From assembly GCF_000176915.2 (NCBI RefSeq), contig NC_014844.1, positions 1,860,001-1,924,000 on the forward strand: 64,000 bases of DNA, given 5' to 3'. The notes beneath the pieces are model-generated. The model saw only the letters and a list, made by a program, of their open reading frames with translations. It ran no database searches and was not told the DNA's origin. Source of the DNA: Pseudodesulfovibrio aespoeensis Aspo-2 (GTDB taxonomy: Bacteria > Desulfobacterota > Desulfovibrionia > Desulfovibrionales > Desulfovibrionaceae). Of the stretch, positions 1 to 64,000 are shown one piece after another. Numbering within the stretch: the first letter of the stretch is position 1; every line of letters starts with the position of its first letter. A program made the position numbers and the translations under genes.

Positions 1-2953
1 TGGAACCGATGGAGAAGCCGTCCACCTCCTGGAGGAACTCCTTGCACAAAATGGCGTTGCTCGGAATCTCGGCCATGAGGATGACCTTGAGGTTGTCCCG
101 GCCCGATTCCAGGTTGTGGACCTGCTTGAGGTAGCGCTTCATGCTCCGGGCCTCTTCCAGGGTGCGCACAAACGGGAACATGATGCTCAGGTTCTTGCCG
201 CCGTAAATGCCCCGGGCCAGCTTGAAGGCCTCGAGCTCCCAGTCGTGGATGTTGCGCGACACGCCCCGGTAGCCGATCATGGGGTTGTCTTCGTGGGCCT
301 CAAAAAGCAGACCGCCCAGCAGGTTCCGGTACTCGTTGGACTTGAAGTCCGTGGTCCGGTAGACGATGTTGCTGCCGTAGAAGGCCATGGCAAAGAGGGC
401 CAGCCCCTGGGCCAGGGTCTGGATGTAGTTCTCCTTGCCCGAGGTGTAGCCGCGCGCCTCCAGAAGATGCCGGATGCGGTCGGGCAGCGTGGCCACCTCG
501 TCCATCTCGGACTTCAGGCCCATCTTGAGGGCCACTTCCTCGCGCAGGGCGGTCACCTGATCGAGATAGGCCACTATCTCCGGGTTGTTCTTGAGCCGCT
601 TGACGTAATCGGCCACGATCTGCTCGTGTTCCTGCCGGACCTTCCACGCCTCGCTGCGCGGCTCGGGCATGGATTCGAGCACGTCGTGGTGGCCGAGGAT
701 GACGGCCACGTGCGCCTCAAGGTCGATGGAGGTCTTGAGCACGTCCAGTCGATCGGTGGCAAAGGAAAGGTGCTCGTCGAGCTTGTGGTCCATCTCGCGC
801 AGCTTGCGGTGCATGGCCAGCACCTGATCGGTGCTGCGCGATCCTTCCTGCTCGGCCAGGGAATCCATCTGGCCCGACAGACCGGTGATCAGGCCGACGT
901 ATTCGCGCAGCTTGAGCGGCATCCGGATCAGGCCGTCCGCCAGCTGCTCCTTCATGACCTTGGTCAGGCGGTTGTCCATCTGCTGGATCTTTTCCTCCAC
1001 CAGATCATTGAGGGTGTCCTTGTCATAGGCCTCAAGGGCCATGGGATGGACGCCGATGTTGCCGAGCATGAACTCAGCGCGCAACAGGCCTATCTCAAAA
1101 TCGGGCACGGTGCGCAGCCGGGAGAGGAACAGGGCCTGCCCCACGTCGGCCAGGATGAGGCCAACCTTGGTCTTGGTGGCGGGCAGTTCGGCGAGGTCGA
1201 TCTCGCCGCCCACCTGCACCAGAGGCAGTTCGCCGCGATAGACCTTGCCGCGCGAACCGTCCACGGTGATCTGCTGGCCGTCGAGGGCGCGCAGGGCTTC
1301 GAGACGCTGGATGCCGATGATGGCCGGGATGCCCAGCTCGCGCGAGGTGATGGCCGCATGGCTGGTGTCGCCGCCCACGTCGGCCAGGATGGCCGAGGCG
1401 ATGCGCATGCCCGGCACCATGTCCGGATCGGTGCGCTCGGCGGCCAGGATGTCGCCCTTGTTGATCTTGTTCAGCTCCAGTGCGGAGCGCAGGTACTTGA
1501 CCGTGCCCTGCCCGGCTCCGCGCGAGGCGCCGTTGCCTTCGAGGATGACCTCGGCGGATTCGATGGCCTTCTTGTCCACTTCGAGACGGCGCATGAAGAT
1601 GGTGTCAGGATGGAGCTCGAAATCCTCGTTCCAGCGGGTTTCTGGCCGCGCCTGGACGAACCAGAGCCGGTCAGTCTTGTCGATGCAGAACTCGGTGTCC
1701 ATGATCATGTGGCCGTAAGCATTGGAAATGGCGCGCACGCCCTGGGCCACCATCTCGGCCTGGGCAATGGAGAGCGCCCAGCGGGAGACCTCGTTGTCAG
1801 GCACCTTCACCACATGGGTGCCGCTGCCGTCCTCTTTGTAGACGATCTTCTTTTCCTTGCAGCCCATGTAGCGAATGACGACCTCGCGGCCCCCGTCGCG
1901 CTGGAACACGTAGAACTTGTCTGGGGTGACCATGCCGCCCACCACCGCCTCGCCCAGGCCGTAGCTGGCGTCGATGGACACCAGGTCGTTGCGGTCGGTG
2001 CCGCGACAGCCGGTGGCCGTGTCCGCGCTGAAGGCGGTGCCGGAGATGACCGGGTTGATCATGCGCATGATACACACGGAAAGGGAGGTGTGCTCAATGG
2101 CCCACTCCCGCTTGGCGGTCTCGGCAATGGTGTTGTCGCCGGTCTCCTCGGCCTTGGTGATGGCGTCGAGGATCGCCTCGCGGCGGTAGGTCATGGAGCG
2201 CAGGTTGTAGGCCGAACCGCAGTCCCACTGATAGGCTTCGAGGCACTCGTCGGCCCCGATGATGTTGAGATAGGTGTCCTGAAGTCCGGCAAAGGCCTTC
2301 TTGCGGCTGTCCTCGCCCGCTGCGGACGAGCGCACGGCCACGGGAACGTCGTCCATGCCCGCGTCCTTGCAGATGGACAGGTATGCGCCCTTGACCTCAT
2401 TGCCGACGATTTCGGGTATGTCCACAGAGAGGATGGCCGACTGGACAAGGACCGACCGTTTCCTGAGCTGGTCGATGCCCTCCGGCGAGGTGGCAAACCC
2501 TTCGACCACGTTGTTGATGAACGTGCGCAGCCTGATGGGCGTGCCCGACTGCTTGGCCGACTGCTCGCGGATCTTGCGGCCTACGTGGCGGACGAACTTC
2601 TGCAGGAATTCCGAGTCCTGGTTCGCCTCGTCGGAGCGCCAGTCCACCTGGTTGTACTCCTTGTCCACAGTGGCCCGGACAACGGCGGCGTTGACCTTGG
2701 TGTCGTCGAGAACGGTATGAAATGCATGTGAGGAAATGGCCCTGAATTCGGGCGCCCTGATGCCCTGGACCTGACTGATTATGGCGGTGTTGTAGTTCTT
2801 GCCGCCGACAATAAGTTCAGCTTCTTCGCCTATCAGAGTGATATCGGCGCCGTTGAGAACCAACTTCTCTTTGAGACTCTCAGTTTTTGCCCCTGCGGCG
2901 ACGGCTTTGCTTTCTTCAGCCTTCTGAGCGGGCTTTTTCTGGGTCTTGGCCAT
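1..2953 (-). CDS. ppsA: Phosphoenolpyruvate synthase / PPDK-family enzyme (3' end beyond window)
   Basis: Expected to interconvert pyruvate and PEP in the cytoplasm through a phosphohistidine. About 984 codons are visible; the C-terminus runs off the left edge. After a Lys/Ala-rich N-terminus (res 1-25) comes the nucleotide-binding domain with VAVRSSAAGEDS near res 207. The swivelling domain carries GGDTSHAAITSRELG, with the catalytic His near res 530, and the start of the PEP/pyruvate TIM barrel follows. The ATG at 2953 has a perfect AGGAGG seven bases upstream. It is separated from pyruvate carboxylase by a terminator and has its own promoter candidate. PEP synthase beside pyruvate carboxylase is, as I recall, the usual Desulfovibrio order. 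The exact subfamily (PEP synthase or a PEP/pyruvate-binding relative) cannot be settled without the missing C-terminus. Confidence 0.85.
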   Translation of the reverse strand, partial: MAKTQKKPAQKAEESKAVAAGAKTESLKEKLVLNGADITLIGEEAELIVGGKNYNTAIISQVQGIRAPEFRAISSHAFHTVLDDTKVNAAVVRATVDKEYNQVDWRSDEANQDSEFLQKFVRHVGRKIREQSAKQSGTPIRLRTFINNVVEGFATSPEGIDQLRKRSVLVQSAILSVDIPEIVGNEVKGAYLSICKDAGMDDVPVAVRSSAAGEDSRKKAFAGLQDTYLNIIGADECLEAYQWDCGSAYNLRSMTYRREAILDAITKAEETGDNTIAETAKREWAIEHTSLSVCIMRMINPVISGTAFSADTATGCRGTDRNDLVSIDASYGLGEAVVGGMVTPDKFYVFQRDGGREVVIRYMGCKEKKIVYKEDGSGTHVVKVPDNEVSRWALSIAQAEMVAQGVRAISNAYGHMIMDTEFCIDKTDRLWFVQARPETRWNEDFELHPDTIFMRRLEVDKKAIESAEVILEGNGASRGAGQGTVKYLRSALELNKINKGDILAAERTDPDMVPGMRIASAILADVGGDTSHAAITSRELGIPAIIGIQRLEALRALDGQQITVDGSRGKVYRGELPLVQVGGEIDLAELPATKTKVGLILADVGQALFLSRLRTVPDFEIGLLRAEFMLGNIGVHPMALEAYDKDTLNDLVEEKIQQMDNRLTKVMKEQLADGLIRMPLKLREYVGLITGLSGQMDSLAEQEGSRSTDQVLAMHRKLREMDHKLDEHLSFATDRLDVLKTSIDLEAHVAVILGHHDVLESMPEPRSEAWKVRQEHEQIVADYVKRLKNNPEIVAYLDQVTALREEVALKMGLKSEMDEVATLPDRIRHLLEARGYTSGKENYIQTLAQGLALFAMAFYGSNIVYRTTDFKSNEYRNLLGGLLFEAHEDNPMIGYRGVSRNIHDWELEAFKLARGIYGGKNLSIMFPFVRTLEEARSMKRYLKQVHNLESGRDNLKVILMAEIPSNAILCKEFLQEVDGFSIGS

Positions 2954-3082
2954 TTCTTCCTCCTGGAAATACCGTGCGGTCCGAAGCGGAATCCCAATCC
3001 CCTCCGGTCCGAGGCCCACGGCTCCCTGCTAATAATTAGTGAACAATCAAAGAGCAATCCCAATTCTTCTCTGGTCTACCCG

Positions 3083-3110
3083 TTTACAGGGTAATCCCAC
3101 TCCCCGTCAA
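3083..3110 (-). promoter_or_regulatory. Sigma-70-type promoter candidate for ppsA
   Basis: On the minus strand TTGACG (3110-3105) and TGTAAA (3088-3083) are separated by 16 bp, about 130 bp upstream of the ppsA ATG. It lies just after the pyruvate carboxylase terminator, so ppsA probably forms its own transcription unit. Spacing and -35 are good, and the -10 matches 4 of 6. No start-site data support it. Confidence 0.4.
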
Positions 3111-3157
3111 TGATACACCGGGAAAAAACGCGCCGCATCGCTCGCGCGGAGGCATGA

Positions 3158-3187
3158 AAAATCCCCCTGCCGAAAACAGGGGGATTT
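3158..3187 (-). terminator. Rho-independent terminator after pyruvate carboxylase
   Basis: An 11-bp stem (AAATCCCCCTG / CAGGGGGATTT) with a 7-nt loop starts 3 bp after the pyruvate carboxylase stop. It is followed on the minus strand by a T-rich run. Confidence 0.85.
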
Positions 3188-3189
3188 CC

Positions 3190-6100
3190 CTACATCTTCT
3201 GACCGCAATGGGGGCAGAAGTTGCACTCCTCGCTTGGCACCTCGAACTTGCAGGTGGGGCACACACCTGCCGAGGCACCGAGCACCACGAGCAGTTCGCC
3301 CTCCACCACCGGGACCATCTTCCGATCCTCGGTGTAGTTGGCGGACTTGATGACCCGCCGGACCACGCCGTCGATGGGGGCGAGAATCGACTTCTCCTGC
3401 TTCATGATGGATATGTTGAACAGCTCCTCGCCCACCTTGACCCTGTCGCCGGGCCGCACATGGGTGACCCAGAGGTCGCCGTTGCTGGGCGAGCCTACAT
3501 GGAAGATGTTGGAGGGGTCGGCCATCTCGGTCCTGTCCTTGCCGCCCACTTCCGGCTCGCTCACGCGCACCTGATGGCTCATGATCTCCGAATCGAGCAC
3601 GTAGCGGACCACGGCCATGCCGTTCTCATCGGGCTCGGAGATGTCGAGGATGCGCATGATGTGGGGTTTGCGGCAGTTGCCCTGGAAGTTGAGCACCACG
3701 CCCTTCTCCAACCCCTCGAACCAGACATCGACCGGCAGGTTATTGATATTGCCGAACTTCTCGCAGAACTCGATGGTGTTGATGGCGTCACCGGGGTGGT
3801 TCAGGTACATGATGAACTCCTCCTCGGTGGGATGACGGTGCAGCCGGGCCTGCAACGCCTCGCGCTCGGCGTTCAGATCGACATCCACCAGGGTGGTCAG
3901 GGGCGAAGCCTCTGTCCGTTCGGCGATGGCGGTCTCCCACCCCTTGCCAAAGGCGGACTGGTAGACCCAGTCTGCCGGGAAGCCCAGCGGCAGCTTGCCG
4001 AACTTGCCGAGCAGCAGGTTGCGGAAGGCGTCATTGGAGTCGCGGTAGAGATCAAGCCTCGCGTCACGCTCAAGATCGGTCAGGTCCGCCTCGTTGCAAA
4101 GGTTGACGATGTCGAGGACATTGAGCAGCCGGCGCACCTCGCGCTCGCCACCGCGCTTGAAGGCCCCGGTCACGGCCAGGAACGCGGTGTTCCAGGTGAT
4201 CTGCGATCCGGGGGTCACATCGTGATAACGCACCACCTTGCGGGTTCCGGCAAGGAATTTGAGCATGTAGGGCAGAAGCTTGATGTAGCCCTGCTTGAGC
4301 GCGCCCTCCTGGGACGACGAGGTGGCGCCGCCGGGCATGCCGTGACGGACCACATCGTGGTCGATGCCCTGGAAATACGGGGCCGTGTAGCGGTCGTAAT
4401 AGGGCATGACCTGCTTGAGCAGGAAGTTGGTCGAGCGGATCATGTCCTTGTCGAGGTGGGTCTTGAGCCCGATCTCGTCCTCGATGTAGGCGGCGGTGGA
4501 GAGCACCTCGCCCTGGCCGTACCAGCGCACCGAGGCGCCCACGGCCACGTCCACAATATGCGCGCCCGCCTCGGCTGCCGCGCCCATGGTGGGCACGAAC
4601 AGGCCGTCCGTGTAGTGACGGTGGCTGTGAATGACCAACTCCGGGTACTTGGCCCGGATGGTCCCGATCAACTCGCGCATGAACCGGGGCGGGCACACGC
4701 CCGCCATGTCCTTGAGGCCCAGGATGATCATCCGCTCGGCCTTTTTGAGGCTCACGCCCGCCACATCGGCGCACATGGCGAGGATCTCGTCGGTCACGGC
4801 CATGTACCGCTCAACGCCGAATCCCTTGGCCCACGACAGGGACAGGGCCGGCTCAAAGATGTTCTTCGAGGAGTTGAGCGCCACCTCGGCAAATGGACGC
4901 ATATTTTCGATATGATTAAGGAAGTCGAAACAGCGGATGACATCGTAGTGCTCGTTGATCATCTCGCCGGTAAGCCGCATGACGTTCTTTGGCTGCGGCT
5001 TGTAGCCGAGCACGTTGGTCGAGCGGATGAGGATCTGCTTCAAGGTGGTGGGCGCGAACCTGTTCCACTCGGCCCCTTCGGAGAAGGGATAGGTCATGTT
5101 GGCGAGCATGGCCACGTGGAAGTGCGCCCCGCCGCCGTTCTCAAGGGAGAAAAAGCCGCACTTGTCCAAGGTCGGACCGACGATCCTGTCCTCGGCGAGG
5201 CGGAAGCGGTTGCCGCTGTTGGACTGGGTGATGTCGCGGGTGGTGGTGTCCGTCATGTGGACGATGCCCGCCTCGCGGTCCGTGCGCAGGGTGTCGAGGA
5301 TGGCGTCCCGGTCCATGCCGCGCGTGATGCGCGGCTCGAACCAGGTGGCGACCTCGGGCGGTTCGGCCAGCTCAAAGCGGCCAACCCGCTTGTCGTCGCG
5401 GCCCCTGTATTCGCCCAGCCGCACATATTTGTTGTAGCCCATGGCCGAAATCTCGGCCACGAGGCGTGTCATGCGCAGAGAGTCGGGCTCTCTGTCTGAA
5501 TAATCCATGAGTTCGGCGTAGTTGTGACGCACAAAATTGGTGTCGTAGTCTGCCTCGATGAACTTCTGATGCTCCACGATCTTGCGGTGGAACGGAACCG
5601 TGGTCTTGACCCCGCTGATCATGTACTCGCGCAGGGCGCGTTTCATGAGCGCCACGACTTTGTTCCACGAATTGCCGTAGGAGATGAGCAGCGCGGCCGC
5701 GGAATCATAGTTGGACGGAAAACGGTAGCCGTCGCCCACGCAGGAGTCGATGCGGATGCCCTGGCCGCCGGGCGACACATAGCGCGTGATCCGCCCGGAG
5801 TTGGGATCGAAGTTCTTCTGCGGATCCTCGCAGTTGATGCGGCACTGGAACGCCCACTGGTAGGGCTTGGTGCTCTCCTCGGAAAAGCGCAGGGTCGAGC
5901 CGAAGGCAATGGCGATCTGCTCCTCGACCAGGTCGATGCCGTAGCGGCATTCGGTGATGCCGTGCTCCACCTGGAGCCGGGTGTTGACCTCGATCAGGTA
6001 GGGAGTGCCGTCGGCAGCCACGAGAAATTCCACAGTGGCTAGCGAGTAATAGCCCACAGCCGAGACGAGCCGCTTGGAGTATTCCTTGAGCTGCGTGCGC

Positions 6101-6900
6101 AAGGCCTCGGAATATTTGGGCCAGGGCGAAGGCGTGATCTCGATGAGCTTCTGATGATTGCGCTGCACCGAGCAGTCGCGCTCGTCGAAACAGAAGACAT
6201 TGCCGTAGTGGTCGGCGATGACCTGGATCTCGATGTGCCGGACAGAGGTCAGCAATTTTTCCACATACAGGCGCGGGTTGCCGAAGGACGCCTGGGCCAG
6301 GGCGGACGCCTTGGCAAAGGCGTTCTCCAGCTCCGAGTCCTTGTACACCTCGTAGATGCCGCGTCCGCCGCCGCCGCCCTCGGCCTTGAGCATGACCGGG
6401 AAGCCGATCTTCTTGGTGATCTCGCGCGCCTCGGGGATGGAGACAGCGCCGTCGGAGCCGGGCACCACAGGCACCCCCAGCTCGATGGCCAGCTTGCGCA
6501 CCGCGACCTTGTTGCCGAGGATGCGCATGGGCTCCTGGCGAGGACCGATGAAGAGAAGCCCTGCCTTTTCACATTTGGCGGGGAAGGAATCGTCCTCGGC
6601 GCCGAAGCCCCAGCCGGGATGGATGGCCACGATCCCGCTGGCCTTGGCCTCCCGGATGACCCTGTCAAGATCGAGATAGGCGCGGGGATCGGAGCCGAGC
6701 ATGAGCAGCTCGTTGGCACCCGACGTGGCCGGAGAGGTCTTGTCCACGTCGGTGGCGGTCATGATCGCCTTGGCGTTGAACATCTCGGTGATCGAACGGC
6801 AGATGCGCCTGGCAGGGATTCCGCGGTTGGCGACAAGAATCCGCTTTCCCTTGACCTCTTCAAGAACCTCTTCAAAGGTCTTCGGCTTCATGGAATTCAC
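3190..6900 (-). CDS. pyc: Pyruvate carboxylase, single chain, with C-terminal zinc ribbon
   Basis: A 1236-aa biotin enzyme that carboxylates pyruvate to oxaloacetate. Biotin carboxylase occupies about res 15-470 (glycine-rich ATP loop AEGGGGGRG near 175, EVNTRLQVEH near 306). The carboxyltransferase has MTDTTTRD (~550), the Lys motif LKDMAG (~730) and the metal-binding HSHRH (~758). The biotinyl domain has IMKQEK near 1167 in place of the usual AMKM. The last ~27 residues hold CPTC...CNFCPHCG, a zinc-ribbon-like tail not part of textbook pyruvate carboxylase. Two starts are possible: GTG at 6900, 4 nt after AAGGAG, and ATG at 6891, 13 nt after it; neither spacing is ideal. birA lies 66 bp upstream on the same strand, which fits co-expression with the enzyme's own ligase. 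The carboxyltransferase is divergent, so the keto-acid substrate is inferred from overall similarity and context. Confidence 0.9.
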   Translation of the reverse strand: MNSMKPKTFEEVLEEVKGKRILVANRGIPARRICRSITEMFNAKAIMTATDVDKTSPATSGANELLMLGSDPRAYLDLDRVIREAKASGIVAIHPGWGFGAEDDSFPAKCEKAGLLFIGPRQEPMRILGNKVAVRKLAIELGVPVVPGSDGAVSIPEAREITKKIGFPVMLKAEGGGGGRGIYEVYKDSELENAFAKASALAQASFGNPRLYVEKLLTSVRHIEIQVIADHYGNVFCFDERDCSVQRNHQKLIEITPSPWPKYSEALRTQLKEYSKRLVSAVGYYSLATVEFLVAADGTPYLIEVNTRLQVEHGITECRYGIDLVEEQIAIAFGSTLRFSEESTKPYQWAFQCRINCEDPQKNFDPNSGRITRYVSPGGQGIRIDSCVGDGYRFPSNYDSAAALLISYGNSWNKVVALMKRALREYMISGVKTTVPFHRKIVEHQKFIEADYDTNFVRHNYAELMDYSDREPDSLRMTRLVAEISAMGYNKYVRLGEYRGRDDKRVGRFELAEPPEVATWFEPRITRGMDRDAILDTLRTDREAGIVHMTDTTTRDITQSNSGNRFRLAEDRIVGPTLDKCGFFSLENGGGAHFHVAMLANMTYPFSEGAEWNRFAPTTLKQILIRSTNVLGYKPQPKNVMRLTGEMINEHYDVIRCFDFLNHIENMRPFAEVALNSSKNIFEPALSLSWAKGFGVERYMAVTDEILAMCADVAGVSLKKAERMIILGLKDMAGVCPPRFMRELIGTIRAKYPELVIHSHRHYTDGLFVPTMGAAAEAGAHIVDVAVGASVRWYGQGEVLSTAAYIEDEIGLKTHLDKDMIRSTNFLLKQVMPYYDRYTAPYFQGIDHDVVRHGMPGGATSSSQEGALKQGYIKLLPYMLKFLAGTRKVVRYHDVTPGSQITWNTAFLAVTGAFKRGGEREVRRLLNVLDIVNLCNEADLTDLERDARLDLYRDSNDAFRNLLLGKFGKLPLGFPADWVYQSAFGKGWETAIAERTEASPLTTLVDVDLNAEREALQARLHRHPTEEEFIMYLNHPGDAINTIEFCEKFGNINNLPVDVWFEGLEKGVVLNFQGNCRKPHIMRILDISEPDENGMAVVRYVLDSEIMSHQVRVSEPEVGGKDRTEMADPSNIFHVGSPSNGDLWVTHVRPGDRVKVGEELFNISIMKQEKSILAPIDGVVRRVIKSANYTEDRKMVPVVEGELLVVLGASAGVCPTCKFEVPSEECNFCPHCGQKM

Positions 6901-6966
6901 TGATCTCCTTGGACATGTGTGACCGTAAAACGTCGCATAGGCCCCGCTTCGCCTCGAAAACGGAAC

Positions 6967-7893
6967 CTACAGGGGAAATATGGAACCGGAGTAGAGAACC
7001 ACCTCTCTGCCCGCCCTCCGCAAAATGAGCCCGCCTTTTGGTGAAAGGCCAGCAATTTCAGCATGATAATCTTCGTGCTCCCCTTCGCGGACACGAATGG
7101 TCCGGCCATACCAGGCCAGACGGTTCGCCACCACTGTCAGGAATCGTGACGGCTCCACCCCGTCGAACAAGGCTGCATACACATTTCTTCCACGGTTCAC
7201 AAGGGTTTCGCACAGGGCCAGCGCGCCGCCCGCATGGTGCGGAATTCCCAAAACGCCCGCCGACACAGAATGATCTTCGCGCATCAGGCCGTCCGGCGGA
7301 GACTCGACAACATTGAGGCCAACCCCCAGAACAACCAGTCCATTTCGCTCCTCGATGAGCATGCCGCCCACCTTGCGACCCGACTGGAGCAGATCGTTGG
7401 GCCACTTGAGCCGGATGTCCGCGCCCAGGGTATCGAGCACCTCGGCGCACATGTGTCCGGCGACAAGGGGCAGCAGGTCCGGGGCCGCCCCGCGCCACAA
7501 ACCCTGGTCAGGCAGTCCGGGCAGGATCAGCGAGACATGGACATTGCCGGGCGATGACACCCAGGGCCGCCTGAGCTGGCCGCGTCCGCCTGTCTGGCGC
7601 ACGGCCAGGACCGCGCCCCATGGGCCGAGATGTCCGGACACGGCCAGCGCCCGCGCCGCCTCCATGGTGGAGATGCACTCCCCGGCCACGACAATGGTTG
7701 TGTCCGCGACCGAAGCCTGGGCCGCCTTGAGAAACCGGCCCGCTCCATCGGCATCCACGGTCTCGTCCCATGGGCCATGGGCGGCCATGTCCACAGCCCA
7801 GGACGGATGCGCACCGGCCAACGCCTGCACCGTTGTGGGCGAGACGCTCTCCCCATGGCCTGATATCCAGGCAAGAATTCCAGGTGGCAGCAT
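6967..7893 (-). CDS. birA: Biotin--protein ligase
   Basis: A 308-aa protein that makes biotinyl-AMP and transfers biotin to an acceptor lysine, here most likely that of the adjacent pyruvate carboxylase. It shows the ligase motifs GGRGQLRRPW (about res 103-112), KWPNDLL (~163), GRKVGGMLIE and a C-terminal SH3-like region ending in SGSIFPL. There is no obvious N-terminal winged helix; the first ~60 residues are not recognisable, so it probably does not act as a BirA-type repressor. The ATG at 7893 has AAGG six bases upstream. It is divergent from cca with only 27 bp between start codons. Confidence 0.9.
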   Translation of the reverse strand: MLPPGILAWISGHGESVSPTTVQALAGAHPSWAVDMAAHGPWDETVDADGAGRFLKAAQASVADTTIVVAGECISTMEAARALAVSGHLGPWGAVLAVRQTGGRGQLRRPWVSSPGNVHVSLILPGLPDQGLWRGAAPDLLPLVAGHMCAEVLDTLGADIRLKWPNDLLQSGRKVGGMLIEERNGLVVLGVGLNVVESPPDGLMREDHSVSAGVLGIPHHAGGALALCETLVNRGRNVYAALFDGVEPSRFLTVVANRLAWYGRTIRVREGEHEDYHAEIAGLSPKGGLILRRAGREVVLYSGSIFPL

Positions 7894-7920
7894 GAGTTAC
7901 CTTGTGCTAGAAAGAATCAA

Positions 7921-9033
7921 ATGAACGTCTATCTGGCTGGCGGCGCGGTCCGCGATCTTTTATTGGGCAGGCCCATCAACGACAGGGACTATCTGGTCAC
8001 TGGCGCGACCAGGCAGGAATTCACGGACCGTTTTCCCAACAGCCGTGAGGTGGGCCGGACCTTCCCGGTCTTCCTGCTCGACGGCCTTGAGTTCTCCTTC
8101 CCGCGAGAGGTGGCCGTCGAGCAAGAACTACGATCACGCGACCTGACTGTCAATGCCATGCTCCTCGACGAGGACGGCGACCTCATCTGCCACCCGGACA
8201 GCCTGGACGACCTGCACTCGCGCACCCTTCGCCCGGCCTCGCGCCAGTCGTTCCTCAGCGATCCCCTGCGCGTGTTCCGGGCCGCCAGATTCTGGGCCAA
8301 GCTGCCCGACTTCACGCCCCACGACGAGCTGGTGGAAACCATGCGGCTGGTGGCGGACACAGGGCTGCTCGCCCCTCTCCCTGCCGACCGGGTGGGCCAG
8401 GAGACCATCAAGGCCCTGCAAACGGCCTCACCGGGCAATTACCTGCGCCTGCTGGGCCGGGCCGGCTGCCTTGAGCCGTGGTTCAAAGAGTTCAAGGAAA
8501 GCATGAACATTCCAGCCGGACCCCTGCCCTATCACGACACTGACGTGCTTGAGCACACCTGCCGGGTCATGGACAGCCTTGCCGGAGACGGCATGGCTGT
8601 CTGGATGGGGCTGTGCCACGACATCGGCAAGACCTCGACGCCAAAGGACATATTGCCCAGCCATCACGACCATGACCAACGCGGGGCCGACATGGCGGAC
8701 ACCCTGGCCCGGCGCATCCGCCTTTCCAACGCCCATGCCCTGGCCGGACGCAAGGGCGCGCAGTGGCACATGACCGCGGCGCGCTACAGAGAGCTTCGAC
8801 CCGGCACCAAGGTGGACATGCTCATGGACCTGCACCTCTCGCGGGTGACCCGGCAACTCTTCAGGCTTGTCGCCGCCGATCAGGACGAGGATCACTGGCA
8901 TCTGGCCGCGCTTGACCTGAGGACCGTGCTGGCGAGCCGCCTGGACGAGACGCAGCGCAATCTCGGCCCGGAGTCGGGCAGGAGGCTGCGGGAACTGCGC
9001 GCCCAGGCCCTGGCTGGTCGCAGCAGAAAATAA
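7921..9033 (+). CDS. cca: CCA tRNA nucleotidyltransferase (class II) with HD domain
   Basis: A 370-aa enzyme expected to add or repair the 3' CCA of tRNAs. The N-terminal polymerase-beta fold shows YLAGGAVRDLLLG and DRDYLV (catalytic Asp pair), then RDLTVNAM and the head-domain motif DPLRVFRAARFWA. A downstream HD region (HTCRVMDSL...LCHDIGK) suggests phosphohydrolase activity as in the E. coli enzyme; this version is about 40 aa shorter. Both tRNAs in this window already encode CCA, so the role here would be repair. The Shine-Dalgarno is weak (GAAAGA). A poly(A) polymerase relative is the main alternative; length and HD domain favour Cca. Confidence 0.85.
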   Translation: MNVYLAGGAVRDLLLGRPINDRDYLVTGATRQEFTDRFPNSREVGRTFPVFLLDGLEFSFPREVAVEQELRSRDLTVNAMLLDEDGDLICHPDSLDDLHSRTLRPASRQSFLSDPLRVFRAARFWAKLPDFTPHDELVETMRLVADTGLLAPLPADRVGQETIKALQTASPGNYLRLLGRAGCLEPWFKEFKESMNIPAGPLPYHDTDVLEHTCRVMDSLAGDGMAVWMGLCHDIGKTSTPKDILPSHHDHDQRGADMADTLARRIRLSNAHALAGRKGAQWHMTAARYRELRPGTKVDMLMDLHLSRVTRQLFRLVAADQDEDHWHLAALDLRTVLASRLDETQRNLGPESGRRLRELRAQALAGRSRK

Positions 9034-9140
9034 TCCTCACATCTTGACATGCCCACTGGAAACGCAGAGCGTTTGGTGTTATTTGTTACGAACCCTACTG
9101 AAGCATCATAGGCAACAATCCGGCAAAACGGAGTTTTTTC

Positions 9141-10052
9141 ATGAGACTTGTGACCCGATCAGACTTCGACGGTTTGGCTTGCGCCACCCTGCTCAGGCAC
9201 CTCGGCATCATCGACGACTATCTCTTCGCCCACCCCAAGGATCTCCAGGACGGCAAGGTGGAGGTCTCGAAAGACGACGTGCTCGCCAACGTTCCCTATG
9301 TCCCTGGCTGCGGGCTTTGGTTCGACCACCACACCAGCGAGCGGGAGCGGCTTGGCGACATAGTCTTCGAGGGGGCGAGCCAGCCCCTGCCCAGCTGCGC
9401 GCGGGTCATTTACGATTACTACGGGGCTGACAAATTTCCCGACCACCTCATATCCATGCTCGAAGCAGTGGACAAGGTGGATTCCGCCCGCCTGAACGCC
9501 GACGAGATCGCCAACCCCACGGGCTGGATACTGCTCGGCTTCATCATGGATCCGCGCACCGGCCTGGGCCGCTACAGGGACTACCGCATCAGCAACTACC
9601 AGCTCATGCTCGACATGATCGACCACTGCCGGACCATGACCGACAAGGATATCCTGAAGCTGCCGGATGTTCGGGAAAGGGTCGCCAGATACATGGCCGA
9701 CCAGCCCAGGTTCATCACCATGCTCAAGGACAACTCCACAATGCACGGCAACGCCGTGGTGCTCGACCTGCGCAGGCAGGATCCGATCCATTGCGGCAAT
9801 CGGTTCATGATCTACACCCTGTTCCCGGAATGCAACGTCAGCATCCGCGTCATCTGGGGATTCAAGCGGCAGAATGTGGTCTTTGCCGTGGGCCACTCGA
9901 TCCTCAACAAGACCAGCGGGACCGATGTGGGCAAGCTCATGCTCTCCCTTGGCGGCGGGGGCCACAAGACGGTCGGCACCTGTCAGGTGACCCTTGACGA
10001 GGTGCCTGAAACCCTTGGGAAGATTCTGGAAACAGTCAACGCCGACGGCTAG
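9141..10052 (+). CDS. DHH-family phosphoesterase (exopolyphosphatase-like)
   Basis: A 303-aa soluble protein of the DHH/DHHA1 superfamily, whose members hydrolyse phosphodiester or polyphosphate bonds with divalent metals. Seen in the sequence: the N-terminal SDFDGLACA motif (res 7-15), WFDHHTSE (the DHH signature) and the C-terminal DHHA1 motif GGGGHKTVGTC. The start is fixed by GGAG seven bases before ATG. It sits 26 bp upstream of a receiver-domain gene, so they may be co-transcribed. The substrate cannot be read from sequence; nano-RNA, cyclic dinucleotides or short polyphosphate are all possible for this family. Confidence 0.8.
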   Translation: MRLVTRSDFDGLACATLLRHLGIIDDYLFAHPKDLQDGKVEVSKDDVLANVPYVPGCGLWFDHHTSERERLGDIVFEGASQPLPSCARVIYDYYGADKFPDHLISMLEAVDKVDSARLNADEIANPTGWILLGFIMDPRTGLGRYRDYRISNYQLMLDMIDHCRTMTDKDILKLPDVRERVARYMADQPRFITMLKDNSTMHGNAVVLDLRRQDPIHCGNRFMIYTLFPECNVSIRVIWGFKRQNVVFAVGHSILNKTSGTDVGKLMLSLGGGGHKTVGTCQVTLDEVPETLGKILETVNADG

Positions 10053-10078
10053 GCCCGCTGGCCTGGAGGTGCTTCCAC

Positions 10079-10483
10079 ATGGCTGGAAAACGATTTCTCA
10101 TAGTCGATGACGACCAGCGGTTCGCCGAGCTGGTCGCCCTGACGCTATCGCGCTACGCAGATTGCGTGGTTTCCCTGGGCGGGGGCGATGCGGTGCTCCA
10201 GTTCCAGCACCATCTGCGCAAAAACGAGCCCTTTGACGCCGTGATCATGGACATAGAGATGCCCGGAATGACCGGGCACGAAGTGGTGGCCAGGATGCGC
10301 GAGACAGAAAAGAGCAACGGCATCAACCCGCTCCACGCCTTCAAGCTGATCATGCTGACCGCCCACAAGGACGTGAAGAACATCAGCAGTTCCTTTTTCC
10401 GCGGCGGGGCGGACGCTTTCATTCCCAAGGAACAGACCTCGGAAAAACTCGTCAGCGAACTGAAGAAGATCAATCTGATCTGA
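10079..10483 (+). CDS. Single-domain response regulator (CheY-like receiver)
   Basis: A 134-aa stand-alone receiver. It has the acidic triad D10-D12, the phosphoacceptor D58 in VIMDIEMPG, T94 in MLTAH and K117 in FIPKE, all needed for phosphorylation-dependent switching. There is no output domain, so it probably signals by protein-protein contact. A loop between helices 3 and 4 (REKSNGINPLHAF region) is slightly longer than in CheY. No histidine kinase lies nearby, so its partner is unknown. GGAGGT lies about 11 bases before the ATG. Confidence 0.85.
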   Translation: MAGKRFLIVDDDQRFAELVALTLSRYADCVVSLGGGDAVLQFQHHLRKNEPFDAVIMDIEMPGMTGHEVVARMRETEKSNGINPLHAFKLIMLTAHKDVKNISSSFFRGGADAFIPKEQTSEKLVSELKKINLI

Positions 10484-10487
10484 TCCT

Positions 10488-11285
10488 TCACCCCCCCCGC
10501 GACGCCGTGTCCCTGGCCATGACCAGAGAAAGCATGGCCGCGCCTGCCTCCCGGCTGCGGGCGTGATGGATCGCCCGGCACATCCGGCTGATCTCACTCT
10601 TGACCTTGAAGAGCGGCGCAAGGTCCTGCACTTCCGGCAGGCCCAGCCCGTCAAAATCGACCGGAACAAAGCCAAGGTCAACGTCCAGACAGCCACCGTC
10701 GACATAAGACACGTCGCCAATGATCCGCTCGCGCTCGGCCTGTGACGGGTCCAACCCCTTGACATAGCGCAGCGCATCCGTGGGCGTCCTGTTCCGGTTC
10801 ACCCGCAAAACCTCGTCATTGATCCGGGACGCGAACTCCCTGAGTCCGAGATAGCTGACCGTCATCCGTTTTCTCCCCTTTTCCCCGGCTTTTTCATAAT
10901 ACTTCCCATGAAGATACTCATGCACCGCCTTCTGGAAGAGGTCGTAAGCCTTGCGGACGCATCGCACGTACCGGCCCGCGCCGGTCAGGGCAAAGGGCAG
11001 GCTGCCGAACATGGGGACCGGCGCGTCGTCCGCAAAGGGGATGCAGACCGGATCCACCCCAAGTTCCAGGTAGAAATTCGAGATCAGGGGACGATCGAGG
11101 AGCAGGTGATGCAACCGGGCAGCAGCCATGGCAAACGTTTTAATTTGTTGACGCAATTCATCAGCCATGGCGTAGAAATCCGTGATCATGTCATCAAGAT
11201 TCCTGCGCTCGCCAAAATAGCCCTCGGCCATTTCGGACACCACTTCCCTTTGCAGCTGGTCCGCATAATCACTGAAATCCGACAT
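10488..11285 (-). CDS. Conserved protein of unknown function
   Basis: I do not recognise this 265-aa protein. It has no signal peptide or membrane segment. The N-terminal half is rich in charged and helical residues, with a run of hydrophobic helix around KTFAMAAARLHHLLLD. The C-terminal part contains DVSYVDGGCLDVDLGFVPVDFDGLGLPEV. An in-frame GTG at 11300 would extend it, but GGAG lies inside that extension at the right distance from the ATG at 11285, so the ATG is chosen. It converges on the receiver gene with 4 bp between stops and diverges from sucCD. Confidence 0.7.
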   Translation of the reverse strand: MSDFSDYADQLQREVVSEMAEGYFGERRNLDDMITDFYAMADELRQQIKTFAMAAARLHHLLLDRPLISNFYLELGVDPVCIPFADDAPVPMFGSLPFALTGAGRYVRCVRKAYDLFQKAVHEYLHGKYYEKAGEKGRKRMTVSYLGLREFASRINDEVLRVNRNRTPTDALRYVKGLDPSQAERERIIGDVSYVDGGCLDVDLGFVPVDFDGLGLPEVQDLAPLFKVKSEISRMCRAIHHARSREAGAAMLSLVMARDTASRGG

Positions 11286-11412
11286 GGGAACTCCTGGCAC
11301 CTTGGCCGTTTATGGGGTATATACTCCCTATTCCGCCTGCCCGCAATGCGGCACGCCCCCGGCAGCGGCTTATCCCGCCGCCGCTTCGACCTTCTAGCAC
11401 GAGGACCACTGC

Positions 11413-13491
11413 ATGTTATTGAACGAACACATGAGCAAGGCCCTGTTCAACAAAGCTGGAATCCCCGTCCCCCAAGGGCTGTCGGTGTTTCCCGGCTCCG
11501 AGGAGACAGTCGTTCCGGACTTTGCCCTGCCCTGGATTCTCAAGGCCCAGGCGCTTACGGGCGGGCGCGGCAAAGCTGGCGGCGTCCTGCGGGTGGACGA
11601 CGCGCACGACTTCGCACCCACGGCCCGCAGGATATTCGGCCTGAACATCCAGGGACACAGCGTCCCGTTCATCCGCGTCGAGCCTGCGGTGATCATCGAC
11701 CGGGAGTGCTACCTGTCGCTGTCCGTGTCCCGCAGCCGGGGATGCATCCTGCTGACCGTGGGCCGCGAGGGCGGGGTTGAGATCGAGTCCGGCGGCAGGG
11801 CCAACCTGCTGGTGCAGGAGATACACCTCCCGGCAGGGCTGGCGGCCAACCAGATTCGCGCGGCCTTCTTTCATCTCGGCCTGGACAAGGCCCTGTTCGG
11901 GGATTTCTCCGCCCTGCTCGCCACGTTCTTCAAGGCCATGCTCGACAACGGCCTGCTCCTGGCCGAAATCAATCCCCTGGTCCTCACTGGCGACAACCGG
12001 TTCCTGGCACTGGACGGCAAGGTGGAGGTGGACGACAACTTCGCCGAACTCAATCCGGCCATGGAAACCTACTATCAGCCCGAGCACGCCAGCCATGAAG
12101 AAAATGTGGCCCGCGCGGCCGGTCTTTCCTATGTCAAGCTCGACGGCTGGGTCGGCCTGATGGTCAACGGGGCCGGGCTGGCCATGGCCACCATGGACCT
12201 GCTCAATTTCTCGCGCCTTCCGGCCCGCAACTTTCTCGATCTCGGCGGCGCAGCCGATCACACCCGGATGCGCACGGCCCTGGAGCTGCTCTTTGGCGAT
12301 GCCAGGGTCCGGGCCGTGTTCATCAACATGTACGGCGGCATCCTCTCCTGCCGCAACGTCGCCCTGGCCCTGCGCGAAGCCCTGGGCGACCGCGAGCCGG
12401 ACAAGCCCATCGTGGCCCGCATGTCGGGCAACGACGCGGCTGGCGGGATCGAGGTGCTGCGGGCCATGGGCTGCGACACGGTGCATATCGCCAGCGACAT
12501 GCAGGCCGCCATCCGCATCCTGGAAACCCTCAAGCCCCAGGACGCGCCGGTCATCGAATTCCCCGCGCCGCAGACCGCCCTGCCAGAGGCGCGGCCACAG
12601 CCGACCGGCCACGTTTCAACGGCCAGCCTTGGAATAGACCGCGACACCCCCATCCTGGTCCAGGGCATCACTGGCCGCGAGGGCCAGCTCCACACCCGGC
12701 TGATGCAGGCCTACGGGGCCAACGTGGTAGCCGGGGTGACCCCTTTCAAGGGGGGCCAGGAAATCCTCGGCGTGCCGGTCTACAACTCGGTTGCCCAGGC
12801 CATGCGCCATCACAAGATCGGGGCAAGCATCATCTTCGTGCCGCCGCGCATGGCCGCCGACGCCGTGCTCGAAGCCGCCTGCAACGAGATTCCCTGGACC
12901 ATCTGCATCACCGAGGGCATAGCCCAGCACGAGATGCTCGCCGTGTTCGAACAGATCAAGTCGTCGCCCACGCAGGTGGTGGGGCCGAACACGCCGGGCG
13001 TCATCGTGCCCGGCCAGACCAAGATCGGCATCATGCCCACGGACCCGTTCATGCCCGGACCGGTGGCCATCCTGTCCCGAAGCGGCACCCTGACCTACGA
13101 GGTCTCGGCCCGATTGACCGCCTCGAACATCGGCCAATCGGTGTGCGTGGGCATCGGAGGCGATCCCTTCATCGGCGTTAAATATGCTGATGTGTTCGAA
13201 ATGCTTCGCAATCACGAGGCAACACGGGCCGTGGTCGTGCTCGGTGAAATCGGTGGACAAGCCGAGGAGAATCTGGCTGAATACGTCGTCCGAACCGGCT
13301 TTGACAAACCAGTGGTGTCGTTCATCGCAGGCCGCACGGCCCCGCCCGGCAAACGGCTGGGACACGCGGGCGCCATCCTGGAGAAAGGCGGCGGTGTCGG
13401 ACGCAAGATTGAAACCATGCGCAGGGCCGGGTTCACGGTCTGCTCAAGCCTTGAAGAAGTCGCGAATGAGACTTCCTGCATATTGAAATAA
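11413..13491 (+). CDS. sucCD: Fused succinyl-CoA synthetase (SucC-SucD, beta-alpha) / ADP-forming acyl-CoA ligase
   Basis: A 692-aa protein that joins the two subunits of an NDP-forming acyl-CoA synthetase. Residues 1-~385 are SucC-like: MLLNEHMSKALFNKAG, the ATP-grasp motif TGGRGKAGGV, INPLVLT, and the C-terminal flavodoxin-like domain with MYGGILSC. After a ~30-residue Pro/Ala linker, res ~415-690 are SucD-like: VQGITGREG (CoA-binding Rossmann), PNTPGVIVPG, and GHAGAI with the catalytic phosphohistidine. The order beta-then-alpha matches an in-frame fusion of a sucCD operon. Succinyl-CoA is the likeliest substrate by resemblance to SucC/SucD; other acyl groups are possible. GAGGA lies 7 nt before the ATG. 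The glycosyltransferase follows after 12 bp. Confidence 0.85.
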   Translation: MLLNEHMSKALFNKAGIPVPQGLSVFPGSEETVVPDFALPWILKAQALTGGRGKAGGVLRVDDAHDFAPTARRIFGLNIQGHSVPFIRVEPAVIIDRECYLSLSVSRSRGCILLTVGREGGVEIESGGRANLLVQEIHLPAGLAANQIRAAFFHLGLDKALFGDFSALLATFFKAMLDNGLLLAEINPLVLTGDNRFLALDGKVEVDDNFAELNPAMETYYQPEHASHEENVARAAGLSYVKLDGWVGLMVNGAGLAMATMDLLNFSRLPARNFLDLGGAADHTRMRTALELLFGDARVRAVFINMYGGILSCRNVALALREALGDREPDKPIVARMSGNDAAGGIEVLRAMGCDTVHIASDMQAAIRILETLKPQDAPVIEFPAPQTALPEARPQPTGHVSTASLGIDRDTPILVQGITGREGQLHTRLMQAYGANVVAGVTPFKGGQEILGVPVYNSVAQAMRHHKIGASIIFVPPRMAADAVLEAACNEIPWTICITEGIAQHEMLAVFEQIKSSPTQVVGPNTPGVIVPGQTKIGIMPTDPFMPGPVAILSRSGTLTYEVSARLTASNIGQSVCVGIGGDPFIGVKYADVFEMLRNHEATRAVVVLGEIGGQAEENLAEYVVRTGFDKPVVSFIAGRTAPPGKRLGHAGAILEKGGGVGRKIETMRRAGFTVCSSLEEVANETSCILK

Positions 13492-13503
13492 CAGGATTCC
13501 CAC

Positions 13504-14571
13504 TTGAAAATACTGCTTCTTGATCTCGGCAAGATCATGCGCGGTGGGCAACGGCAGGTGTTCTACCTGGCGCGCGCCCTTGCCCGCACCCCCGGATTCG
13601 ACCCGATTGTGGCCGTGCCCGTGAAGTCGCCGCTCATTCCCCTGCTCGACGCCGAAGGGATCGCCCATCTGCTTCTGCCCTCGTTCAGCGACCTCAATCC
13701 GCTCAACATCCTGCGCCTGTTCCGGATCATTTCGGCCCACAGGCCGGACATCGTCCACACCAACGACGCCAAGGGAGCATCGCTGGCAGCCATGGCCCGC
13801 AAGGCGCTGGGCGGCTTCAAGCTGGTCCACAGCCGACGCGTCTCCTACCGTCTCAAGCGCGGCTGGAGCTGGCGCAAATACGAGGCCGGGGACGCGCTGG
13901 TGGCCGTCAGCCGCGAAATCCAGCAAGTGCTGGTGGATTGCGGCATTCCTGCGGAAAAGACCTCCACCATCCACAGCGGCATAGACGCCGAGATGTACTC
14001 CACCGGCAAAAACGACCATCCGGTGTTGACCATCGGCGCGGTCGGCGCCCTGAGCACCCAGAAGGGGTTCGAGGTGCTCATCGAGGCCCTGGCCGAACTG
14101 AAGAAACATGCGGCCATGCCCGACTGGCAGTGCCTTATCGCGGGCGACGGCCCCCTGTTTCAGGAACTCAAGGTCAAGGCCGACACGCTTGGGCTGGCCG
14201 ATGTCATCCTGTTCCTGGGGTATCGGGACAGCCGCGAGGTGCTGCCGGAGATCGACGTGCTGACCGTCCCGTCCGTGGACGGCGAGGGGTCCAACGCCGT
14301 GATCAAGGAAGGTTGGGCCTCGGCCACGCCCGTGATCACGTCCGATCTCCCGTCCAACCTCGAGCTGGTGACCCACGAACACAACGGGCTGGTCTTCCGC
14401 AACCGCGACGCGCGGGAACTGGCCGAGGCCATCGTCAGGATCGTGCGCGACCCCGAGCTGGCGCAAACGCTGGTGCAAAACGGCACGGCCTCGGTCAGCC
14501 TGTTTACCGACAAAAGCATGGCCGACAAATACATGCTTCTCTACCGCTCCCTGGCCACCCCCTCCTCCTGA
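13504..14571 (+). CDS. Glycosyltransferase family 4
   Basis: A 355-aa retaining glycosyltransferase of the GT-B fold, probably using a nucleotide sugar to build a surface glycan or lipopolysaccharide. The N-terminal strand KILLLDLG is followed by RGGQRQVFYLARAL. The C-terminal domain holds GAVGALSTQKGFEVLIEA, IAGDGP and the EX7E-type motif GEGSNAVIKEGWA. The start is TTG at 13504, with AGGA at proper spacing; the first ATG (codon 12) would remove the first beta strand, so TTG is preferred. It follows sucCD by 12 bp with no functional link evident. The sugar donor and acceptor are unknown. Confidence 0.85.
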   Translation: MKILLLDLGKIMRGGQRQVFYLARALARTPGFDPIVAVPVKSPLIPLLDAEGIAHLLLPSFSDLNPLNILRLFRIISAHRPDIVHTNDAKGASLAAMARKALGGFKLVHSRRVSYRLKRGWSWRKYEAGDALVAVSREIQQVLVDCGIPAEKTSTIHSGIDAEMYSTGKNDHPVLTIGAVGALSTQKGFEVLIEALAELKKHAAMPDWQCLIAGDGPLFQELKVKADTLGLADVILFLGYRDSREVLPEIDVLTVPSVDGEGSNAVIKEGWASATPVITSDLPSNLELVTHEHNGLVFRNRDARELAEAIVRIVRDPELAQTLVQNGTASVSLFTDKSMADKYMLLYRSLATPSS

Positions 14572-14594
14572 CCGTCCTCCGCAGGGCGGGCGAC

Positions 14595-15074
14595 CTATCG
14601 GAACTCGCCGTCCAGGAGCAGATGGGAGAAATATCCCGCGCAAAACGCGAGGTAAAAGGGCACAAATGGTTCTGCCGCCTCAATCTCGAAGATAAAGGCC
14701 GGGATGAGCAGGATGGGCAGCGGCACCAGGAGCATGGCCCACCAGGTGTGGGTCCACCCCCGATGCGAGCCCATGGCCGGAAACATGGCCAGCAGACCGA
14801 GCCAGGCAGCCCACATGTACTGTTGCTGCACGATCAGGCCGAAATCAACGCCAGCTAGGACCATGTAATAGAGTTTCTGTCCCTTGGAATCGGTATCCAC
14901 ATCCGGGAACAGCGCGCCGAGAAGACAAAAACCGATCAGGCCCGCCCCGATGAGCGGGTCGATGATCAGCCAGCCGAGCAGCCCGGCACCCACCAGCCCC
15001 ATGATCCCGAAAAACAGCCCCCCGGCCAGATGTCCCTTGTAGCCGGGCATGCAACGCGCCACCATAACCAGCAA
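14595..15074 (-). CDS. YdjM/LexA-regulated-type inner-membrane metal-dependent hydrolase
   Basis: A membrane protein of about 151-159 aa with four or more hydrophobic segments. It has the family signatures LFPDVDTDSKGQ, GSHRGWTHT and GYFSHLLLDG, which place His and Asp residues as in predicted metal-dependent hydrolases of the YdjM/DUF457 group. The biochemical substrate of this family is not known to me. Several starts are possible: TTG 15074, ATG 15065 and ATG 15050. GGTGG upstream of 15050 is the only visible Shine-Dalgarno-like site, so the shorter form (MPGYKGHL) is plausible. It is tightly coupled to the upstream TetR gene, whose stop is 3 bp before the first possible start. Confidence 0.75.
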   Translation of the reverse strand: MLVMVARCMPGYKGHLAGGLFFGIMGLVGAGLLGWLIIDPLIGAGLIGFCLLGALFPDVDTDSKGQKLYYMVLAGVDFGLIVQQQYMWAAWLGLLAMFPAMGSHRGWTHTWWAMLLVPLPILLIPAFIFEIEAAEPFVPFYLAFCAGYFSHLLLDGEFR

Positions 15075-15077
15075 AGG

Positions 15078-15668
15078 CTAGGAATCGCTGGCCTTTTTCG
15101 CGCAGACACTCCGCAGGACGAATTCCCTGGCCTCTTCGAAAAGTCCGGTGATGTTGTAGGGGGTCAGGAACCTGTTGCGAACCGCGCCCACAATGTTCGC
15201 ATAGATCATGAAGGCCGTCTGGGTCACGGGCAGGTCGAGGATCGAACCGTCATCCATGCCCCGGCGCAGGATTTCCTCCACGATGTCGATCAGCCCACGA
15301 AACTTCGCGGCGATCTTCTGGCGGTCCAGGTCTGGATTGTCGTCGCTGAACGGTGAGCACCGTATGATCGTCGGAAACGTTTTTTCATTCTCGATGGTGA
15401 AGTCGAGGTATGCCTTGACAAAGACGCCAAGGGCCTCGCAGCCGTTTTTCGTACTGGCGGTCTTGTCGCGCAGGACAATGATCATGGTGTCCACCAGTTC
15501 GATGCCGGCGGCCATGAAAAGGTTTTCCTTGCTGTCAAAATAGTGGAAAACCAGCCCGGATGCGACGCCCGCCTGTTCGGCGACCATCTTCATGGTCGTG
15601 CCAGCGTACCCGTAGCGGGCAAAGAGTTCCTGGGCCGCTCTCAGAATCTTATCCTTTTTCGAAATCAA
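15078..15668 (-). CDS. TetR/AcrR-family transcriptional regulator
   Basis: A 196-aa one-component repressor. The N-terminal helix-turn-helix spans about res 5-50 (ILRAAQELFARYGYAGTTMKMVAEQAGVASGLVFHYF, read in pieces), and a ligand-binding all-helical domain follows. The start is TTG at 15668, six bases after GGGGGAG. It probably shares an mRNA with the membrane hydrolase behind it and may control it, as TetR proteins often regulate adjacent genes. The upstream 200 bp include an AT-rich stretch with CCGC...GCGG arms (about 15768-15785) that could hold its operator, but no convincing palindrome was found. Confidence 0.85.
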   Translation of the reverse strand: MISKKDKILRAAQELFARYGYAGTTMKMVAEQAGVASGLVFHYFDSKENLFMAAGIELVDTMIIVLRDKTASTKNGCEALGVFVKAYLDFTIENEKTFPTIIRCSPFSDDNPDLDRQKIAAKFRGLIDIVEEILRRGMDDGSILDLPVTQTAFMIYANIVGAVRNRFLTPYNITGLFEEAREFVLRSVCAKKASDS

Positions 15669-15828
15669 AACACACTCCCCCTTCGTGAATCGTGATCCGG
15701 AACCGCACCATTCCGAGCCCGGACGGAAAGCCCATCCAACGCAGCCCCTTGCTTAGTACGCCAACCGCCTTTATTCAAGCGGTAATTGGAATTTAATTCG
15801 GTTCTCGCCAGGGACGGGCGACGCAAAA

Positions 15829-15853
15829 AAGGCGAGACCGACCGGCCTCGCCT
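15829..15853 (-). terminator. Terminator after sufB
   Basis: An AAGGCGAG / CTCGCCTT stem with a short inner loop lies about 24 bp after the sufB stop. On the minus strand it is followed by a run of six T. Confidence 0.75.
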
Positions 15854-15876
15854 TCACGCATTCGAACAGGCAAGGG

Positions 15877-17037
15877 CTACATGGCGTCGGATGCCTGCAA
15901 CTCCTCGATCTGTTTGTCTATCTCGCGCTGGAGCCTGTCGGGCAAGCCCATGATGTCCGTGTTCAGGAAGCCGCGCACGATGGTGGAGGTCGCCTCGGCC
16001 TCGTCCAGGCCGCGCGCCATGAGGTATTCGATCTCGTTCTGGGCGATTTTGCCCACAGACGCCTCATGGGACAGCTCCACACCCTCGGCGGTGCCGTCCA
16101 GTTCGGGGATGGCCCAGATGCGGCCATCGCCAAGGATAAGGCCCTGACATTCCAGGTGCCCCTTGCTCGGCACGGCGTGTGCGCCGATATGGCCCCGGTT
16201 GATGATGGTGCCGCCGGCAGCGATGGTCTTGGCGATGATCTCGCACCGGGTGTTGGGCGCGTTCATGATCACGCGGTTGCCCAGATCGAGATGCGCGCCC
16301 TTGGGCGCGACCACCACGGAGTTGAAACGGGCCACGGAGTTGGCCCCGTTCATGGTGATCGAGGGATACATCTGGAGATCCTTGACCGCCTTGAGCAGTA
16401 CGTAGTTGGAGAGGAAGGTGCCTCCCTCCTCGACCACACCCGCTGATCTTGGCCGTACAGCCACGCTCTCGCCCCAGTTGTGGACCATGGTGAAGGTCAG
16501 GGAGGCGTTTTTCTTGATGAAAAATTCGGAGATGCCCAGATGCGCGCCCGCCTTGGTCCCATGGGCCACCGAGCAGCCGGTGATTATATGGGCCGAGGCC
16601 CCCTCCTCGATGATCACGAGGTTGTGGACATTCTGGCCGACATTCTCGGACTTGAGCATGAGACAGGACTGGATCGGGTCCTTGATCTTTGCCCCGGCCC
16701 TGACGCGGATGAAGTAGCCGCCGTGCAGGTTGTCGTTGGCCGCCCTGGTGAACTCGTCCTTGTCCTTGTCCACCAGCGTCCAGTAATACTCCCCGAGGCC
16801 GTCGTACTTCTTCAGCGCGTCCTTGATGTCGAGTATCTCGACGCCCTCGTCGTGGGACTGGCAGTGCACCGCCGAGTGGTCCATCTGGAGGTACGAGGCC
16901 GAACGCATGGACTCGTCGGCCACCACCCCGGCCAGGAGGAGCTGGTCCTTGTCCTCCTGCGACAGGGTGTTGAGGTCGTCTATGGCCTCGCGGTTCATCC
17001 CGTCGAACTTGAATTGCGAAAGATCAACTTTGGTCAT
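15877..17037 (-). CDS. sufB: SufB/SufD-family Fe-S assembly scaffold (minimal SUF, SmsB-like)
   Basis: A 386-aa beta-helix protein that with SufC forms a scaffold assembling Fe-S clusters in the cytoplasm. The right-handed beta-helix core covers about res 120-330. ECQGLILGDGR supplies a Cys at the position of the SufB active-site Cys, and HEASVGKIAQNEIEYLMARG is the signature shared by SufB and SufD. At 386 aa it is shorter than E. coli SufB (about 495). With only sufC beside it and no sufD, sufS, sufE or sufU, it fits the two-gene minimal 'SMS' type described for anaerobes. GAGAGCAG lies before the ATG at 17037, and sufC ends 22 bp upstream. Confidence 0.88.
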   Translation of the reverse strand: MTKVDLSQFKFDGMNREAIDDLNTLSQEDKDQLLLAGVVADESMRSASYLQMDHSAVHCQSHDEGVEILDIKDALKKYDGLGEYYWTLVDKDKDEFTRAANDNLHGGYFIRVRAGAKIKDPIQSCLMLKSENVGQNVHNLVIIEEGASAHIITGCSVAHGTKAGAHLGISEFFIKKNASLTFTMVHNWGESVAVRPRSAGVVEEGGTFLSNYVLLKAVKDLQMYPSITMNGANSVARFNSVVVAPKGAHLDLGNRVIMNAPNTRCEIIAKTIAAGGTIINRGHIGAHAVPSKGHLECQGLILGDGRIWAIPELDGTAEGVELSHEASVGKIAQNEIEYLMARGLDEAEATSTIVRGFLNTDIMGLPDRLQREIDKQIEELQASDAM

Positions 17038-17059
17038 ATCTGCTCTCCACAGGGAGTTG

Positions 17060-17818
17060 CTAGTTCATGCAGCGCACGCATTCCTGATAGCCGTGCTGGC
17101 GGATGTGGTCGAGGATGTCCCTGGGGCGGCCCTCGCAGCACAGGTGGCCCTTGTAGAGCACCTGTCCCCGGTCCGCGTTGACGTAATCGAGGATGTAGCC
17201 GGTGTGGGTGATGATCAGCCCGGCGGTCCTGGCCTTCTCCTTACGGGCCTTGAGGGTCAGGTCCGGCGTCAGGGCATAGTTGCCGTCGAGCACGTCGCGG
17301 GCCACCTTGCCCACCAGCTGCATGTTCTCCATGTCCACGCCGGATTCCGGCTCGTCGAAAAGAACCAGATCAGGCTGCTGGGCCATGAGCTGAAGCAGCT
17401 CCGAGCGCTTGATCTCGCCGCCGGAAAAGCCCGCGTTGATGTCGCGGTCCAGGAAATCCGTCATGTTGACAATATCGGCCAGCAGATCGGGGTTGACCTT
17501 GCCCTTGCGGGAACACATCTGGACAAGGTGGCGGGTGCGCAGCCCGTGGATGGTCGGCGGCCTCTGAAACGACATGCCGATGCCAAGGCGCGCCCGCTCA
17601 TACATGGGCGCGCGGGTGATATCCTGGCCCTTGAACAGGATGCGGCCCCGGGTCACCTCGTAGCCTGAGAAGCCCATCAGGGCCATGAGCAGCGATGTCT
17701 TGCCCGAACCGTTGGGGCCGAACAGGATGAATGTCTCGCCCTTCCTGATTTCGAGATTGATCCCCTGCAGGACCGGCTTGTCGCCGATGTTGACATGCAA
17801 GTCTTCAATGGTCAGCAT
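17060..17818 (-). CDS. sufC: SufC Fe-S assembly ATPase
   Basis: A 252-aa ABC-type ATPase that drives conformational change of the SufB scaffold. It shows Walker A GPNGSGKTS, the Q-loop region SFQRPP, the signature FSGGEIKRSE, Walker B LVLFDEPESGVD and the switch His in IITH. The open frame extends 23 codons upstream, but GAGG 6-8 nt before the ATG at 17818 and the family's usual N-terminus (MLTIEDLHV) fix this start. The C-terminus ends in a CxxC (ECVRC) just before the stop, which is unusual and might bind metal or a disulfide partner. It is the first gene of a sufC-sufB operon closed by the terminator after sufB. Confidence 0.92.
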   Translation of the reverse strand: MLTIEDLHVNIGDKPVLQGINLEIRKGETFILFGPNGSGKTSLLMALMGFSGYEVTRGRILFKGQDITRAPMYERARLGIGMSFQRPPTIHGLRTRHLVQMCSRKGKVNPDLLADIVNMTDFLDRDINAGFSGGEIKRSELLQLMAQQPDLVLFDEPESGVDMENMQLVGKVARDVLDGNYALTPDLTLKARKEKARTAGLIITHTGYILDYVNADRGQVLYKGHLCCEGRPRDILDHIRQHGYQECVRCMN

Positions 17819-18009
17819 GTGTTTCCTCGCTTTGAATCGATATGCAGACAGACTCTTTACTGAAGCCGGGGGTGGAAGTCCAGTCATTCATCCCCCGATT
17901 GCGGTGCTGGAGCGGCTGCGGCGCTGTGTCCGGCTGCGGGCTGCGCCGACATGGCGGGCGCGAAAACGAACAGCAAAAAACCGGCCTCGCCCGGCGAACG
18001 GAGATATCC

Positions 18010-18747
18010 ATGGCCAAGAAGCGGCACATCAGGGATTTGACGGAACTCAAGGAACTCTCCCTGGCAAAGGACAAGAAGAAGGACGCCTACACCCTGCCCT
18101 ATGACAAGCCGAAAACGGTCCGGGAAGACACGCCCAAGCCCAACGAGGAGGCGGAGCTGGCCCTGTTCCAGGCCGCCATGCAGGGCGTCAGCCAGATGCG
18201 GGACGACACCGTGCGCAAACCCGCGCCCAAGGCGGCTCCGGCACCCGCGGCCACCCCGCTCCCCCTTGACCCGGACGAGGACGACGGCACGTATCTGCGG
18301 AAATTCCTCAGCGGCGAGGTGCAGTTCGAACTCGAATACACCGACGAGTTCATGTACGGCTATGTCCGGGGCCTGGACATCAAGACCTTCCAGCAGCTCA
18401 AGGCGGGCGTCCTGAGCGTGGCCGCCCATCTCGACCTGCACGGCATGACCTCGGTCCAGGCCAGGGAGGGGCTGCTCTTCTTCATCCGCGAAAGTTACCT
18501 CCAGGGCTCCCGCTGCGTGCTGGTGGTCACGGGCCGGGGCATCAACTCGCCGGGCGGCCAGAGCGTGCTGCGGCGCGAGACCGAAACCTGGCTGACGCAC
18601 GAACCGCTCAAGCGGGTGGTTCTCGCCTTCTGCACCGCCCAGGCCAAGGACGGCGGGGCCGGAGCCATCTATGTGCTGCTTCGCAACCAGAAGAAAACCC
18701 AGGGCAAGATCGCCTGGGACACTCAACTCGACCGGGACGAAGCGTAA
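18010..18747 (+). CDS. Smr-domain protein
   Basis: A 245-aa protein with a C-terminal Smr (small MutS-related) domain at about res 135-235, marked by HLDLHGMTSVQARE and VVTGRGINSPGG. Smr domains are nucleases or nucleic-acid binders; stand-alone versions act on RNA or stalled ribosomes in some bacteria. The N-terminal ~110 residues are charged and low in complexity (KKKDAY; PAPKAAPAPAATP) and probably disordered. The open frame extends 56 codons upstream, but GGAG at the proper distance selects the ATG at 18010. It diverges from sufC. The function in this organism is not determined. Confidence 0.85.
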   Translation: MAKKRHIRDLTELKELSLAKDKKKDAYTLPYDKPKTVREDTPKPNEEAELALFQAAMQGVSQMRDDTVRKPAPKAAPAPAATPLPLDPDEDDGTYLRKFLSGEVQFELEYTDEFMYGYVRGLDIKTFQQLKAGVLSVAAHLDLHGMTSVQAREGLLFFIRESYLQGSRCVLVVTGRGINSPGGQSVLRRETETWLTHEPLKRVVLAFCTAQAKDGGAGAIYVLLRNQKKTQGKIAWDTQLDRDEA

Positions 18748-18770
18748 CCGCCACCCGGACAGAACGCAAA

Positions 18771-18800
18771 AAGACCTCCACCCCGAAGGGCGGAGGTCTT
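18771..18800. terminator. Bidirectional terminator between smr and cheW
   Basis: A 9-bp stem AAGACCTCC / GGAGGTCTT contains an inner CCC-cgaa-GGG. A5 on its left gives a U-tract for the minus-strand cheW transcript; the + side is weaker. Confidence 0.85.
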
Positions 18801-18821
18801 GTATCATTGCACCAGGAACGG

Positions 18822-19361
18822 CTACGCCATGGCGGCGACAGCCTCTTCGGCCTGGGCCTTGCCCGGCCCGCCCTTGAGGTTGGTCAGTTCCTTGGCCATG
18901 GCCAGCTCCTCGGCGGAGAATATCTTGTTGATATCGATGATGATGATGAACCGCTCGTTCTGGCGGCCCATGCCCTTGATGTATTCCGCGTTGATGGCAG
19001 CACCCATCTTGGGGGCGGCTTCGATGGATTCCGGCATCATCTCGAAGACTTCGCGCACCGAATCGACCAGCGCGCCCATGACCGTGAACTCGCCGTCGAA
19101 TTCGATCTCCACGATGATGATGCAGGTGTCCACAGTGTCTTCGCTCTTGGACATGCCAAGCTTGAGGCGCATGTCCACCACGGGCACGGCGTGGCCGCGC
19201 AGGTTGATGACACCGCGCATGAATTCGGGCGTACGCGGAATCTTGGTGATGGAGGTCAGTTCCAGCACCTCCCTGACCGTCCCGATGTCCAGGGCGAAGA
19301 TTTCCTTGCCCAGCGTGAACGTCAAAAACTGGTTGATATCCTTCAGTGCGTCTTCAGACAT
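18822..19361 (-). CDS. cheW: Chemotaxis coupling protein CheW
   Basis: A 179-aa adaptor linking chemoreceptors to the kinase CheA. The whole CheW fold is visible: FLTFTLGKEIFALDIGTVREVLEL, the receptor-contact motif MRGVINLRGHAVPVVDMRLKLG, and DSVREVFEM. The C-terminus adds about 30 Ala/Glu-rich residues beyond the domain. GGGGAG lies before the ATG. A perfect -10 (TATAAT, 19394-19389) sits about 30 bp upstream but without a clear -35. No cheA or receptor gene is nearby, so it works with partners encoded elsewhere. Confidence 0.92.
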   Translation of the reverse strand: MSEDALKDINQFLTFTLGKEIFALDIGTVREVLELTSITKIPRTPEFMRGVINLRGHAVPVVDMRLKLGMSKSEDTVDTCIIIVEIEFDGEFTVMGALVDSVREVFEMMPESIEAAPKMGAAINAEYIKGMGRQNERFIIIIDINKIFSAEELAMAKELTNLKGGPGKAQAEEAVAAMA

Positions 19362-19615
19362 GGCAACTCCCCTGAAAAATTGAGGATTATTATACTAGCC
19401 AGCGTTGATGCACATGGCATTTCGAGGGTCTGAACCCTCATCCATGCGCCTTTGTCCCCGCGACTGACTCTGTTGATACCCCTGACTGCCGGGAAAAACC
19501 ATTATAAATACCGTCCCGTTTGACCGAGCATACCCTTTTGGCCCAACAAACTGAAGCGTTGCGGGCAGGATTTTTCAAAAAGATCTCGGCGTTGCCCATT
19601 TTTCCGAAAAAGAGA

Positions 19616-19643
19616 TTGACAATGTGCCCCCCGCGCAGATAGT
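19616..19643 (+). promoter_or_regulatory. Promoter for the tRNA-Pro / tRNA-Thr unit
   Basis: A perfect -35 TTGACA (19616-19621) and GATAGT (19638-19643, 4 of 6) are spaced by 16 bp and end 14 bp before the tRNA-Pro 5' end. This is a typical short leader for a tRNA gene. Confidence 0.6.
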
Positions 19644-19657
19644 TACTCCCTTCGCGT

Positions 19658-19734
19658 CGGGATGTAGCGCAGTCTGGGAGCGCACTTGAATGGGGTTCAA
19701 GGGGTCGGAGGTTCAAATCCTCTCATCCCGACCA
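19658..19734 (+). tRNA. tRNA-Pro (anticodon GGG)
   Basis: A full cloverleaf is seen: acceptor CGGGATG / CATCCCG with discriminator A and encoded CCA, D stem GCGC/GCGC, anticodon stem CTTGA/TCAAG with loop ATGGGGT (anticodon GGG), and T arm GGAGG-TTCAAAT-CCTCT. The A32-U38 pair in the anticodon loop is, as I recall, a conserved trait of this isoacceptor. It reads CCC and CCU. Confidence 0.95.
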
Positions 19735-19749
19735 AACAACGAGACACCC

Positions 19750-19775
19750 CGGTGGACCGGCAGTCCGGTCCACCG
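19750..19775 (+). terminator. Strong hairpin between the two tRNAs
   Basis: An 11-bp perfect stem CGGTGGACCGG / CCGGTCCACCG with a 4-nt loop is followed by TTTCGTT. It may attenuate transcription after tRNA-Pro or serve as a processing signal in a dicistronic tRNA precursor; no separate promoter for tRNA-Thr was found. Confidence 0.5.
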
Positions 19776-19796
19776 TTTCGTTGAATCAGCTGAGAA

Positions 19797-19872
<76 letters not shown>

Positions 19873-19880
19873 CATATCAC

Positions 19881-19910
19881 AAAGGCCGGTCAGATCACTG
19901 ACCGGCCTTT
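19881..19910. terminator. Bidirectional terminator after tRNA-Thr
   Basis: A 13-bp perfect stem AAAGGCCGGTCAG / CTGACCGGCCTTT with loop ATCA. It ends both the tRNA unit and the convergent flagellin-like gene. Confidence 0.9.
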
Positions 19911-19943
19911 GTCATTTCGGCAGTATGTGGAAATCCCCGCACC

Positions 19944-20789
19944 CTACCCGGTTCCATCGAAAATGGTGCCGGAATCCCGAAGGATCAGGTCTGCCAGAAG
20001 CTTTTCCAGCGAATAGCCGGGGTCCGAGGGCTTCCTGAGCTGGGCAGCGTTGTCCAGGATCTGGGCTTGGCTTTGCAGAGCCAGCTCCTGGGACTGGAGG
20101 CCGTCCTCCTTGCTCTGGTACATGCTCTGGATCGAGTCCATCTCGCTGGCCAGCGACTGGACATAGCCGAGCTGGGTGGCCCTGGTCCCCTCCACGGCCA
20201 GGGACGCGCCGGAAAGATCAGACCAATTGACGCCGCTGGCAGGGTTGTCCACGGCGTGAAAAGAGATGTCGAACCCGCCGCTCTTGTCCGACTGGATGAA
20301 GACCTTGCCGCCCGAGTCGATCTGCGCGGTGCCCCACTTGGTGCTGTCGAGCATGGCTATACCATTGAAATCCGTCCCGGAAATGGTGCCGAGAACCTTG
20401 TCGCGCAGGGCGTTGTAGTCGCTCTGGACCACGGAACTCGACCCGTCCAGCTCGCCGGTGTTGATCTTGTCGATGATATTCTCCATGTCGCTCAGGGCGC
20501 TGGAGATGGTGGCCATGCCGGTTCTGGCCACGCCCATCATGGAGGCGGCCTCGCCCACGTTGCGCGCCGCCTGACGGGTGGCCCCGGCATCCGCCCGCAG
20601 GGTGCCGCTGATGGCTTCCTCAAAGGGATTGGTAAAGGTCGTTGCCCGAACCGGACCGCCCAGCACCAGACTGCGCAGGTTCTGACCCACAGCCGACCCG
20701 GCGAACAGCTGATTGGTCAGCATGTCGCGCTCAAGCAGTCTCGACGAATAGTCGTAGATGAAAACCTTTTCGAGGTCGGTCAGGGCCAT
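19944..20789 (-). CDS. Flagellin-like protein under a sigma-28-type promoter
   Basis: A 281-aa protein without a signal peptide or membrane segment. Residues ~75-150 resemble the flagellin N-terminal helical region: AARNVGEAASMMGVARTG, ISSALSDMENIIDKINTGEL, then DYNALRDKVLGTISGTDFNGIAML. The C-terminal ~70 residues are helical (ATQLGYVQSLASEMDSIQSMYQSKE), as in the flagellin C-terminus. The first ~70 residues lack the usual flagellin start (no SLNINTN-type sequence). It is about half the size of many flagellins and not a typical filament subunit. A near-consensus FliA promoter upstream links it to motility. It could be a minor filament, hook-junction or secreted export substrate. Confidence 0.7.
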   Translation of the reverse strand: MALTDLEKVFIYDYSSRLLERDMLTNQLFAGSAVGQNLRSLVLGGPVRATTFTNPFEEAISGTLRADAGATRQAARNVGEAASMMGVARTGMATISSALSDMENIIDKINTGELDGSSSVVQSDYNALRDKVLGTISGTDFNGIAMLDSTKWGTAQIDSGGKVFIQSDKSGGFDISFHAVDNPASGVNWSDLSGASLAVEGTRATQLGYVQSLASEMDSIQSMYQSKEDGLQSQELALQSQAQILDNAAQLRKPSDPGYSLEKLLADLILRDSGTIFDGTG

Positions 20790-20827
20790 GGCGTCCCCCG
20801 GCTACTGTTCGGGCCTTTCCGCTCTTT

Positions 20828-20854
20828 ATATCGGCGCCTTGACGGTTTTCTTTA
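20828..20854 (-). promoter_or_regulatory. Sigma-28 (FliA)-type promoter of the flagellin-like gene
   Basis: On the minus strand TAAAGAAA (20854-20847), an 11-bp spacer and GCCGATAT (20835-20828) lie about 38 bp upstream of the ATG. The known consensus is TAAAGTTT-N11-GCCGATAA, so the spacing is exact and the -10 matches 7 of 8. Confidence 0.8.
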
Positions 20855-21019
20855 GGGGGTGGGCGGGCAATATCGCCTCAGCCAGCCCAACCCCCTTAAT
20901 TCAAATGGATAACATCGCGCAAAAGATGGACGAACGTCTGTTGAGCACGCCCCGCCTGCATGACTTCTCTGCCTCAACCGGCCAAAGGATGCTCCAGGCC
21001 GCCCGGCAGCCCCAGCCCG

Positions 21020-21298
21020 TCAGGCGACGAATTCGGCCATCTTGGAGAACACCGCGTGGCCGCCATCGTGCCGTTCGACCATGAGTACGTCCTCCAGCTT
21101 GTCCACCTGCTTGATCATCTGGTTGAGCCGCTCGTCGGCGTCCACCAGCAGCCAGATGCGGCTGGTGGTCCCGCCGTTGACGGGCATGCAGGCAATGCCC
21201 TCCACATTGTATGCCCGCCGGGCAAACAGGCCGCAGATGTGCGACATGACGCCGGGATGGTTGTTCACCGTCAGTTGGATGACTGTCTGTTTACACAT
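21020..21298 (-). CDS. ilvN: Acetolactate synthase small (regulatory) subunit
   Basis: A 92-aa ACT-domain protein that confers valine feedback control on IlvB in branched-chain amino acid synthesis. The ACT motif is VNNHPGVMSHICGLFARRAYNVEGIA, followed by SRIWLLVDADERLNQMIKQVDKLEDV. It is the short single-ACT form like E. coli IlvN (about 96 aa), not the two-domain IlvH. GGAGGTG precedes the ATG at 21298, which overlaps the last 8 nt of ilvB; the in-frame GTG nine bases upstream lies within that Shine-Dalgarno and is rejected as the start. Overlap and co-direction indicate translational coupling. Confidence 0.93.
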   Translation of the reverse strand: MCKQTVIQLTVNNHPGVMSHICGLFARRAYNVEGIACMPVNGGTTSRIWLLVDADERLNQMIKQVDKLEDVLMVERHDGGHAVFSKMAEFVA

Positions 21299-22964
21299 GG
21301 TTTTCACCTCCGATCATCTGCGAGTTGGCGGCTCCGGGAGGAACAATGGGGTACACCGGCTCGTCCGGGCTCACCGGCACGTGGATCAGGCAGGGGCCGG
21401 GATGGGCCATGGCCTCGGCCAGCATGACTCCGGGGTCGTCGGCGTTCCCCATGTCCCAGGCCCGGATGCCGAATCCTTCGGCAATCTTCATGAAATCAAC
21501 CCGCCTGGCATAGTCTGACGCGAAGTAGCGCTTGCCGTAGAACAGGTCCTGCTGCTGGCGCACCAACCCCAGGGCGTTGTTGTTGGTCAGGATGATCTTG
21601 ACGTTCACGTCCTGCTCCATGGCCGTGGCCAGGTCCTGGATGTTCATCATGATGGAGCCGTCGCCGCTGAAGCAGAGCACCGTGCGTCCGGGCGCGGCCA
21701 ATGCCGCGCCGATGGCCGCGGGCAGGCCGAAGCCCATGGTGCCGAGCCCGCCGGAGGTCAGCCACTGGCGCGGATGGCGGAAGGGATAGGCCTGGGCCGT
21801 GCGCATTTGGTGCTGGCCCACGTCGGTGCAGACAATGGCATCCTCCCCGGCCAGCTCGGCAGCCTTGAGGATGACGCCGTAGGGAGAACGCGGATCGTCG
21901 GCATCGGGAATGATCATGGGATGCTCACCGCGCAGCCCGGCCACCTCGCGGAGCCAATCGCTCCGGTCCTTGGCCTCCACCAGTTCGAGCAGCGCTCTGA
22001 GGGAGTCGGCCACGTCGCCGCTGACCGAAACATGGGCGCTCCTGATCTTGTCCAGCTCGCTGGAGTCGATGTCCATGTGAATGACTTTGGCGCCCGGACA
22101 GAACCCGGCCAGCTTGCCCGTGGCCCGATCATCAAAGCGCACCCCTGCCGCCACCAGCAGGTCGCACCGCTCCATGATCAGGTTGGTGTACCGCGCGCCG
22201 TGCATGCCGAGCATGCCCAGGCACAGGGGATGGTCCACGGGCATGACACCCAGCCCCATGAGGGTGAGCACCGACGGGATGGACGCCTTCTCGGCCAGGG
22301 CCAGAGCCAGGGCCGACGAGCCGGACTGGACGATGCCTCCGCCCAGGTACAAAAGGGGCCGCTCGGCCTCGTCGATCATCCGGGCGGCGTGGGCCAGCTC
22401 CGGGTCCATCAGCTCCGGACCGGGGGTGCGCCCGCCTGGTGCGGGCCAGGCGTCGAATTCGAGCATGGCGGTCTGGACATCCTTGGGCACGTCGATGACC
22501 ACCGGCCCCGGACGGCCCGAGGCGGCGATGCGGAAGGCGTCCGGGATGACGGTCAGCAGCTCGTCAACGCAGCGGACCAGATAGTTGTGCTTGGTAATGG
22601 GCACGCTCAGGCCGTAGGTGTCCACCTCCTGAAAGGCGTCGGTGCCGATCATGGCCAGAGGCACCTGCCCGGTGATGCAGATGATGGGGATGGAGTCGAG
22701 CTTGGCATCGGCGATGGCGGTCAGGGTGTTGGTCGCACCCGGCCCGGAGGTGGCGAAGAAGACCGCCGGATTGCCCGTGACCCGGGCCATGCCCTGGGCG
22801 ATGAATCCCGCGCCCTGCTCATGCCGGGTCAGGATGTGCCTGATGGGGCTGGCCGAAAGCGCATCGTATAGGGGAAGATTCGCACCACCTGGAATTCCGG
22901 CAATAATCTCGATGCCTTGTCGCTCCAGCAATGTGATGATGATTTCAGCGCCGCTCAGTTTCAT
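21291..22964 (-). CDS. ilvB: Acetolactate synthase large (catalytic) subunit
   Basis: A 557-aa ThDP enzyme that condenses pyruvate with pyruvate or 2-ketobutyrate, the first committed step to valine, leucine and isoleucine. Visible features are the catalytic Glu region LTRHEQGAGFIAQG near res 50, TSGPGATN, the FAD/central domain GGGIVQSGS, and the ThDP/Mg motif GDGSIMMNIQDLATA with TNNNALGLV. The frame is open 21 codons upstream, but GGAGG 7 nt before the ATG at 22964 decides the start. It is preceded by a valine-rich leader peptide and a terminator hairpin, so expression is probably attenuated by charged tRNA-Val. Confidence 0.95.
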   Translation of the reverse strand: MKLSGAEIIITLLERQGIEIIAGIPGGANLPLYDALSASPIRHILTRHEQGAGFIAQGMARVTGNPAVFFATSGPGATNTLTAIADAKLDSIPIICITGQVPLAMIGTDAFQEVDTYGLSVPITKHNYLVRCVDELLTVIPDAFRIAASGRPGPVVIDVPKDVQTAMLEFDAWPAPGGRTPGPELMDPELAHAARMIDEAERPLLYLGGGIVQSGSSALALALAEKASIPSVLTLMGLGVMPVDHPLCLGMLGMHGARYTNLIMERCDLLVAAGVRFDDRATGKLAGFCPGAKVIHMDIDSSELDKIRSAHVSVSGDVADSLRALLELVEAKDRSDWLREVAGLRGEHPMIIPDADDPRSPYGVILKAAELAGEDAIVCTDVGQHQMRTAQAYPFRHPRQWLTSGGLGTMGFGLPAAIGAALAAPGRTVLCFSGDGSIMMNIQDLATAMEQDVNVKIILTNNNALGLVRQQQDLFYGKRYFASDYARRVDFMKIAEGFGIRAWDMGNADDPGVMLAEAMAHPGPCLIHVPVSPDEPVYPIVPPGAANSQMIGGENHV

Positions 22965-23007
22965 GGTGGGGCCTCCGTGTTGTCGTCCATGCTGCGGCGG
23001 GAAAGGA

Positions 23008-23039
23008 AAACCCCCGCCGGTTCGCACCGACGGGGGTTT
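23008..23039 (-). terminator. Attenuator hairpin of the ilvBN leader
   Basis: Between the leader peptide stop and ilvB lies a stem AAACCCCCG / CGGGGGTTT, extended by CGGT/ACCG around a GCGA loop and followed on the minus strand by TTTTCC. It is a rho-independent terminator placed 43 bp before the ilvB start codon, inside the operon, as expected for an attenuator. Confidence 0.85.
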
Positions 23040-23066
23040 GTTGACAATCCTAAGAATACAATCCCG

Positions 23067-23171
23067 CTATGGCGCGTCCCTATGGGTGACACCTACTACT
23101 ACGTCCACGACGACAACGACGACCGCTAGGCGGGCGTTGAAAAGAAGGGAGTCGTGGTCGAAGTTGCGCAT
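23067..23171 (-). CDS. ilvB leader peptide (IvbL-like, valine-rich)
   Basis: A 34-aa open frame starting at ATG 23171 with AAAGGA upstream (11 nt spacing). Its second half reads AVVVVVVDVVVGV and then ends THRDAP before the stop. Nine Val codons in a stretch of twelve, in front of a terminator and ilvB, are the hallmark of ribosome-mediated attenuation by valine starvation. The E. coli ivbL peptide has a very similar Val-rich end and also finishes in AP. The frame is open further upstream to 23318, but that longer version would include the promoter and is rejected. The peptide itself likely has no function beyond being translated. Confidence 0.85.
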   Translation of the reverse strand: MRNFDHDSLLFNARLAVVVVVVDVVVGVTHRDAP

Positions 23172-23204
23172 AAGCGGCTTGTTCCTTTCAATGAATATGA
23201 AAAA

Positions 23205-23233
23205 TGCATACCCAAGCAGCAAAGCGGCGTCAA
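23205..23233 (-). promoter_or_regulatory. Promoter candidate for the ilv leader transcript
   Basis: TTGACG (23233-23228), a 17-bp spacer and TATGCA (23210-23205) lie about 34 bp upstream of the leader-peptide ATG. The -10 matches only 3 of 6, but placement is right for a leader transcript. Confidence 0.45.
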
Positions 23234-23320
23234 CAGATTTTTTCCACGGCCCGGCATCTTGCCATCCACTCCGAAAAGAATCATGGTCCGGCTCACAATC
23301 CATGTTCAGGAGTCCCACCC

Positions 23321-23920
23321 ATGCGCATTCTCATCATCCTGGCCCATCCCGACGAACAGAGCCTCAACCACGCCATTGCCCGGCAGGCTGAGGCCACGGC
23401 CCTGGCCAACGGCCATGAGGTCATCTTCCATGATCTCTACAAGGAAGGATTCGACCCGGTCCTCCCTGGTCCCGAAATTCCCAGAAATGCGCCATTACCC
23501 AAGGAAATCGCCAGACACTGCGACGAGACGGCCAGCGCGGACGGCATCATCATCGTCCATCCCAACTGGTGGGGCATGCCGCCCGCCCTGCTGACAGGCT
23601 GGGTGGACCGGGTGCTGCGCCCCGGCGTGGCTTACGAATTCACAGGGGATGACGGCGGCGAAGGCGTGCCCGGCGGGCTGCTCAAGGCGCGAACGGCCCT
23701 GATCTTCAACACCTCGAACACCGAGGCGGGCCGTGAAATCAGAATCTTCGGCGATCCCCTTGAACGCATCTGGAAGGAGTGCGTGTTCGGCCTGTGCGGC
23801 GTGGTCGAGACTCACCGCAGGATGTTCCGCATCGTGATCACCAGCAGCGACGAGGAGCGGCGCCAGTGGCTCGACGAGGTCAGCGACATGGTGGATGAGT
23901 TTTACCCCCGGCAGGACTGA
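23321..23920 (+). CDS. NAD(P)H-dependent flavin oxidoreductase, flavodoxin-2 family (KefF/MdaB-like)
   Basis: A 199-aa flavodoxin-fold quinone reductase. The N-terminus RILIILAHPDEQSLNHAIA is the FMN/FAD phosphate-binding loop region, and HPNWWGMPPALLTGWVDRVLRPGVAYEF is the family's core motif around the flavin. Such enzymes carry out two-electron reduction of quinones or act as partners of Kef potassium channels. No channel gene is adjacent. The longer open frame begins at 23204, but AGGAG eight bases before ATG 23321 and the start of the first beta strand fix the shorter form. It is divergent from the ilv leader. Confidence 0.88.
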   Translation: MRILIILAHPDEQSLNHAIARQAEATALANGHEVIFHDLYKEGFDPVLPGPEIPRNAPLPKEIARHCDETASADGIIIVHPNWWGMPPALLTGWVDRVLRPGVAYEFTGDDGGEGVPGGLLKARTALIFNTSNTEAGREIRIFGDPLERIWKECVFGLCGVVETHRRMFRIVITSSDEERRQWLDEVSDMVDEFYPRQD

Positions 23921-23955
23921 CAAACCCGCGCGGGCGTGATCATGCCGTGATCTCG

Positions 23956-24123
23956 CTACACCCGGTCCACCACCACCCAGAAGGCGAGCGCGCCCACGGT
24001 CAGCCGGACCACATGGCCGATATGAAAATGGTAGCCCAAATCAAGGGTGAACATGGCCACGACCCCGGCCACGTAAGCGAACAGGATGATCTTTCTCCAT
24101 ATGTTGAGCCTGAGCAGATTCAT
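23956..24123 (-). CDS. Small membrane protein, 55 aa
   Basis: I do not recognise this protein. It has a basic N-terminus (MNLLRLNIWRK) and two hydrophobic helices (ILFAYVAGVVAMFTL and VVRLTVGALAFWVVV) joined by a His-containing loop (GYHFHIGH). GGAGAG seven to eight bases before the ATG supports translation. It lies between the flavodoxin-family gene (convergent) and the lon-like terminator on the same strand as lon, and is probably expressed from its own promoter. Confidence 0.65.
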   Translation of the reverse strand: MNLLRLNIWRKIILFAYVAGVVAMFTLDLGYHFHIGHVVRLTVGALAFWVVVDRV

Positions 24124-24148
24124 GGCGTTCTCTCCGTATGCCAAATGA

Positions 24149-24177
24149 AAGGGTTGCGGTGTGACACCGCAACCCTT
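24149..24177 (-). terminator. Terminator after the lon-like gene
   Basis: A 13-bp perfect stem AAGGGTTGCGGTG / CACCGCAACCCTT with a 3-nt loop lies about 40 bp after the protease stop and is followed on the minus strand by TTTCATTT. Confidence 0.8.
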
Positions 24178-24216
24178 GGGCATTGCATGGATATTGTCAA
24201 GTAAAGATACTCATTC

Positions 24217-26736
24217 CTATTTCATTTTAGGCGGCGTCCTTTTGGCAGGCCTCTTTGAGCTGCCCTTCCCGCCATTCCCATTGCTGCCGCTTTCGCCCTT
24301 CTTGCCATAGGCGGCCAGGGTGTCGGCCAGGGTGCACAGCCGGTCGTCGGCCAGACGGTTGATGGTGCCCTTGGGAAACTCGCCGTTCTTGGCGCGAGCG
24401 CCCGCCTTGACGCCGGTCAGGATCTCGATGCCCTCGTCGATGGTCGAAACGGCCCAGATGTGGAACTTGCCGTCGGCCACGGCCTCAATCACCTCGTCGC
24501 GGAGCATGAGGTCTCTGATGTTGGCATGGGGGATCATGACGCCCTGCCTGCCGGTCAACCCGGCATGCTTGCAGCAGAGATAGAATCCCTCGATCTTCTG
24601 GTTCACTCCGCCGATGGGCTGGACCTCGCCATACTGGTTCACCGAACCCGTGACCGCGATATACTGCCGGATGGGCTTGCCCGAGAGGCTGGAGAGCAGC
24701 GCGTACAACTCTGTGGACGAGGCCGAATCGCCGTCGATGCCGCCGTAGGACTGCTCAAACGCGATGCTGGCGGCCAGGGACAGGGGTTTGTCCTGGGCGA
24801 ACCGGCTGCGCAGGTAGCCCGAGAGGATGAGCATGCCCTTGTTGTGCGTGGGGCCGGACATGTCCGCCTCGCGCTCGATGTTGATGATGCCCTCCTTGCC
24901 CAGGGAGGTCACGGTGGTGATGCGGGTCGGCTTGCCGAACATGTAGTCGCCCATGGCGTACACGGCCAGTCCGTTGACCTGGCCCACCACCTCGCCGTCC
25001 GTGTCCACGAACAGGCTGCCCCGGTCGATCATCTCCTGGATGCGCTCCTCCACCTGATTGGAGCGGTAGACCTTGGCCTCCACCGCCCCCCTGACATGGG
25101 CTGCGCCCACCACCGATGCGCTGTCGAGGGAAGCGAAATAATCGGCCTCGCTCAGGAGGTCGGCCATGACCGGGAAGGCCGTGGATATCTTCTCCTGACG
25201 CCCGGCCCAACGCACGGCCTCTTCCATGACCGCCGCCACGCCGCTGGCGTCAAAGGGCCGAAGCCCGCTCCTGTCCACCTCGGCCCTTATGAACCGGGCC
25301 ACCTGCATGACCGTGTCGTCATCAAGGTTCATGCTCGACTCGTAGTCGGCCCAGACCTTGAATATCTTGGGCACGTCCTCGTCGTAATGCCTGAGCATGG
25401 CATAGAGATACGGGCTGCCCAGCACCACCACCTTGACCTGCATGTCGATGGGCTCGGGCTTGAGGCCCGTGGCGCTGATAAAGTAGTACGGGTCAAAGGT
25501 CTCGATCTCGATCTGCTCGGTCTTGAGCGACCGCTTGAGCGTCTGCCACACGCCTGGCTCGAAGATGGCGTCCATCAGGTTGATCACGAGATAACCGCCG
25601 TTGGCCTTGACGAACGAGCCGGCCTTGATCTTGGTGTAATCAGTGTGCCAGCCGCCGTTGCGGTCCATGACCCGCTCGATGCTGCCAAAGAGGTTGCGGT
25701 AGGTCGGGTAGGACTCGACAATGACCGGCGGCCCCAGCTTGTCGGTGTTGTCCACCAGCAGATTGACCTGATAGGGGTGAAATACCACCTCAGGCGGGGG
25801 GCCGCCGAGCATCATGCCCGGAAACGGCCCCTGCTTGGGCGGGCTGCCCAGGGACTTGATGCTGTCCAGGTCGTCACCCATGTTCTCAAGCACGGAGTCG
25901 AGAAACGCCTGGACCTTGGTATCGTCATACCGCTCCCGCAGGGGCTTGATGAAATCCTGGGCCAGGGCCATGAACATGAGCCGGTCCACCTCCTCGTGCT
26001 TCTTGCCGACCTCATTCTGCAATTCCTTGAGCTCCAGGACGATCTGGTCGATCTGTTCCTTGAGCTCCAGCCGCTTGGCGCTCAGCCGCTCGAATTCCTC
26101 ACGGGGAAAGCGCTTGTTCTCGACCATCTCCTCAAGCTCGATCATGCGCTTGGGCTCGCCGTCCACCAGCGGGACCACATCCGGCCTCTGGATCGGCCCC
26201 ATCTGCATGCGCACCACCACAAGCCCGGTATCCTTCACCTGATCCTCGATGGCCTTGTAGAAGCTTATGATCTTCTTCTCGTGCGCCTCGGCGATCTGGT
26301 TCTTGCGGGCAATGTACTCCTCGCTCTCGAACAGTTGCGGGGCCTCGCGCTTCACGGTGTCCAGGAATTCCTGCATGTCGCGCTTGAAGTGGCTGCCCTG
26401 ACCCGAGGTGAACCGGAGCAGGATCGGCGCTTCGGGATGCTTGAAATTGTTGACGTAGCAGAGATCGCACGGAACATGGTTCTTGTCCTTCATCTCTCTG
26501 AGCAGCTTTTTGACCGTGGAGAGCCGCCCGATGCCGGGCTGGCCGGTGACAAATATGTTGTAGCCCTTCTTGAGCATCCCCATGCCGAAACGGAACGCCT
26601 CAACGCCCCGCTTCTGGCCGATGATCTCGGTCTGGGGCTCCAGATCGTCGGTGGTGGCGAACGTCACCTGGCTCGGTTGCAGCGTCCACTTGAGCTTGTC
26701 CACCGGGACTTCATGCGATGAGTTCTTCCTTGGCAT
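24217..26736 (-). CDS. Lon-like ATP-dependent protease (AAA_32 family)
   Basis: An 839-aa protein of the LonB-like group in which the AAA module is interrupted by a long coiled-coil insert. Walker A-like VTGQPGIGRLST appears near res 65. A helical, charged segment (about res 190-270, EEMVENKRFPREEFERLSAK onward) suggests the insertion domain. The C-terminal Lon protease domain has the Ser in IDGDSASSTELYALLS and the Lys in PIGGVNQKIEGF, a Ser-Lys dyad. A Gly/Lys-rich tail (GSNGNGGKGSSKRPAKR) ends the protein. GGAG lies six bases before the ATG. hsp20 is 12 bp upstream, which makes a proteostasis operon. The Walker A differs from the classical GKT form, so ATP use may be altered. Confidence 0.88.
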   Translation of the reverse strand: MPRKNSSHEVPVDKLKWTLQPSQVTFATTDDLEPQTEIIGQKRGVEAFRFGMGMLKKGYNIFVTGQPGIGRLSTVKKLLREMKDKNHVPCDLCYVNNFKHPEAPILLRFTSGQGSHFKRDMQEFLDTVKREAPQLFESEEYIARKNQIAEAHEKKIISFYKAIEDQVKDTGLVVVRMQMGPIQRPDVVPLVDGEPKRMIELEEMVENKRFPREEFERLSAKRLELKEQIDQIVLELKELQNEVGKKHEEVDRLMFMALAQDFIKPLRERYDDTKVQAFLDSVLENMGDDLDSIKSLGSPPKQGPFPGMMLGGPPPEVVFHPYQVNLLVDNTDKLGPPVIVESYPTYRNLFGSIERVMDRNGGWHTDYTKIKAGSFVKANGGYLVINLMDAIFEPGVWQTLKRSLKTEQIEIETFDPYYFISATGLKPEPIDMQVKVVVLGSPYLYAMLRHYDEDVPKIFKVWADYESSMNLDDDTVMQVARFIRAEVDRSGLRPFDASGVAAVMEEAVRWAGRQEKISTAFPVMADLLSEADYFASLDSASVVGAAHVRGAVEAKVYRSNQVEERIQEMIDRGSLFVDTDGEVVGQVNGLAVYAMGDYMFGKPTRITTVTSLGKEGIINIEREADMSGPTHNKGMLILSGYLRSRFAQDKPLSLAASIAFEQSYGGIDGDSASSTELYALLSSLSGKPIRQYIAVTGSVNQYGEVQPIGGVNQKIEGFYLCCKHAGLTGRQGVMIPHANIRDLMLRDEVIEAVADGKFHIWAVSTIDEGIEILTGVKAGARAKNGEFPKGTINRLADDRLCTLADTLAAYGKKGESGSNGNGGKGSSKRPAKRTPPKMK

Positions 26737-26748
26737 GGGCGACTCCGT

Positions 26749-27165
26749 CTATTTCTTGATTAACCTGACAATCTGGACATACTGCGACGCGCACTTGGGC
26801 AGCCTGATCACGAGCACCCCTTGGGCAAACTCCACCTGGGCCTCTTCGGTCCTGATGGCGCAGGGCAGTTTGATCTCCTTCCTGAACGCACGGGACCGGC
26901 TGCGCCCGCCGACCGTCTCGACCATCCGGGCCGTGATCACGAGCAGCCGTTCGAGCACCACGACCGAGACATCGCCGGGGGCCACGCCGTGCAGCTCCAT
27001 CCGGGCAACAAGGGTGTCACCCTCCTCCCACAGCTCAATGTCCCCGGACATGCGGCAGATCATGGCGGGCAGATCAAGATCAAAGCACAGTTCGTCGAAG
27101 AGCCTGTCCATTTCCAGGCGAATCCTGGTGATCTCGCCCTGACCCCATCGTTTCAAATCGGCCAT
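26749..27165 (-). CDS. Small heat-shock protein, Hsp20 family
   Basis: A 138-aa alpha-crystallin-type chaperone that holds unfolding proteins. The alpha-crystallin core is visible from IELWEEGDTLVARMELHGVAPGDVSVVV to RSRAFRKEIKLPCAIRTEEAQVEFAQGVLVIRLPK. The final LPK is the usual end of the core; a canonical C-terminal IxI is replaced by IVRLI. An upstream in-frame ATG at 27186 is rejected because AGGAGG lies inside that extension, nine bases before the ATG at 27165. It is co-transcribed with the Lon-like protease. Confidence 0.9.
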   Translation of the reverse strand: MADLKRWGQGEITRIRLEMDRLFDELCFDLDLPAMICRMSGDIELWEEGDTLVARMELHGVAPGDVSVVVLERLLVITARMVETVGGRSRSRAFRKEIKLPCAIRTEEAQVEFAQGVLVIRLPKCASQYVQIVRLIKK

Positions 27166-27255
27166 CGACGCATCCCTCCTGAGCATACCGGCCCGCCGCC
27201 ACGACGGGCCGCACTGACAGTTACATACAATGATTACACAAACAGGCGAACAACG

Positions 27256-27293
27256 ACAAGGGGCCTGCCGTAAAAATGCGGCAGGCCCCTTGT
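27256..27293. terminator. Bidirectional terminator upstream of hsp20
   Basis: A 15-bp perfect stem ACAAGGGGCCTGCCG / CGGCAGGCCCCTTGT with an 8-nt loop lies 24 bp after the stop of the 60-aa membrane protein, whose transcript it ends. Confidence 0.88.
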
Positions 27294-27316
27294 GCGCTGA
27301 AAGAAAACGTCCGTCC

Positions 27317-27499
27317 TCAGAGCCTCCTGACCACGTTCGATATGGCCAGGATGCCGAATCCGGCGGATACGAGCCAGAACGGGCGAATGAGGTCTTCCAG
27401 TGCGGGCACGGACATGACGTCGAGATGAATGAGAATTCCCATCAAACCCAGGATGACGCCTACGACCCAGGTGATGACTTGCGGTGCGCTCAGATTCAT
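27317..27499 (-). CDS. Small membrane protein, 60 aa
   Basis: An unrecognised short protein with two hydrophobic helices (VITWVVGVILGLMGILIHL and LIRPFWLVSAGFGILAI) and a basic C-terminus (SNVVRRL). GGGAG lies about nine bases before the ATG. It starts 41 bp after the GGDEF-EAL gene on the same strand and is followed by a strong terminator, so it is probably the last gene of that unit. Its role is unknown. Confidence 0.7.
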   Translation of the reverse strand: MNLSAPQVITWVVGVILGLMGILIHLDVMSVPALEDLIRPFWLVSAGFGILAISNVVRRL

Positions 27500-27540
27500 G
27501 CGGATGGTCTCCCTTTGCGGCTGGTCACGAAAAAATGGCG

Positions 27541-29676
27541 CTACTCCGCCATGACGAGGAACGCCTCCGCCTCATCCCTGGGAAGCGGTTTCGAATAGAG
27601 ATAGCCCTGACCGTAATCGCATTGCAAGGAATAAAGCAGGTCGCGCTGCCGCTCGGTCTCTATGCCCTCGGCCACCACGCGCAGCCGCAGGCTGTGGGCC
27701 ATGTTGACGATGGCCCTGATGATCTCGATATTCTCCGGCCCCTTCTCCATGAGCCGCACAAAGCTCAGGTCGATCTTGAGCTGATCCACCGGAAATTTCT
27801 GGAGATAGCTCATGGACGAATAGCCTGTGCCGAAATCGTCAACCGAGAGCTTGACGCCCAGCGATTTCAAGAGATTGAGCCTGACGGACGACTCCATGGC
27901 GTCGAGCATGACCACGGTCTCGGTGATCTCCAGCTTGAGCAGGCCGGGCGGCAGCCCGGAGCGCGCCAGGATGTCCTTGACGCTGGTCACGAGCTTGGCC
28001 TCGCCAAACTGTTTGGCCGAGATGTTGACCGCCATGACCAGGTTGCCCGCGCCGGGATACCGGCTGCGCCACTGGCTCAAGGTGGTGCAGGCGTACTCCA
28101 GGATATGCGCGCCCAGCTCGACGATGAGGCCCGTCTCCTCGGCCACGGGGATGAATTCGCCGGGGCTGACAAGCCCGCGCTGGGGGTGGTTCCAGCGGGC
28201 CAGGGCCTCGAAACCGTAGAGCTGCCCATCGGACAGATTGACGATGGGCTGGAAATGGGCCTCGAACTCGTGCGCCCGGAGCGCCCGCTTGAGGTCGTTT
28301 TCCACGGCCAGCACGTTGACCACGCCCTCGCGCATCCTGGCGTCGTAGACCAGGTAGCGGTCCTTGCCCGATTCCTTTGCCTTGTACATGGCCAGTTGGG
28401 CGTTATGAACCAGACTCTCCGGGTCAGACTCGGCCCTGGCGATCTCAAGGCCCATGCTGGCCGTGATGGGAAAATCCGTGCCATTGACCTCAAAGGGCTC
28501 CTTGAAGGAATCCCTGATGATCCTGACCATGTCGCGCATGTCGATCTTGCGGGGCATCTCCTCAATGAGAACCACGAAGTCGTCGCCGCCAAACCGGGCC
28601 ACGCTGTCCACCGGGCGCACCACCCGGCTCAGGCGCACGCCTATCTCCACAAGCAGTCGGTCACCCATCACGTGCCCGAAGTGATCGTTGACCGCCTGAA
28701 AGCGGTCGAGATTGATGAAGAGCACGCCGAAATAATCGTCTGTCCGGGCGGAGCGCTCCACCGCCTGGCTGAGCCGGTCGAGCAGGAGCGCCCGGTTGGG
28801 CAGGCCGGTCAGCGGGTCGTGCAGCGAGCTGTGCTTGAGCTGCTGCTCCATGCGCTTGCGGTGGGTCACGTCGCGCACGCTGACCCGCACGCCCAGGGGG
28901 TTTCCGGCCTCATCGGCCACCGCGTGCTTGATCAGGCTGACCCATTTGGTGCGGGCGTTGCGGTGATGAATCCGGTAGTCGAGCCCGTCGTCATCGCCTG
29001 AAGAGGTGTCAGCCATGTAGTTGTGCCAGATGTGGATGTCGTCGCGGTGGACGATGCGCTGCATCAGGTCCGGGTCTTCGATGAAACGGTCGGGGGGATA
29101 CCCGGTGATGCGCTCGCAGGAGGGCGAGATGTAGATGGCCTTGCCGTCCGGGCCGATCCAGCTCTCCCAGTCGTAGTTGTAGTCGGCCACCATCCGGTAG
29201 CGCTGCTCCGAGTTCAGCAGCGCCTCCCGTGACGCCTCCAGCTCGGCCACGACCTTTTCCAGCCGCCGGGAGGTCTGTTCCAGAGACCGGTTCTTGCGGT
29301 GCAGATCGGCGAAGATGCCCACCTTGCTGCGCAGGATCTCCGGCTCCACGGGCTTGAACAGGTAGTCCACCGCGCCCAGCTCATAGCCGCGGAAGACGTG
29401 CCGCTGCTCCTTGCTGATGGCCGTGATGAAGATGATGGGCACGTTGCAGGCATGCTCGGAATCGCGCAGCCGCTCGGCCAGCTCAAAGCCGTCCATGCCC
29501 GGCATCATGACATCGAGCAGGGCCACGGCCAGATCGCACTCGCCCGCCCTGGCCAGCGCCTCCTCGCCGGACGAGGCCGTGACAAGGCGCAGATCGGCCC
29601 CCCGCAGGATACCCTCGATCAGCTTGAGATTGATGCGCTCGTCATCGACTATGAGAACTTCCACGTTGGTGTTCAT
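27541..29676 (-). CDS. REC-PAS-GGDEF-EAL cyclic-di-GMP signalling protein
   Basis: A 711-aa cytoplasmic protein. Domains in order: receiver (res ~5-120, DDE acidic pocket, phospho-Asp in LLDVMMPGMDG, TAIS, Lys in FKPVEP); a coiled-coil linker (~125-165); PAS (~165-285, YIGPDGKAIYISPSCERITG region); GGDEF (~300-445) with RFGGDDFVVL, a GGDDF variant still compatible with activity; and EAL (~455-705) with the intact EALARW, ITET, DDFGTGYSS, KIDLSF and AEGIETE motifs. The phosphodiesterase half looks active. An upstream in-frame extension to 29775 is rejected because AGGA lies before ATG 29676 and the receiver begins at once. It probably tunes c-di-GMP in response to a kinase and a PAS ligand. 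No kinase is adjacent. Confidence 0.93.
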   Translation of the reverse strand: MNTNVEVLIVDDERINLKLIEGILRGADLRLVTASSGEEALARAGECDLAVALLDVMMPGMDGFELAERLRDSEHACNVPIIFITAISKEQRHVFRGYELGAVDYLFKPVEPEILRSKVGIFADLHRKNRSLEQTSRRLEKVVAELEASREALLNSEQRYRMVADYNYDWESWIGPDGKAIYISPSCERITGYPPDRFIEDPDLMQRIVHRDDIHIWHNYMADTSSGDDDGLDYRIHHRNARTKWVSLIKHAVADEAGNPLGVRVSVRDVTHRKRMEQQLKHSSLHDPLTGLPNRALLLDRLSQAVERSARTDDYFGVLFINLDRFQAVNDHFGHVMGDRLLVEIGVRLSRVVRPVDSVARFGGDDFVVLIEEMPRKIDMRDMVRIIRDSFKEPFEVNGTDFPITASMGLEIARAESDPESLVHNAQLAMYKAKESGKDRYLVYDARMREGVVNVLAVENDLKRALRAHEFEAHFQPIVNLSDGQLYGFEALARWNHPQRGLVSPGEFIPVAEETGLIVELGAHILEYACTTLSQWRSRYPGAGNLVMAVNISAKQFGEAKLVTSVKDILARSGLPPGLLKLEITETVVMLDAMESSVRLNLLKSLGVKLSVDDFGTGYSSMSYLQKFPVDQLKIDLSFVRLMEKGPENIEIIRAIVNMAHSLRLRVVAEGIETERQRDLLYSLQCDYGQGYLYSKPLPRDEAEAFLVMAE

Positions 29677-29862
29677 GGCTGGTCCTGGTCCGCTCCCCCC
29701 GCCAGCGCGGGCGGTTCCGGCCCTGTGTGCCTTTCTGCAAATCGAAACAGGCAATTGCATACACTTGATACACATTGCGTCCCATTGTCAACGCCCGGAC
29801 GCATTTGACACTCCCGCACCACCGGTATACACCCCCTCAACCGCGACCTCCAGGAGCCAACC

Positions 29863-30123
29863 ATGACCGACAATCACGACACATTCGAGCAGGTGCTCGA
29901 CGAGCATCACCAGTGGCCCTGCCCCTATGCCTTCAAATTCATCGTGCCCACTGAAAATCTGCCCCTGCTCACCGCCCTGTTCGACGGGCAATCGCTCACC
30001 ATGCGGGAGTCCAAGGGCGGCAAATACACCAGCGTCACGCTCGAATCCACCATGTGCTCCGGCAAATCGGTCATGGAAACCTACCGCAAGGCAGCGGAAA
30101 TTCCAGGCCTGCTGGCCCTGTAA
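29863..30123 (+). CDS. DUF493 / YbeD-family protein
   Basis: An 86-aa protein of the YbeD fold (ferredoxin-like, ACT-related), with the family's WPCPYAFKFIVP start, the SKGGKYTSVTL strand and the SVMETYRKAAEIPGLLAL end. The molecular role of the family is not established. CAGGAG six bases before the ATG supports the start. It stands alone between the c-di-GMP gene and the nif operon. Confidence 0.85.
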   Translation: MTDNHDTFEQVLDEHHQWPCPYAFKFIVPTENLPLLTALFDGQSLTMRESKGGKYTSVTLESTMCSGKSVMETYRKAAEIPGLLAL

Positions 30124-30186
30124 TCCGCCCTTTGGTCCACTCCCCCTTCTTCGCCCCTTGGTCGGGATAATCTTGACAAAATTAAT

Positions 30187-30199
30187 CGGAATTATTCCG
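30187..30199. promoter_or_regulatory. Inverted repeat upstream of nifU (possible operator)
   Basis: CGGAAT-T-ATTCCG is a perfect 6-bp inverted repeat in the 204-bp gap before nifU. It sits about 9 bp after a TTGACA (30173-30178) that could be a -35, so binding there would overlap a promoter. The operon makes cysteine and Fe-S clusters, which in many bacteria are controlled by Rrf2-family proteins, but the match to any known site was not tested. Confidence 0.35.
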
Positions 30200-30327
30200 C
30201 CCAACGTCTTTACACGGTCGGCGCGCATACTTACATAGCAGGAATATTGTGGTATGACCTTTCCGGTGTTGTGACGTTGCAAGCACGCCCTGTACTCCGG
30301 AACAACTGCACATTACAGGAGATTGCC

Positions 30328-31179
30328 ATGTGGGAATACACCGATAGAGTCAAGGACCACTTCCTCAACCCGCGCAACGTGGGCACCCTCGAAGACGCCG
30401 ACGGCGTGGGCGAGGTGGGCTCCCTGGCCTGCGGAGACGCCTTGACCCTGTATATCAAGGTGGACGGCGACGTGATCACGGACGCCAAGTTCCAGACCTT
30501 TGGCTGCGCCAGCGCCATCGCCTCCAGCTCAGCCCTGACCGAGCTGCTCATCGGCAAGACCGTGGCCGAGGCGGAAAAGATCACCAACAAGGACATCGCC
30601 GAGTACCTGGGCGGCCTGCCGCGCGAGAAGATGCACTGCTCGGTCATGGGCCAGGAGGCCCTGGAGCAGGCCATCAGAAACATGCGCGGCGAAGCGCCGA
30701 CCAAACAGGAGCACACCCACGAAGGCACCCTCATCTGCGAGTGTTTCGGCGTGTTCGACGAGGAAATCCTGCGCGCCATCAAGGAGAACGACCTCAGGAC
30801 CGTGGAGGACGTGACCAATTTCACCAAGGCTGGCGGCGGCTGCGGCAAGTGCGTGGACGACCTGGAACGGCTGCTTAAGGAAGCGCGCGGCGAGGGCGTC
30901 TGCCAGACCCCGTCCGAGGGGCCTGCCCACCCGGCCCAAGGCATGACCAACATCCAGCGCATGCACCTCATCGAGTCGGTCATCGACAACGAGATACGCC
31001 CCATGCTCCAGGCCGACGGCGGCGACATACGGCTGGTGGACATCGACCGGCAGACGGTCGTGGTCAAATTCATCGGCATGTGCTCCAACTGCCCGTCGAG
31101 CCACCTGACCCTGCAAAACGTGATCGAAGCCAAGCTCAAGGAAAAGGTGGACCCGGAAATCAGGGTCCGCGAAGGATGA
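30328..31179 (+). CDS. nifU: NifU Fe-S cluster scaffold
   Basis: A 283-aa modular scaffold. The N-terminal U-type domain has Cys35, Cys60 and Cys104. The central 2Fe-2S BFD-like domain has C137, C139, C172 and C175 (CECF and CGKC). The C-terminal Nfu domain has C252 and C255 (MCSNC). The Cys pattern closely follows Azotobacter NifU. In a sulfate reducer without visible nitrogenase genes here, it is likely the general housekeeping scaffold, fed by NifS four bases downstream. AGGAG six bases before ATG 30328 rules out the longer open frame from 30247. It is the first gene of nifU-nifS-cysK-cysE. Confidence 0.96.
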   Translation: MWEYTDRVKDHFLNPRNVGTLEDADGVGEVGSLACGDALTLYIKVDGDVITDAKFQTFGCASAIASSSALTELLIGKTVAEAEKITNKDIAEYLGGLPREKMHCSVMGQEALEQAIRNMRGEAPTKQEHTHEGTLICECFGVFDEEILRAIKENDLRTVEDVTNFTKAGGGCGKCVDDLERLLKEARGEGVCQTPSEGPAHPAQGMTNIQRMHLIESVIDNEIRPMLQADGGDIRLVDIDRQTVVVKFIGMCSNCPSSHLTLQNVIEAKLKEKVDPEIRVREG

Positions 31180-31183
31180 CGCC

Positions 31184-32380
31184 ATGAAAACCATCTACAT
31201 GGACAACAACGCCACCACCCAGGTGGACCCGGCTGTTTTCGAGGAGATGAAGCCCTTTTTCACCGAACTCTACGGCAATCCCTCGTCCATGCACCGCTTC
31301 GGCGGGCAGGTCGGGGTCAAGCTCAAGGAGGCTCGCGCCCGCGTGGCCACCCTGCTCAACTGCGAGCCCGACGAGATCATCTTCACCTCCTGCGGCTCGG
31401 AGTCGGACAACACGGCCATCCGCTCGGCCCTCTCGGCCCAGCCCGACAAGCGGCACATCATCACCACCCGCGTGGAGCATCCGGCCATTCTCAGCCTCTG
31501 CAAGTTCCTGGAGAAAAAGGACGGCTACGATGTCACCTACCTGGGCACCGACGAACAGGGCCGCCTCGACATGGACGAATTCAAGGCCGCCATCCGGCCC
31601 GACACGGCCATCATTTCCGTCATGTGGGCCAACAACGAGACAGGCAACATCTATCCCGTTGAGGCGATGGCGGCCATCGCCAGGGAGCGCGGCGTGATCT
31701 TCCACACCGACGCCGTGCAGGCAGTGGGCAAGATCCCCATCGACCTCAAGACAACGCCCATCGACATGCTCTCGCTCTCGGGCCACAAGCTGCACGCGCC
31801 CAAGGGCGTGGGCGCGCTCTTCGTGCGCAAGCGGCTGCCCTTCAGGCCGTTCCTCATCGGCGGCCACCAGGAGCGCAGCCGCCGGGCCGGGACCGAGAAC
31901 ACCACCGGCATCATCGCCCTGGGCAAGGCGTGCGAGCTGGCCGCAGCGCACATGGCCGAGGAGAACACCGCGGTCAAGGCGCTGCGCGACAGGCTTGAGG
32001 CAGGCCTGCTGACCAGGGTGCCGGACAGCATCCTCAACGGCGACAAGGACAACCGGCTGCCCAACACCACCAACATCTCCTTTGGCTATGTCGAGGGCGA
32101 GGCCATCCTGCTGATGATGGACCAGCTGGGCATCTGCGCCAGCTCCGGCTCGGCCTGCACCTCGGGCAGCCTGGAGCCGTCGCACGTCCTGCGCGCCATG
32201 GGCGTGCCCTTCACCTTTGCCCACGGCTCCATCCGGTTCAGCCTGAGCCGGTTCAACACCGACGAAGAAGTGGACTCTGTGCTCGACACCCTGCCTTCCA
32301 TCATCGACAACCTGCGCAAGCTCTCGCCCTTTTCGGCGGAAAAGCAGGCCCCAGCCTGCACCAAGGCGTTCACGGAGTAG
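31184..32380 (+). CDS. nifS: Cysteine desulfurase NifS
   Basis: A 398-aa PLP enzyme that removes sulfur from cysteine as a persulfide and passes it to NifU. The PLP lysine is K202 in [10 protein letters not shown] and the persulfide Cys is C325 in [10 protein letters not shown], the same positions as in Azotobacter NifS. YMDNNATT at the N-terminus and [12 protein letters not shown] are family marks. The ATG lies 4 bp after the nifU stop, with AAGGA inside nifU's end. The last ~20 residues ([15 protein letters not shown]) extend past the conserved fold. It acts with CysK/CysE, which supply its substrate. Confidence 0.97.
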
Positions 32381-32382
32381 CC

Positions 32383-33303
32383 ATGAAGATAGCACGCGAC
32401 ATGACCGAACTGGTGGGCGGCACCCCGCTGGTCAGGCTCAACCGCCTCAGCCGGGGCCTTGGGGCCACGGTGGTGGCCAAGCTCGAATTCAACAACCCCT
32501 GCGCCTCGGTCAAGGATCGCATCGCCAAAAACATGGTCGAAACGGCCATGGCCGACGGACGCATCACCCAGGACACGGTCCTGGTGGAACCCACCAGCGG
32601 CAATACCGGCATCGGCCTCGCCTTTGTCTGCGCGGTCAAGGGGCTCAAGCTGATCCTGACCATGCCCGAGAGCATGAGCATCGAGCGGCGCAAGCTGCTC
32701 ACGGGCTTCGGGGCCGAGCTGATCCTCACCCCGGCGGACCAGGGGATGAAAGGGGCCATCGCCAGGGCCGAGGAAATCGTGGCCCAGACCAAAAACGCCT
32801 TCATGCCCATGCAGTTCGAAAACGAGGCCAACCCGGCCATCCACCGCAGGACCACTGCCGAGGAAATCTGGGCCGACACAGACGGCGCGGTGGACATCTT
32901 TGTGGCGGGCGTGGGGACCGGCGGCACCATCACCGGCGTGGCCGAGGCGCTCAAGGCGCGCAAGCCCGGTGTTCTGGCAGTGGCCGTGGAGCCTTCCGAC
33001 TCGCCCGTGCTCTCTGGCGGCAAGGCCGGGCCGCACAAGATCCAGGGCATCGGCGCGGGCTTCGTTCCCAAGGCGCTCAACACGGCCATCATCGACGAGA
33101 TCATCACCGTGGACAACGACACGGCATTCGCCACCGCCAGACGAATGATCCGCGAGGAAGGCATCCTCGGCGGCATCTCCTCGGGCGCCAACTGCGCCGC
33201 GGCCCTTGAGCTGGCAGCGCGCGAGGAGAACGCGGGCAAGATGATCGTCTTCATCGTCTGCGACACGGGCGAACGGTATCTCAGCACCACTCTCTTCGAG
33301 TAG
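32383..33303 (+). CDS. cysK: Cysteine synthase (O-acetylserine sulfhydrylase)
   Basis: A 306-aa PLP enzyme that makes cysteine from O-acetylserine and sulfide. K44 in SVKDRIAKN binds [15 protein letters not shown] is the substrate loop, and GTGGTITGV binds the PLP phosphate. Sulfide is abundant in a sulfate reducer, so this is the natural assimilation step. It starts 2 bp after the nifS stop and ends 9 bp before cysE. It is expected to bind the C-terminus of CysE (here ending FVDGAGI), because CysE ends in Ile, the residue that docks in the CysK active site in known complexes. Confidence 0.96.
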
Positions 33304-33312
33304 GACACACCC

Positions 33313-34233
33313 ATGACCGAAAACGACTACACCCTGGCCGACGTGGTCGCCCTGCTGGTGGAATCGGGCGACAACGGCCCGGCCTCGCACCGCTACGCCG
33401 ACGACGTGCCCATGCCGTCCGTGGAAATACTCTCCGAGATCGTCGAGGACCTGCGCCGCGTCCTGTTCCCCGGCTATTTCGGCCCCTCCGAGATCACCCC
33501 GGACACCATGCCCTACCACATCGGCTCCACCCTGGACCGGGTCAAGCGCCGCCTGGCCGACCAGATCAACCGGGGCTACTGCTTTGTCTGTGACAAAACC
33601 TCGACCGACAAGTGCCACGACTGCGAGGAACGGGCCAAACGCATGGCCCACAAGTTCATCGCCACCCTGCCCAGGATTCGCAGCCTCCTGCTCATGGATG
33701 TGGAGGCAGCCTACGACGGCGATCCGGCGGCCAAGACCCACGGCGAAACCATCTTCTGCTACCCGTCCGTGCGCGCCCTGACCAACCACCGGGTGGCCCA
33801 CGAGCTTTACAAGCTCAACGTGGACATCATCCCGCGCATCATCGGCGAGATGGCCCACTCGGACACCGGCATCGACATCCACCCAGGCGCGACCATCGGC
33901 AAAAGCTTCTTCATGGACCACGGCACGGGTACGGTCATCGGCGAGACCTGTGTCATCGGCGACAACGTCCGCATCTACCAGGGCGTCACCCTGGGGGCCA
34001 AGAGCTTTCCCAAGGGCGACGACGAGCGGCTGATCAAGGGGCTGCCCCGCCACCCCATTGTGGAAAATGATGTCATCATCTATGCCGGAGCCACCATCCT
34101 GGGCCGGGTGACCATCGGCAAGGGCGCGGTCATCGGCGGCAATGTCTGGATCACCCGCGACGTGCCGCCCGGTTCCCAGGTGGTCCAGTCCCGCGTGCTC
34201 CAGCAGTCCTTTGTGGACGGCGCAGGCATCTGA
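33313..34233 (+). CDS. cysE: Serine O-acetyltransferase with an extra Cys-rich insert
   Basis: A 306-aa enzyme that acetylates serine with acetyl-CoA, the first step to cysteine. The C-terminal left-handed beta-helix has GIDIHPGATIGKSFFMDHGTG (catalytic His) and repeated hexapeptides through ATILGRVTIGKGAVIGGNVWIT. The N-terminal helical domain contains C90, C93, C101 and C104 (CFVC-X7-CHDC), a four-cysteine cluster not present in E. coli CysE. It could bind zinc or an Fe-S cluster and make the enzyme respond to metal or redox state. The C-terminal Ile is right for docking with CysK. It is the last gene of the operon, closed by a strong terminator. Confidence 0.93.
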   Translation: MTENDYTLADVVALLVESGDNGPASHRYADDVPMPSVEILSEIVEDLRRVLFPGYFGPSEITPDTMPYHIGSTLDRVKRRLADQINRGYCFVCDKTSTDKCHDCEERAKRMAHKFIATLPRIRSLLLMDVEAAYDGDPAAKTHGETIFCYPSVRALTNHRVAHELYKLNVDIIPRIIGEMAHSDTGIDIHPGATIGKSFFMDHGTGTVIGETCVIGDNVRIYQGVTLGAKSFPKGDDERLIKGLPRHPIVENDVIIYAGATILGRVTIGKGAVIGGNVWITRDVPPGSQVVQSRVLQQSFVDGAGI

Positions 34234-34310
34234 TCCGACGACAAAACAGAAAAAGGGCGACACGGGTCGAGCCGTTCAGCAAAGGTGTGGACTTTTGCTT
34301 TTCAAAACCG

Positions 34311-34345
34311 AAATCCCCCTACTGTACCAACAGTTAGGGGGATTT
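34311..34345 (+). terminator. Terminator of the nifU-nifS-cysK-cysE operon
   Basis: A stem AAATCCCCCTA-CTGT / ACAG-TTAGGGGGATTT, about 15 bp with one bulge and an ACCA loop, is followed by TTCGTG. It lies about 78 bp after the cysE stop. Confidence 0.75.
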
Positions 34346-34431
34346 TCGTGTCCAGCAAGAAATCTTGCCCAGCACAGAGGTCGCTTATTCCAGCCCCTGT
34401 TGACGGAATGCGAGGCAGCGCCTGCAAAAAG

Positions 34432-34677
34432 TCATCCGATCAGAGCGCTTATTCCCCAACCTACTCCAAAAAGAATAGCCAGAAAAACAGCTTGTAATGG
34501 CATAGATCCGAAGACACCTTTCCAATACAGACCACGTTCTTTTGCCGCCGCAGCTTTTCCGGGGGGGTAGTGCATACCAAGAAATCCGGCGACGACAGCA
34601 CCAGGAATCAATATCCAAGGAGTGACATTAAGGAATCCACAGACAAGCATTCCAATTAACAACAGCGTTCCCAACAT
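34432..34677 (-). CDS. Small membrane protein in an AT-rich patch, 81 aa
   Basis: I do not recognise this protein. It has a hydrophobic N-terminal half (MLGTLLLIGMLVCGFL, WILIPGAVVAGFLG), a hydrophilic loop with HYPPGKAAAAKERG, and a final helix (AVFLAILFGVGWGISAL). The Shine-Dalgarno is weak (GGTG). Base composition of 34250-34850 is visibly lower in GC than its surroundings, which suggests recent acquisition or relaxed selection. The rest of the ~670-bp interval between cysE and the TPR gene holds two hairpins and no other convincing gene. Confidence 0.5.
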   Translation of the reverse strand: MLGTLLLIGMLVCGFLNVTPWILIPGAVVAGFLGMHYPPGKAAAAKERGLYWKGVFGSMPLQAVFLAILFGVGWGISALIG

Positions 34678-34800
34678 ATTTACACCGAATGTTTGATGTT
34701 CTCAGATACAGAGAGCAAAGCATATTGTGTTGGCTGTGTCTACAGGTCAGGGAAAATCAAAGCGCACCGTATCGCATGATTCACAAATGCGCTCAAGCCA

Positions 34801-34825
34801 AATGCCCCCGATAATCGGGGGCATT
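34801..34825. terminator. Hairpin in the cysE-TPR interval
   Basis: An almost perfect palindrome AATGCCCCCGAT-A-ATCGGGGGCATT is followed on the + strand by CTTTT. It could end transcripts from either side; the TPR gene on the minus strand stops 84 bp away. Confidence 0.6.
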
Positions 34826-34908
34826 CTTTTCAAGGTCCACACCTATGCTGAACGCCTTGGACACGGGTCGCCCTTTTCATTCCTGTTCACGCCGATGCGG
34901 TATCGGCC

Positions 34909-35559
34909 CTATTGCTCCAACTGGTTGACCAGACCGGCCACTGGCTGGCCCGAGGGCGTGGTGGCCTCGGGATCGATGGCCAGCACCGCCTTCCACGCCT
35001 TGAGGGCGTTTTCCCTGTCGTTCAGGTCGTGCATGTAGACCACTCCCATGTTGTAGCGCGCCGTGACATGGGCGGTATCGAGCTTGGCCGCGTGCTCAAA
35101 GGCGTCGATGGCCTTCTGGTACTGCTCCAGGCGGCGGTACATGACGCCCAGGTCCGACCAGACCCCGGACCGCATGGGCGCAAGCTCCACGGCACGCTCG
35201 TAGGCCGTGGCAGCCTTGGCGGGCAGGTCGTGATCAAAACAGTAATTGCCCAGCGCAATCCAGGCGTCCGCATTGGTGGGTGCGGCAGCCGCGTCCGCCT
35301 CAAGCTTGGCCAGCGTGGCCGGGTCCGCCGCGTGGGACGCATCCTGTCCAGCTGCAGACTGCCCGGCGGGGCCGGACTGCGCGGGCGCGCCCATGGCCGC
35401 CTGCCTGCCGCCCCGCTGCTCCACATAGAGCATGGTCAGGGCGTTGCCCAGAAAAGCGCCCACAAGCAGGGCCACGGCCACCAGCAGGACGCAGGATGAT
35501 TTCCTGACATACTGCTGCTGCGTCTCTTCCGCTTCCCGCTCTCTCTTGTGTATTCCCAT
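34909..35559 (-). CDS. Membrane-anchored TPR protein
   Basis: A 216-aa protein with a single N-terminal transmembrane helix (res ~22-42, CVLLVAVALLVGAFLGNALTML) after a charged, glutamine-rich start. An Ala/Gly-rich periplasmic linker follows, then three tetratricopeptide repeats from about res 90 (DAWIALGNYCFDHDLPAKA, GVWSDLGVMYRRLEQYQKA, ARYNMGVVYMHDLNDRENA). Such proteins are assembly or scaffolding factors; the partner is unknown. GGAG five bases before the ATG supports the start. It is divergent from ileS. Confidence 0.85.
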   Translation of the reverse strand: MGIHKREREAEETQQQYVRKSSCVLLVAVALLVGAFLGNALTMLYVEQRGGRQAAMGAPAQSGPAGQSAAGQDASHAADPATLAKLEADAAAAPTNADAWIALGNYCFDHDLPAKAATAYERAVELAPMRSGVWSDLGVMYRRLEQYQKAIDAFEHAAKLDTAHVTARYNMGVVYMHDLNDRENALKAWKAVLAIDPEATTPSGQPVAGLVNQLEQ

Positions 35560-35788
35560 GTATTCTCCGTATCATTGACGTTATGGTTTTCATCCGCCAA
35601 GCGCAAAACGCACCCTAGCAGAACAGCGACAGGCAGGCCAGAGCAAATGGCTCGTGCAAGCGGCCATCCCGAATGACGAAATCGTTGCGAGGCTTGACTT
35701 CCGGGCCGGGTTATACCACTCTACCCCGATTCATTTGAACAGGCCATATCATCCAGAGAAATATACCGCGTCGGAGGACCGAAAACCC

Positions 35789-38617
35789 ATGAGCGACTAC
35801 AAAGACACGCTGCTCCTGCCCCAGACCGCCTTTCCCATGAAGGCCAATCTCAAACAGCGCGAGCCGGAGACGCTCAAATACTGGGAGGAGATCAGGGCCT
35901 ACGACCGCATGGTCGCCGCCGGAGACCCCGACGACACCTATGTCCTGCACGACGGCCCGCCCTACGCCAACGGGCACATCCATATGGGCACGGCCCTGAA
36001 CAAGGTGCTCAAGGACATCGTGGTCAAGTCGCGCAACATGCAGGGCCAGACCGCCCACTATGTGCCGGGCTGGGACTGCCACGGCCTGCCCATTGAGCAC
36101 AAGGTGGAGCAGGAGCTCAAGAAGAAGAACAAGGAACTCGACACCCTGACCATCCGCAAGATATGCCGCTCCTACGCGGCCAAGTGGCTCGACGTGCAGC
36201 GCGGCGAGTTCAAGCGGCTGGGCGTGCTGGGCACCTGGGACGATCCCTACATGACCATGAACCCGCAGTATGAGGCGGCCACGGCCCGCGAACTGGGCAG
36301 GTTCATGGAGCGCGATGGCGTGGTGCGCGGCAAGAAGCCCATCTACTGGTGCTGCGACTGCCGCACCGCCCTGGCCGAGGCCGAGGTGGAATACGAGGAC
36401 CACAAATCGCCGTCCATCTACGTCCGCTTCCCCATGGCCGACCCCAAGGCCAATGAATTGGCCGACCTGGATGTCAACAGGCTCTTCATCCTCATCTGGA
36501 CCACCACCCCCTGGACCATCCCGGACAACATGGCCGTGGCCGTGCATCCCGACTTCGACTACGCCGTGGTCGCGGCGGGCAGCGACTTCTATGTCCTGGC
36601 CGAGGGGTTGCTCGAAGACTGTGCCGCCAAGTTCGGCTGGACAGACCACAGCGTGCTGACCACGGTCAAGGGCGCACAGCTTGAGGGACTCAAGGCCAGA
36701 CACCCCATCTACGACCGCGAATCCCCGGTGGTGCTGGCCGACTACGTCACCCTTGAAACCGGCACCGGCTGCGTCCACACCGCTCCGGGCCATGGCAGGG
36801 AGGACTTCGAGACCGGCCTCAGATACGGCCTGGAAATCTACTCGCCCATGAACGACCGGGGCGAGTTCCTGCCCGAGGTGGATTTCTTCGCCGGGCTCAA
36901 CGTCTGGGACGCCAATCCAAAAGTCATCGAAAAACTTGAGGAACTGGGCAACCTGATGGCCTCGCGCCAGATCGCCCACTCCTACCCGCACTGCTGGCGG
37001 TGCAAGCAGCCGGTCATCTTCCGCGCCACCACCCAGTGGTTCATCGGCATGGACGAGAACCATCTGCGCACCCGCGCCCTGGACGCCATCCGCAACAAGG
37101 TCCAGTGGATTCCGGCCTGGGGCGAGGAGCGCATCCACAGCATGATCGCCAACCGCCCGGACTGGTGCATCTCGCGCCAGCGCAACTGGGGCGTGCCCAT
37201 CTCGGCCCTCATCTGCGAGGACTGCGACCAGACCTGGTTCGACGCCAAGTGGGTCTACGACATCTGCGACAAGTACGCCGAGCACGAAACAGGCTGCGAC
37301 TACTGGTTCGAGGCGCCCATCGAGGCGCTGGTCCCGACGGGCCTGACCTGCCCCAAGTGCGGCGGCAGCCACTGGAAGCGCGAGACCGACATCCTCGATG
37401 TCTGGTTCGACTCCGGCACCAGCTACGCTGCCGTGGTCGAGCAGCGCGCCGAGACCCGGTTCCCGGCGGACCTGTATCTCGAAGGCTCGGACCAGCACCG
37501 CGGCTGGTTCCACAGTTCGCTCCTGGCCTCGGTAGGCACCCGCGACGTGCCGCCCTACAAGGCTGTGCTCACCCACGGCTACGTGGTCGATGCCGATGGC
37601 CGCAAGATGTCAAAATCCATCGGCAACGTCATCGCGCCCCAGGAGATCATCGACAAGTTCGGCGCGGAGATCCTGCGCATGTGGGTCTCGGCCTCCAACT
37701 ACCAGGAGGACATCCGCATCTCGGACGAGACCCTGAACCGGCTGGTGGACGCCTACAGGCGCATCCGCAACACCTGCCGCTATCTGCTCTCCAACCTCAA
37801 CGACTTCGACCCGGCGGACCGGGTGGCCGTGGCCGACATGCTGCCGCTCGACCGCTACGCCCTGGACATGGTCGCCCGCCATCACGCGGCCATCGGGCAG
37901 GCCTACGCCAAATTCGAATTCCACAAGGTCTACCACACCCTGCACAACCTCTGCGTGGTGGACCTCTCGTCCTTCTACCTCGACATCATCAAGGACCGCC
38001 TCTACGTCGAGGAGCGGGACGGCCTCAAGCGCCGCTCGGCCCAGACCGTACTCTGGCAGACCCTGCTCATGCTCCTTGAGGACATGGCCCCGGTGCTCTC
38101 CTTCACCGCCGAGGAGGCGTTTCAGGTCCTGCCCGAGGCCATCAAGGCGGACCTGGACCAGACCGACACGGTCTTTGCCCTGCGCTTTGCGCCCGACGAG
38201 GTCAACCTGCCCGCGGAGGAGCGCGCCCGCTGGGACATGCTGGCCGCGGTGCGCGGCGAGGTCAACAAGGCCATTGAGCCCAAGCGCAAGGACCGGGTCA
38301 TCGGCAAGTCCCTTGACGCCCATGTCACCCTCTACGCCACCGAGACGGTGCGCGAGCTGGTGGCCTCCAAGGAGCTTGACGCGCGCGAGTTCTTCATCGT
38401 CTCCAAGATCACCCTGGCCGACGTGGCCGATGTCCCGGCAGACGCCCCGACAGAGCCCTTTGTTGCCGAGGAGATCAAGGATCTGAAGATCACGGTATCT
38501 CCGGCTCCGGGCGTCAAGTGCGAGCGGTGCTGGCGCATCAGCGAGGACCTGGGGAGTGATCCGGCCTACCCGGACGCCTGCCCGCGCTGCACTGCGGTGC
38601 TCAGGACCCTGGTCTAG
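35789..38617 (+). CDS. ileS: Isoleucyl-tRNA synthetase
   Basis: A 942-aa class I synthetase that charges tRNA-Ile. The HIGH-type motif is HIHMG near res 61 and the KMSKS loop is KMSKS near res 604. The editing domain lies between them ([25 protein letters not shown]). The C-terminal zinc site is CERCW...CPRC. Length agrees with the bacterial form (E. coli 938 aa). The frame is open to 35654 but GGAGGA lies about 10 bases before ATG 35789, and [18 protein letters not shown] is the usual N-terminus. I saw no T-box in the 230-bp upstream gap. lspA follows after 4 bp, the common ileS-lspA arrangement. Confidence 0.97.
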
Positions 38618-38621
38618 ACGC

Positions 38622-39110
38622 ATGCGCAAATACCGGCTCGCATCCCTCTGGGCAGGCGCTGTCATCGCCCTGGATCAGGCCACCAAGCTGTGGGTGTCCG
38701 CGACCATGGAGCTGTGGACGGGATTTCCTGTCATTTCAGGATTCTTCAACCTCGTCCATGTCACCAACAAGGGCGCGGCGTGGGGATTTCTGGCCAGCGA
38801 GTCCATCGACTGGCAGCGCCCCCTGTTCATCGCGGTGACGATCCTGGCCCTGGGGTTCATCGGCTACATGCTCAAGACCGCCGACAACTCGGACCGGTGG
38901 ATGATCACCGGGCTTGGCCTCATCGCCGGAGGCGCGGTGGGCAACCTGATCGACCGGGTCCGGCTCGGCGTGGTGGTGGATTTTCTGGATTTCCACGTCA
39001 AAGGGTATCACTGGCCCGCCTTCAATGTAGCAGACTGCGCCTTGACCGTTGGCGCGGGGTGCATCATCATCTCCCTGTTCTTCAACCGCCGCCCGGCCAA
39101 AACCCCGTAA
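38622..39110 (+). CDS. lspA: Signal peptidase II (prolipoprotein signal peptidase)
   Basis: A 162-aa inner-membrane aspartic protease that cleaves lipoprotein signal peptides. It has four hydrophobic helices; the catalytic Asp motifs are GNLIDRVRLGVVVDFL and FNVADCALTVG. NKGAAWGFL is the conserved substrate-side box (usually N-x-GAAFG). It begins at ATG 38622 just after ileS; the longer frame into ileS is not used. Its substrates in this window include the CpoB-like lipoprotein (LGC lipobox) and the SurA-like lipoprotein at 61101 (LAGC). Confidence 0.95.
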   Translation: MRKYRLASLWAGAVIALDQATKLWVSATMELWTGFPVISGFFNLVHVTNKGAAWGFLASESIDWQRPLFIAVTILALGFIGYMLKTADNSDRWMITGLGLIAGGAVGNLIDRVRLGVVVDFLDFHVKGYHWPAFNVADCALTVGAGCIIISLFFNRRPAKTP

Positions 39111-39139
39111 AGGGCAGCCGGGCACAAGGAGCGCATTTG

Positions 39140-39367
39140 ATGTTTCCCGATGTTTCCACCCTTACCGCCACCCAGTGGGTGGTCATCATGTCTGCGGTCG
39201 CCGCATGCTTTTCCTTCAGCGCCTGGACCATCCTCGACGCCTGGAAACGGCATTTCGAATCGGCCAACGAGAAACTGCTCTGGATACAGATATGCATTTT
39301 TGTTCCCATTCTGGGCTCTGTGGCGTATCTTTTCTTTGGTCAAAAAAGAGGAATCAAACGCTCATGA
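39140..39367 (+). CDS. Small PLDc_N-like membrane protein, 75 aa
   Basis: Two hydrophobic helices (QWVVIMSAVAACFSFSAWTIL and WIQICIFVPILGSVAYLFF) flank a charged loop (KRHFESANEKL). The ending resembles the phospholipase D N-terminal (PLDc_N) membrane module. AAGGAG eight bases before ATG 39140 shows it is a separate gene, although the frame is open through lspA. Its stop overlaps the start of the next gene (ATGA). The function is unknown. Confidence 0.75.
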   Translation: MFPDVSTLTATQWVVIMSAVAACFSFSAWTILDAWKRHFESANEKLLWIQICIFVPILGSVAYLFFGQKRGIKRS

Positions 39368-40266
39368 ATAAAATTATCAAATACTCCCTGGTGGTTGCCT
39401 CCATCTTTATCCTGATGGCAACCCTTGGCTGCGCCTCGAAAACCGACATGCAAACCCTCCAGAGTGAACGGCAGCAGGATCTTGGCCGCATCAGGCAACT
39501 GGAAGCCGAGCTTGAGGAATCAAAGCAGCAGCTCAAGTCGGAAATCGAACAATCCCAGTCGCCGGTCCGGGAGAAGGCGGCGGACATGTGGGCCGAAATC
39601 CAGGCCCTGCGCGCCGACTTCGCCAAACTCAGGGGGGACCTTGAGACCATGAACATGCGCCTGGACACGCAGGTGGGCGAATCCAACTCCACCATGACCA
39701 TGGCCGTGCTGGCCGACCAGCTCCACGAGATCGAGTTCGTGCTGGAGAACCAGCTCCAGGTGGACATGACCAAGGTGCGCAAGGAACGCGCGGCCACCCT
39801 TGGCACCTCTGGTGTGGCACCGGGTGCCGCAGCGCCGCCACAGGCCGCCCAGGACGAAGACGAACCCGGTGAAACGGCGGCCACCAGCTCGGACCCGGCC
39901 AAGGCGCTCTACGACAAGGCCTACGCCCTGTACAAGGAGGATCAGTTCGAAAAGGCCCGCTCCTACTGGGCCGAGTTCACTGACACCTTCAAGAGCCACT
40001 CCTTCGCGCCCAGCGCGGTCTTCTGGCAGGGCCAGTGCTACTTCAAGCTCAAGGACTACTCCCGCGCGGTCATCCTGTTCGAGGATGTCATCGAAAAGTA
40101 CGCCAAGAGCGCCAAATACAAGGCCGCCCTGCTCAGGGCCGGATACTCCTGGGACTATCTCGGCAAGCCGGAACTGGCCAAGATGCGCATGGCCGAAGTG
40201 GTCAAGAAGTTTCCCAAATCGGTCGAGGCGACCCAGGCGGCACGCTTTCTGGAAAAAGCAAAATAA
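39364..40266 (+). CDS. CpoB/YbgF-like periplasmic lipoprotein with coiled coil and TPRs
   Basis: A 300-aa protein. The signal peptide ends in LMATLGC, a lipobox with Cys23. A coiled coil spans about res 30-140 (ERQQDLGRIRQLEAELEESKQQL onward), then an Ala/Pro-rich linker, then TPR-like repeats (ALYDKAYALYKEDQFEKARSYWAEF, AVFWQGQCYFKLKDYSRAVILFEDVIEKY). This is the CpoB (Tol-Pal associated) layout, though no tol/pal genes are adjacent. The ATG at 39364 overlaps the upstream stop. It probably coordinates envelope constriction or acts as an outer-membrane scaffold. Confidence 0.82.
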   Translation: MNKIIKYSLVVASIFILMATLGCASKTDMQTLQSERQQDLGRIRQLEAELEESKQQLKSEIEQSQSPVREKAADMWAEIQALRADFAKLRGDLETMNMRLDTQVGESNSTMTMAVLADQLHEIEFVLENQLQVDMTKVRKERAATLGTSGVAPGAAAPPQAAQDEDEPGETAATSSDPAKALYDKAYALYKEDQFEKARSYWAEFTDTFKSHSFAPSAVFWQGQCYFKLKDYSRAVILFEDVIEKYAKSAKYKAALLRAGYSWDYLGKPELAKMRMAEVVKKFPKSVEATQAARFLEKAK

Positions 40267-40317
40267 CGAATCCCCGCGCGCCCGCCCGGCGCGCGTGCGT
40301 CTTGAACAGGAATCATA

Positions 40318-40758
40318 ATGAAAGAACTCGTCAAGGGTTTCAGGAAAATAGTCTATCTCTCCTTCCCGCCGGAGGTTTCGGGCCGCCCTGTGGTCTGCAA
40401 CCTGACCCGGCTGTTCGACCTCAGCTTCAACATCCTCAAGGCGGACATCTCGCCCCGCCACGAGGGCACCATGACCTTGGAGGTCTCCGGCCTGGAGGAA
40501 GATTTCCACAAGGGAATAGGCTACCTGAAGGAAAACGGCATCCGGATCACCCCGGTGGCCCACAAGATATTCCGCAACGAGGAGTCGTGCATCCACTGCG
40601 GGGTGTGCACGGCCATGTGTCCGACCGACGCCCTGTTACTTGATCCGGGCACGAGGCTCGTGGTCTTCGACGTGGACAAGTGCTCTGCCTGCGGCATGTG
40701 TACCCGCGTCTGTCCGGTCAAGGCCATGACCCTTGATCTCAAGGACGACAGAAACTGA
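40318..40758 (+). CDS. NIL-domain ferredoxin, two 4Fe-4S clusters
   Basis: A 146-aa soluble protein with an N-terminal NIL domain (res ~5-80), as in the methionine transporter ATPase MetN. The ferredoxin half holds CIHCGVCTAMCP and CSACGMCTRVCP, two complete 4Fe-4S binding sites. NIL-ferredoxins act with the DUF39/COG1900 protein in the sulfide-to-homocysteine route of anaerobes including Desulfovibrio and methanogens (from memory of that literature). Neither DUF39 nor an ApbE-like partner is in the window, so this role is a hypothesis. AGGA lies before the ATG. Confidence 0.88.
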   Translation: MKELVKGFRKIVYLSFPPEVSGRPVVCNLTRLFDLSFNILKADISPRHEGTMTLEVSGLEEDFHKGIGYLKENGIRITPVAHKIFRNEESCIHCGVCTAMCPTDALLLDPGTRLVVFDVDKCSACGMCTRVCPVKAMTLDLKDDRN

Positions 40759-40778
40759 ACATCTCCGGGAGGCCCTCC

Positions 40779-41297
40779 ATGAGCGACGAAAAACGCACCT
40801 TCTCGCGCGTGCCGGTTCGGCTGAAAGGATACGCCAGGGTCATGCGCAACATCGAGTCCTCCCCCATCTACACAGGCGATGGGGTGGGCGACGCGGCCTG
40901 CGCCACAGCCCTCTTCAAGGGGAGCAAGCTGCCGGAGGATCTCACGAATTTCCTCCTGGAAATTAACCGCAAGCTCGACAGGATTCTCGGCTCCCTGAGC
41001 CAGGGCGGCCTGCGCGACGACTTTCCCCTGGATATCGAAATCATGGAACTGTCCGCTGTGGGCATCAAGTTCCGCTCCAAATCCTCCTTTGAGATCGGCA
41101 CCCCCCTTGAAATCGTCATCATCCTCGGCCAGGTGCCTCTCAAGATGGCGGGCAGCAAGGGGATTGTCAGAGGCATCGATGAGGATACCGGGCTCTCCCG
41201 GTTCGAGTTCGTGGACACTCTCGAGTCGGGCATGGAGGCCATAGTCCAGTTCGTCTTCCAGCAGCAGCGGGAACAGATCAGAAAAACCAAAATGTAA
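40779..41297 (+). CDS. PilZ-like protein
   Basis: A 172-aa protein whose N-terminus carries RTFSR (the RxxxR of PilZ c-di-GMP sites) followed by VPVRLKGYARV. A central segment (res ~45-85) is helical. IMELSAVGIKFRS supplies a degenerate D/NxSxxG box, with Glu in place of Asp/Asn. C-di-GMP binding is therefore plausible but not certain. GGAGG lies about 12 bases before the ATG. It lies 19 bp upstream of cheZ on the same strand, suggesting a link between c-di-GMP and chemotaxis output. Confidence 0.65.
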   Translation: MSDEKRTFSRVPVRLKGYARVMRNIESSPIYTGDGVGDAACATALFKGSKLPEDLTNFLLEINRKLDRILGSLSQGGLRDDFPLDIEIMELSAVGIKFRSKSSFEIGTPLEIVIILGQVPLKMAGSKGIVRGIDEDTGLSRFEFVDTLESGMEAIVQFVFQQQREQIRKTKM

Positions 41298-41316
41298 ACG
41301 GTTCCAGGAGAGCTCA

Positions 41317-42054
41317 ATGACCGGCAACGAAGAACTCGTCAAGGCGCTGATGGAAAAGGTCTCGGACCAGCTCGTGGCGAGCCTCAGGGACACCATATCC
41401 GTCGCGGTTGAAAAGGAAATAGCCAAGAACCTCTCCAAGTCCCTCCTTGAGGGCGAGTTCTACCGCCGCGTCAACGAAGACCTTCAGGATGGACTCAAGA
41501 AGATTTACCACGAGGTCAAGGCGGCCAAGGGCGGCAATGAAATCAAAAGCATAGAGACCGCCTTCAACCCAGAAGAACTCTTCAGCGAGACCTCGGACCA
41601 GCTGGACGCCGTGCTCAGGACCACCGAGAAGGCCGCGGTGGACATCATCGACATCGTCGAGAAGCTCCAGGACATGCAGACCACCGTGGACAAGATCGTC
41701 AAGGGATTCGAATCGGGCGGCGTGACCAAGCAGGACCGCGTCCGGCTCAAGGAGATCAACCAGACCCTTGGCAACGACCTCTCCACCATCATGGTCACCT
41801 TGAGCTTTCAGGATCTCACCGGCCAGCGCATCAAGATCATCATCAACTCCATCCGCGAGGTGGAAAAGATCGTGCGCCAGGTCATGCTCTCCACCGGCCT
41901 GATGATCCGCCAGCGCGAAAAAGAGCCGGACAAGGACATCAACAGCCTCTCCCTGGACGCCAAGACCCAGGCCAGCTCCAAATTGCAGGGACCGTCCGAG
42001 GGGTCCAAGCAGGGAGACGTTGACGATCTGCTCGCCTCCCTGGGTCTTGACTGA
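41317..42054 (+). CDS. cheZ: CheY phosphatase CheZ
   Basis: A 245-aa protein that dephosphorylates CheY. The catalytic motif SFQDLTGQRIK places D166 and Q170 where E. coli CheZ has its catalytic Asp and Gln. The C-terminal peptide VDDLLASLGLD is almost identical to the E. coli CheY-binding tail. The rest is long helices with a hairpin, as in CheZ. An N-terminal extension (res 1-70) is not in the E. coli protein. AGGAG lies before the ATG. cheZ is classically gamma/beta-proteobacterial, but related forms occur in deltaproteobacteria. The target would be a CheY such as the receiver at 10079 or one elsewhere. Confidence 0.92.
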   Translation: MTGNEELVKALMEKVSDQLVASLRDTISVAVEKEIAKNLSKSLLEGEFYRRVNEDLQDGLKKIYHEVKAAKGGNEIKSIETAFNPEELFSETSDQLDAVLRTTEKAAVDIIDIVEKLQDMQTTVDKIVKGFESGGVTKQDRVRLKEINQTLGNDLSTIMVTLSFQDLTGQRIKIIINSIREVEKIVRQVMLSTGLMIRQREKEPDKDINSLSLDAKTQASSKLQGPSEGSKQGDVDDLLASLGLD

Positions 42055-42077
42055 TTCCCCTGCCGAACCAATGCACA

Positions 42078-42107
42078 AGGGCCGCTCCGGATATCCGGAG
42101 CGGCCCT
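42078..42107. terminator. Bidirectional terminator between cheZ and mgtE
   Basis: A perfect 30-nt palindrome, AGGGCCGCTCCGG and its complement around ATAT, lies between the convergent genes 24 bp after each stop. Confidence 0.85.
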
Positions 42108-42130
42108 GTCGTTTGCGGCACAGAGGGAAC

Positions 42131-43462
42131 TCAGACGAGCAGGATCAGCCCGGCCAGCCCAAGCAGGAAGAAGAAACCCATGGAATCGGTGATGGTGGTC
42201 AGGAAGATGCTCGACGCCTGGGCCGGGTCGCGTCCCAGCTCCTTGAGCAAGAGCGGTATCGCGGCGCCAGCAAAGGCCCCAAGGAGCATATCCACGCCAA
42301 GGGCCACGGCCAGGACCGAGGCCAGGGGGATCTTGCCCGTGATGGCAAAGGCCACGCCAAAGACCAGGACCGAGATGATCACCCCGTTGACCAGGCCGAT
42401 GCGCAACTCGCGCAGCACGGCCAGCCAGGCCCGCTTGCGGTCGAACCGCTCCATGGCCATCTGCCGGATCATGACGGCCAGAGCCTGCTGGCCCGTATTG
42501 CCCGCCTGGTTCGCCACCAGCGGCATGAGCACGGCAAGCACGGCCATCTCGGCGATGTTGCCCTCGTAAAGGTGGACCACCCAGGCTGAAACAGAAGAAA
42601 AAAGGACGTTTATGATCAGCCACGGCAGCCGCATGCGCACGGAATACAACCACGGGGAATCCGTGGTCTCGTCCGCGCCCGCGCCAACCATGGCCTGCAT
42701 GTCTTCGCTGGCCTCTTCGTGAATGATGTCGATGACATCATCGACCGTGACCACGCCAAGCAGCCGGTTGCCGAAATCCACCACGGGCACGGCCAGCAGA
42801 TTGTACCGGGCAATGAGGTGGGCCACCTCTTCCTTGTCCATGTTGTAGCCTGCGGTGATCAGGCTCTGGGTCTTGACCAGCTCCTTGAGCACGGCCCCGC
42901 GCTTGGCCAGGAGGATGTCGCGCAGCGAGACAACGCCGACAAGCCTGTCCTTCTTGTCGGTGAGGTAGGCGTAGTAAGGAATTTCCTTGTCTTCGACCTC
43001 CTCGCGGATCTTGGCGATGGCCTGATCCACGTTGAGATCCTGGTCAAGAATGACCACCTCGGTGTTCATGACACCGCCGGCAGTGTCCGGGTCAAAGGTG
43101 AGCAGGGTCTTGAGTTCGGCCCGTTCCTCGGCTGCGACGCGGTTGAGCAGCGCGTGGCGCAGCTCCTCGTCCAGCCCTTCGAGAAGGTCGGTGGCGTCGT
43201 CGGGCGACATCTGCTCGACGATGCGCGCGCCAAGGCCCCGGTTGAGGTTCTTGAAGAGCTCGATCTGGTCGCGCCCTTCCATCTCCGCGATGGAATCCGC
43301 AGCGTCCCTGATGGGCAGCTGTTTGATGAACTTCACCTGCTCGGCGATGTCGAGACCCTCAATGGTCTCGGCAGCGTCAGCCGGGTGCTGGACCTCGATA
43401 TCGGCAGGCACACCAGCCGAAAGTTCGTCCTCGCGGATGCGGATTTCCTCTTCGTTGCTCAT
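42131..43462 (-). CDS. mgtE: Magnesium transporter MgtE
   Basis: A 443-aa Mg2+ channel. The N-terminal helical N domain (res ~20-125, SPDDATDLLEGL) is followed by a CBS pair (~130-250: GGVMNTEVVILDQDLNVDQAI and GVVTVDDVIDII) and a five-helix pore domain with PLVANQAGNTGQQALAVMIR, which contains the Mg site. N and CBS domains close the channel at high Mg2+. AGGGG eight bases before the ATG. It is monocistronic, convergent with cheZ. I saw no Mg riboswitch in the 174 bp before nadC. Confidence 0.95.
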   Translation of the reverse strand: MSNEEEIRIREDELSAGVPADIEVQHPADAAETIEGLDIAEQVKFIKQLPIRDAADSIAEMEGRDQIELFKNLNRGLGARIVEQMSPDDATDLLEGLDEELRHALLNRVAAEERAELKTLLTFDPDTAGGVMNTEVVILDQDLNVDQAIAKIREEVEDKEIPYYAYLTDKKDRLVGVVSLRDILLAKRGAVLKELVKTQSLITAGYNMDKEEVAHLIARYNLLAVPVVDFGNRLLGVVTVDDVIDIIHEEASEDMQAMVGAGADETTDSPWLYSVRMRLPWLIINVLFSSVSAWVVHLYEGNIAEMAVLAVLMPLVANQAGNTGQQALAVMIRQMAMERFDRKRAWLAVLRELRIGLVNGVIISVLVFGVAFAITGKIPLASVLAVALGVDMLLGAFAGAAIPLLLKELGRDPAQASSIFLTTITDSMGFFFLLGLAGLILLV

Positions 43463-43636
43463 GGTGAAAACCCCTAGCCCAAATCCCTGAACAGGTCAAA
43501 GCGTTCGACGAAAACTACTGTTATATCTTTGTGAATTCTTTCATCAGACGCCCTGCTCTTGACGAAATCGCGACCGTGGCTTACTTGCCTGCAACACCTC
43601 TTTTTCAACCAGCGCCCCATACAATCGGACACCATC

Positions 43637-44506
43637 ATGCCAAACTCCATATTCGACGAGTTTTTTCAGGCCGAAGCCCGCATGTTCCTCCTGGCGACCA
43701 TCCGCATCGCCCTGGCCGAGGACGGCTCGGACCTGACCTCGCTCGGTCTTTTTTCCGAGAGCGACATGGCCCAGGCCATGATCGTGGCCAAGCAGGACAC
43801 CGTCGTGGCCGGGCTGCCCATCATCCCCATGGTCCTCGAATTCGGCGGCGACCAGTGCCAGACCCACCTCAATGTCGATGACGGCGAGCGGGTCTCGGCA
43901 GGCACCATGGTGGCAGCCGTGCGCGGCCCGGCCATCCAGCTGCTCAAGACCGAGCGCGTGATCATGAACTTCCTGTGCCATCTTTCCGGCATCGCCAACC
44001 TCACCGCCCAATACGTGGAAGCCCTCAAGGGTACGAAAACGCAGCTCCTCGACACCCGGAAGACCCTGCCGGGACTGCGCTTCCCAGAAAAATACGCCGT
44101 GCTTGCGGGGGGGGGCAAAAACCACCGCCTGACCCTCTCGGACATGCTCATGCTCAAGGACAACCACATCGACCGGGCCGGGAGCATCGCCCAGGCTGTC
44201 TCGGCCCTGCTGCACGCCCACTCGCCCTGCCCGCCCATCGAGGTCGAATGCCGCACCATCGAGGAAGTCGAGGAGGCCAGCCAGTGCGAAATCCAGCGCA
44301 TCATGCTCGACAACATGGACACGGAAACCATCAGGACCGCCCTGGGCATCATCCCCGGCACCATTGAAACCGAACTCAGCGGCAACGTCTCCCTTGAGAA
44401 CATCCGCGAGCTGGCCGAGCTCGGGCCGGGCTACATCTCGGTGGGCAAGCTGACACACTCGGCGCCTTCGTCGGATTTCAGCATGCAATTCGTGCCCTTA
44501 AGCTAG
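43637..44506 (+). CDS. nadC: Quinolinate phosphoribosyltransferase
   Basis: A 289-aa enzyme that turns quinolinate plus PRPP into nicotinate mononucleotide. The motifs are LDTRKTLPGLR, KDNHI, VEVECRT-like IEVECRTIEEVEEA, IMLDNMD and GNVSLENI, all typical. The open frame starts at 43559, but MPNSIFDEFF at 43637 is the normal N-terminus; its Shine-Dalgarno (CGGA) is weak. The codons for AGGGK contain a run of nine G (44107-44115), a possible slippage site. It is first of a nadC-nadA pair. Confidence 0.94.
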   Translation: MPNSIFDEFFQAEARMFLLATIRIALAEDGSDLTSLGLFSESDMAQAMIVAKQDTVVAGLPIIPMVLEFGGDQCQTHLNVDDGERVSAGTMVAAVRGPAIQLLKTERVIMNFLCHLSGIANLTAQYVEALKGTKTQLLDTRKTLPGLRFPEKYAVLAGGGKNHRLTLSDMLMLKDNHIDRAGSIAQAVSALLHAHSPCPPIEVECRTIEEVEEASQCEIQRIMLDNMDTETIRTALGIIPGTIETELSGNVSLENIRELAELGPGYISVGKLTHSAPSSDFSMQFVPLS

Positions 44507-44516
44507 AAGGAACATC

Positions 44517-45554
44517 GTGGAAAACCCCGCTCAAGAGATTCTCGCCATCAAGGAGGCCATGGGCAGTCGGCTCGCCATTCTCGGCCATCACTACCAGTCC
44601 GACGCGGTCATCGCGCTGACAGACATCCAGGGCGACTCGCTTGAACTCTCGCGGCGGATCAGCGACCTGGACGCCGAGCACATTGTTTTCTGCGGCGTCT
44701 TCTTCATGGCCGAATCCGCCGCCATCCTGCGCCGTCCGGGCCAGAAGATACACATTCCCGACACCACGGCCACCTGCCCCATGGCCGACATGGCCGAGGC
44801 GGGCCGGGTCGAGACCACCCTGAACATCCTCCAGGCCGACGGGCGCACGGTCATCCCCCTGACCTATGTCAACTCCTCGGCGGCGGTCAAAGGCGTGGTG
44901 GGGAGCCATGGCGGCTCGGTCTGCACCTCGGCCAACGCCAGGACCATGCTCCAGTGGGCCATGGACCAGGGCGACGCGGTCCTCTTCCTGCCGGACAAAC
45001 ATCTGGCCATGAACACGGCAAACGCGCTGAACATCCCGGAGGACGAGCGGATCATCCTGCCCCAAGGGGTCATCGACGGCGATCCGCGCCTGTTTGTCAA
45101 TCCAGCCGCGACCGGCGGCAAGCGGCTCATCGCCTGGCCCGGCTACTGCCACATCCACGAGGAATTCTCCCTGCACACCATAGCCGAACTGCGCACCAAG
45201 GATCCGGCCATCAGGATCGTGGTCCATCCGGAATGCGATCCTGCCGTGGTCAAGGCTGCTGACGGCAACGGCTCCACCACCTTTCTCATCAACTATGCCG
45301 CACAGGCCCCGGCAGGCTCCATCATCTATATCGGCACCGAGGCCAACCTCGTCTCGCGGCTGGCCGCCCGGTTCCCGGACAAGACCATCAGGCCCCTGTC
45401 CTTGAGCCTGTGCGAGGATATGGGCAAGATCACCACGGACAAGCTGGCCGCCCTGCTCCGAGACATTGACAGCGCCCGGCCCGTGGAGGTGGCGGACGAG
45501 ATCAGGGAACCCGCCCGACTCGCCCTTGAGCGCATGCTTGAGGCATGCCGCTAG
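44517..45554 (+). CDS. nadA: Quinolinate synthase NadA (4Fe-4S)
   Basis: A 345-aa enzyme that condenses iminoaspartate and DHAP to quinolinate. The three cluster-binding Cys are in ATCPMAD, GSVCTSANA and SLCEDMGKIT. GHHYQSDAV at the N-terminus and HPECDPAVV near res 240 are conserved. The start is GTG at 44517, with AAGGA 5 nt upstream. It begins 10 bp after nadC. As an oxygen-sensitive Fe-S enzyme it depends on the Nif/Suf systems also encoded here. Confidence 0.96.
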   Translation: MENPAQEILAIKEAMGSRLAILGHHYQSDAVIALTDIQGDSLELSRRISDLDAEHIVFCGVFFMAESAAILRRPGQKIHIPDTTATCPMADMAEAGRVETTLNILQADGRTVIPLTYVNSSAAVKGVVGSHGGSVCTSANARTMLQWAMDQGDAVLFLPDKHLAMNTANALNIPEDERIILPQGVIDGDPRLFVNPAATGGKRLIAWPGYCHIHEEFSLHTIAELRTKDPAIRIVVHPECDPAVVKAADGNGSTTFLINYAAQAPAGSIIYIGTEANLVSRLAARFPDKTIRPLSLSLCEDMGKITTDKLAALLRDIDSARPVEVADEIREPARLALERMLEACR

Positions 45555-45619
45555 CAGGCTGTTTAAAAACGTCCGATTTGAACAGCCTGCGAAAATGCTT
45601 TTTTTCAACGGTCTGCTAG
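45553..45619. repeat. Imperfect inverted repeat / REP-like element between nadA and nadB
   Basis: AGCAGGCTGTTTAAAA at the left and TTTTTTTCAACGGTCTGCT at the right are inverted relative to each other with a few mismatches, enclosing an internal AACAGCCTGC that also pairs with the left arm. It starts at the nadA stop codon and could work as a terminator. The 'GCAGGCTGTTgAAAA' type of end is what dispersed repeats and IS-derived minielements often show, but copies elsewhere were not searched. The rest of the 187-bp gap before nadB shows nothing recognisable. Confidence 0.5.
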
Positions 45620-45741
45620 GCCGACGTGCCCGGATCGCCCGCGGACATGGCTTGAGTTTTTCCCGCGACTGGCGCACGATACTGCCTTGATCCGCCCCAT
45701 GGGGCGAGCCTTCAACTTTCAGCCAAGCGAGCGAGCGTTCC

Positions 45742-47343
45742 ATGCCTGAAACCGCCAATTCCCTCCGCCTGACCTGCGACGCCCTGGTCATCGGCTCCGG
45801 CATCGCCGGATCCGTGGCCGCCCTGACCCTGGCCGACCAGGGCATGGATGTCATCGTCGCCACAGCCGGGGACAACCTGACCCGCGGCAACACGGCCCTG
45901 GCCCAGGGGGGCATCGTGTTCAGGAGCGAGGACGACGATCCCAAGACGCTGGAACACGACATCCGCATAGCGGGCTGGGACTACAATTATGGCCGCGCCG
46001 TGCGCTTTTTGTGCCGCAGGGGGCCGGAAGTGCTCCAGGAGCTGTTCCTGGACAAGTACGACATCTCCTTCAACCAGCGAAAGCCCGGCGACTGGTATCT
46101 GACCAAGGAGGGCGGCCACTCCCTGGCGCGCATCCTCTACTGCGACGACCACACCGGCAAAAACATCATCGACACCCTGAGCGCCCATATCGAGCGCCAC
46201 CCCAATATCCGGGTGCTCACCCGGCACACGGCCATTGACCTGCTGACCACCCAGCATCACGCCAAACATCCGGATTTCAAGTATAATCTTACAAACCGGT
46301 GTGTGGGCGCATACTGCCTCAACGAGATCAGTTCCAGGGTCGAGACCATCCTGGCGAAAACAACCCTGCTGGCCACAGGCGGCGTCGGGCAGGTCTACCT
46401 GCACACCACCAATACCTCCGGCTCCATCGGCTCCGGCCTGGCCATGGCCTACCGCGCCGGAGTGCGGCTCATGAACTGCGAATACGTCCAGTTTCACCCC
46501 ACGGCCCTGTACGGCGGCTCCCGGCGCGGCGAGCGGCGCTTCCTCGTCTCCGAGGCGGTACGCGGCGAGGGCGCTGTCCTGGTCAACGGCCAGGGCGAAC
46601 GGTTCATGCCCAAGCATGATGCCAGGGCCGATCTCGCCCCGCGCGACATCGTCACCAGGGCAATCATGGAAGAGATGCTCCACTCGGGCGAGGACAGCGT
46701 CTACCTCGACACGTCGGGCATCAGGCATGACGTAAAAAAGCGATTTCCCACCATTTACGAATACTGCCAGCAGATCGGCGTGGACATGCGCCACGACCCG
46801 GTGCCCGTGGTTCCGGCGGCTCATTATTTTTGCGGCGGCATCATGGTGGACACCCACGGGCGCACCAGTCTCGACCACCTCTACGCGGCAGGGGAATGCA
46901 GCTGCACAGGTGTCCACGGCGCCAACCGGCTGGCCAGCACCTCGCTGCTCGAAGGGCTGCTGTGGGGCTACAGCGCGGCCATGGACATCGCCGCGCACAC
47001 GACGCGCAACCTGGCGGCCCAGCGCAAGGTCAATGAAAACATCCCCGACTGGGTGGACCACGGATGCAAACTCAATGAAGACCCGGCCCTGATCGCCCAG
47101 GACTGGGCCAACATCCGCAACACCATGTGGAACTACGTCGGCATCTCGCGTACCGAGCGGCGGCTCATGCGGGCCTTCTCGGATCTGCGCAAGCTAACCA
47201 AGGATCTCCAGGACTTCTATTACGAGACCGTGCTCAGCAAATCCCTCATCGACCTCTTCCACGGTTCGCAGACGGCCTACATCATCACCCAGGCGGCCCT
47301 GCGCAACAGGCAGACCATGGGCTGCCATTTCCGGACCGATTAG
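45742..47343 (+). CDS. nadB: L-aspartate oxidase
   Basis: A 533-aa flavoprotein that oxidises aspartate to iminoaspartate for NadA. The FAD-binding motif is DALVIGSGIAGSVAAL. The fumarate-reductase-like core has HDARADLAPRDIVTRAI, AAHYFCGGIMVD and HGANRLASTSLLEGLLWG. The C-terminal helical domain ends in RNRQTMGCHFRTD. In an anaerobe the electron acceptor is probably fumarate rather than oxygen. The ATG at 45742 has only a weak Shine-Dalgarno. It is separated from nadA by the repeat at 45553, so it may have its own promoter. Confidence 0.95.
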   Translation: MPETANSLRLTCDALVIGSGIAGSVAALTLADQGMDVIVATAGDNLTRGNTALAQGGIVFRSEDDDPKTLEHDIRIAGWDYNYGRAVRFLCRRGPEVLQELFLDKYDISFNQRKPGDWYLTKEGGHSLARILYCDDHTGKNIIDTLSAHIERHPNIRVLTRHTAIDLLTTQHHAKHPDFKYNLTNRCVGAYCLNEISSRVETILAKTTLLATGGVGQVYLHTTNTSGSIGSGLAMAYRAGVRLMNCEYVQFHPTALYGGSRRGERRFLVSEAVRGEGAVLVNGQGERFMPKHDARADLAPRDIVTRAIMEEMLHSGEDSVYLDTSGIRHDVKKRFPTIYEYCQQIGVDMRHDPVPVVPAAHYFCGGIMVDTHGRTSLDHLYAAGECSCTGVHGANRLASTSLLEGLLWGYSAAMDIAAHTTRNLAAQRKVNENIPDWVDHGCKLNEDPALIAQDWANIRNTMWNYVGISRTERRLMRAFSDLRKLTKDLQDFYYETVLSKSLIDLFHGSQTAYIITQAALRNRQTMGCHFRTD

Positions 47344-47731
47344 TCCCTGGCGGGCCAAAAAACCGTTCGTCCACTCTCTGTTTGCCCCATTCAGGCCGCG
47401 CCCATTTGCCGCCAGGGCATCCCGGCGTCCAACCATGGGCATTTTTCCAGATACACCCTCCCCATTCCAGCTTTATCCCCAGGAAACCATTGTGGCACAA
47501 CGATTATATAAAAAATCGTGAGAAAGTCTAGACTCTCCTCAAGCCTGAAATTTTCTGCAAGGGGTCAGAAAAACGCTGCGCAAACCATGTTGCGCGCCGC
47601 CGCGTGCGTACGCCGCAGTCTGCACACGCACGGGTGCGCATCCGTAAGGGTGTCGTGATGGGCTGGGGGGGCAGGCACCCTGGACAAGACGGCCTGACGG
47701 AGTCGGCCTGCAGAAGGCTGATGACTGTCTG
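47344..47731. other. 388-bp intergenic region between nadB and trkH
   Basis: Two convergent genes end here and no convincing open frame lies between. Seen: TTGTG-G-CACAA (47493-47503), a short perfect inverted repeat followed by an AT-rich TATATAAAAAA; a hairpin GCGCAA-accatg-TTGCGC (47578-47595); and further GC-rich complementary segments up to 47690. It could hold terminators for nadB and trkH or an untranslated RNA, but nothing decides this. Confidence 0.4.
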
Positions 47732-49189
47732 CTACTTGCGCCAGAATTCGGGAACGAAAAGAACGATCACCGTATAGATTTCGAGCCTGCCCAGGACCAT
47801 GCAGAAGGTCAGCGCCCACTTGGCGGTATCTGGCAGCCACGCGTAATTGTCCATGGGGCCAACTCCGCCGATGCCCGGACCGATGTTGCCGATGCAGGCC
47901 AGGGCCGAGGCAAAGGAGGTGACCACGTCCACCCCGGAGGCGGCCACCACCAGGGCGGCCAGGACAAAAAGCCCCAGCCACAGGATGAAGAATCCCCAGA
48001 CGCCGCTCATGACGTCGTCCTGGACCACCACCCTGCCCATCTTGACCCGGCTCACGGCCCGGGGATGGATGAGCCGGAAAAGCTCCTTGTAGGAGTGCTT
48101 GAGCAGCAGCATGACGCGCATGACCTTCATGCCGCCCGCCGTGGACCCGGCACACCCGCCGACAAACATGCAAAACAGGAGGACGGCCTGGGCAAGCCCC
48201 GGCCACAGCTCATAATCCGCCGTGGCAAATCCCGTGGTGGTGATGATGGAGGCCACCTGGAAGGCGGCGTAACGCACGGCATCGCCTCCGCTGTCATAGT
48301 TGCCGCCGACCAGCACGGCCACGGTGACGATGATGACGAAAAACAGGACCATGCCCGCGAAGACCCGGAACTCCGGGTTCCTGATCAAGGCCGAGGGGTG
48401 CCACTTGAGCAGCAGGTAATGCAGGGAAAAATTGACGCCCGCAATGAGCATGAACACCGTGATGACCGTGTCGATGTACACGCTGTCAAAGGCGGCCACC
48501 GAGGCGTTGCGCGTGGAAAACCCGCCGGTGGCCATGGTGCCGAAGGTATGGCACAGCGCCTCGAACAGGTCCATGCCGCCGAACATCAGCAGGATAGTCT
48601 CGGCCACGCTGAAGACCAGATAGACCTTCCACAGGGTCATGGCCGTGTCCTTGATGCGCGGCTTGAGCTTGTCCGGCGACGGACCGGGCACCTCGGCCCG
48701 GTAGAGCTGCATGCCGCCAACCCCGAGAAACGGCAGGATGGCCAGGGACAGGACGATGATGCCCATGCCGCCCAGCCAGTGGGTCAGGCTGCGCCAGAAC
48801 AGGATGCCGCGCGGCACGGCCTCGATATCCGCCAGCACGGTGGAACCGGTGGTGGTGAACCCGGAAAGCGACTCGAACACGCAATCAGCCACGGATTCGA
48901 AGGTGCCGCCCAGATAGAACGGCAGCCCGCCGAACACGCCCGCCGCAAACCAGCCCAGAGCCACGATGGCCATGCCTTCGCGGTGGGACATGGCCGCCCT
49001 GGACGCCGCAGGATCGCGGAAGGCGAAGAACACGAACGCGCCGGAGGCCACGGTGATGCCCAGGGACTCGGCCAGGGGCCAGGCCGAGCCGTCGTCGTAA
49101 TACACGCCCCAGGCCAGGGGAAGGATCATGGTCAGCCCGATGCACGCGACAAGTGCACCGATGACGTGCAGGACATACCGCCAGCGCAT
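47732..49189 (-). CDS. trkH: Trk potassium uptake transmembrane protein TrkH
   Basis: A 485-aa membrane channel with four pore loops of the K+-transporter superfamily, including FTTTGSTVL (first loop), MATGGFSTR and FVGGCAGSTAGGMKVMR. About ten hydrophobic helices are visible. It forms the K+ path and is gated by TrkA. Its ATG directly abuts the trkA stop with no gap, and GGAG lies within the trkA end. It ends with FRK at 47732. Together they give low-affinity K+ uptake. Confidence 0.95.
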   Translation of the reverse strand: MRWRYVLHVIGALVACIGLTMILPLAWGVYYDDGSAWPLAESLGITVASGAFVFFAFRDPAASRAAMSHREGMAIVALGWFAAGVFGGLPFYLGGTFESVADCVFESLSGFTTTGSTVLADIEAVPRGILFWRSLTHWLGGMGIIVLSLAILPFLGVGGMQLYRAEVPGPSPDKLKPRIKDTAMTLWKVYLVFSVAETILLMFGGMDLFEALCHTFGTMATGGFSTRNASVAAFDSVYIDTVITVFMLIAGVNFSLHYLLLKWHPSALIRNPEFRVFAGMVLFFVIIVTVAVLVGGNYDSGGDAVRYAAFQVASIITTTGFATADYELWPGLAQAVLLFCMFVGGCAGSTAGGMKVMRVMLLLKHSYKELFRLIHPRAVSRVKMGRVVVQDDVMSGVWGFFILWLGLFVLAALVVAASGVDVVTSFASALACIGNIGPGIGGVGPMDNYAWLPDTAKWALTFCMVLGRLEIYTVIVLFVPEFWRK

Positions 49190-50557
49190 CTAGAAGAACT
49201 CCACCTTGGTGGTCAGGGCCTTTTCGACCTTGGGGATATTGGCCCGGGTCGAGATGATGAGCAGCCGGTCCTGCGGCTCGATGACCGTGTCGCCTCTGGG
49301 GATGACCACCGCGTCCTTGCGCTGGAAACAGAGCACCAGGCAGCCGCGCGGCAGGTCCAGGTCCATGATCGCCTTGCCCACAATGGGCGAATCCTCCAGG
49401 GCAATGGCCTCCAGGGCTTCGGCCTGCTCGCCCTTGATGCTGACCGTGGAGATGATCTTGCCCCGCCGGATATAGTGCAGCAGCGAGTTGATGGCCGAGA
49501 GCCTGGGACAGACCACGTAATCGATTCCGATGGGCTCGATGAGCGGCATGTAGCCGAAATTGTTGACCCGCGTCACGGTACGCTTGGCGCCGAGGCTCTT
49601 GGCCAGCAGGCAGGAGAGGATGTTGGTCTCCTCGTCGCCAGTCACGGCGATGACCATGTCCATGTCCTGGATGTTCTCCTCGCGCAGGATCTCCTGGTCC
49701 GTGGAGTCGCCCATGAGCACGATGGGCCGGTCCAGCCGCTCGGACAGGAATTCGCACCGCTTCTGGCGGTTCTCCAGCACACGGGTGTGGAAGAACTTGT
49801 TGTCCAGGGCCTTGGCGAGCTTGTAGCCGATGTTGCCGCCGCCCAGGATCATGACCGTGCGCACGGGATCGACCTGAATGCCAAGGCGCAAGAGCACCTC
49901 TTCCTGGTCGAGGATGTCGCAGGCGAAGTAGACCACGTCGCCCTGCTTGATCCTGTCGCCGCCTCGCGGAATGATCAGCTCGCCGTCGCGCACCAGGGCG
50001 GCGATGACCACGCGCAGGTCGTCGCCCATGATCTCTCGCAACTGCATGAGGCGGATGCCCACCGCCGGGCTCTCGTCGGGCAGATTGATGCCGATGAGCC
50101 GAATCTTCCCGTCGGCGAATTCGTTGATCTCCACCGCGCCGGGTACGCTCATCAGGCGCAGGATCGAGTTGACCACCTCCTCGTCGGGATTGATGATCTT
50201 GGTGATGCCCGCGCCCTCGCCCGTCAGGAGATGCTTGTAATTGGTATACATGCTGCTGCGGATGCGGGCCAACTTGGTCACCTTGCTGCTGAGCATGTTG
50301 GCGAAAAAGCAGCAGATGAGATTAATCTCGTCGCTGTCCGTGACCGCAAGCAGGATGTCCGCCTCGGCGATGCCCGCCTGCTCCAGGATCTCCGGGCTGC
50401 TGCCTGACCCCTGGATGGTCTGCACATCCGACGACTCGGCCAGCTTGCGCAGGGCGTCGGCGCTCTTGTCGATGACCAGGACCTCCTTGTCCTCAACAGC
50501 CAGCCGCTGGGCAAGATGATAGCCAACCTCGCCCGCTCCGATGATGATAATCCGCAC
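49190..50557 (-). CDS. trkA: Trk potassium uptake regulatory protein TrkA
   Basis: A 455-aa peripheral NAD-binding gating protein with two RCK-N (RIIIIGAGEVGYHLAQRL and VMILGGGNIGYKLAKAL) and two RCK-C domains. The start is GTG at 50557, with AGGAG seven bases upstream; the longer open frame to 50710 is rejected. The usual TrkA length (about 458 aa) agrees. It is first in a trkA-trkH operon. Confidence 0.95.
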   Translation of the reverse strand: MRIIIIGAGEVGYHLAQRLAVEDKEVLVIDKSADALRKLAESSDVQTIQGSGSSPEILEQAGIAEADILLAVTDSDEINLICCFFANMLSSKVTKLARIRSSMYTNYKHLLTGEGAGITKIINPDEEVVNSILRLMSVPGAVEINEFADGKIRLIGINLPDESPAVGIRLMQLREIMGDDLRVVIAALVRDGELIIPRGGDRIKQGDVVYFACDILDQEEVLLRLGIQVDPVRTVMILGGGNIGYKLAKALDNKFFHTRVLENRQKRCEFLSERLDRPIVLMGDSTDQEILREENIQDMDMVIAVTGDEETNILSCLLAKSLGAKRTVTRVNNFGYMPLIEPIGIDYVVCPRLSAINSLLHYIRRGKIISTVSIKGEQAEALEAIALEDSPIVGKAIMDLDLPRGCLVLCFQRKDAVVIPRGDTVIEPQDRLLIISTRANIPKVEKALTTKVEFF

Positions 50558-50667
50558 GAAACCACTCCTGTCAGGGCATTGTTCGACAACCCCTGCCTTG
50601 TACGCATGTTTCCCGACCAAAGCAACAACACCCCATGGCCGCACACCGGTCATCACCCACGCAAAAA

Positions 50668-50702
50668 GCCGGAGCCTCCCCGCCATGGGGACCGGCTCCG
50701 GC
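50668..50702 (-). terminator. Terminator of the siroheme/cupin/ferredoxin operon
   Basis: GCCGGAGCC-TCCCC / GGGGA-GGCTCCGGC with a small bulge forms a strong stem, followed on the minus strand by TTTTTGCG. It begins 22 bp after the stop at 50725. Confidence 0.85.
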
Positions 50703-50724
50703 GCAGGCAAACAGAGTGAACAGG

Positions 50725-51372
50725 CTAGGAAATCGCCGCCATCACGGCCTTGATGCCGACCCGCTCCACGAACCGCGCGGTACGCTCACGCTTCCTGCCG
50801 TTGGCGGCGTAGTGGGCCAGGGTCTGGCCGATGACGCGCAGGGCCTCGTCATTGCTCACATCCTCGGCCAGGACATCGCCGACGCGCACCCGCTTGCCCG
50901 CGTTGCCGCCGAAGATCACGGTCCACCCCTGTTTCTTGCCCACCAGCCCGATGTCGCGCACAAAGCTCTCGGAGCAGCACATGGAGCAGCCGGACACCCC
51001 GGCCTTGACCTTGGCAGGCAGCGTGAAGGTGTTCAGAAACTCCTCAAGGCGCGCCCCCGTGTCCATGGAATCCTGCATGGCCAGACGGCAGGAGGTGACA
51101 CCGGGACAGGCCTGGACGTAATATTTGCAAAACTCGCCCACAGGGCCGAGATGGCGGATGACCTCGTCCAGCCGGTCACCGGGGATTCCCTGGAGCTTGA
51201 GGCGCTGCCCGGCGGTGACGCGCACGCCGGGCAGCCGGAACTCTTGGACCACGGCATTGATTATGTTCAATTGTTCCGGATTGATCCGGCCCAACGCCAG
51301 GCGTGGGGTGACGGAGTACAGCCCCTCCTGACGCTGGGCCTGAACGCCTTCCGGCAATGCATCGCTTTTCAT
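50725..51372 (-). CDS. Small siroheme/4Fe-4S sulfite (nitrite) reductase, assimilatory type
   Basis: A 215-aa single-module reductase of the kind purified from Desulfovibrio as the low-spin 'assimilatory-type' sulfite reductase. It has a ferredoxin-like half (res ~20-85) and the 4Fe-4S/siroheme half with CPGVTSC (CX5C) and CSMCC (CX3C), the four ligands of the coupled cluster. It can reduce sulfite, nitrite or perhaps hydroxylamine; which one is in vivo is unknown. AAGGAG five bases before ATG 51372 rules out the extension to 51420. It is last in a four-gene operon below an FNR-type regulator. Confidence 0.9.
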   Translation of the reverse strand: MKSDALPEGVQAQRQEGLYSVTPRLALGRINPEQLNIINAVVQEFRLPGVRVTAGQRLKLQGIPGDRLDEVIRHLGPVGEFCKYYVQACPGVTSCRLAMQDSMDTGARLEEFLNTFTLPAKVKAGVSGCSMCCSESFVRDIGLVGKKQGWTVIFGGNAGKRVRVGDVLAEDVSNDEALRVIGQTLAHYAANGRKRERTARFVERVGIKAVMAAIS

Positions 51373-51436
51373 CTGGTCTCCTTCATGCGGGTCTGGTGAC
51401 GTGCCTTCATTCAAGCGCAATGGGCGGACCAGGGCA

Positions 51437-51754
51437 TCAGATGGGCGGGGCTATGGTCACCAGCACGCGCATGTCCGTGGTGGCGCGGACCCCGTGCGGC
51501 TCGGCGATCTCCGAGACCAGCACGTCGCCGGGCCGGGCGGGCATGGTCGCCCCGTCGGCGGCCATGAACTCCCCCTCGCCTTCGAGGATGACCAGGGTCA
51601 GCTCCCCTTCCAGGTCATGGGAGTGGACCGGCAGCTTCTGCCCGGCCTTGAAGTTGAAGTTGATCACCTTCATGTGCTCTGACTCGTGAACCAGGTAGTT
51701 GGAGAACGTCAGATCCTTGAATCCATGTTCCTTGTACAGCTCTATCTTCTTCAT
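51437..51754 (-). CDS. Cupin-domain protein
   Basis: A 105-aa single cupin barrel. The metal-binding motifs are VHSHDLEGELTLVILEGEGEF (His, His, Glu) and PHGVRATTD with the last His. The DNA encodes no signal peptide. Small cupins of this type bind a metal and often serve as sensors or enzymes of unclear substrate. CAAGGAGG lies before the ATG. It lies 15 bp downstream of the ferredoxin-like gene and 64 bp upstream of the siroheme reductase, so it is part of their operon. Confidence 0.85.
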   Translation of the reverse strand: MKKIELYKEHGFKDLTFSNYLVHESEHMKVINFNFKAGQKLPVHSHDLEGELTLVILEGEGEFMAADGATMPARPGDVLVSEIAEPHGVRATTDMRVLVTIAPPI

Positions 51755-51769
51755 GGCAGCCTCCTTGGG

Positions 51770-52567
51770 CTATGCGTTGAACGGTTCGGTTCTGAGGACC
51801 CGCCCGTCGAGGGACACGACAACGCGCCGGGCATCCACCGCCTTGCCGGCCCGCTTGATGGCCTGGGACAGAATCGCGCTCATGGACGAGCAGCACGGCA
51901 CCTCCATCTCCATGACCGTGATGGATCTGAGACCGTTCTGGGCAATGATTTCGGCCAGCTTGTCCACATATTCCTGCTGGTTGTCGAACTTGGGACAGCC
52001 CATGAGCACCACCCGGCCCGGCAGATATTCAGCATGGTAGGCGGGCAGGGCCACAGGCACGCAGTCAGCGGTCAGCAGCAGGTCGGCCCCGCGCAGGAAT
52101 GGCGCGGTGGGCGGCACGAGCCGGAGCTGGACCGGCCAGTGGGAGAGCGCGGAACCGCTCCCCTGCCCCGTGCCAGCCGCCATGGCAGCGGGGATATTGG
52201 CCCGCTCGCACGGGGTCATGGTCCGCAGGGCGGCACCAGGGCAGCCGCCCGCAGGCCTCGCCGGACGGCGATCCAGGCGCAGGCTTTCAGGGGACGGCAT
52301 GTGGTCCGGCACCTCGCGGCCCTGGGCCTTCAGATGTTCGGTCACGGCATCGGGGTCAAAATCCTCGGCCTCGCACACGATCACCTTGAGCGCGCCCGTG
52401 GGGCACTCGCCCAGGCACGCGCCCAGGCCGTCGCAATACTGCTCCTTCACCAGCCGGGCCTTGCCGTCCACAATGGCCAGCGCACCCTCGGCGCAGGACG
52501 GGACGCACTCGCCGCATCCGTTGCACAATTCTTCGTCTATGCTGATCATTTTTCTCATGTAAGCCAT
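51770..52567 (-). CDS. 4Fe-4S ferredoxin-domain protein with a Cys-rich C-terminal domain
   Basis: A 265-aa soluble protein. The N-terminus has a complete cluster site CNGCGECVPSC and a second degenerate one CDGLGACLGECP in which the second Cys is Leu. A Pro/Ala-rich spacer (res ~110-160) follows. The C-terminal ~100 residues contain TADCVPVAL, LMGCPKFDN and EVPCCSSM, conserved-looking Cys that could form a second redox site. I recognise the overall type from anaerobe genomes next to cupins and Crp-family regulators, but not a defined function. GAGGTGG before ATG 52567 fixes the start. Confidence 0.78.
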   Translation of the reverse strand: MAYMRKMISIDEELCNGCGECVPSCAEGALAIVDGKARLVKEQYCDGLGACLGECPTGALKVIVCEAEDFDPDAVTEHLKAQGREVPDHMPSPESLRLDRRPARPAGGCPGAALRTMTPCERANIPAAMAAGTGQGSGSALSHWPVQLRLVPPTAPFLRGADLLLTADCVPVALPAYHAEYLPGRVVLMGCPKFDNQQEYVDKLAEIIAQNGLRSITVMEMEVPCCSSMSAILSQAIKRAGKAVDARRVVVSLDGRVLRTEPFNA

Positions 52568-52595
52568 GGTACCACCTCGTTTGAAAAGTATCCGA

Positions 52596-53927
52596 CTATA
52601 TTCTGGCCACGCCGAGAAACATGGCGTGGAGACTGACGACCAAAACAATGAACACGGTCCGGGCCGCCTCGCCTGTCAGGCCGGGAAACCTGTACCCGAT
52701 CTGCCCATGGGCGCAGGCGGACACGCAATCCCCGCACAGGGTGCAGGACAGGGCCGGGGATCCCTGGGCCACGCGGTCGGCATCGAGCGCGCCATAGCGG
52801 CAGCGGGTAAAGCACGCGCCGCAGCCGGTGCACTCCTGCCCGATGCGCACCCGCCAGGGCGAAACCTTGCCCAGCACGTTGGCCACAAGCCCCATGGGGC
52901 AGTAGGCGGTGCAATGGGCCATGAGGCCGAGCCTGCGCGAGACCAGGGCCATGATGCCCACGCCCACCAGCCCGAAGGCCGCGGCAAAAAGCACCGCCGT
53001 GGTGCCGGGCACGCCCATGGCCCGCAGGAGCAGCGCGGCACCGACGGCCAGGACCAGGGTCGCGCCCCGGCCCGCCACGCTCAGGCGGCGCAGCAAGGCA
53101 GAGGGGGCCGGACCGGGGCCGCGTCGGCTCATGATGTCGTCCCACGCGCCAATGTAGCACAAGTGGCTGCACCAGGCCGGGCCGACGAGCAGCACGGTCA
53201 CGCCGAACAGGATGGGCATGAAGAATCCCTCGCCCCGGAAGACCGGCCCTGCCGCAATGAGCGCAGGCACGGGCAGATGGAGCGTCCCGGTCATGAGCAT
53301 GGATTCCATGCCCGCCAGCCCCAGGACGAGCTGGCCGAAGAACACGGCGGAAAAGGCGGCCCAGATGCGTGGCCGGTTGCGCCTGTGCCCTTTTGGCGCG
53401 AGCATCAGCCCGACGATCCACTGGGCGTAGACGCCAAGGGCCATGATCTCAAGCCAGCCCCAGCCGGGGAAATACCGGTCGGCCAGCAGGATGGGGAACG
53501 GAACCCTGGACCGGATCAGGGCCAGCCCGATCACGGTCAGCAGGAAGACGGCGGCCCGCGGCCCGGCGTGGTCTCCCCTGTCGAACCAGCGACCGCCAGC
53601 CCGGCCCGCGACGAGCCACAGGGCGAACAGGGTGAAGGCAACCACGCCGGTCATGATGGAGAGCAGCCGCAGCCAGGGCATGCCCGCAGCCTGCCGGAAA
53701 CCGATCAGGCCAAGGCTTGTCTCGACCCAGACCAGAACGCCCCAGGCCAGGGCCGCTGTGGCGACATGGCGCACAAAGCCGTGCCGGGTGACCATCAGGC
53801 CGACCAGACCGGCCAGGGCCGCCACCAGCCCGGCATCCCCCATGCGCAAACTGTGCGCGCCAAGCAGGAGCAGGGCCGCGACCGGCAGGAGCATGAGCAG
53901 GTGTCTTTGGCGTGTCTTCATGATCAA
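52596..53927 (-). CDS. Membrane polyferredoxin, NapH/CcoG-like
   Basis: A protein of about 443 aa with roughly nine hydrophobic helices. Cytoplasmic Cys motifs are CSHLCYIGAW and HCTAYCPMG in the membrane part, then two 4Fe-4S sites CTGCGACFTRC and CTLCGDCVSAC near the C-terminus, then a final helix. Such proteins move electrons between the quinone pool and soluble ferredoxins or reductases. The start is unclear: TTG 53927 has AAAGG seven bases upstream, ATG 53921 has poor spacing, and ATG 53957 has none and would overlap the operator. It is first in the four-gene operon and diverges from the crp-family gene. Confidence 0.82.
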   Translation of the reverse strand: MIMKTRQRHLLMLLPVAALLLLGAHSLRMGDAGLVAALAGLVGLMVTRHGFVRHVATAALAWGVLVWVETSLGLIGFRQAAGMPWLRLLSIMTGVVAFTLFALWLVAGRAGGRWFDRGDHAGPRAAVFLLTVIGLALIRSRVPFPILLADRYFPGWGWLEIMALGVYAQWIVGLMLAPKGHRRNRPRIWAAFSAVFFGQLVLGLAGMESMLMTGTLHLPVPALIAAGPVFRGEGFFMPILFGVTVLLVGPAWCSHLCYIGAWDDIMSRRGPGPAPSALLRRLSVAGRGATLVLAVGAALLLRAMGVPGTTAVLFAAAFGLVGVGIMALVSRRLGLMAHCTAYCPMGLVANVLGKVSPWRVRIGQECTGCGACFTRCRYGALDADRVAQGSPALSCTLCGDCVSACAHGQIGYRFPGLTGEAARTVFIVLVVSLHAMFLGVARI

Positions 53928-53955
53928 AGCATGGCCTTTCTTTTTGACGACAACC

Positions 53956-53969
53956 ATGACTTAGGTCAA
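53956..53969. promoter_or_regulatory. FNR/HcpR-type operator in the divergent gap
   Basis: ATGAC-TTAG-GTCAA on the + strand, i.e. TTGAC-N4-GTCAT on the other, is a near-perfect FNR-family palindrome extended by AAT. It lies between the polyferredoxin and crp-family starts. HcpR regulators of Desulfovibrio recognise, as I recall, TTGAC-N4-GTCAA-like sites. The local regulator has the ETLSR recognition helix that reads TTGA half-sites. Confidence 0.65.
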
Positions 53970-54002
53970 ATTGGCATGATAATAACGCGAGATGGAGAAA
54001 AA

Positions 54003-54683
54003 ATGACAGTAGACAAACTTCAGGCGGTCCGGTCCATCACCTTTTTCCAGGGATTGCCGGAAGAAAAACTCGCCAGGATCGCGGGCATCGCCGTGGTCAA
54101 GCGGTACGAGAAGGGCGAGGTGCTTTTCGAGGCCGATATCCTGGCCCACGGCTTCTATGCCCCGGTCACGGGCCGGGTGAAGATCTACCGCACCTCGCCT
54201 TCGGGCAAGGAGCACATCCTGCATGTCTTCGGCCCGGGCGAGGCGTTTGGCGAGGTGCCGGTGTTCGAGGGCAGGACCTTTCCGGCCCACGCCCAGGCCC
54301 TGGACCCGTGCGAGGCGCTCTTCTTCCCCAGGCGCGACTTCGAGGAAATGATCAGGAAAGACCCGGACATCGCCATGAAGATGATGGCCATGCTCTCGCA
54401 AAAGCTGCGCCTGCTGGTCAACAAGATCGACGATCTGAGCCTCAAGGAGGCTCCGGCCCGGGTGGCCTCATACCTCCTGCTGCTGCGTTCGTCACAAGAC
54501 GCGGACACGTTCCGGCTCGACCTGCCCAAGGGGCAGATCGCCTTTTATCTCGGCACGATACAGGAGACACTCTCGCGCATATTCAAGCGGCTCACCGACG
54601 AGGGGATCATCGCCATCGAAGGCAGGGAGATCACCATCCTTGACCGGGAAAGGCTCGAAACCCTGGCCGGGGAAGGCCGCTGA
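54003..54683 (+). CDS. Crp/Fnr-family transcription regulator (HcpR-like)
   Basis: A 226-aa regulator with an N-terminal cyclic-nucleotide-type sensor barrel (res ~10-120, GEVLFEAD and GEAFGEVPVF) and a C-terminal winged helix whose recognition helix is IQETLSRIFKRL (FNR-type E..SR). It has a single Cys, so it cannot hold a FNR 4Fe-4S cluster. Haem/NO sensing, as reported for HcpR proteins, or small-molecule binding is possible. GGAG five bases before ATG 54003 fixes the start within a much longer open frame. The palindrome 34 bp upstream suggests it controls both itself and the divergent redox operon. Confidence 0.85.
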   Translation: MTVDKLQAVRSITFFQGLPEEKLARIAGIAVVKRYEKGEVLFEADILAHGFYAPVTGRVKIYRTSPSGKEHILHVFGPGEAFGEVPVFEGRTFPAHAQALDPCEALFFPRRDFEEMIRKDPDIAMKMMAMLSQKLRLLVNKIDDLSLKEAPARVASYLLLLRSSQDADTFRLDLPKGQIAFYLGTIQETLSRIFKRLTDEGIIAIEGREITILDRERLETLAGEGR

Positions 54684-54697
54684 CCATGGCTCAACGC

Positions 54698-54736
54698 AAA
54701 AAGCCCGCCGCACATGGGTGCGGCGGGCTGCTTTTT
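54698..54736. terminator. Bidirectional terminator between the crp-family gene and rpsT
   Basis: An 11-bp perfect stem AGCCCGCCGCA / TGCGGCGGGCT with loop CATGGG is flanked by A5 on the left and T5 on the right, suitable in both directions. Confidence 0.9.
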
Positions 54737-54758
54737 GCAGCAAAAAAACGGGAATTCC

Positions 54759-55025
54759 CTACTGGCCGATCTTGTTGACGGCCACCTGGAGGCGGGCAAC
54801 CCGGCGCTGGGCCTGGCGAGCGTGGATGACGTTCGTGCGGGCAGCCTTGTCCAGCAGGGACGTGGCGGACTTCAAGGCCTCCTGGGCCTTGGTCACGTCA
54901 TTCTCCTCGATGGCCATGCGAACAGCCTTGACGGTGTTCTTGATGCGGGTCTTGGAGATGCGGTTGCGGGCGCGGCGCTTCAGGCTCTGACGGTGCCTTT
55001 TCAGGGCGGACTTGTGATTGGCCAA
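54759..55025 (-). CDS. rpsT: 30S ribosomal protein S20
   Basis: An 88-aa basic helical protein (ANHKSALKRHRQSLKRRARNR... AVNKIGQ) that binds 16S rRNA. The start codon is TTG at 55025, with AGGAG eight bases upstream; no ATG lies near. E. coli rpsT also begins with UUG, which there reduces expression and serves autoregulation, so the unusual start may be conserved for the same reason. It has its own strong promoter and terminator. Confidence 0.97.
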   Translation of the reverse strand: MANHKSALKRHRQSLKRRARNRISKTRIKNTVKAVRMAIEENDVTKAQEALKSATSLLDKAARTNVIHARQAQRRVARLQVAVNKIGQ

Positions 55026-55092
55026 GGTGAATACTCCTGATCTTTTATCGTAGTGAAACGTTTACTTACTGATTTTACCGAAGGGAGAGCCT

Positions 55093-55120
55093 TTTATATG
55101 GACTCTTTCCTTTATGTCAA
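55093..55120 (-). promoter_or_regulatory. Strong promoter of rpsT
   Basis: A perfect -35 TTGACA (55120-55115), a 16-bp spacer and TATAAA (55098-55093) lie in the 102-bp gap after glyS. Confidence 0.8.
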
Positions 55121-55127
55121 GATTTTT

Positions 55128-57239
55128 CTACACCTGCAAGGCGTTGAAATCGGCCAACCGACCGAGCCGGTCCACCAGCGCCTTGAGCAGGTTGAGCCGG
55201 TTCAGGCGGACAGCGGCATCGTCGCACATAACCATGACGTTGTCGAAAAACCCGTCCACCGAAGGCCGCAGCTCGCGCAGCAGCCCAAGCAGACCGGCGA
55301 AATCCCCGTTTTCCCATAGAGCGTCGAACCGGGGCGCGTTCTCCTCCAGCCGGGTGCCGAAAGCGGTCTCGTGCTCGCCCTCGAAGAGGTCCGGGTCGTA
55401 CCCGCCGGTCAACTCCTGCCCGGCCTCGTCACCCTGCTTGCGGATGATGTTGGCCGCGCGTTTGAAGGTCAGCACCGCCTGCTCGAAATCCGGCTCGCGG
55501 CTGAAGGCGTCGAGGGCGTCGAGCCGGGCCTTGAGGGTGCGGATGTCGCTGAACCCGGCCCCCAGGGCGGCATCGACAACCCGGGTCTCGATCCCCTGGC
55601 CGGTGAACAGGGCGCGCAGCCGCTGGCCAAAGAAGTCGAGCAGTTTGGCCAGGGACTCCTCCCGCGCCACTTTCCACGGGATATCCTTGGCATAGGCTTC
55701 CTGGGCGGTGGTCAGGAAGGTCTCCAGGTCCATGTCGAGGTCGTGCTCCATGATGATGCGGATGATGCCCAGGGCGCAACGGCGCAACGCATACGGGTCG
55801 TTGGCTCCGGTGGGCGCCTTGCCCAGGCCGAAGCAGCCCGCCAGGGTGTCCGCCTTGTCGGCCATGGAGACGAACGCGCCGGAAAGGCTGGACGGCACGG
55901 GCGAGTCCGGCCCGGCGGGCAGGTACTGCTCGTAGATGCCGCGCGACACGATGTCGCCCTTGCCCGCGCGCTCGGCATAGATGCCGCCCATTTTGCCCTG
56001 GAGGGTGTCGAACTCGATGACCATGTCGGACACCAGGTCGGCCTTGGACAGACGGCCCGCCTGGGCATAGGCCTCGAACTCGCCGGGCAGAATGCCCTTG
56101 GAACCGGCCAGTGTCTCGGCCAGGGCTGCGCACAGGGTGCCGATGCGGCGCGACTTGTCGCCCACGGAACCCAGCGGGCCGAGGAAGACGACGTTTTCGA
56201 GCTTGCCGAGCCAGGTCTGAAAATCGACCTTGCAGTCCGCCTCCCAGAAAAACCGGGCGTCTTCGAGCCGCGCCTTGAGCACGCGCTCCCACCCCTTCTT
56301 GACCAGGGCGATGTCCACAGGCTCGATGTTGAGCGTGGTCAGGAAGTGGGGCAGTAGCCTGCCGTCCGGTCCCTGCACGCCAAAACTCTTCTGGTGCGAC
56401 TGCATGGAGGTGAGCAGCACCTCGCGCGGCAGCTCCAGGTAGCGCGGATCGATGTCACCAATGAGCGGCCTGGGGTATTCCACGAGATTGGCCACCTCGT
56501 CGAGCAACCCCTCGTGCCAGACGATCTCGCCGCCCAGAGCGGCGGCGAGGCGGTTGCCCCCGTCCACGATGGCCTGCTTGCGCGTCTCGGGGTCGATGAC
56601 GACCCGGCACTCCTTCTCGACAACGGAGAAATACCGGTCGGCTGACGCCACGGCGAACGGCCCCGGCCCCAGGACGCGGTGGCCGCGCGTGGTCCGTCCG
56701 GCGGTCAGGTTCTCCACAGAGAACTCCACCACCGCCTCGTCCAGCAGGGCCAGCAGCCAGCGGATGGGACGACCAAAGGCGAAGTCGTACCCGCCCCAGC
56801 GCATCTTCTTGGGAAAGGACAGGGACTCCACGGATCTGACGCAGATGGCGGGCAGGATGTCGAGGCTCCTGCCGCCGCCCACGGTCTTCCTGACGGCCAG
56901 GTACTCGCCCTTGTCCGTCTCCAGACGAAAGAGCGCGCCCTCCTCAACCCCCTGGGTCTTGGCAAAGCCCTGCCCCGCCTTGGTCAGGTTGCCGTCGCCG
57001 TCAAAGGCGATGCGGGCGGGCGGACCGGTGACGGTCTCCTCCTGCTGGCGCTGCATGTCGGCCATGCCCGCGACATGGGCGGTGATCCGGCGCGGCGTGG
57101 CATAGGTACGCACGCCCTCGTGCTCAATCATCGCCTCGCCAAGCAGCCGGGCCACGGTCTGCTCAAGCTCGGCGGCCAGCCTGGGCACGAAGCGGGCCGG
57201 CATTTCCTCGGTTCCGATTTCCAGTATGAATTCGGCCAT
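55128..57239 (-). CDS. glyS: Glycyl-tRNA synthetase beta subunit
   Basis: A 703-aa tRNA-binding subunit of the heterotetrameric (alpha2 beta2) glycyl-tRNA synthetase. FILEIGTEEMPARFVPRLAAEL is the conserved start; TYATPRRITAHVAGM and RGHRVLGP follow. An HD-like core (FEAYAQAGRLSKADLVSDMVIEF) and a C-terminal DALR-like anticodon region end in DFNALQV. Length agrees with the family (about 690). AGGA lies immediately before the ATG. It lies 27 bp after glyQ. Confidence 0.97.
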   Translation of the reverse strand: MAEFILEIGTEEMPARFVPRLAAELEQTVARLLGEAMIEHEGVRTYATPRRITAHVAGMADMQRQQEETVTGPPARIAFDGDGNLTKAGQGFAKTQGVEEGALFRLETDKGEYLAVRKTVGGGRSLDILPAICVRSVESLSFPKKMRWGGYDFAFGRPIRWLLALLDEAVVEFSVENLTAGRTTRGHRVLGPGPFAVASADRYFSVVEKECRVVIDPETRKQAIVDGGNRLAAALGGEIVWHEGLLDEVANLVEYPRPLIGDIDPRYLELPREVLLTSMQSHQKSFGVQGPDGRLLPHFLTTLNIEPVDIALVKKGWERVLKARLEDARFFWEADCKVDFQTWLGKLENVVFLGPLGSVGDKSRRIGTLCAALAETLAGSKGILPGEFEAYAQAGRLSKADLVSDMVIEFDTLQGKMGGIYAERAGKGDIVSRGIYEQYLPAGPDSPVPSSLSGAFVSMADKADTLAGCFGLGKAPTGANDPYALRRCALGIIRIIMEHDLDMDLETFLTTAQEAYAKDIPWKVAREESLAKLLDFFGQRLRALFTGQGIETRVVDAALGAGFSDIRTLKARLDALDAFSREPDFEQAVLTFKRAANIIRKQGDEAGQELTGGYDPDLFEGEHETAFGTRLEENAPRFDALWENGDFAGLLGLLRELRPSVDGFFDNVMVMCDDAAVRLNRLNLLKALVDRLGRLADFNALQV

Positions 57240-57266
57240 GTTCCTGCTCTTTTCTTCTCGGTTCGC

Positions 57267-58136
57267 TTATTTCTTCAGCATGGGATAGCCCATGGCCTCG
57301 CGCTGGTCCGCATAGAGTCTGGCAATCTTGGAGGCCAGGTTGCGGACGCGGCCAATATAGGTGGCGCGCTCGGTGATGGAGATGGCCCCGCGGGCATCCA
57401 GCATGTTGAAGGAATGGGAGCACTTCAGGCAGCAGTCGTAGGCGGGCCAGGGCAGCCCCTCCTCGCACAGCCTGAGGCACTCGGCCTCGAACCGGTTGAA
57501 CAGCTCGAAGAGCAGCGCCGGGTCGGACAGCTCGAAATTGTATTTGGACTGCTCCACCTCGTTCTGGTGGTAGACGTGACCATAGGTGATCTCGTTGTTC
57601 CAGGCGAGGTCGTAGACCGATTCCTTCTCCTGGAGATACATGGAGATGCGCTCCAGGCCGTAGGTGATCTCCACGGACACGGGCTTGAGGTCGATGCCGC
57701 CCACCTGCTGGAAATAGGTGAACTGCGTCACCTCCATGCCATTGAGCCAGACCTCCCAGCCCAGGCCCCAGGCACCCAGGGTCGGCGATTCCCAGTCGTC
57801 CTCGACGAAACGGATGTCATGGCAGGCCGTGTCGATGCCCAGCGCGGCCAGGCTTTCGAGGTACAGTTCCTGGATGTTGTCGGGCGAGGGCTTGAGAATG
57901 ACCTGAAACTGGTAGTAGTGCTGCAAGCGGTTCGGGTTCTCGCCGTAGCGGCCATCGGTGGGCCTGCGCGAGGGCTCGACATAGGCCGTCTTCCACGGCT
58001 CCGGCCCGATGACCCGGAAGAACGTCGAAGGGTTGAACGTCCCCGCGCCGCACTCGATATCCATGGGTTGGACCACGGCGCAGCCGTAATTGGCCCAGAA
58101 ACCCTGAAGCGTCAGTATCACGTCCTGAAAATTCAT
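57267..58136 (-). CDS. glyQ: Glycyl-tRNA synthetase alpha subunit
   Basis: A 289-aa class II catalytic subunit that activates glycine. Motifs include [42 protein letters not shown] and [14 protein letters not shown]. The in-frame TTG just before ATG 58136 is rejected because GGAG lies six bases before the ATG. recO ends 13 bp upstream, so recO-glyQ-glyS are co-transcribed. No glycine-specific T-box was seen. Confidence 0.97.
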
Positions 58137-58149
58137 CAACTACTCCAAC

Positions 58150-58908
58150 TCATACCTTTTTATACATGCCGTTGTCCCAGGACAGGCCCAGGTGATAGGC
58201 GACAAACAGCTCGACCAGCTGGCTGCCCTGCCGTCGGACCTCGCGGTCCATGACCACCCGCGCCCATTCATCCGGGCTGCTCTTGCGGATCCAGTCCAGG
58301 GCGCGCAGCACGCCTGTGGAGACCGGTCGGGCAAGTCCATCTAACGGTTTCCCGGCTGAAAGACAAGTCGGACAGAGCACCTGCCCATGCTCCACGCCAA
58401 AGAGATGGCCCGCCCCACCCCCCACCGGCTCGCCGCAGGTTCCGCAGGCCGTGAAATCCGGGTTGTAGCCCATTTCAAAGGCGAATCTGGCCCGGAAGAA
58501 CCAGGGCACGAAATCCGCGCTGCCGTGGCCCGCGTCGAGCATGTACAGGGTCTTGAGGAGCAGATCGTGAACCGGCGCGGCGTCCGAGGGATCAATGTCC
58601 ACCGCCTCCACGAACCGGATGCAGTTGGCGGCCAGCCCCGTGGCAACGGCATCGGCCCGGATGCCGGAAAAATTGTGCAGCAGCGATCCTTCGCTCAGCA
58701 CGGCGTAGCTGCCGCGTCGATCGGACCCGATGGAAAAGAGGACAAGGCTGAGGGGGTCGAGGCACCCGACGAAGCGGCGTCTGCTCCGGGCGCCCCCAAA
58801 GGCGAAGGCATTGAAAATGCCGCGGGAAGGAGTGAAAAGCTTGACCCAGCAGTCGGACTCCCGAAAACACCCTACCTTGAGCACCAGGGCTTTTTCGGTG
58901 GCGTTCAT
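58150..58908 (-). CDS. recO: DNA repair protein RecO
   Basis: A 252-aa protein that loads RecA at gaps with RecF/RecR. The N-terminal OB fold (KALVLKVGCFRESDCWVKLFTPSRG) and C-terminal helical domain are present, with a zinc site CGTC...CPTC (res ~150-180). GGAG seven bases before the ATG. Its place between rodZ-like and glyQ is typical of deltaproteobacterial layouts in my recollection. Confidence 0.93.
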   Translation of the reverse strand: MNATEKALVLKVGCFRESDCWVKLFTPSRGIFNAFAFGGARSRRRFVGCLDPLSLVLFSIGSDRRGSYAVLSEGSLLHNFSGIRADAVATGLAANCIRFVEAVDIDPSDAAPVHDLLLKTLYMLDAGHGSADFVPWFFRARFAFEMGYNPDFTACGTCGEPVGGGAGHLFGVEHGQVLCPTCLSAGKPLDGLARPVSTGVLRALDWIRKSSPDEWARVVMDREVRRQGSQLVELFVAYHLGLSWDNGMYKKV

Positions 58909-58947
58909 GCCGGTCTCCTGCGTCTGTTGCAGCCCTGTGGAAGGGAT

Positions 58948-60042
58948 CTACTCGGTGCCGAAGCGCAGGGTCTGGATATTGCCGCGCGCGTTGTCGAGGG
59001 GGTAGGGCTTGTCGTTGTAGGTCACCGAGACCCCGGCCACATTGCCGATGCGGATGCGGCGGGGATTGTTGAACATCAGGCGAAGCGGCTCGCCCTGGCG
59101 GAGGACGAAATCTCGGGCCATGGCCGTCTCGTCCCCCTGCCACAGGCCGATCCAGCATCCCTTCGCGGTGGTGGCCCGGATGATCAGCACATGATCGAAT
59201 TTCTGCTTGCCCGCCTCACTGTCGGTGACGGCAAAGGTCTCGTCCTGTCCGTTTGCCTTGGCCACGGTCCTGGCGGACCCATCCGTGGCCGGTTTCGTGC
59301 CGACAGCGCCCGTCTTGGCAGCCGGTGGGTCGGCAGCCCCCTGGCCCACTGAACCCTGGTCAACAGGCTTTCCGGGTTGGGGCGGCTCTCCGGCAGTCGG
59401 CAGCGCGCCCGCCTCCCCCTGGCCCGCCCCGCTCTGGCCCGTTCCGTCCTGGTCCGTCCCTGAGGACTGCTCCTGCACCCCGGGTGAATCCGCTGTCGTC
59501 TCGCCGGGCGCAGCCTGGGATCCGGCCTTGTCCGTCACCATGTCGGGGTCCACGGCGGGCGGCCCTGCCTGCGTCCCGCCCATGCCGGACCGGACAGTCT
59601 CGCCCTGATCCAGGGACGCGCTCTTGTCGTCCGAGCTGAAACTGAACACCAAAAGCCCGACCACCGCCACCAGAAAAATCAGGGCAACGACAAGCACCAG
59701 CCTGGACCGACGATTTTCCGCATTGGCGCAATCGTTGACATGAAACGCCTTCTCGGCATGGGGGGCCACATCGTAGCCATGCTCCCTTGGGCCGCACGAC
59801 TCATCCTTGTATTCGCGATCCGCGACCATGGACAATTCATCCGCATCCAACCCAAGGAACCGGGCGTAGCTCTTCACGAATCCCTTGGCGTATACCGGGT
59901 GCGGCAGGTTCGACCTATTCCCGGCCTCAAGGGCCTCGATGCTGGTCCGGCTTATCTTGGTGGCTTCCATGACAGCAGTCACGGTCAGCCCCTTTCTCTC
60001 CCGCTCTTCTCTGAGCGCCTGTCCAAGTTCCTCGAAATTCAT
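58948..60042 (-). CDS. RodZ-like protein (cytoskeletal HTH, TM, periplasmic domain)
   Basis: A 364-aa bitopic protein. An N-terminal Cro/xre-like helix-turn-helix (res ~8-65, LGQALREERERKGLTVTAVMEATKIS) contacts the MreB cytoskeleton in RodZ. A transmembrane helix (res ~118-138, LVLVVALIFLVAVVGLLVF) comes next, then a long Gly/Pro/Gln-rich linker (res ~150-265, low complexity), then a C-terminal DUF4115 beta domain. GGAG before ATG 60042 sets the start. It is expected to help maintain rod or vibrio shape. No mreB here. Confidence 0.85.
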   Translation of the reverse strand: MNFEELGQALREERERKGLTVTAVMEATKISRTSIEALEAGNRSNLPHPVYAKGFVKSYARFLGLDADELSMVADREYKDESCGPREHGYDVAPHAEKAFHVNDCANAENRRSRLVLVVALIFLVAVVGLLVFSFSSDDKSASLDQGETVRSGMGGTQAGPPAVDPDMVTDKAGSQAAPGETTADSPGVQEQSSGTDQDGTGQSGAGQGEAGALPTAGEPPQPGKPVDQGSVGQGAADPPAAKTGAVGTKPATDGSARTVAKANGQDETFAVTDSEAGKQKFDHVLIIRATTAKGCWIGLWQGDETAMARDFVLRQGEPLRLMFNNPRRIRIGNVAGVSVTYNDKPYPLDNARGNIQTLRFGTE

Positions 60043-60069
60043 TAACAACTCCGTTAACCAACGCCTGCG

Positions 60070-61008
60070 TCAGTTCATGTAGGTTATGACAGAACTCTGT
60101 TTGAGCTTCTCAAAATACTCATCAAATATCGTTTCACGCTTGCCTTCCATGAGCCGCTCGAAGATGGCGTCGCGCACCTCCTCAAGCGGAACGAGCCTGT
60201 CCGAGGCAATGGTGACCGGGGACAGGAGCGCCATCTGGCCGCGCACTTCGACCGGGGTGCCCACACCGCCCTGCTTGACGCCCTCGATGGAATCCCTCCA
60301 GTCGTCCGCAAGATCGGCCCAGTTCACCTCGCCGATGGAGCCTCCGCTGTCCGTGGCCGGTCCCACGCTGTACTTCAGCACGGCTTGGTCAAAGGTCAGT
60401 TCACCGTCCATGATCCGCTTCCTGACCTCAAGGGCGGAGACATCAGCAGGCAGGACGAGGATGGCCAGGCCGACCATTTTCTCCAGGAGATAGTTGTCGC
60501 GTCTGGCCTCGTATTCGGCCTCGATTTCAGAATCGGTCACCACGACCTTGCTGTGGACCATGTACCCAAGCAGCTCCTGCTTTTCGATCAACCCCTTGAG
60601 CTTGGAACGGAACTCCTGAATGGTCAGTCCGTCCCGCTTGACCATCTCCTCGAAGGCCTCGTCCGTCAGCCCCCGTTCTTCCTTCATCCTGCGGATCTCG
60701 TCGTCGATGACCGTGTCGGTCACCGTGATCTGGAATTTCTTTATCTCCTGGGTCATGAGCAGGTCATTGACCATCCGATCCAGCGTCTGCCTGCGCAGAT
60801 CCGCGAGCTGCTCCCTCTCGGCCTCATTCAGCTCGCGCCCCTTGATGGAGGCGAGGATGGGCCGCATCTCCTCATCAAGCTCATACTGGGTGATGATGTC
60901 CTCGTTCACCTTGACCAGAATCTTGTCGTAGACGGATTCCACAGCCAGGGAGTTTGTTGAAAAAACCAACAAGAACAATGAGATGAACAAAAAAATGCAT
61001 CGTGGCAC
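60070..61008 (-). CDS. SurA-like periplasmic chaperone, parvulin domain degenerate
   Basis: A 312-aa exported protein. The start is GTG 61008: GAGGAG lies eight bases upstream and it gives a proper signal peptide (MPRCIFLFISLFLLVF, cleavage near SLA). The frame is open to ATG 61053 without a Shine-Dalgarno. SurA_N-like helices span res ~25-155 (KVNEDIITQYELDEEM). The parvulin-like part (res ~175-285) begins GLAILVL, lacking the His expected in the active-site strand; GGSIGEV remains but the second His strand reads RGQMALL. Peptidyl-prolyl activity is thus doubtful. It probably folds outer-membrane proteins. Confidence 0.85.
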   Translation of the reverse strand: MPRCIFLFISLFLLVFSTNSLAVESVYDKILVKVNEDIITQYELDEEMRPILASIKGRELNEAEREQLADLRRQTLDRMVNDLLMTQEIKKFQITVTDTVIDDEIRRMKEERGLTDEAFEEMVKRDGLTIQEFRSKLKGLIEKQELLGYMVHSKVVVTDSEIEAEYEARRDNYLLEKMVGLAILVLPADVSALEVRKRIMDGELTFDQAVLKYSVGPATDSGGSIGEVNWADLADDWRDSIEGVKQGGVGTPVEVRGQMALLSPVTIASDRLVPLEEVRDAIFERLMEGKRETIFDEYFEKLKQSSVITYMN

Positions 61009-61100
61009 AGACTGTCTCCTCGACGCCCCGGAGGGGCTGGATTCGCGTATCATGACGGATTCTAGACCCTTTATACAAACTATGCAACGAACGCGCCGAC

Positions 61101-62219
61101 TTACCCCTTGTCGCCCTTTTCAGGGGCATCCCCGTTCTCGGACGCCTCATCGGGCGCGTCATCGGGCGCGTCACCCGACGTATCCAAGGGCGGCGCGACC
61201 TCCTCACCAAACTCGATGCCCGCAGGGTCAGGCTCGGCACCGTCGCCTTGCAGCATGTCCGGCTCCACCGTGTCGGTCAGGGGTTCCGGCTCCGCCTGCT
61301 CCGGTTCGTCGGACGGGAGAAGCTGGCTGCTGACCAATATGCTGGCCCTGGCAACCGTGGAGGAAAACCAGGCGTCAAAGGCGTCCTGGAGCTTGATTTC
61401 GAGCAGGGCCTTCTCCACCAGCGGGTATGCCTGGGCTGGTTCGAGCACCTTGGCCGGGCTCCTCTCCAGCAGGACCAGTATCTCGAAGCCGAAACGGTCG
61501 GTGAGCACCCCGCTCGCCTGACCGGCCTTGAGCCCTGTCAGGGCGTTCTTCCAAATGGTGGAGAGCCGCTCCTCCCTGAGCACCACCTCGCGCGTCTGCA
61601 CCTCGCCGAAGGCCGTGGCCAGATCCACCTGATCCCGCTCGGCCCGAAACTTCTCCACAGCCTTGCCCACGATCTCGCGGCTGGGGCCGCGAACCACCAG
61701 GATGCGCAGCGATTCCGGCAGATAGAAATCCGAGATGCGGTCGCGGTAATACCGCTCGGCCTCCAGGTAGTCGATCTTGATCTGTGGCCGCAGCACCTGA
61801 TGAAAGAACTTTCTCATGGCAAGGTGGTTCCTGAGCTGCAACCGCCATGTCTTGAGGTCAATGTATTCCTCGACAAGCATCTGGTCAAAGGCGCCCTCCG
61901 GATAATCGGTCCGGACTTCTTCCTCGGCCTTGAGCAGTTCGTGGTCGGTGACGCCGATGTCCTGGTTGACCAGCTCCTGAACAACCAGCTCCTGCACGAT
62001 GAGTTCGGTCAGGATTTCGCCATACTCGGCCTTGAGTTTTTCGACGCTGGGCACATAGCCGCCCACGGTTTCCACCTGGAACTGGTCGTGCTGGAACTCA
62101 AGCTGGGACAAATAGATGGGCTCGCCGTTGACGCGGGCCACTATCCCGATCTCATCAACGGTGTCCGAGCACCCGGCCAGCAGGATGAAGACCATGAAAA
62201 CAGCGAATTTGCGGAACAT
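61101..62219 (-). CDS. SurA/PpiC-like lipoprotein with acidic C-terminal tail
   Basis: A 372-aa predicted lipoprotein (lipobox LLAGC, Cys17). The chaperone region (VARVNGEPIYLSQLEFQHDQF, EYGEILTELIVQELVVQELVNQ) is SurA_N-like, and a parvulin-like segment (PESLRILVVRG...RFGFEILVLL) lacks the usual active-site His. The last ~75 residues are rich in Asp, Glu and Pro (DAPDDAPDEASENGDAPEKGDKG), likely disordered. GAGAG five bases before ATG 62219 fixes the start. It lies 13 bp after mfd. Tail and membrane anchor differ from its neighbour, so the two probably act together at different places. Confidence 0.82.
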   Translation of the reverse strand: MFRKFAVFMVFILLAGCSDTVDEIGIVARVNGEPIYLSQLEFQHDQFQVETVGGYVPSVEKLKAEYGEILTELIVQELVVQELVNQDIGVTDHELLKAEEEVRTDYPEGAFDQMLVEEYIDLKTWRLQLRNHLAMRKFFHQVLRPQIKIDYLEAERYYRDRISDFYLPESLRILVVRGPSREIVGKAVEKFRAERDQVDLATAFGEVQTREVVLREERLSTIWKNALTGLKAGQASGVLTDRFGFEILVLLERSPAKVLEPAQAYPLVEKALLEIKLQDAFDAWFSSTVARASILVSSQLLPSDEPEQAEPEPLTDTVEPDMLQGDGAEPDPAGIEFGEEVAPPLDTSGDAPDDAPDEASENGDAPEKGDKG

Positions 62220-62232
62220 AGGCACTCTCAGA

Positions 62233-64000
62233 CTAATTTTCTTGCGGTTTGACGGCCACCGGTTCGAGCAGTTCCTCAAGCTCGACAGCCGTGTTCTCAA
62301 GGGCCAGACGCATGGATTCGGCGGCGTCGTAGCGGATTTCGAGCTTGGCGGGGGGCAGGAGCCTGGCCCGGCCATCCCGCCGCGCGACCCAGCCGAGCAG
62401 GGCCTCGGTGCTGACCGATGGCGCGCCCTCGCCCCAGGAAATGACGCCGCGCGCCGGATACAGCTCGGCCCTGGTCGCCCGCAGACGCGACAGGGTCTGC
62501 TTGAGCCGCAGCACGCCCAGAAAGGTCTCCAGTTCGTCGGGCAGGTGACCGAACCTGTCGCGGATCTCGGCCTCCAGCTCTCGCAGTGTCATCTCGTCCC
62601 TGGCTGAGGAAAGCGCCCGGTAATAGCGCAGCCGCTCGCGCGCATCCGGGATGCAACTGCCGGGGATGTGCGCCTCAAAGACAAAGTTCAACTCGGGATC
62701 GCTGGCCCGAATTTCAGTCTCCCCGCGCACCCGCCGCACTTCTTCCTCTAGCATCTCCAGGAACAGGTCAAGGCCGACCTTGGCGATCTGGCCGGACTGG
62801 GCCTCTCCGAGGATGTTGCCCGCGCCGCGCATGCGCAGGTCCTCCATGGCGATCTTGAACCCTGCCCCCAGATAATCCATGTCCAGAATGATACGCAAGC
62901 GTTTGCGCACCATCTCCGAGAGATCATCGATGCTCGGCACCACGAAATAGGCGTATGCCTGCCTGTCGCTGCGGCCCACCCTGCCCCGCAGCTGGTAGAG
63001 CTGGCCCAGGCCGAAGAGCTGGGCCTGGTCCACGATCAGCGTGTTGGCATTGGGAAAATCCAGCCCGGACTCGACGATGGCCGTGCACACCAGCACGTCC
63101 AGCTCGCCATGCCAGAAGCCGCGCATGGCGTCCTCAAGCCCCTTCTCGCTCATCTGGCCGTGGGCCATGCCCACCCTGGCGTCAGGCGCCAGCTCGCGCA
63201 CGAACTCGACCACCCGCTCCAGGCCGTTGACCCGGTTGTAGACCCAGTAGACCTGCCCGCCCCGCTCCAGTTCGCGATGCAGTGCGGCCTTGAGGGCCAC
63301 GGGATCGCGCTCGGTGATGGCGGTCTCCACGGGCTTGCGGTCCAGCGGCGGGGTCTCGATGACCGAAAGCCCCCGGATGCCGGAGAGCGAGAGCTGCAAG
63401 GTGCGCGGGATGGGCGTGGCGGTCAGGGTGAGCACGTCGATGTTATGCCTGAAATGCTTGAGCTTTTCCTTGTGCTTGACCCCGAACCGCTGCTCCTCGT
63501 CCAGGATGAGCAGGCCGAGGTTGGGCAGTTCCACGTCCTTGGAGAGGATGCGGTGGGTGCCGATGAGGATGTCCAACTCGCCGCGCGACGCGGCCTGGAG
63601 CACGGCCTGCTGCCGCTTGGCCGGGACAAACCGGCTGAGCAGCCCGATGCGCACGGGAAAACCCTCCATGCGCCTGGAAAAGGTCTGGTAATGCTGCTCG
63701 GCCAGGACGGTGGTGGGACACAGCAGGGCCGTCTGCCTGCCCTCCAGGGCGGCGCGGAAGGCGGCGCGCAGGGCCACCTCTGTCTTGCCAAACCCCACGT
63801 CCCCGCAGACGAGGCGGTCCATGGGCTCGGGCTTTTCCATGTCGCTGAACACGTCGCGCACGGCCTTGTCCTGGTCCGGCGTCTCCTCGAACCCGAAGGT
63901 GGCCTCGAACTCGGAATACATGTCGTCTGGCGGACCGTAGGAGAATCCCTTGGCCACCCGGCGAAAGGCGTACATCTCGACCAGTTCCTGGGCGATCTTC
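62233..64000 (-). CDS. mfd: Transcription-repair coupling factor Mfd (5' end beyond window)
   Basis: The C-terminal ~589 residues of Mfd, which removes RNA polymerase stalled at DNA damage and recruits UvrA. Seen are the RecG-like translocase motifs: Walker A GDVGFGKTEVALRAAF, DEEQRFGVKHKEKLK (motif II), TLTATPIPRTLQLSLSGIRGLS, VYNRVNGLE, LVCTAIVESGLDFPNANTLIV and the QLRGRVGRSDRQAYAYF arginine-finger motif. The TRG/D7 end is also present. The N-terminal UvrB-like and RID domains lie outside. It is the promoter-proximal gene of the minus-strand cluster that leads to glyS. Confidence 0.96.
   Translation of the reverse strand, partial: KIAQELVEMYAFRRVAKGFSYGPPDDMYSEFEATFGFEETPDQDKAVRDVFSDMEKPEPMDRLVCGDVGFGKTEVALRAAFRAALEGRQTALLCPTTVLAEQHYQTFSRRMEGFPVRIGLLSRFVPAKRQQAVLQAASRGELDILIGTHRILSKDVELPNLGLLILDEEQRFGVKHKEKLKHFRHNIDVLTLTATPIPRTLQLSLSGIRGLSVIETPPLDRKPVETAITERDPVALKAALHRELERGGQVYWVYNRVNGLERVVEFVRELAPDARVGMAHGQMSEKGLEDAMRGFWHGELDVLVCTAIVESGLDFPNANTLIVDQAQLFGLGQLYQLRGRVGRSDRQAYAYFVVPSIDDLSEMVRKRLRIILDMDYLGAGFKIAMEDLRMRGAGNILGEAQSGQIAKVGLDLFLEMLEEEVRRVRGETEIRASDPELNFVFEAHIPGSCIPDARERLRYYRALSSARDEMTLRELEAEIRDRFGHLPDELETFLGVLRLKQTLSRLRATRAELYPARGVISWGEGAPSVSTEALLGWVARRDGRARLLPPAKLEIRYDAAESMRLALENTAVELEELLEPVAVKPQEN

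What the first reader, a model, noticed from the sequence alone, without database searches (positions are those of the whole stretch)
50668..54683. Compact FNR-regulated redox module: polyferredoxin, ferredoxin, cupin and siroheme reductase
Four same-strand genes with short gaps, one strong terminator at the end, and a divergent FNR-type regulator with a TTGAC-N4-GTCAT palindrome between them form a self-contained unit. The gene products form a plausible electron path from the quinone pool (NapH/CcoG-like membrane protein) through a Cys-rich ferredoxin to a siroheme reductase, with a cupin of unknown role. The regulator has ETLSR in its recognition helix, which reads such half-sites, and only one Cys, so it senses something other than an FNR cluster. 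Nitrite, hydroxylamine, NO or sulfite stress are candidate signals.
Basis: partly seen in the sequence, partly recalled or inferred. Interest (0 to 1): 0.72.

Follow-up and report, generated by a model that had tools for sequence, protein, structure and literature searches.

The report
NO-stress operon with small siroheme reductase
A sulfate-reducing bacterium carries a small, conserved gene unit that most likely helps it survive nitric oxide and nitrite; it is a rearranged version of a known stress locus and suggests a job for a small sulfite-reductase-like enzyme.

Summary
In a Pseudodesulfovibrio genome, napH-like, 4Fe-4S ferredoxin, cupin and small siroheme-reductase genes lie on one strand with a divergent CRP/FNR-family regulator, an operator between them and a terminator at the end. 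All five genes are kept in 32 of 34 genus loci fetched, the operator TTGAC-N4-GTCAT type in 34 of 34. The same operator type lies upstream of hcp (hybrid cluster protein) in 33 of 33 genus hcp loci examined, although hcp is elsewhere in the genome. In 7 of 20 hand-picked loci of sister genera the order is regulator | siroheme protein, napH-like, hcp, frdX (cupin behind it in 2). The unit is best read as the known HcpR/hcp-frdX nitrosative-stress locus with hcp moved away; Rodionov (2004) already predicted a 'sulfite/nitrite reductase, polyferredoxin' operon in the HcpR regulon. New here: the hcp-less arrangement, the genus's only FrdX in it, and siroheme genes of two lineages, one grouping with Nitratidesulfovibrio alSir (20 of 34 loci), the other a separate, fast-evolving group that is the sole copy in the window. 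I expect the siroheme enzyme to reduce nitrite or hydroxylamine with electrons from FrdX and NapH. Substrate, electron path and sign of regulation are inferred, not shown.

The parts
54003..54683 (+). CRP/FNR-family regulator of DNR/HcpR type, 226 aa
   Evidence: cNMP_binding 7.1e-25 and HTH_Crp_2 4.6e-18; best PDB match DNR 3dkw 1.9e-34, P. gingivalis HcpR 9day 7.3e-12; orthologues at 62-89% in 33 other genus loci; homologue near hcp in 4 of 21 order-level loci
53956..53969 (.). operator ATGACTTAGGTCAA (TTGAC-N4-GTCAT on the - strand)
   Evidence: pattern in 34 of 34 genus loci; stays beside napH-like when about 1.1 kb separates the regulator in G019; same type upstream of hcp in 33 of 33 loci examined
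52596..53957 (-). NapH/CcoG-like membrane polyferredoxin; start at 53957 or, more likely, 53921
   Evidence: TIGR02163 1.1e-10 but below that model's cut-off; Fer4_5, Fer4_9; in 20 of 31 genus loci scanned a start codon with a ribosome-site match lies 53-58 bp from the operator centre; in the window the candidates are at 5.5, 35.5, 41.5 and 68.5 bp, none with such a match
51770..52567 (-). FrdX: N-terminal 2x[4Fe-4S] ferredoxin plus a C-terminal domain with invariant cysteines, 265 aa
   Evidence: Fer4 matches; invariant Cys in a 32-row alignment; one match per genome at E 1e-20 in 34 of 36 genus genomes; next to hcp in 14 of 20 family loci chosen by hand
51437..51754 (-). single-domain cupin, 105 aa, metal ligands kept
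   Evidence: Cupin_2 4.9e-10; His44, His46 and His87 each in 43 of the 44 loci searched; median identity 88%, highest of the unit
50725..51372 (-). small siroheme-[4Fe-4S] reductase (SIR1 lineage), 215 aa
   Evidence: NIR_SIR 3.5e-21 and NIR_SIR_ferr 7e-12; cluster cysteines C89, C95, C129, C133 in 32 of 32 SIR1; split from all other rows at 100/100
50668..50702 (-). intrinsic terminator closing the operon
   Evidence: direct reading and (-30.5 kcal/mol, z -2.66)

Best explanation
The unit is the HcpR-controlled nitrosative-stress operon of Pseudodesulfovibrio: an hcp-less form of the hcpR / siroheme protein / napH-like / hcp / frdX / cupin locus seen in sister genera. Shown: gene content, operator, its sharing with hcp, and synteny with hcp in part of the family loci looked at. 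Inferred: NO (formed from nitrite) binds the regulator, probably through heme, and changes its hold on TTGAC-N4-GTCAW, raising transcription of hcp and of this operon. The NapH-like membrane protein and the ferredoxin FrdX then pass low-potential electrons to two sinks, Hcp (NO to N2O) and the small siroheme reductase (nitrite or hydroxylamine to ammonium) in the cytoplasm. The cupin has an intact metal site and no assigned step.
For: Five-gene arrangement in 32 of 34 genus loci and operator in 34 of 34. TTGAC-N4-RTCAT 83-107 bp before hcp in 33 of 33 genus hcp loci examined, shuffled mean 0.2. FrdX gives one match per genome in 34 of 36. In 7 of 20 hand-picked family loci the order is regulator | siroheme protein, napH-like, hcp, frdX; in 2 of these the cupin follows, and in 9 of 20 it follows frdX; a palindrome precedes hcp in all 15 loci that hold hcp. 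At order level the regulator homologue is near hcp in 4 of 21 loci, one with nrfHA and a napH-like gene as well. In print: HcpR motif wyTTGACnnnnGTCAArw (PMC1274295, passages); HcpR-site operon 'putative sulfite/nitrite reductase, polyferredoxin', said there to rise under nitrite stress by personal communication (PMC545781, passages); P. gingivalis HcpR activated by NO on heme (PMC12750200, abstract and passages).
Against: 15 of 21 order-level regulator loci show none of the module's marker genes above 45 bits, and 3 of the 20 family loci show the ferredoxin alone, so both families are wider than this job. G031 has the operon, but its only Prismane-family match is 634 aa long, the length of CO dehydrogenases, so hcp may be absent there. 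The regulator is closer by sequence to DNR than to P. gingivalis HcpR. The single operator lies between two divergent starts about 38-58 bp away, a position that fits repression of the regulator better than classical activation. The genome also has NrfA, so a second nitrite reductase is not obviously needed. No expression or enzyme data.
Confidence: 0.72

Rival explanations
1. Sulfite or sulfur-assimilation unit: the siroheme protein is an assimilatory-type sulfite reductase (alSir), and the ferredoxin and NapH-like protein feed sulfite reduction under a redox-sensing CRP/FNR regulator.
For: SIR2, the second siroheme gene in 20 of 34 operons, groups with the alSir-type proteins of Nitratidesulfovibrio, Halodesulfovibrio and Desulfovibrio sp. 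A2 at 97/80; D. vulgaris alSir (DVU1597) is called a sulfite reductase in PMC3448663 (passages).
Against: The operator type is shared with hcp in 33 of 33 loci examined, and related loci contain hcp and in one order-level genome nrfHA. A siroheme sulfite-reductase homologue can reduce nitrite and hydroxylamine (PMC9295563, passages). Sulfur-assimilation genes were not searched for.
Confidence: 0.12
2. General redox or ferredoxin-quinone balancing unit: FrdX and the NapH-like protein exchange electrons between ferredoxin and menaquinone, and the siroheme protein is an overflow sink.
For: NapH-like proteins connect quinone pools and ferredoxins (established for NapH, recalled); the siroheme type differs between genera while napH-like and frdX stay.
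Against: A siroheme protein of some lineage is present in the 7 family loci with regulator, napH-like, hcp and frdX together and in 32 of 34 genus loci, and hcp is linked by place or operator.
Confidence: 0.1
3. As to the sign of control (compatible with the main reading): the regulator acts mainly as a repressor of its own operon that NO or nitrite releases.
For: Operator centre about 38-58 bp from both start codons, inside the likely core promoters; D. desulfuricans HcpR2 is modelled as a repressor released by NO (PMC5701242, passages).
Against: At hcp the operator lies 83-107 bp before the start codon, a position suited to activation; HcpR activation of hcp was predicted in D. vulgaris (PMC545781, passages).
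Confidence: 0.3

Closest known systems
HcpR regulon of Desulfovibrio and other delta-proteobacteria (hcp-frdX and the 206515-206516 'sulfite/nitrite reductase, polyferredoxin' operon; Rodionov 2004, 2005)
   Same: CRP/FNR-type regulator, TTGAC-N4-GTCAA-type operator, FrdX, polyferredoxin and a siroheme-domain protein under the same control as hcp
   Different: hcp is not in the locus; cupin and FrdX are joined to napH-like; the siroheme protein has the two-domain alSir build instead of the type with inserted [4Fe-4S] domains seen in sister genera; the D. vulgaris operator in print is TGTGA-N6-TCACA
Assimilatory-type (low-spin) sulfite reductase alSir, D. vulgaris DVU1597
   Same: Size, PF03460 + PF01077 domains, four cluster cysteines; SIR2 groups with Nitratidesulfovibrio alSir-type proteins (DVU1597 itself was not in the tree)
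   Different: The window holds only SIR1, a separate group that evolves faster (0.545 against 0.833 mean identity in the same 19 genomes) and has Arg instead of Lys at position 51
DEACI_1836, proposed ferredoxin-dependent nitrite reductase of Acididesulfobacillus acetoxydans (PMC10949509, passages)
   Same: Same two domains, four cysteines, a ferredoxin gene next to it, raised under nitrate as is Hcp
   Different: 300 aa against 215; the organism is not a Desulfovibrionaceae; no HcpR operator at this gene in the passages read
NapGH / CcoG-type membrane ferredoxins
   Same: Membrane polyferredoxin with NapH-like C-terminal part
   Different: Scores far below the NapH cut-offs (41.5 against 213 bits); other nap genes were not searched for

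Membership tests
HcpR regulators / HcpR regulon | CRP/FNR fold with cNMP-type sensor domain and Crp HTH | tested here: met
HcpR regulators / HcpR regulon | Regulates hcp: its operator type upstream of hcp | tested here: met
   33 of 33 genus hcp loci examined; binding itself not tested
HcpR regulators / HcpR regulon | Gene next to hcp or frdX | tested here: met
   divergent from the frdX operon in the genus; near hcp in 4 of 21 order-level loci and in 8 of 20 hand-picked family loci
HcpR regulators / HcpR regulon | Groups with characterised HcpR in a tree | not tested
   no D. vulgaris or D. desulfuricans HcpR sequence was in hand; pairwise, DNR scores higher than P. gingivalis HcpR
HcpR regulators / HcpR regulon | Heme binding and NO response | not testable with these tools
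   needs spectra; heme-ligand residues were not aligned
FNR | Four cysteines for a [4Fe-4S] cluster | tested here: not met
   0-3 Cys in 34 genus loci, none in 12, two of these read in part
FrdX | Ferredoxin encoded beside hcp | tested here: met
   homologues next to hcp in 14 of 20 family loci chosen by hand; in this genus hcp lies elsewhere
alSir (assimilatory-type low-spin sulfite reductase) | NIR_SIR_ferr + NIR_SIR in about 220 aa, CX5C and CX3C | tested here: met
alSir (assimilatory-type low-spin sulfite reductase) | Falls inside the alSir clade | tested here: inconclusive
   SIR1 is split from all other rows at 100/100, SIR2 lies among alSir-type rows; the tree is rooted at the midpoint only, and long branches are flagged
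alSir (assimilatory-type low-spin sulfite reductase) | Low-spin siroheme and sulfite reduction | not testable with these tools
   biochemistry
NapH | Score above the NapH model cut-off | tested here: not met
   41.5 bits against 213.05 (TIGR02163), 37.1 against 234 (NF007013)

The most novel reading that the evidence does not exclude
The 'assimilatory-type sulfite reductase' family (alSir and its SIR1 relative) is in this genus a nitrosative-stress enzyme: a cytoplasmic, FrdX-fed nitrite/hydroxylamine reductase of the HcpR regulon that works beside Hcp, drawing electrons from the membrane through a NapH-like protein. Different siroheme proteins have filled the same slot in the locus in different genera.
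Probability: 0.4. Interest if true: 0.6.

Novelty: new variant of a known kind. Interest (0 to 1): 0.42.

Why it matters
The small siroheme reductase of sulfate reducers was studied as a sulfite reductase, and to my knowledge (recalled) its role in the cell is unsettled. Conserved placement under an HcpR-type operator, with the FrdX that accompanies Hcp in relatives, gives a direct test of a nitrogen-oxide role. It also points to FrdX and a NapH-like protein as candidates for the electron supply of Hcp in these anaerobes, which bears on the use of nitrite against oil-field souring.

Tried and rejected
FNR-cluster sensing: rejected, no conserved cysteines. Ordinary 'FNR box': the two other CRP/FNR paralogues of this genome found each have a TTGAT-N4-ATCAA box directly upstream, unlike this regulator's TTGAC-N4-GTCAW. 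A genome-wide list of sites did not yield a clean regulon: TTGACNNNNGTCA has 48 matches on both strands together (control 18), TTGAYNNNNRTCAW 58 (control 11); of the 30 read in context few lie between genes, so only hcp and this operon are claimed.

Selections and misses: genus loci are 34 of 36 genomes (G013 had no regulator match, G029 only a fragment at a contig end). The two loci without all five genes are L034 (G019, contig end) and L059 (G020, no napH-like or siroheme gene). hcp loci are 33 of 36 genomes, one gene per genome: G013's was not fetched, G019 and G031 listed none of the usual size, and second Prismane-family genes of similar length in some genomes (for example G022, G032, G033) were not examined. 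SIR2 counts: 20 loci with a second siroheme hit, one of them partial (L052), 19 used. The 82 named rows include two SIR1 and two SIR2 of the genus (L190, L204). The 20 family loci were chosen by hand out of 106 genomes with a match. The named loci came from one scan, 80 of 102 kept.
Full report
What is there. The window lies in a 3,629,109-base genome whose nearest named relatives are Pseudodesulfovibrio; from recall the length fits P. aespoeensis Aspo-2. Four genes on the - strand encode a NapH-like membrane polyferredoxin, a ferredoxin of 265 aa, a 105-aa cupin and a 215-aa siroheme protein. A 226-aa CRP/FNR-family regulator is divergent. Gaps are 28, 15 and 64 bp. The operator ATGACTTAGGTCAA lies at 53956-53969, and a stable hairpin with a T run closes the operon.

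Conservation. I fetched the locus from 34 of 36 genus genomes. The complete arrangement is kept in 32 of 34; one exception is a contig end, the other lacks napH-like and the siroheme gene. The operator pattern is present in 34 of 34, with mean top-base frequency 0.97 against 0.72 and 0.57 in the flanks; shuffles average 0.3 of 34. In G019 about 1.1 kb separates the regulator from the operator, which stays with napH-like, which suggests that the operon is the conserved target.

Link to hcp. All 36 genus genomes have a Prismane-family gene (by established knowledge the family also covers CO dehydrogenase). In the 33 hcp loci fetched, one per genome, a TTGAC-N4-RTCAT site precedes hcp by 83-107 bp in 33 of 33; shuffled sequences give 0.2 on average. 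None of the operon's marker proteins was matched in these hcp loci. The ferredoxin gene gives one match per genome in 34 of 36 genomes. In a sample of the order it is found in 106 of 120 genomes. In 20 family loci chosen by hand it is next to hcp in 14 and without other markers in 3; in 7 the order is regulator | siroheme protein, napH-like, hcp, frdX, and two of these also have the cupin behind frdX. The siroheme protein there is of another kind: three examples scanned, one from the order level, show NIR_SIR with [4Fe-4S] domains inserted. At order level one locus has regulator | hcp, nrfHA and a napH-like gene, and another has frdX, regulator | hcp and a siroheme gene; but 15 of 21 regulator loci show none of these markers.

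Prior knowledge. HcpR, its TTGAC-N4-GTCAA motif in delta-proteobacteria, hcp-frdX, and an HcpR-site operon for a 'putative sulfite/nitrite reductase, polyferredoxin' were described by Rodionov and colleagues (PMC545781, PMC1274295; passages). A supplementary-figure legend in PMC4287179 (passages) lists a cupin gene among the neighbours of hcp and hcpR in Desulfovibrio. P. gingivalis HcpR senses NO through heme (PMC12750200, abstract and passages). The unit is thus a variant of a known locus.

What is new. (1) hcp has left the locus while its operator type is shared. (2) The siroheme slot holds two lineages. SIR2 (20 of 34 loci) groups with alSir-type proteins of Nitratidesulfovibrio, Halodesulfovibrio and Desulfovibrio sp. 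A2; DVU1597 itself was not in the tree. SIR1, the only alSir-type match at E 1e-20 in the window's genome, is split from all other rows at 100/100 (midpoint root, long branches flagged). In the 19 genomes with both, SIR1 averages 0.545 identity and SIR2 0.833, SIR2 being higher in 171 of 171 pairs; these pairs are not independent. SIR1 keeps all four cluster cysteines (32 of 32) and has Arg at position 51 (32 of 32), where SIR2 has Lys (19 of 19) and the named rows Lys in 80 of 82, two SIR1 duplicates being among those 82. (3) The cupin is the most conserved protein of the unit (median identity 88%, against 79-82% for GlyS, TrkA and S20), with His44, His46 and His87 each in 43 of 44 loci searched.

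Mechanism. The regulator cannot be an FNR-type cluster sensor; its closest solved relative is DNR, a heme-NO sensor by established knowledge. I propose NO as signal, the NapH-like protein and FrdX as electron carriers, and Hcp plus the siroheme enzyme as sinks. Support for a nitrite role of such small siroheme proteins comes from A. acetoxydans DEACI_1836, raised under nitrate as is Hcp and proposed as a ferredoxin-dependent nitrite reductase (PMC10949509, passages), and from an F420-dependent sulfite reductase homologue that reduces nitrite and hydroxylamine (PMC9295563, passages). Against a need for it, the genome has NrfA. The sign of regulation is open: the operator sits close to both starts.

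Verdict. A new variant of a known kind, of moderate interest because it makes the role of the small siroheme reductases testable.

Noticed in passing
G000:C1:872296-872940 and 2508597-2509238 (outside the window): Two other CRP/FNR paralogues, each with a perfect TTGAT-N4-ATCAA box directly upstream, so this genome seems to separate FNR-type and HcpR-type boxes.
   Followed up: partly
G000:C1:640267-640280 (L092, L155): A perfect TTGACTAAGGTCAA palindrome about 250 bp upstream of a gene that reads like an Fe-S hydrogenase (not scanned); it could be a further regulon member.
   Followed up: no
[not shown]
   Followed up: partly
51437-51754: The cupin of unknown role is more conserved across the genus than the flanking housekeeping proteins.
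   Followed up: partly
L052 (G035) and G035:C51:134601 / 156209: In G035 the operon's SIR2 match is partial while a full alSir copy and a fragment lie about 9 and 31 kb away.
   Followed up: no
L205, L218: In a Desulfobacterales and a Proteobacteria MAG an FrdX-like gene lies directly before an alSir gene, outside the family.
   Followed up: no
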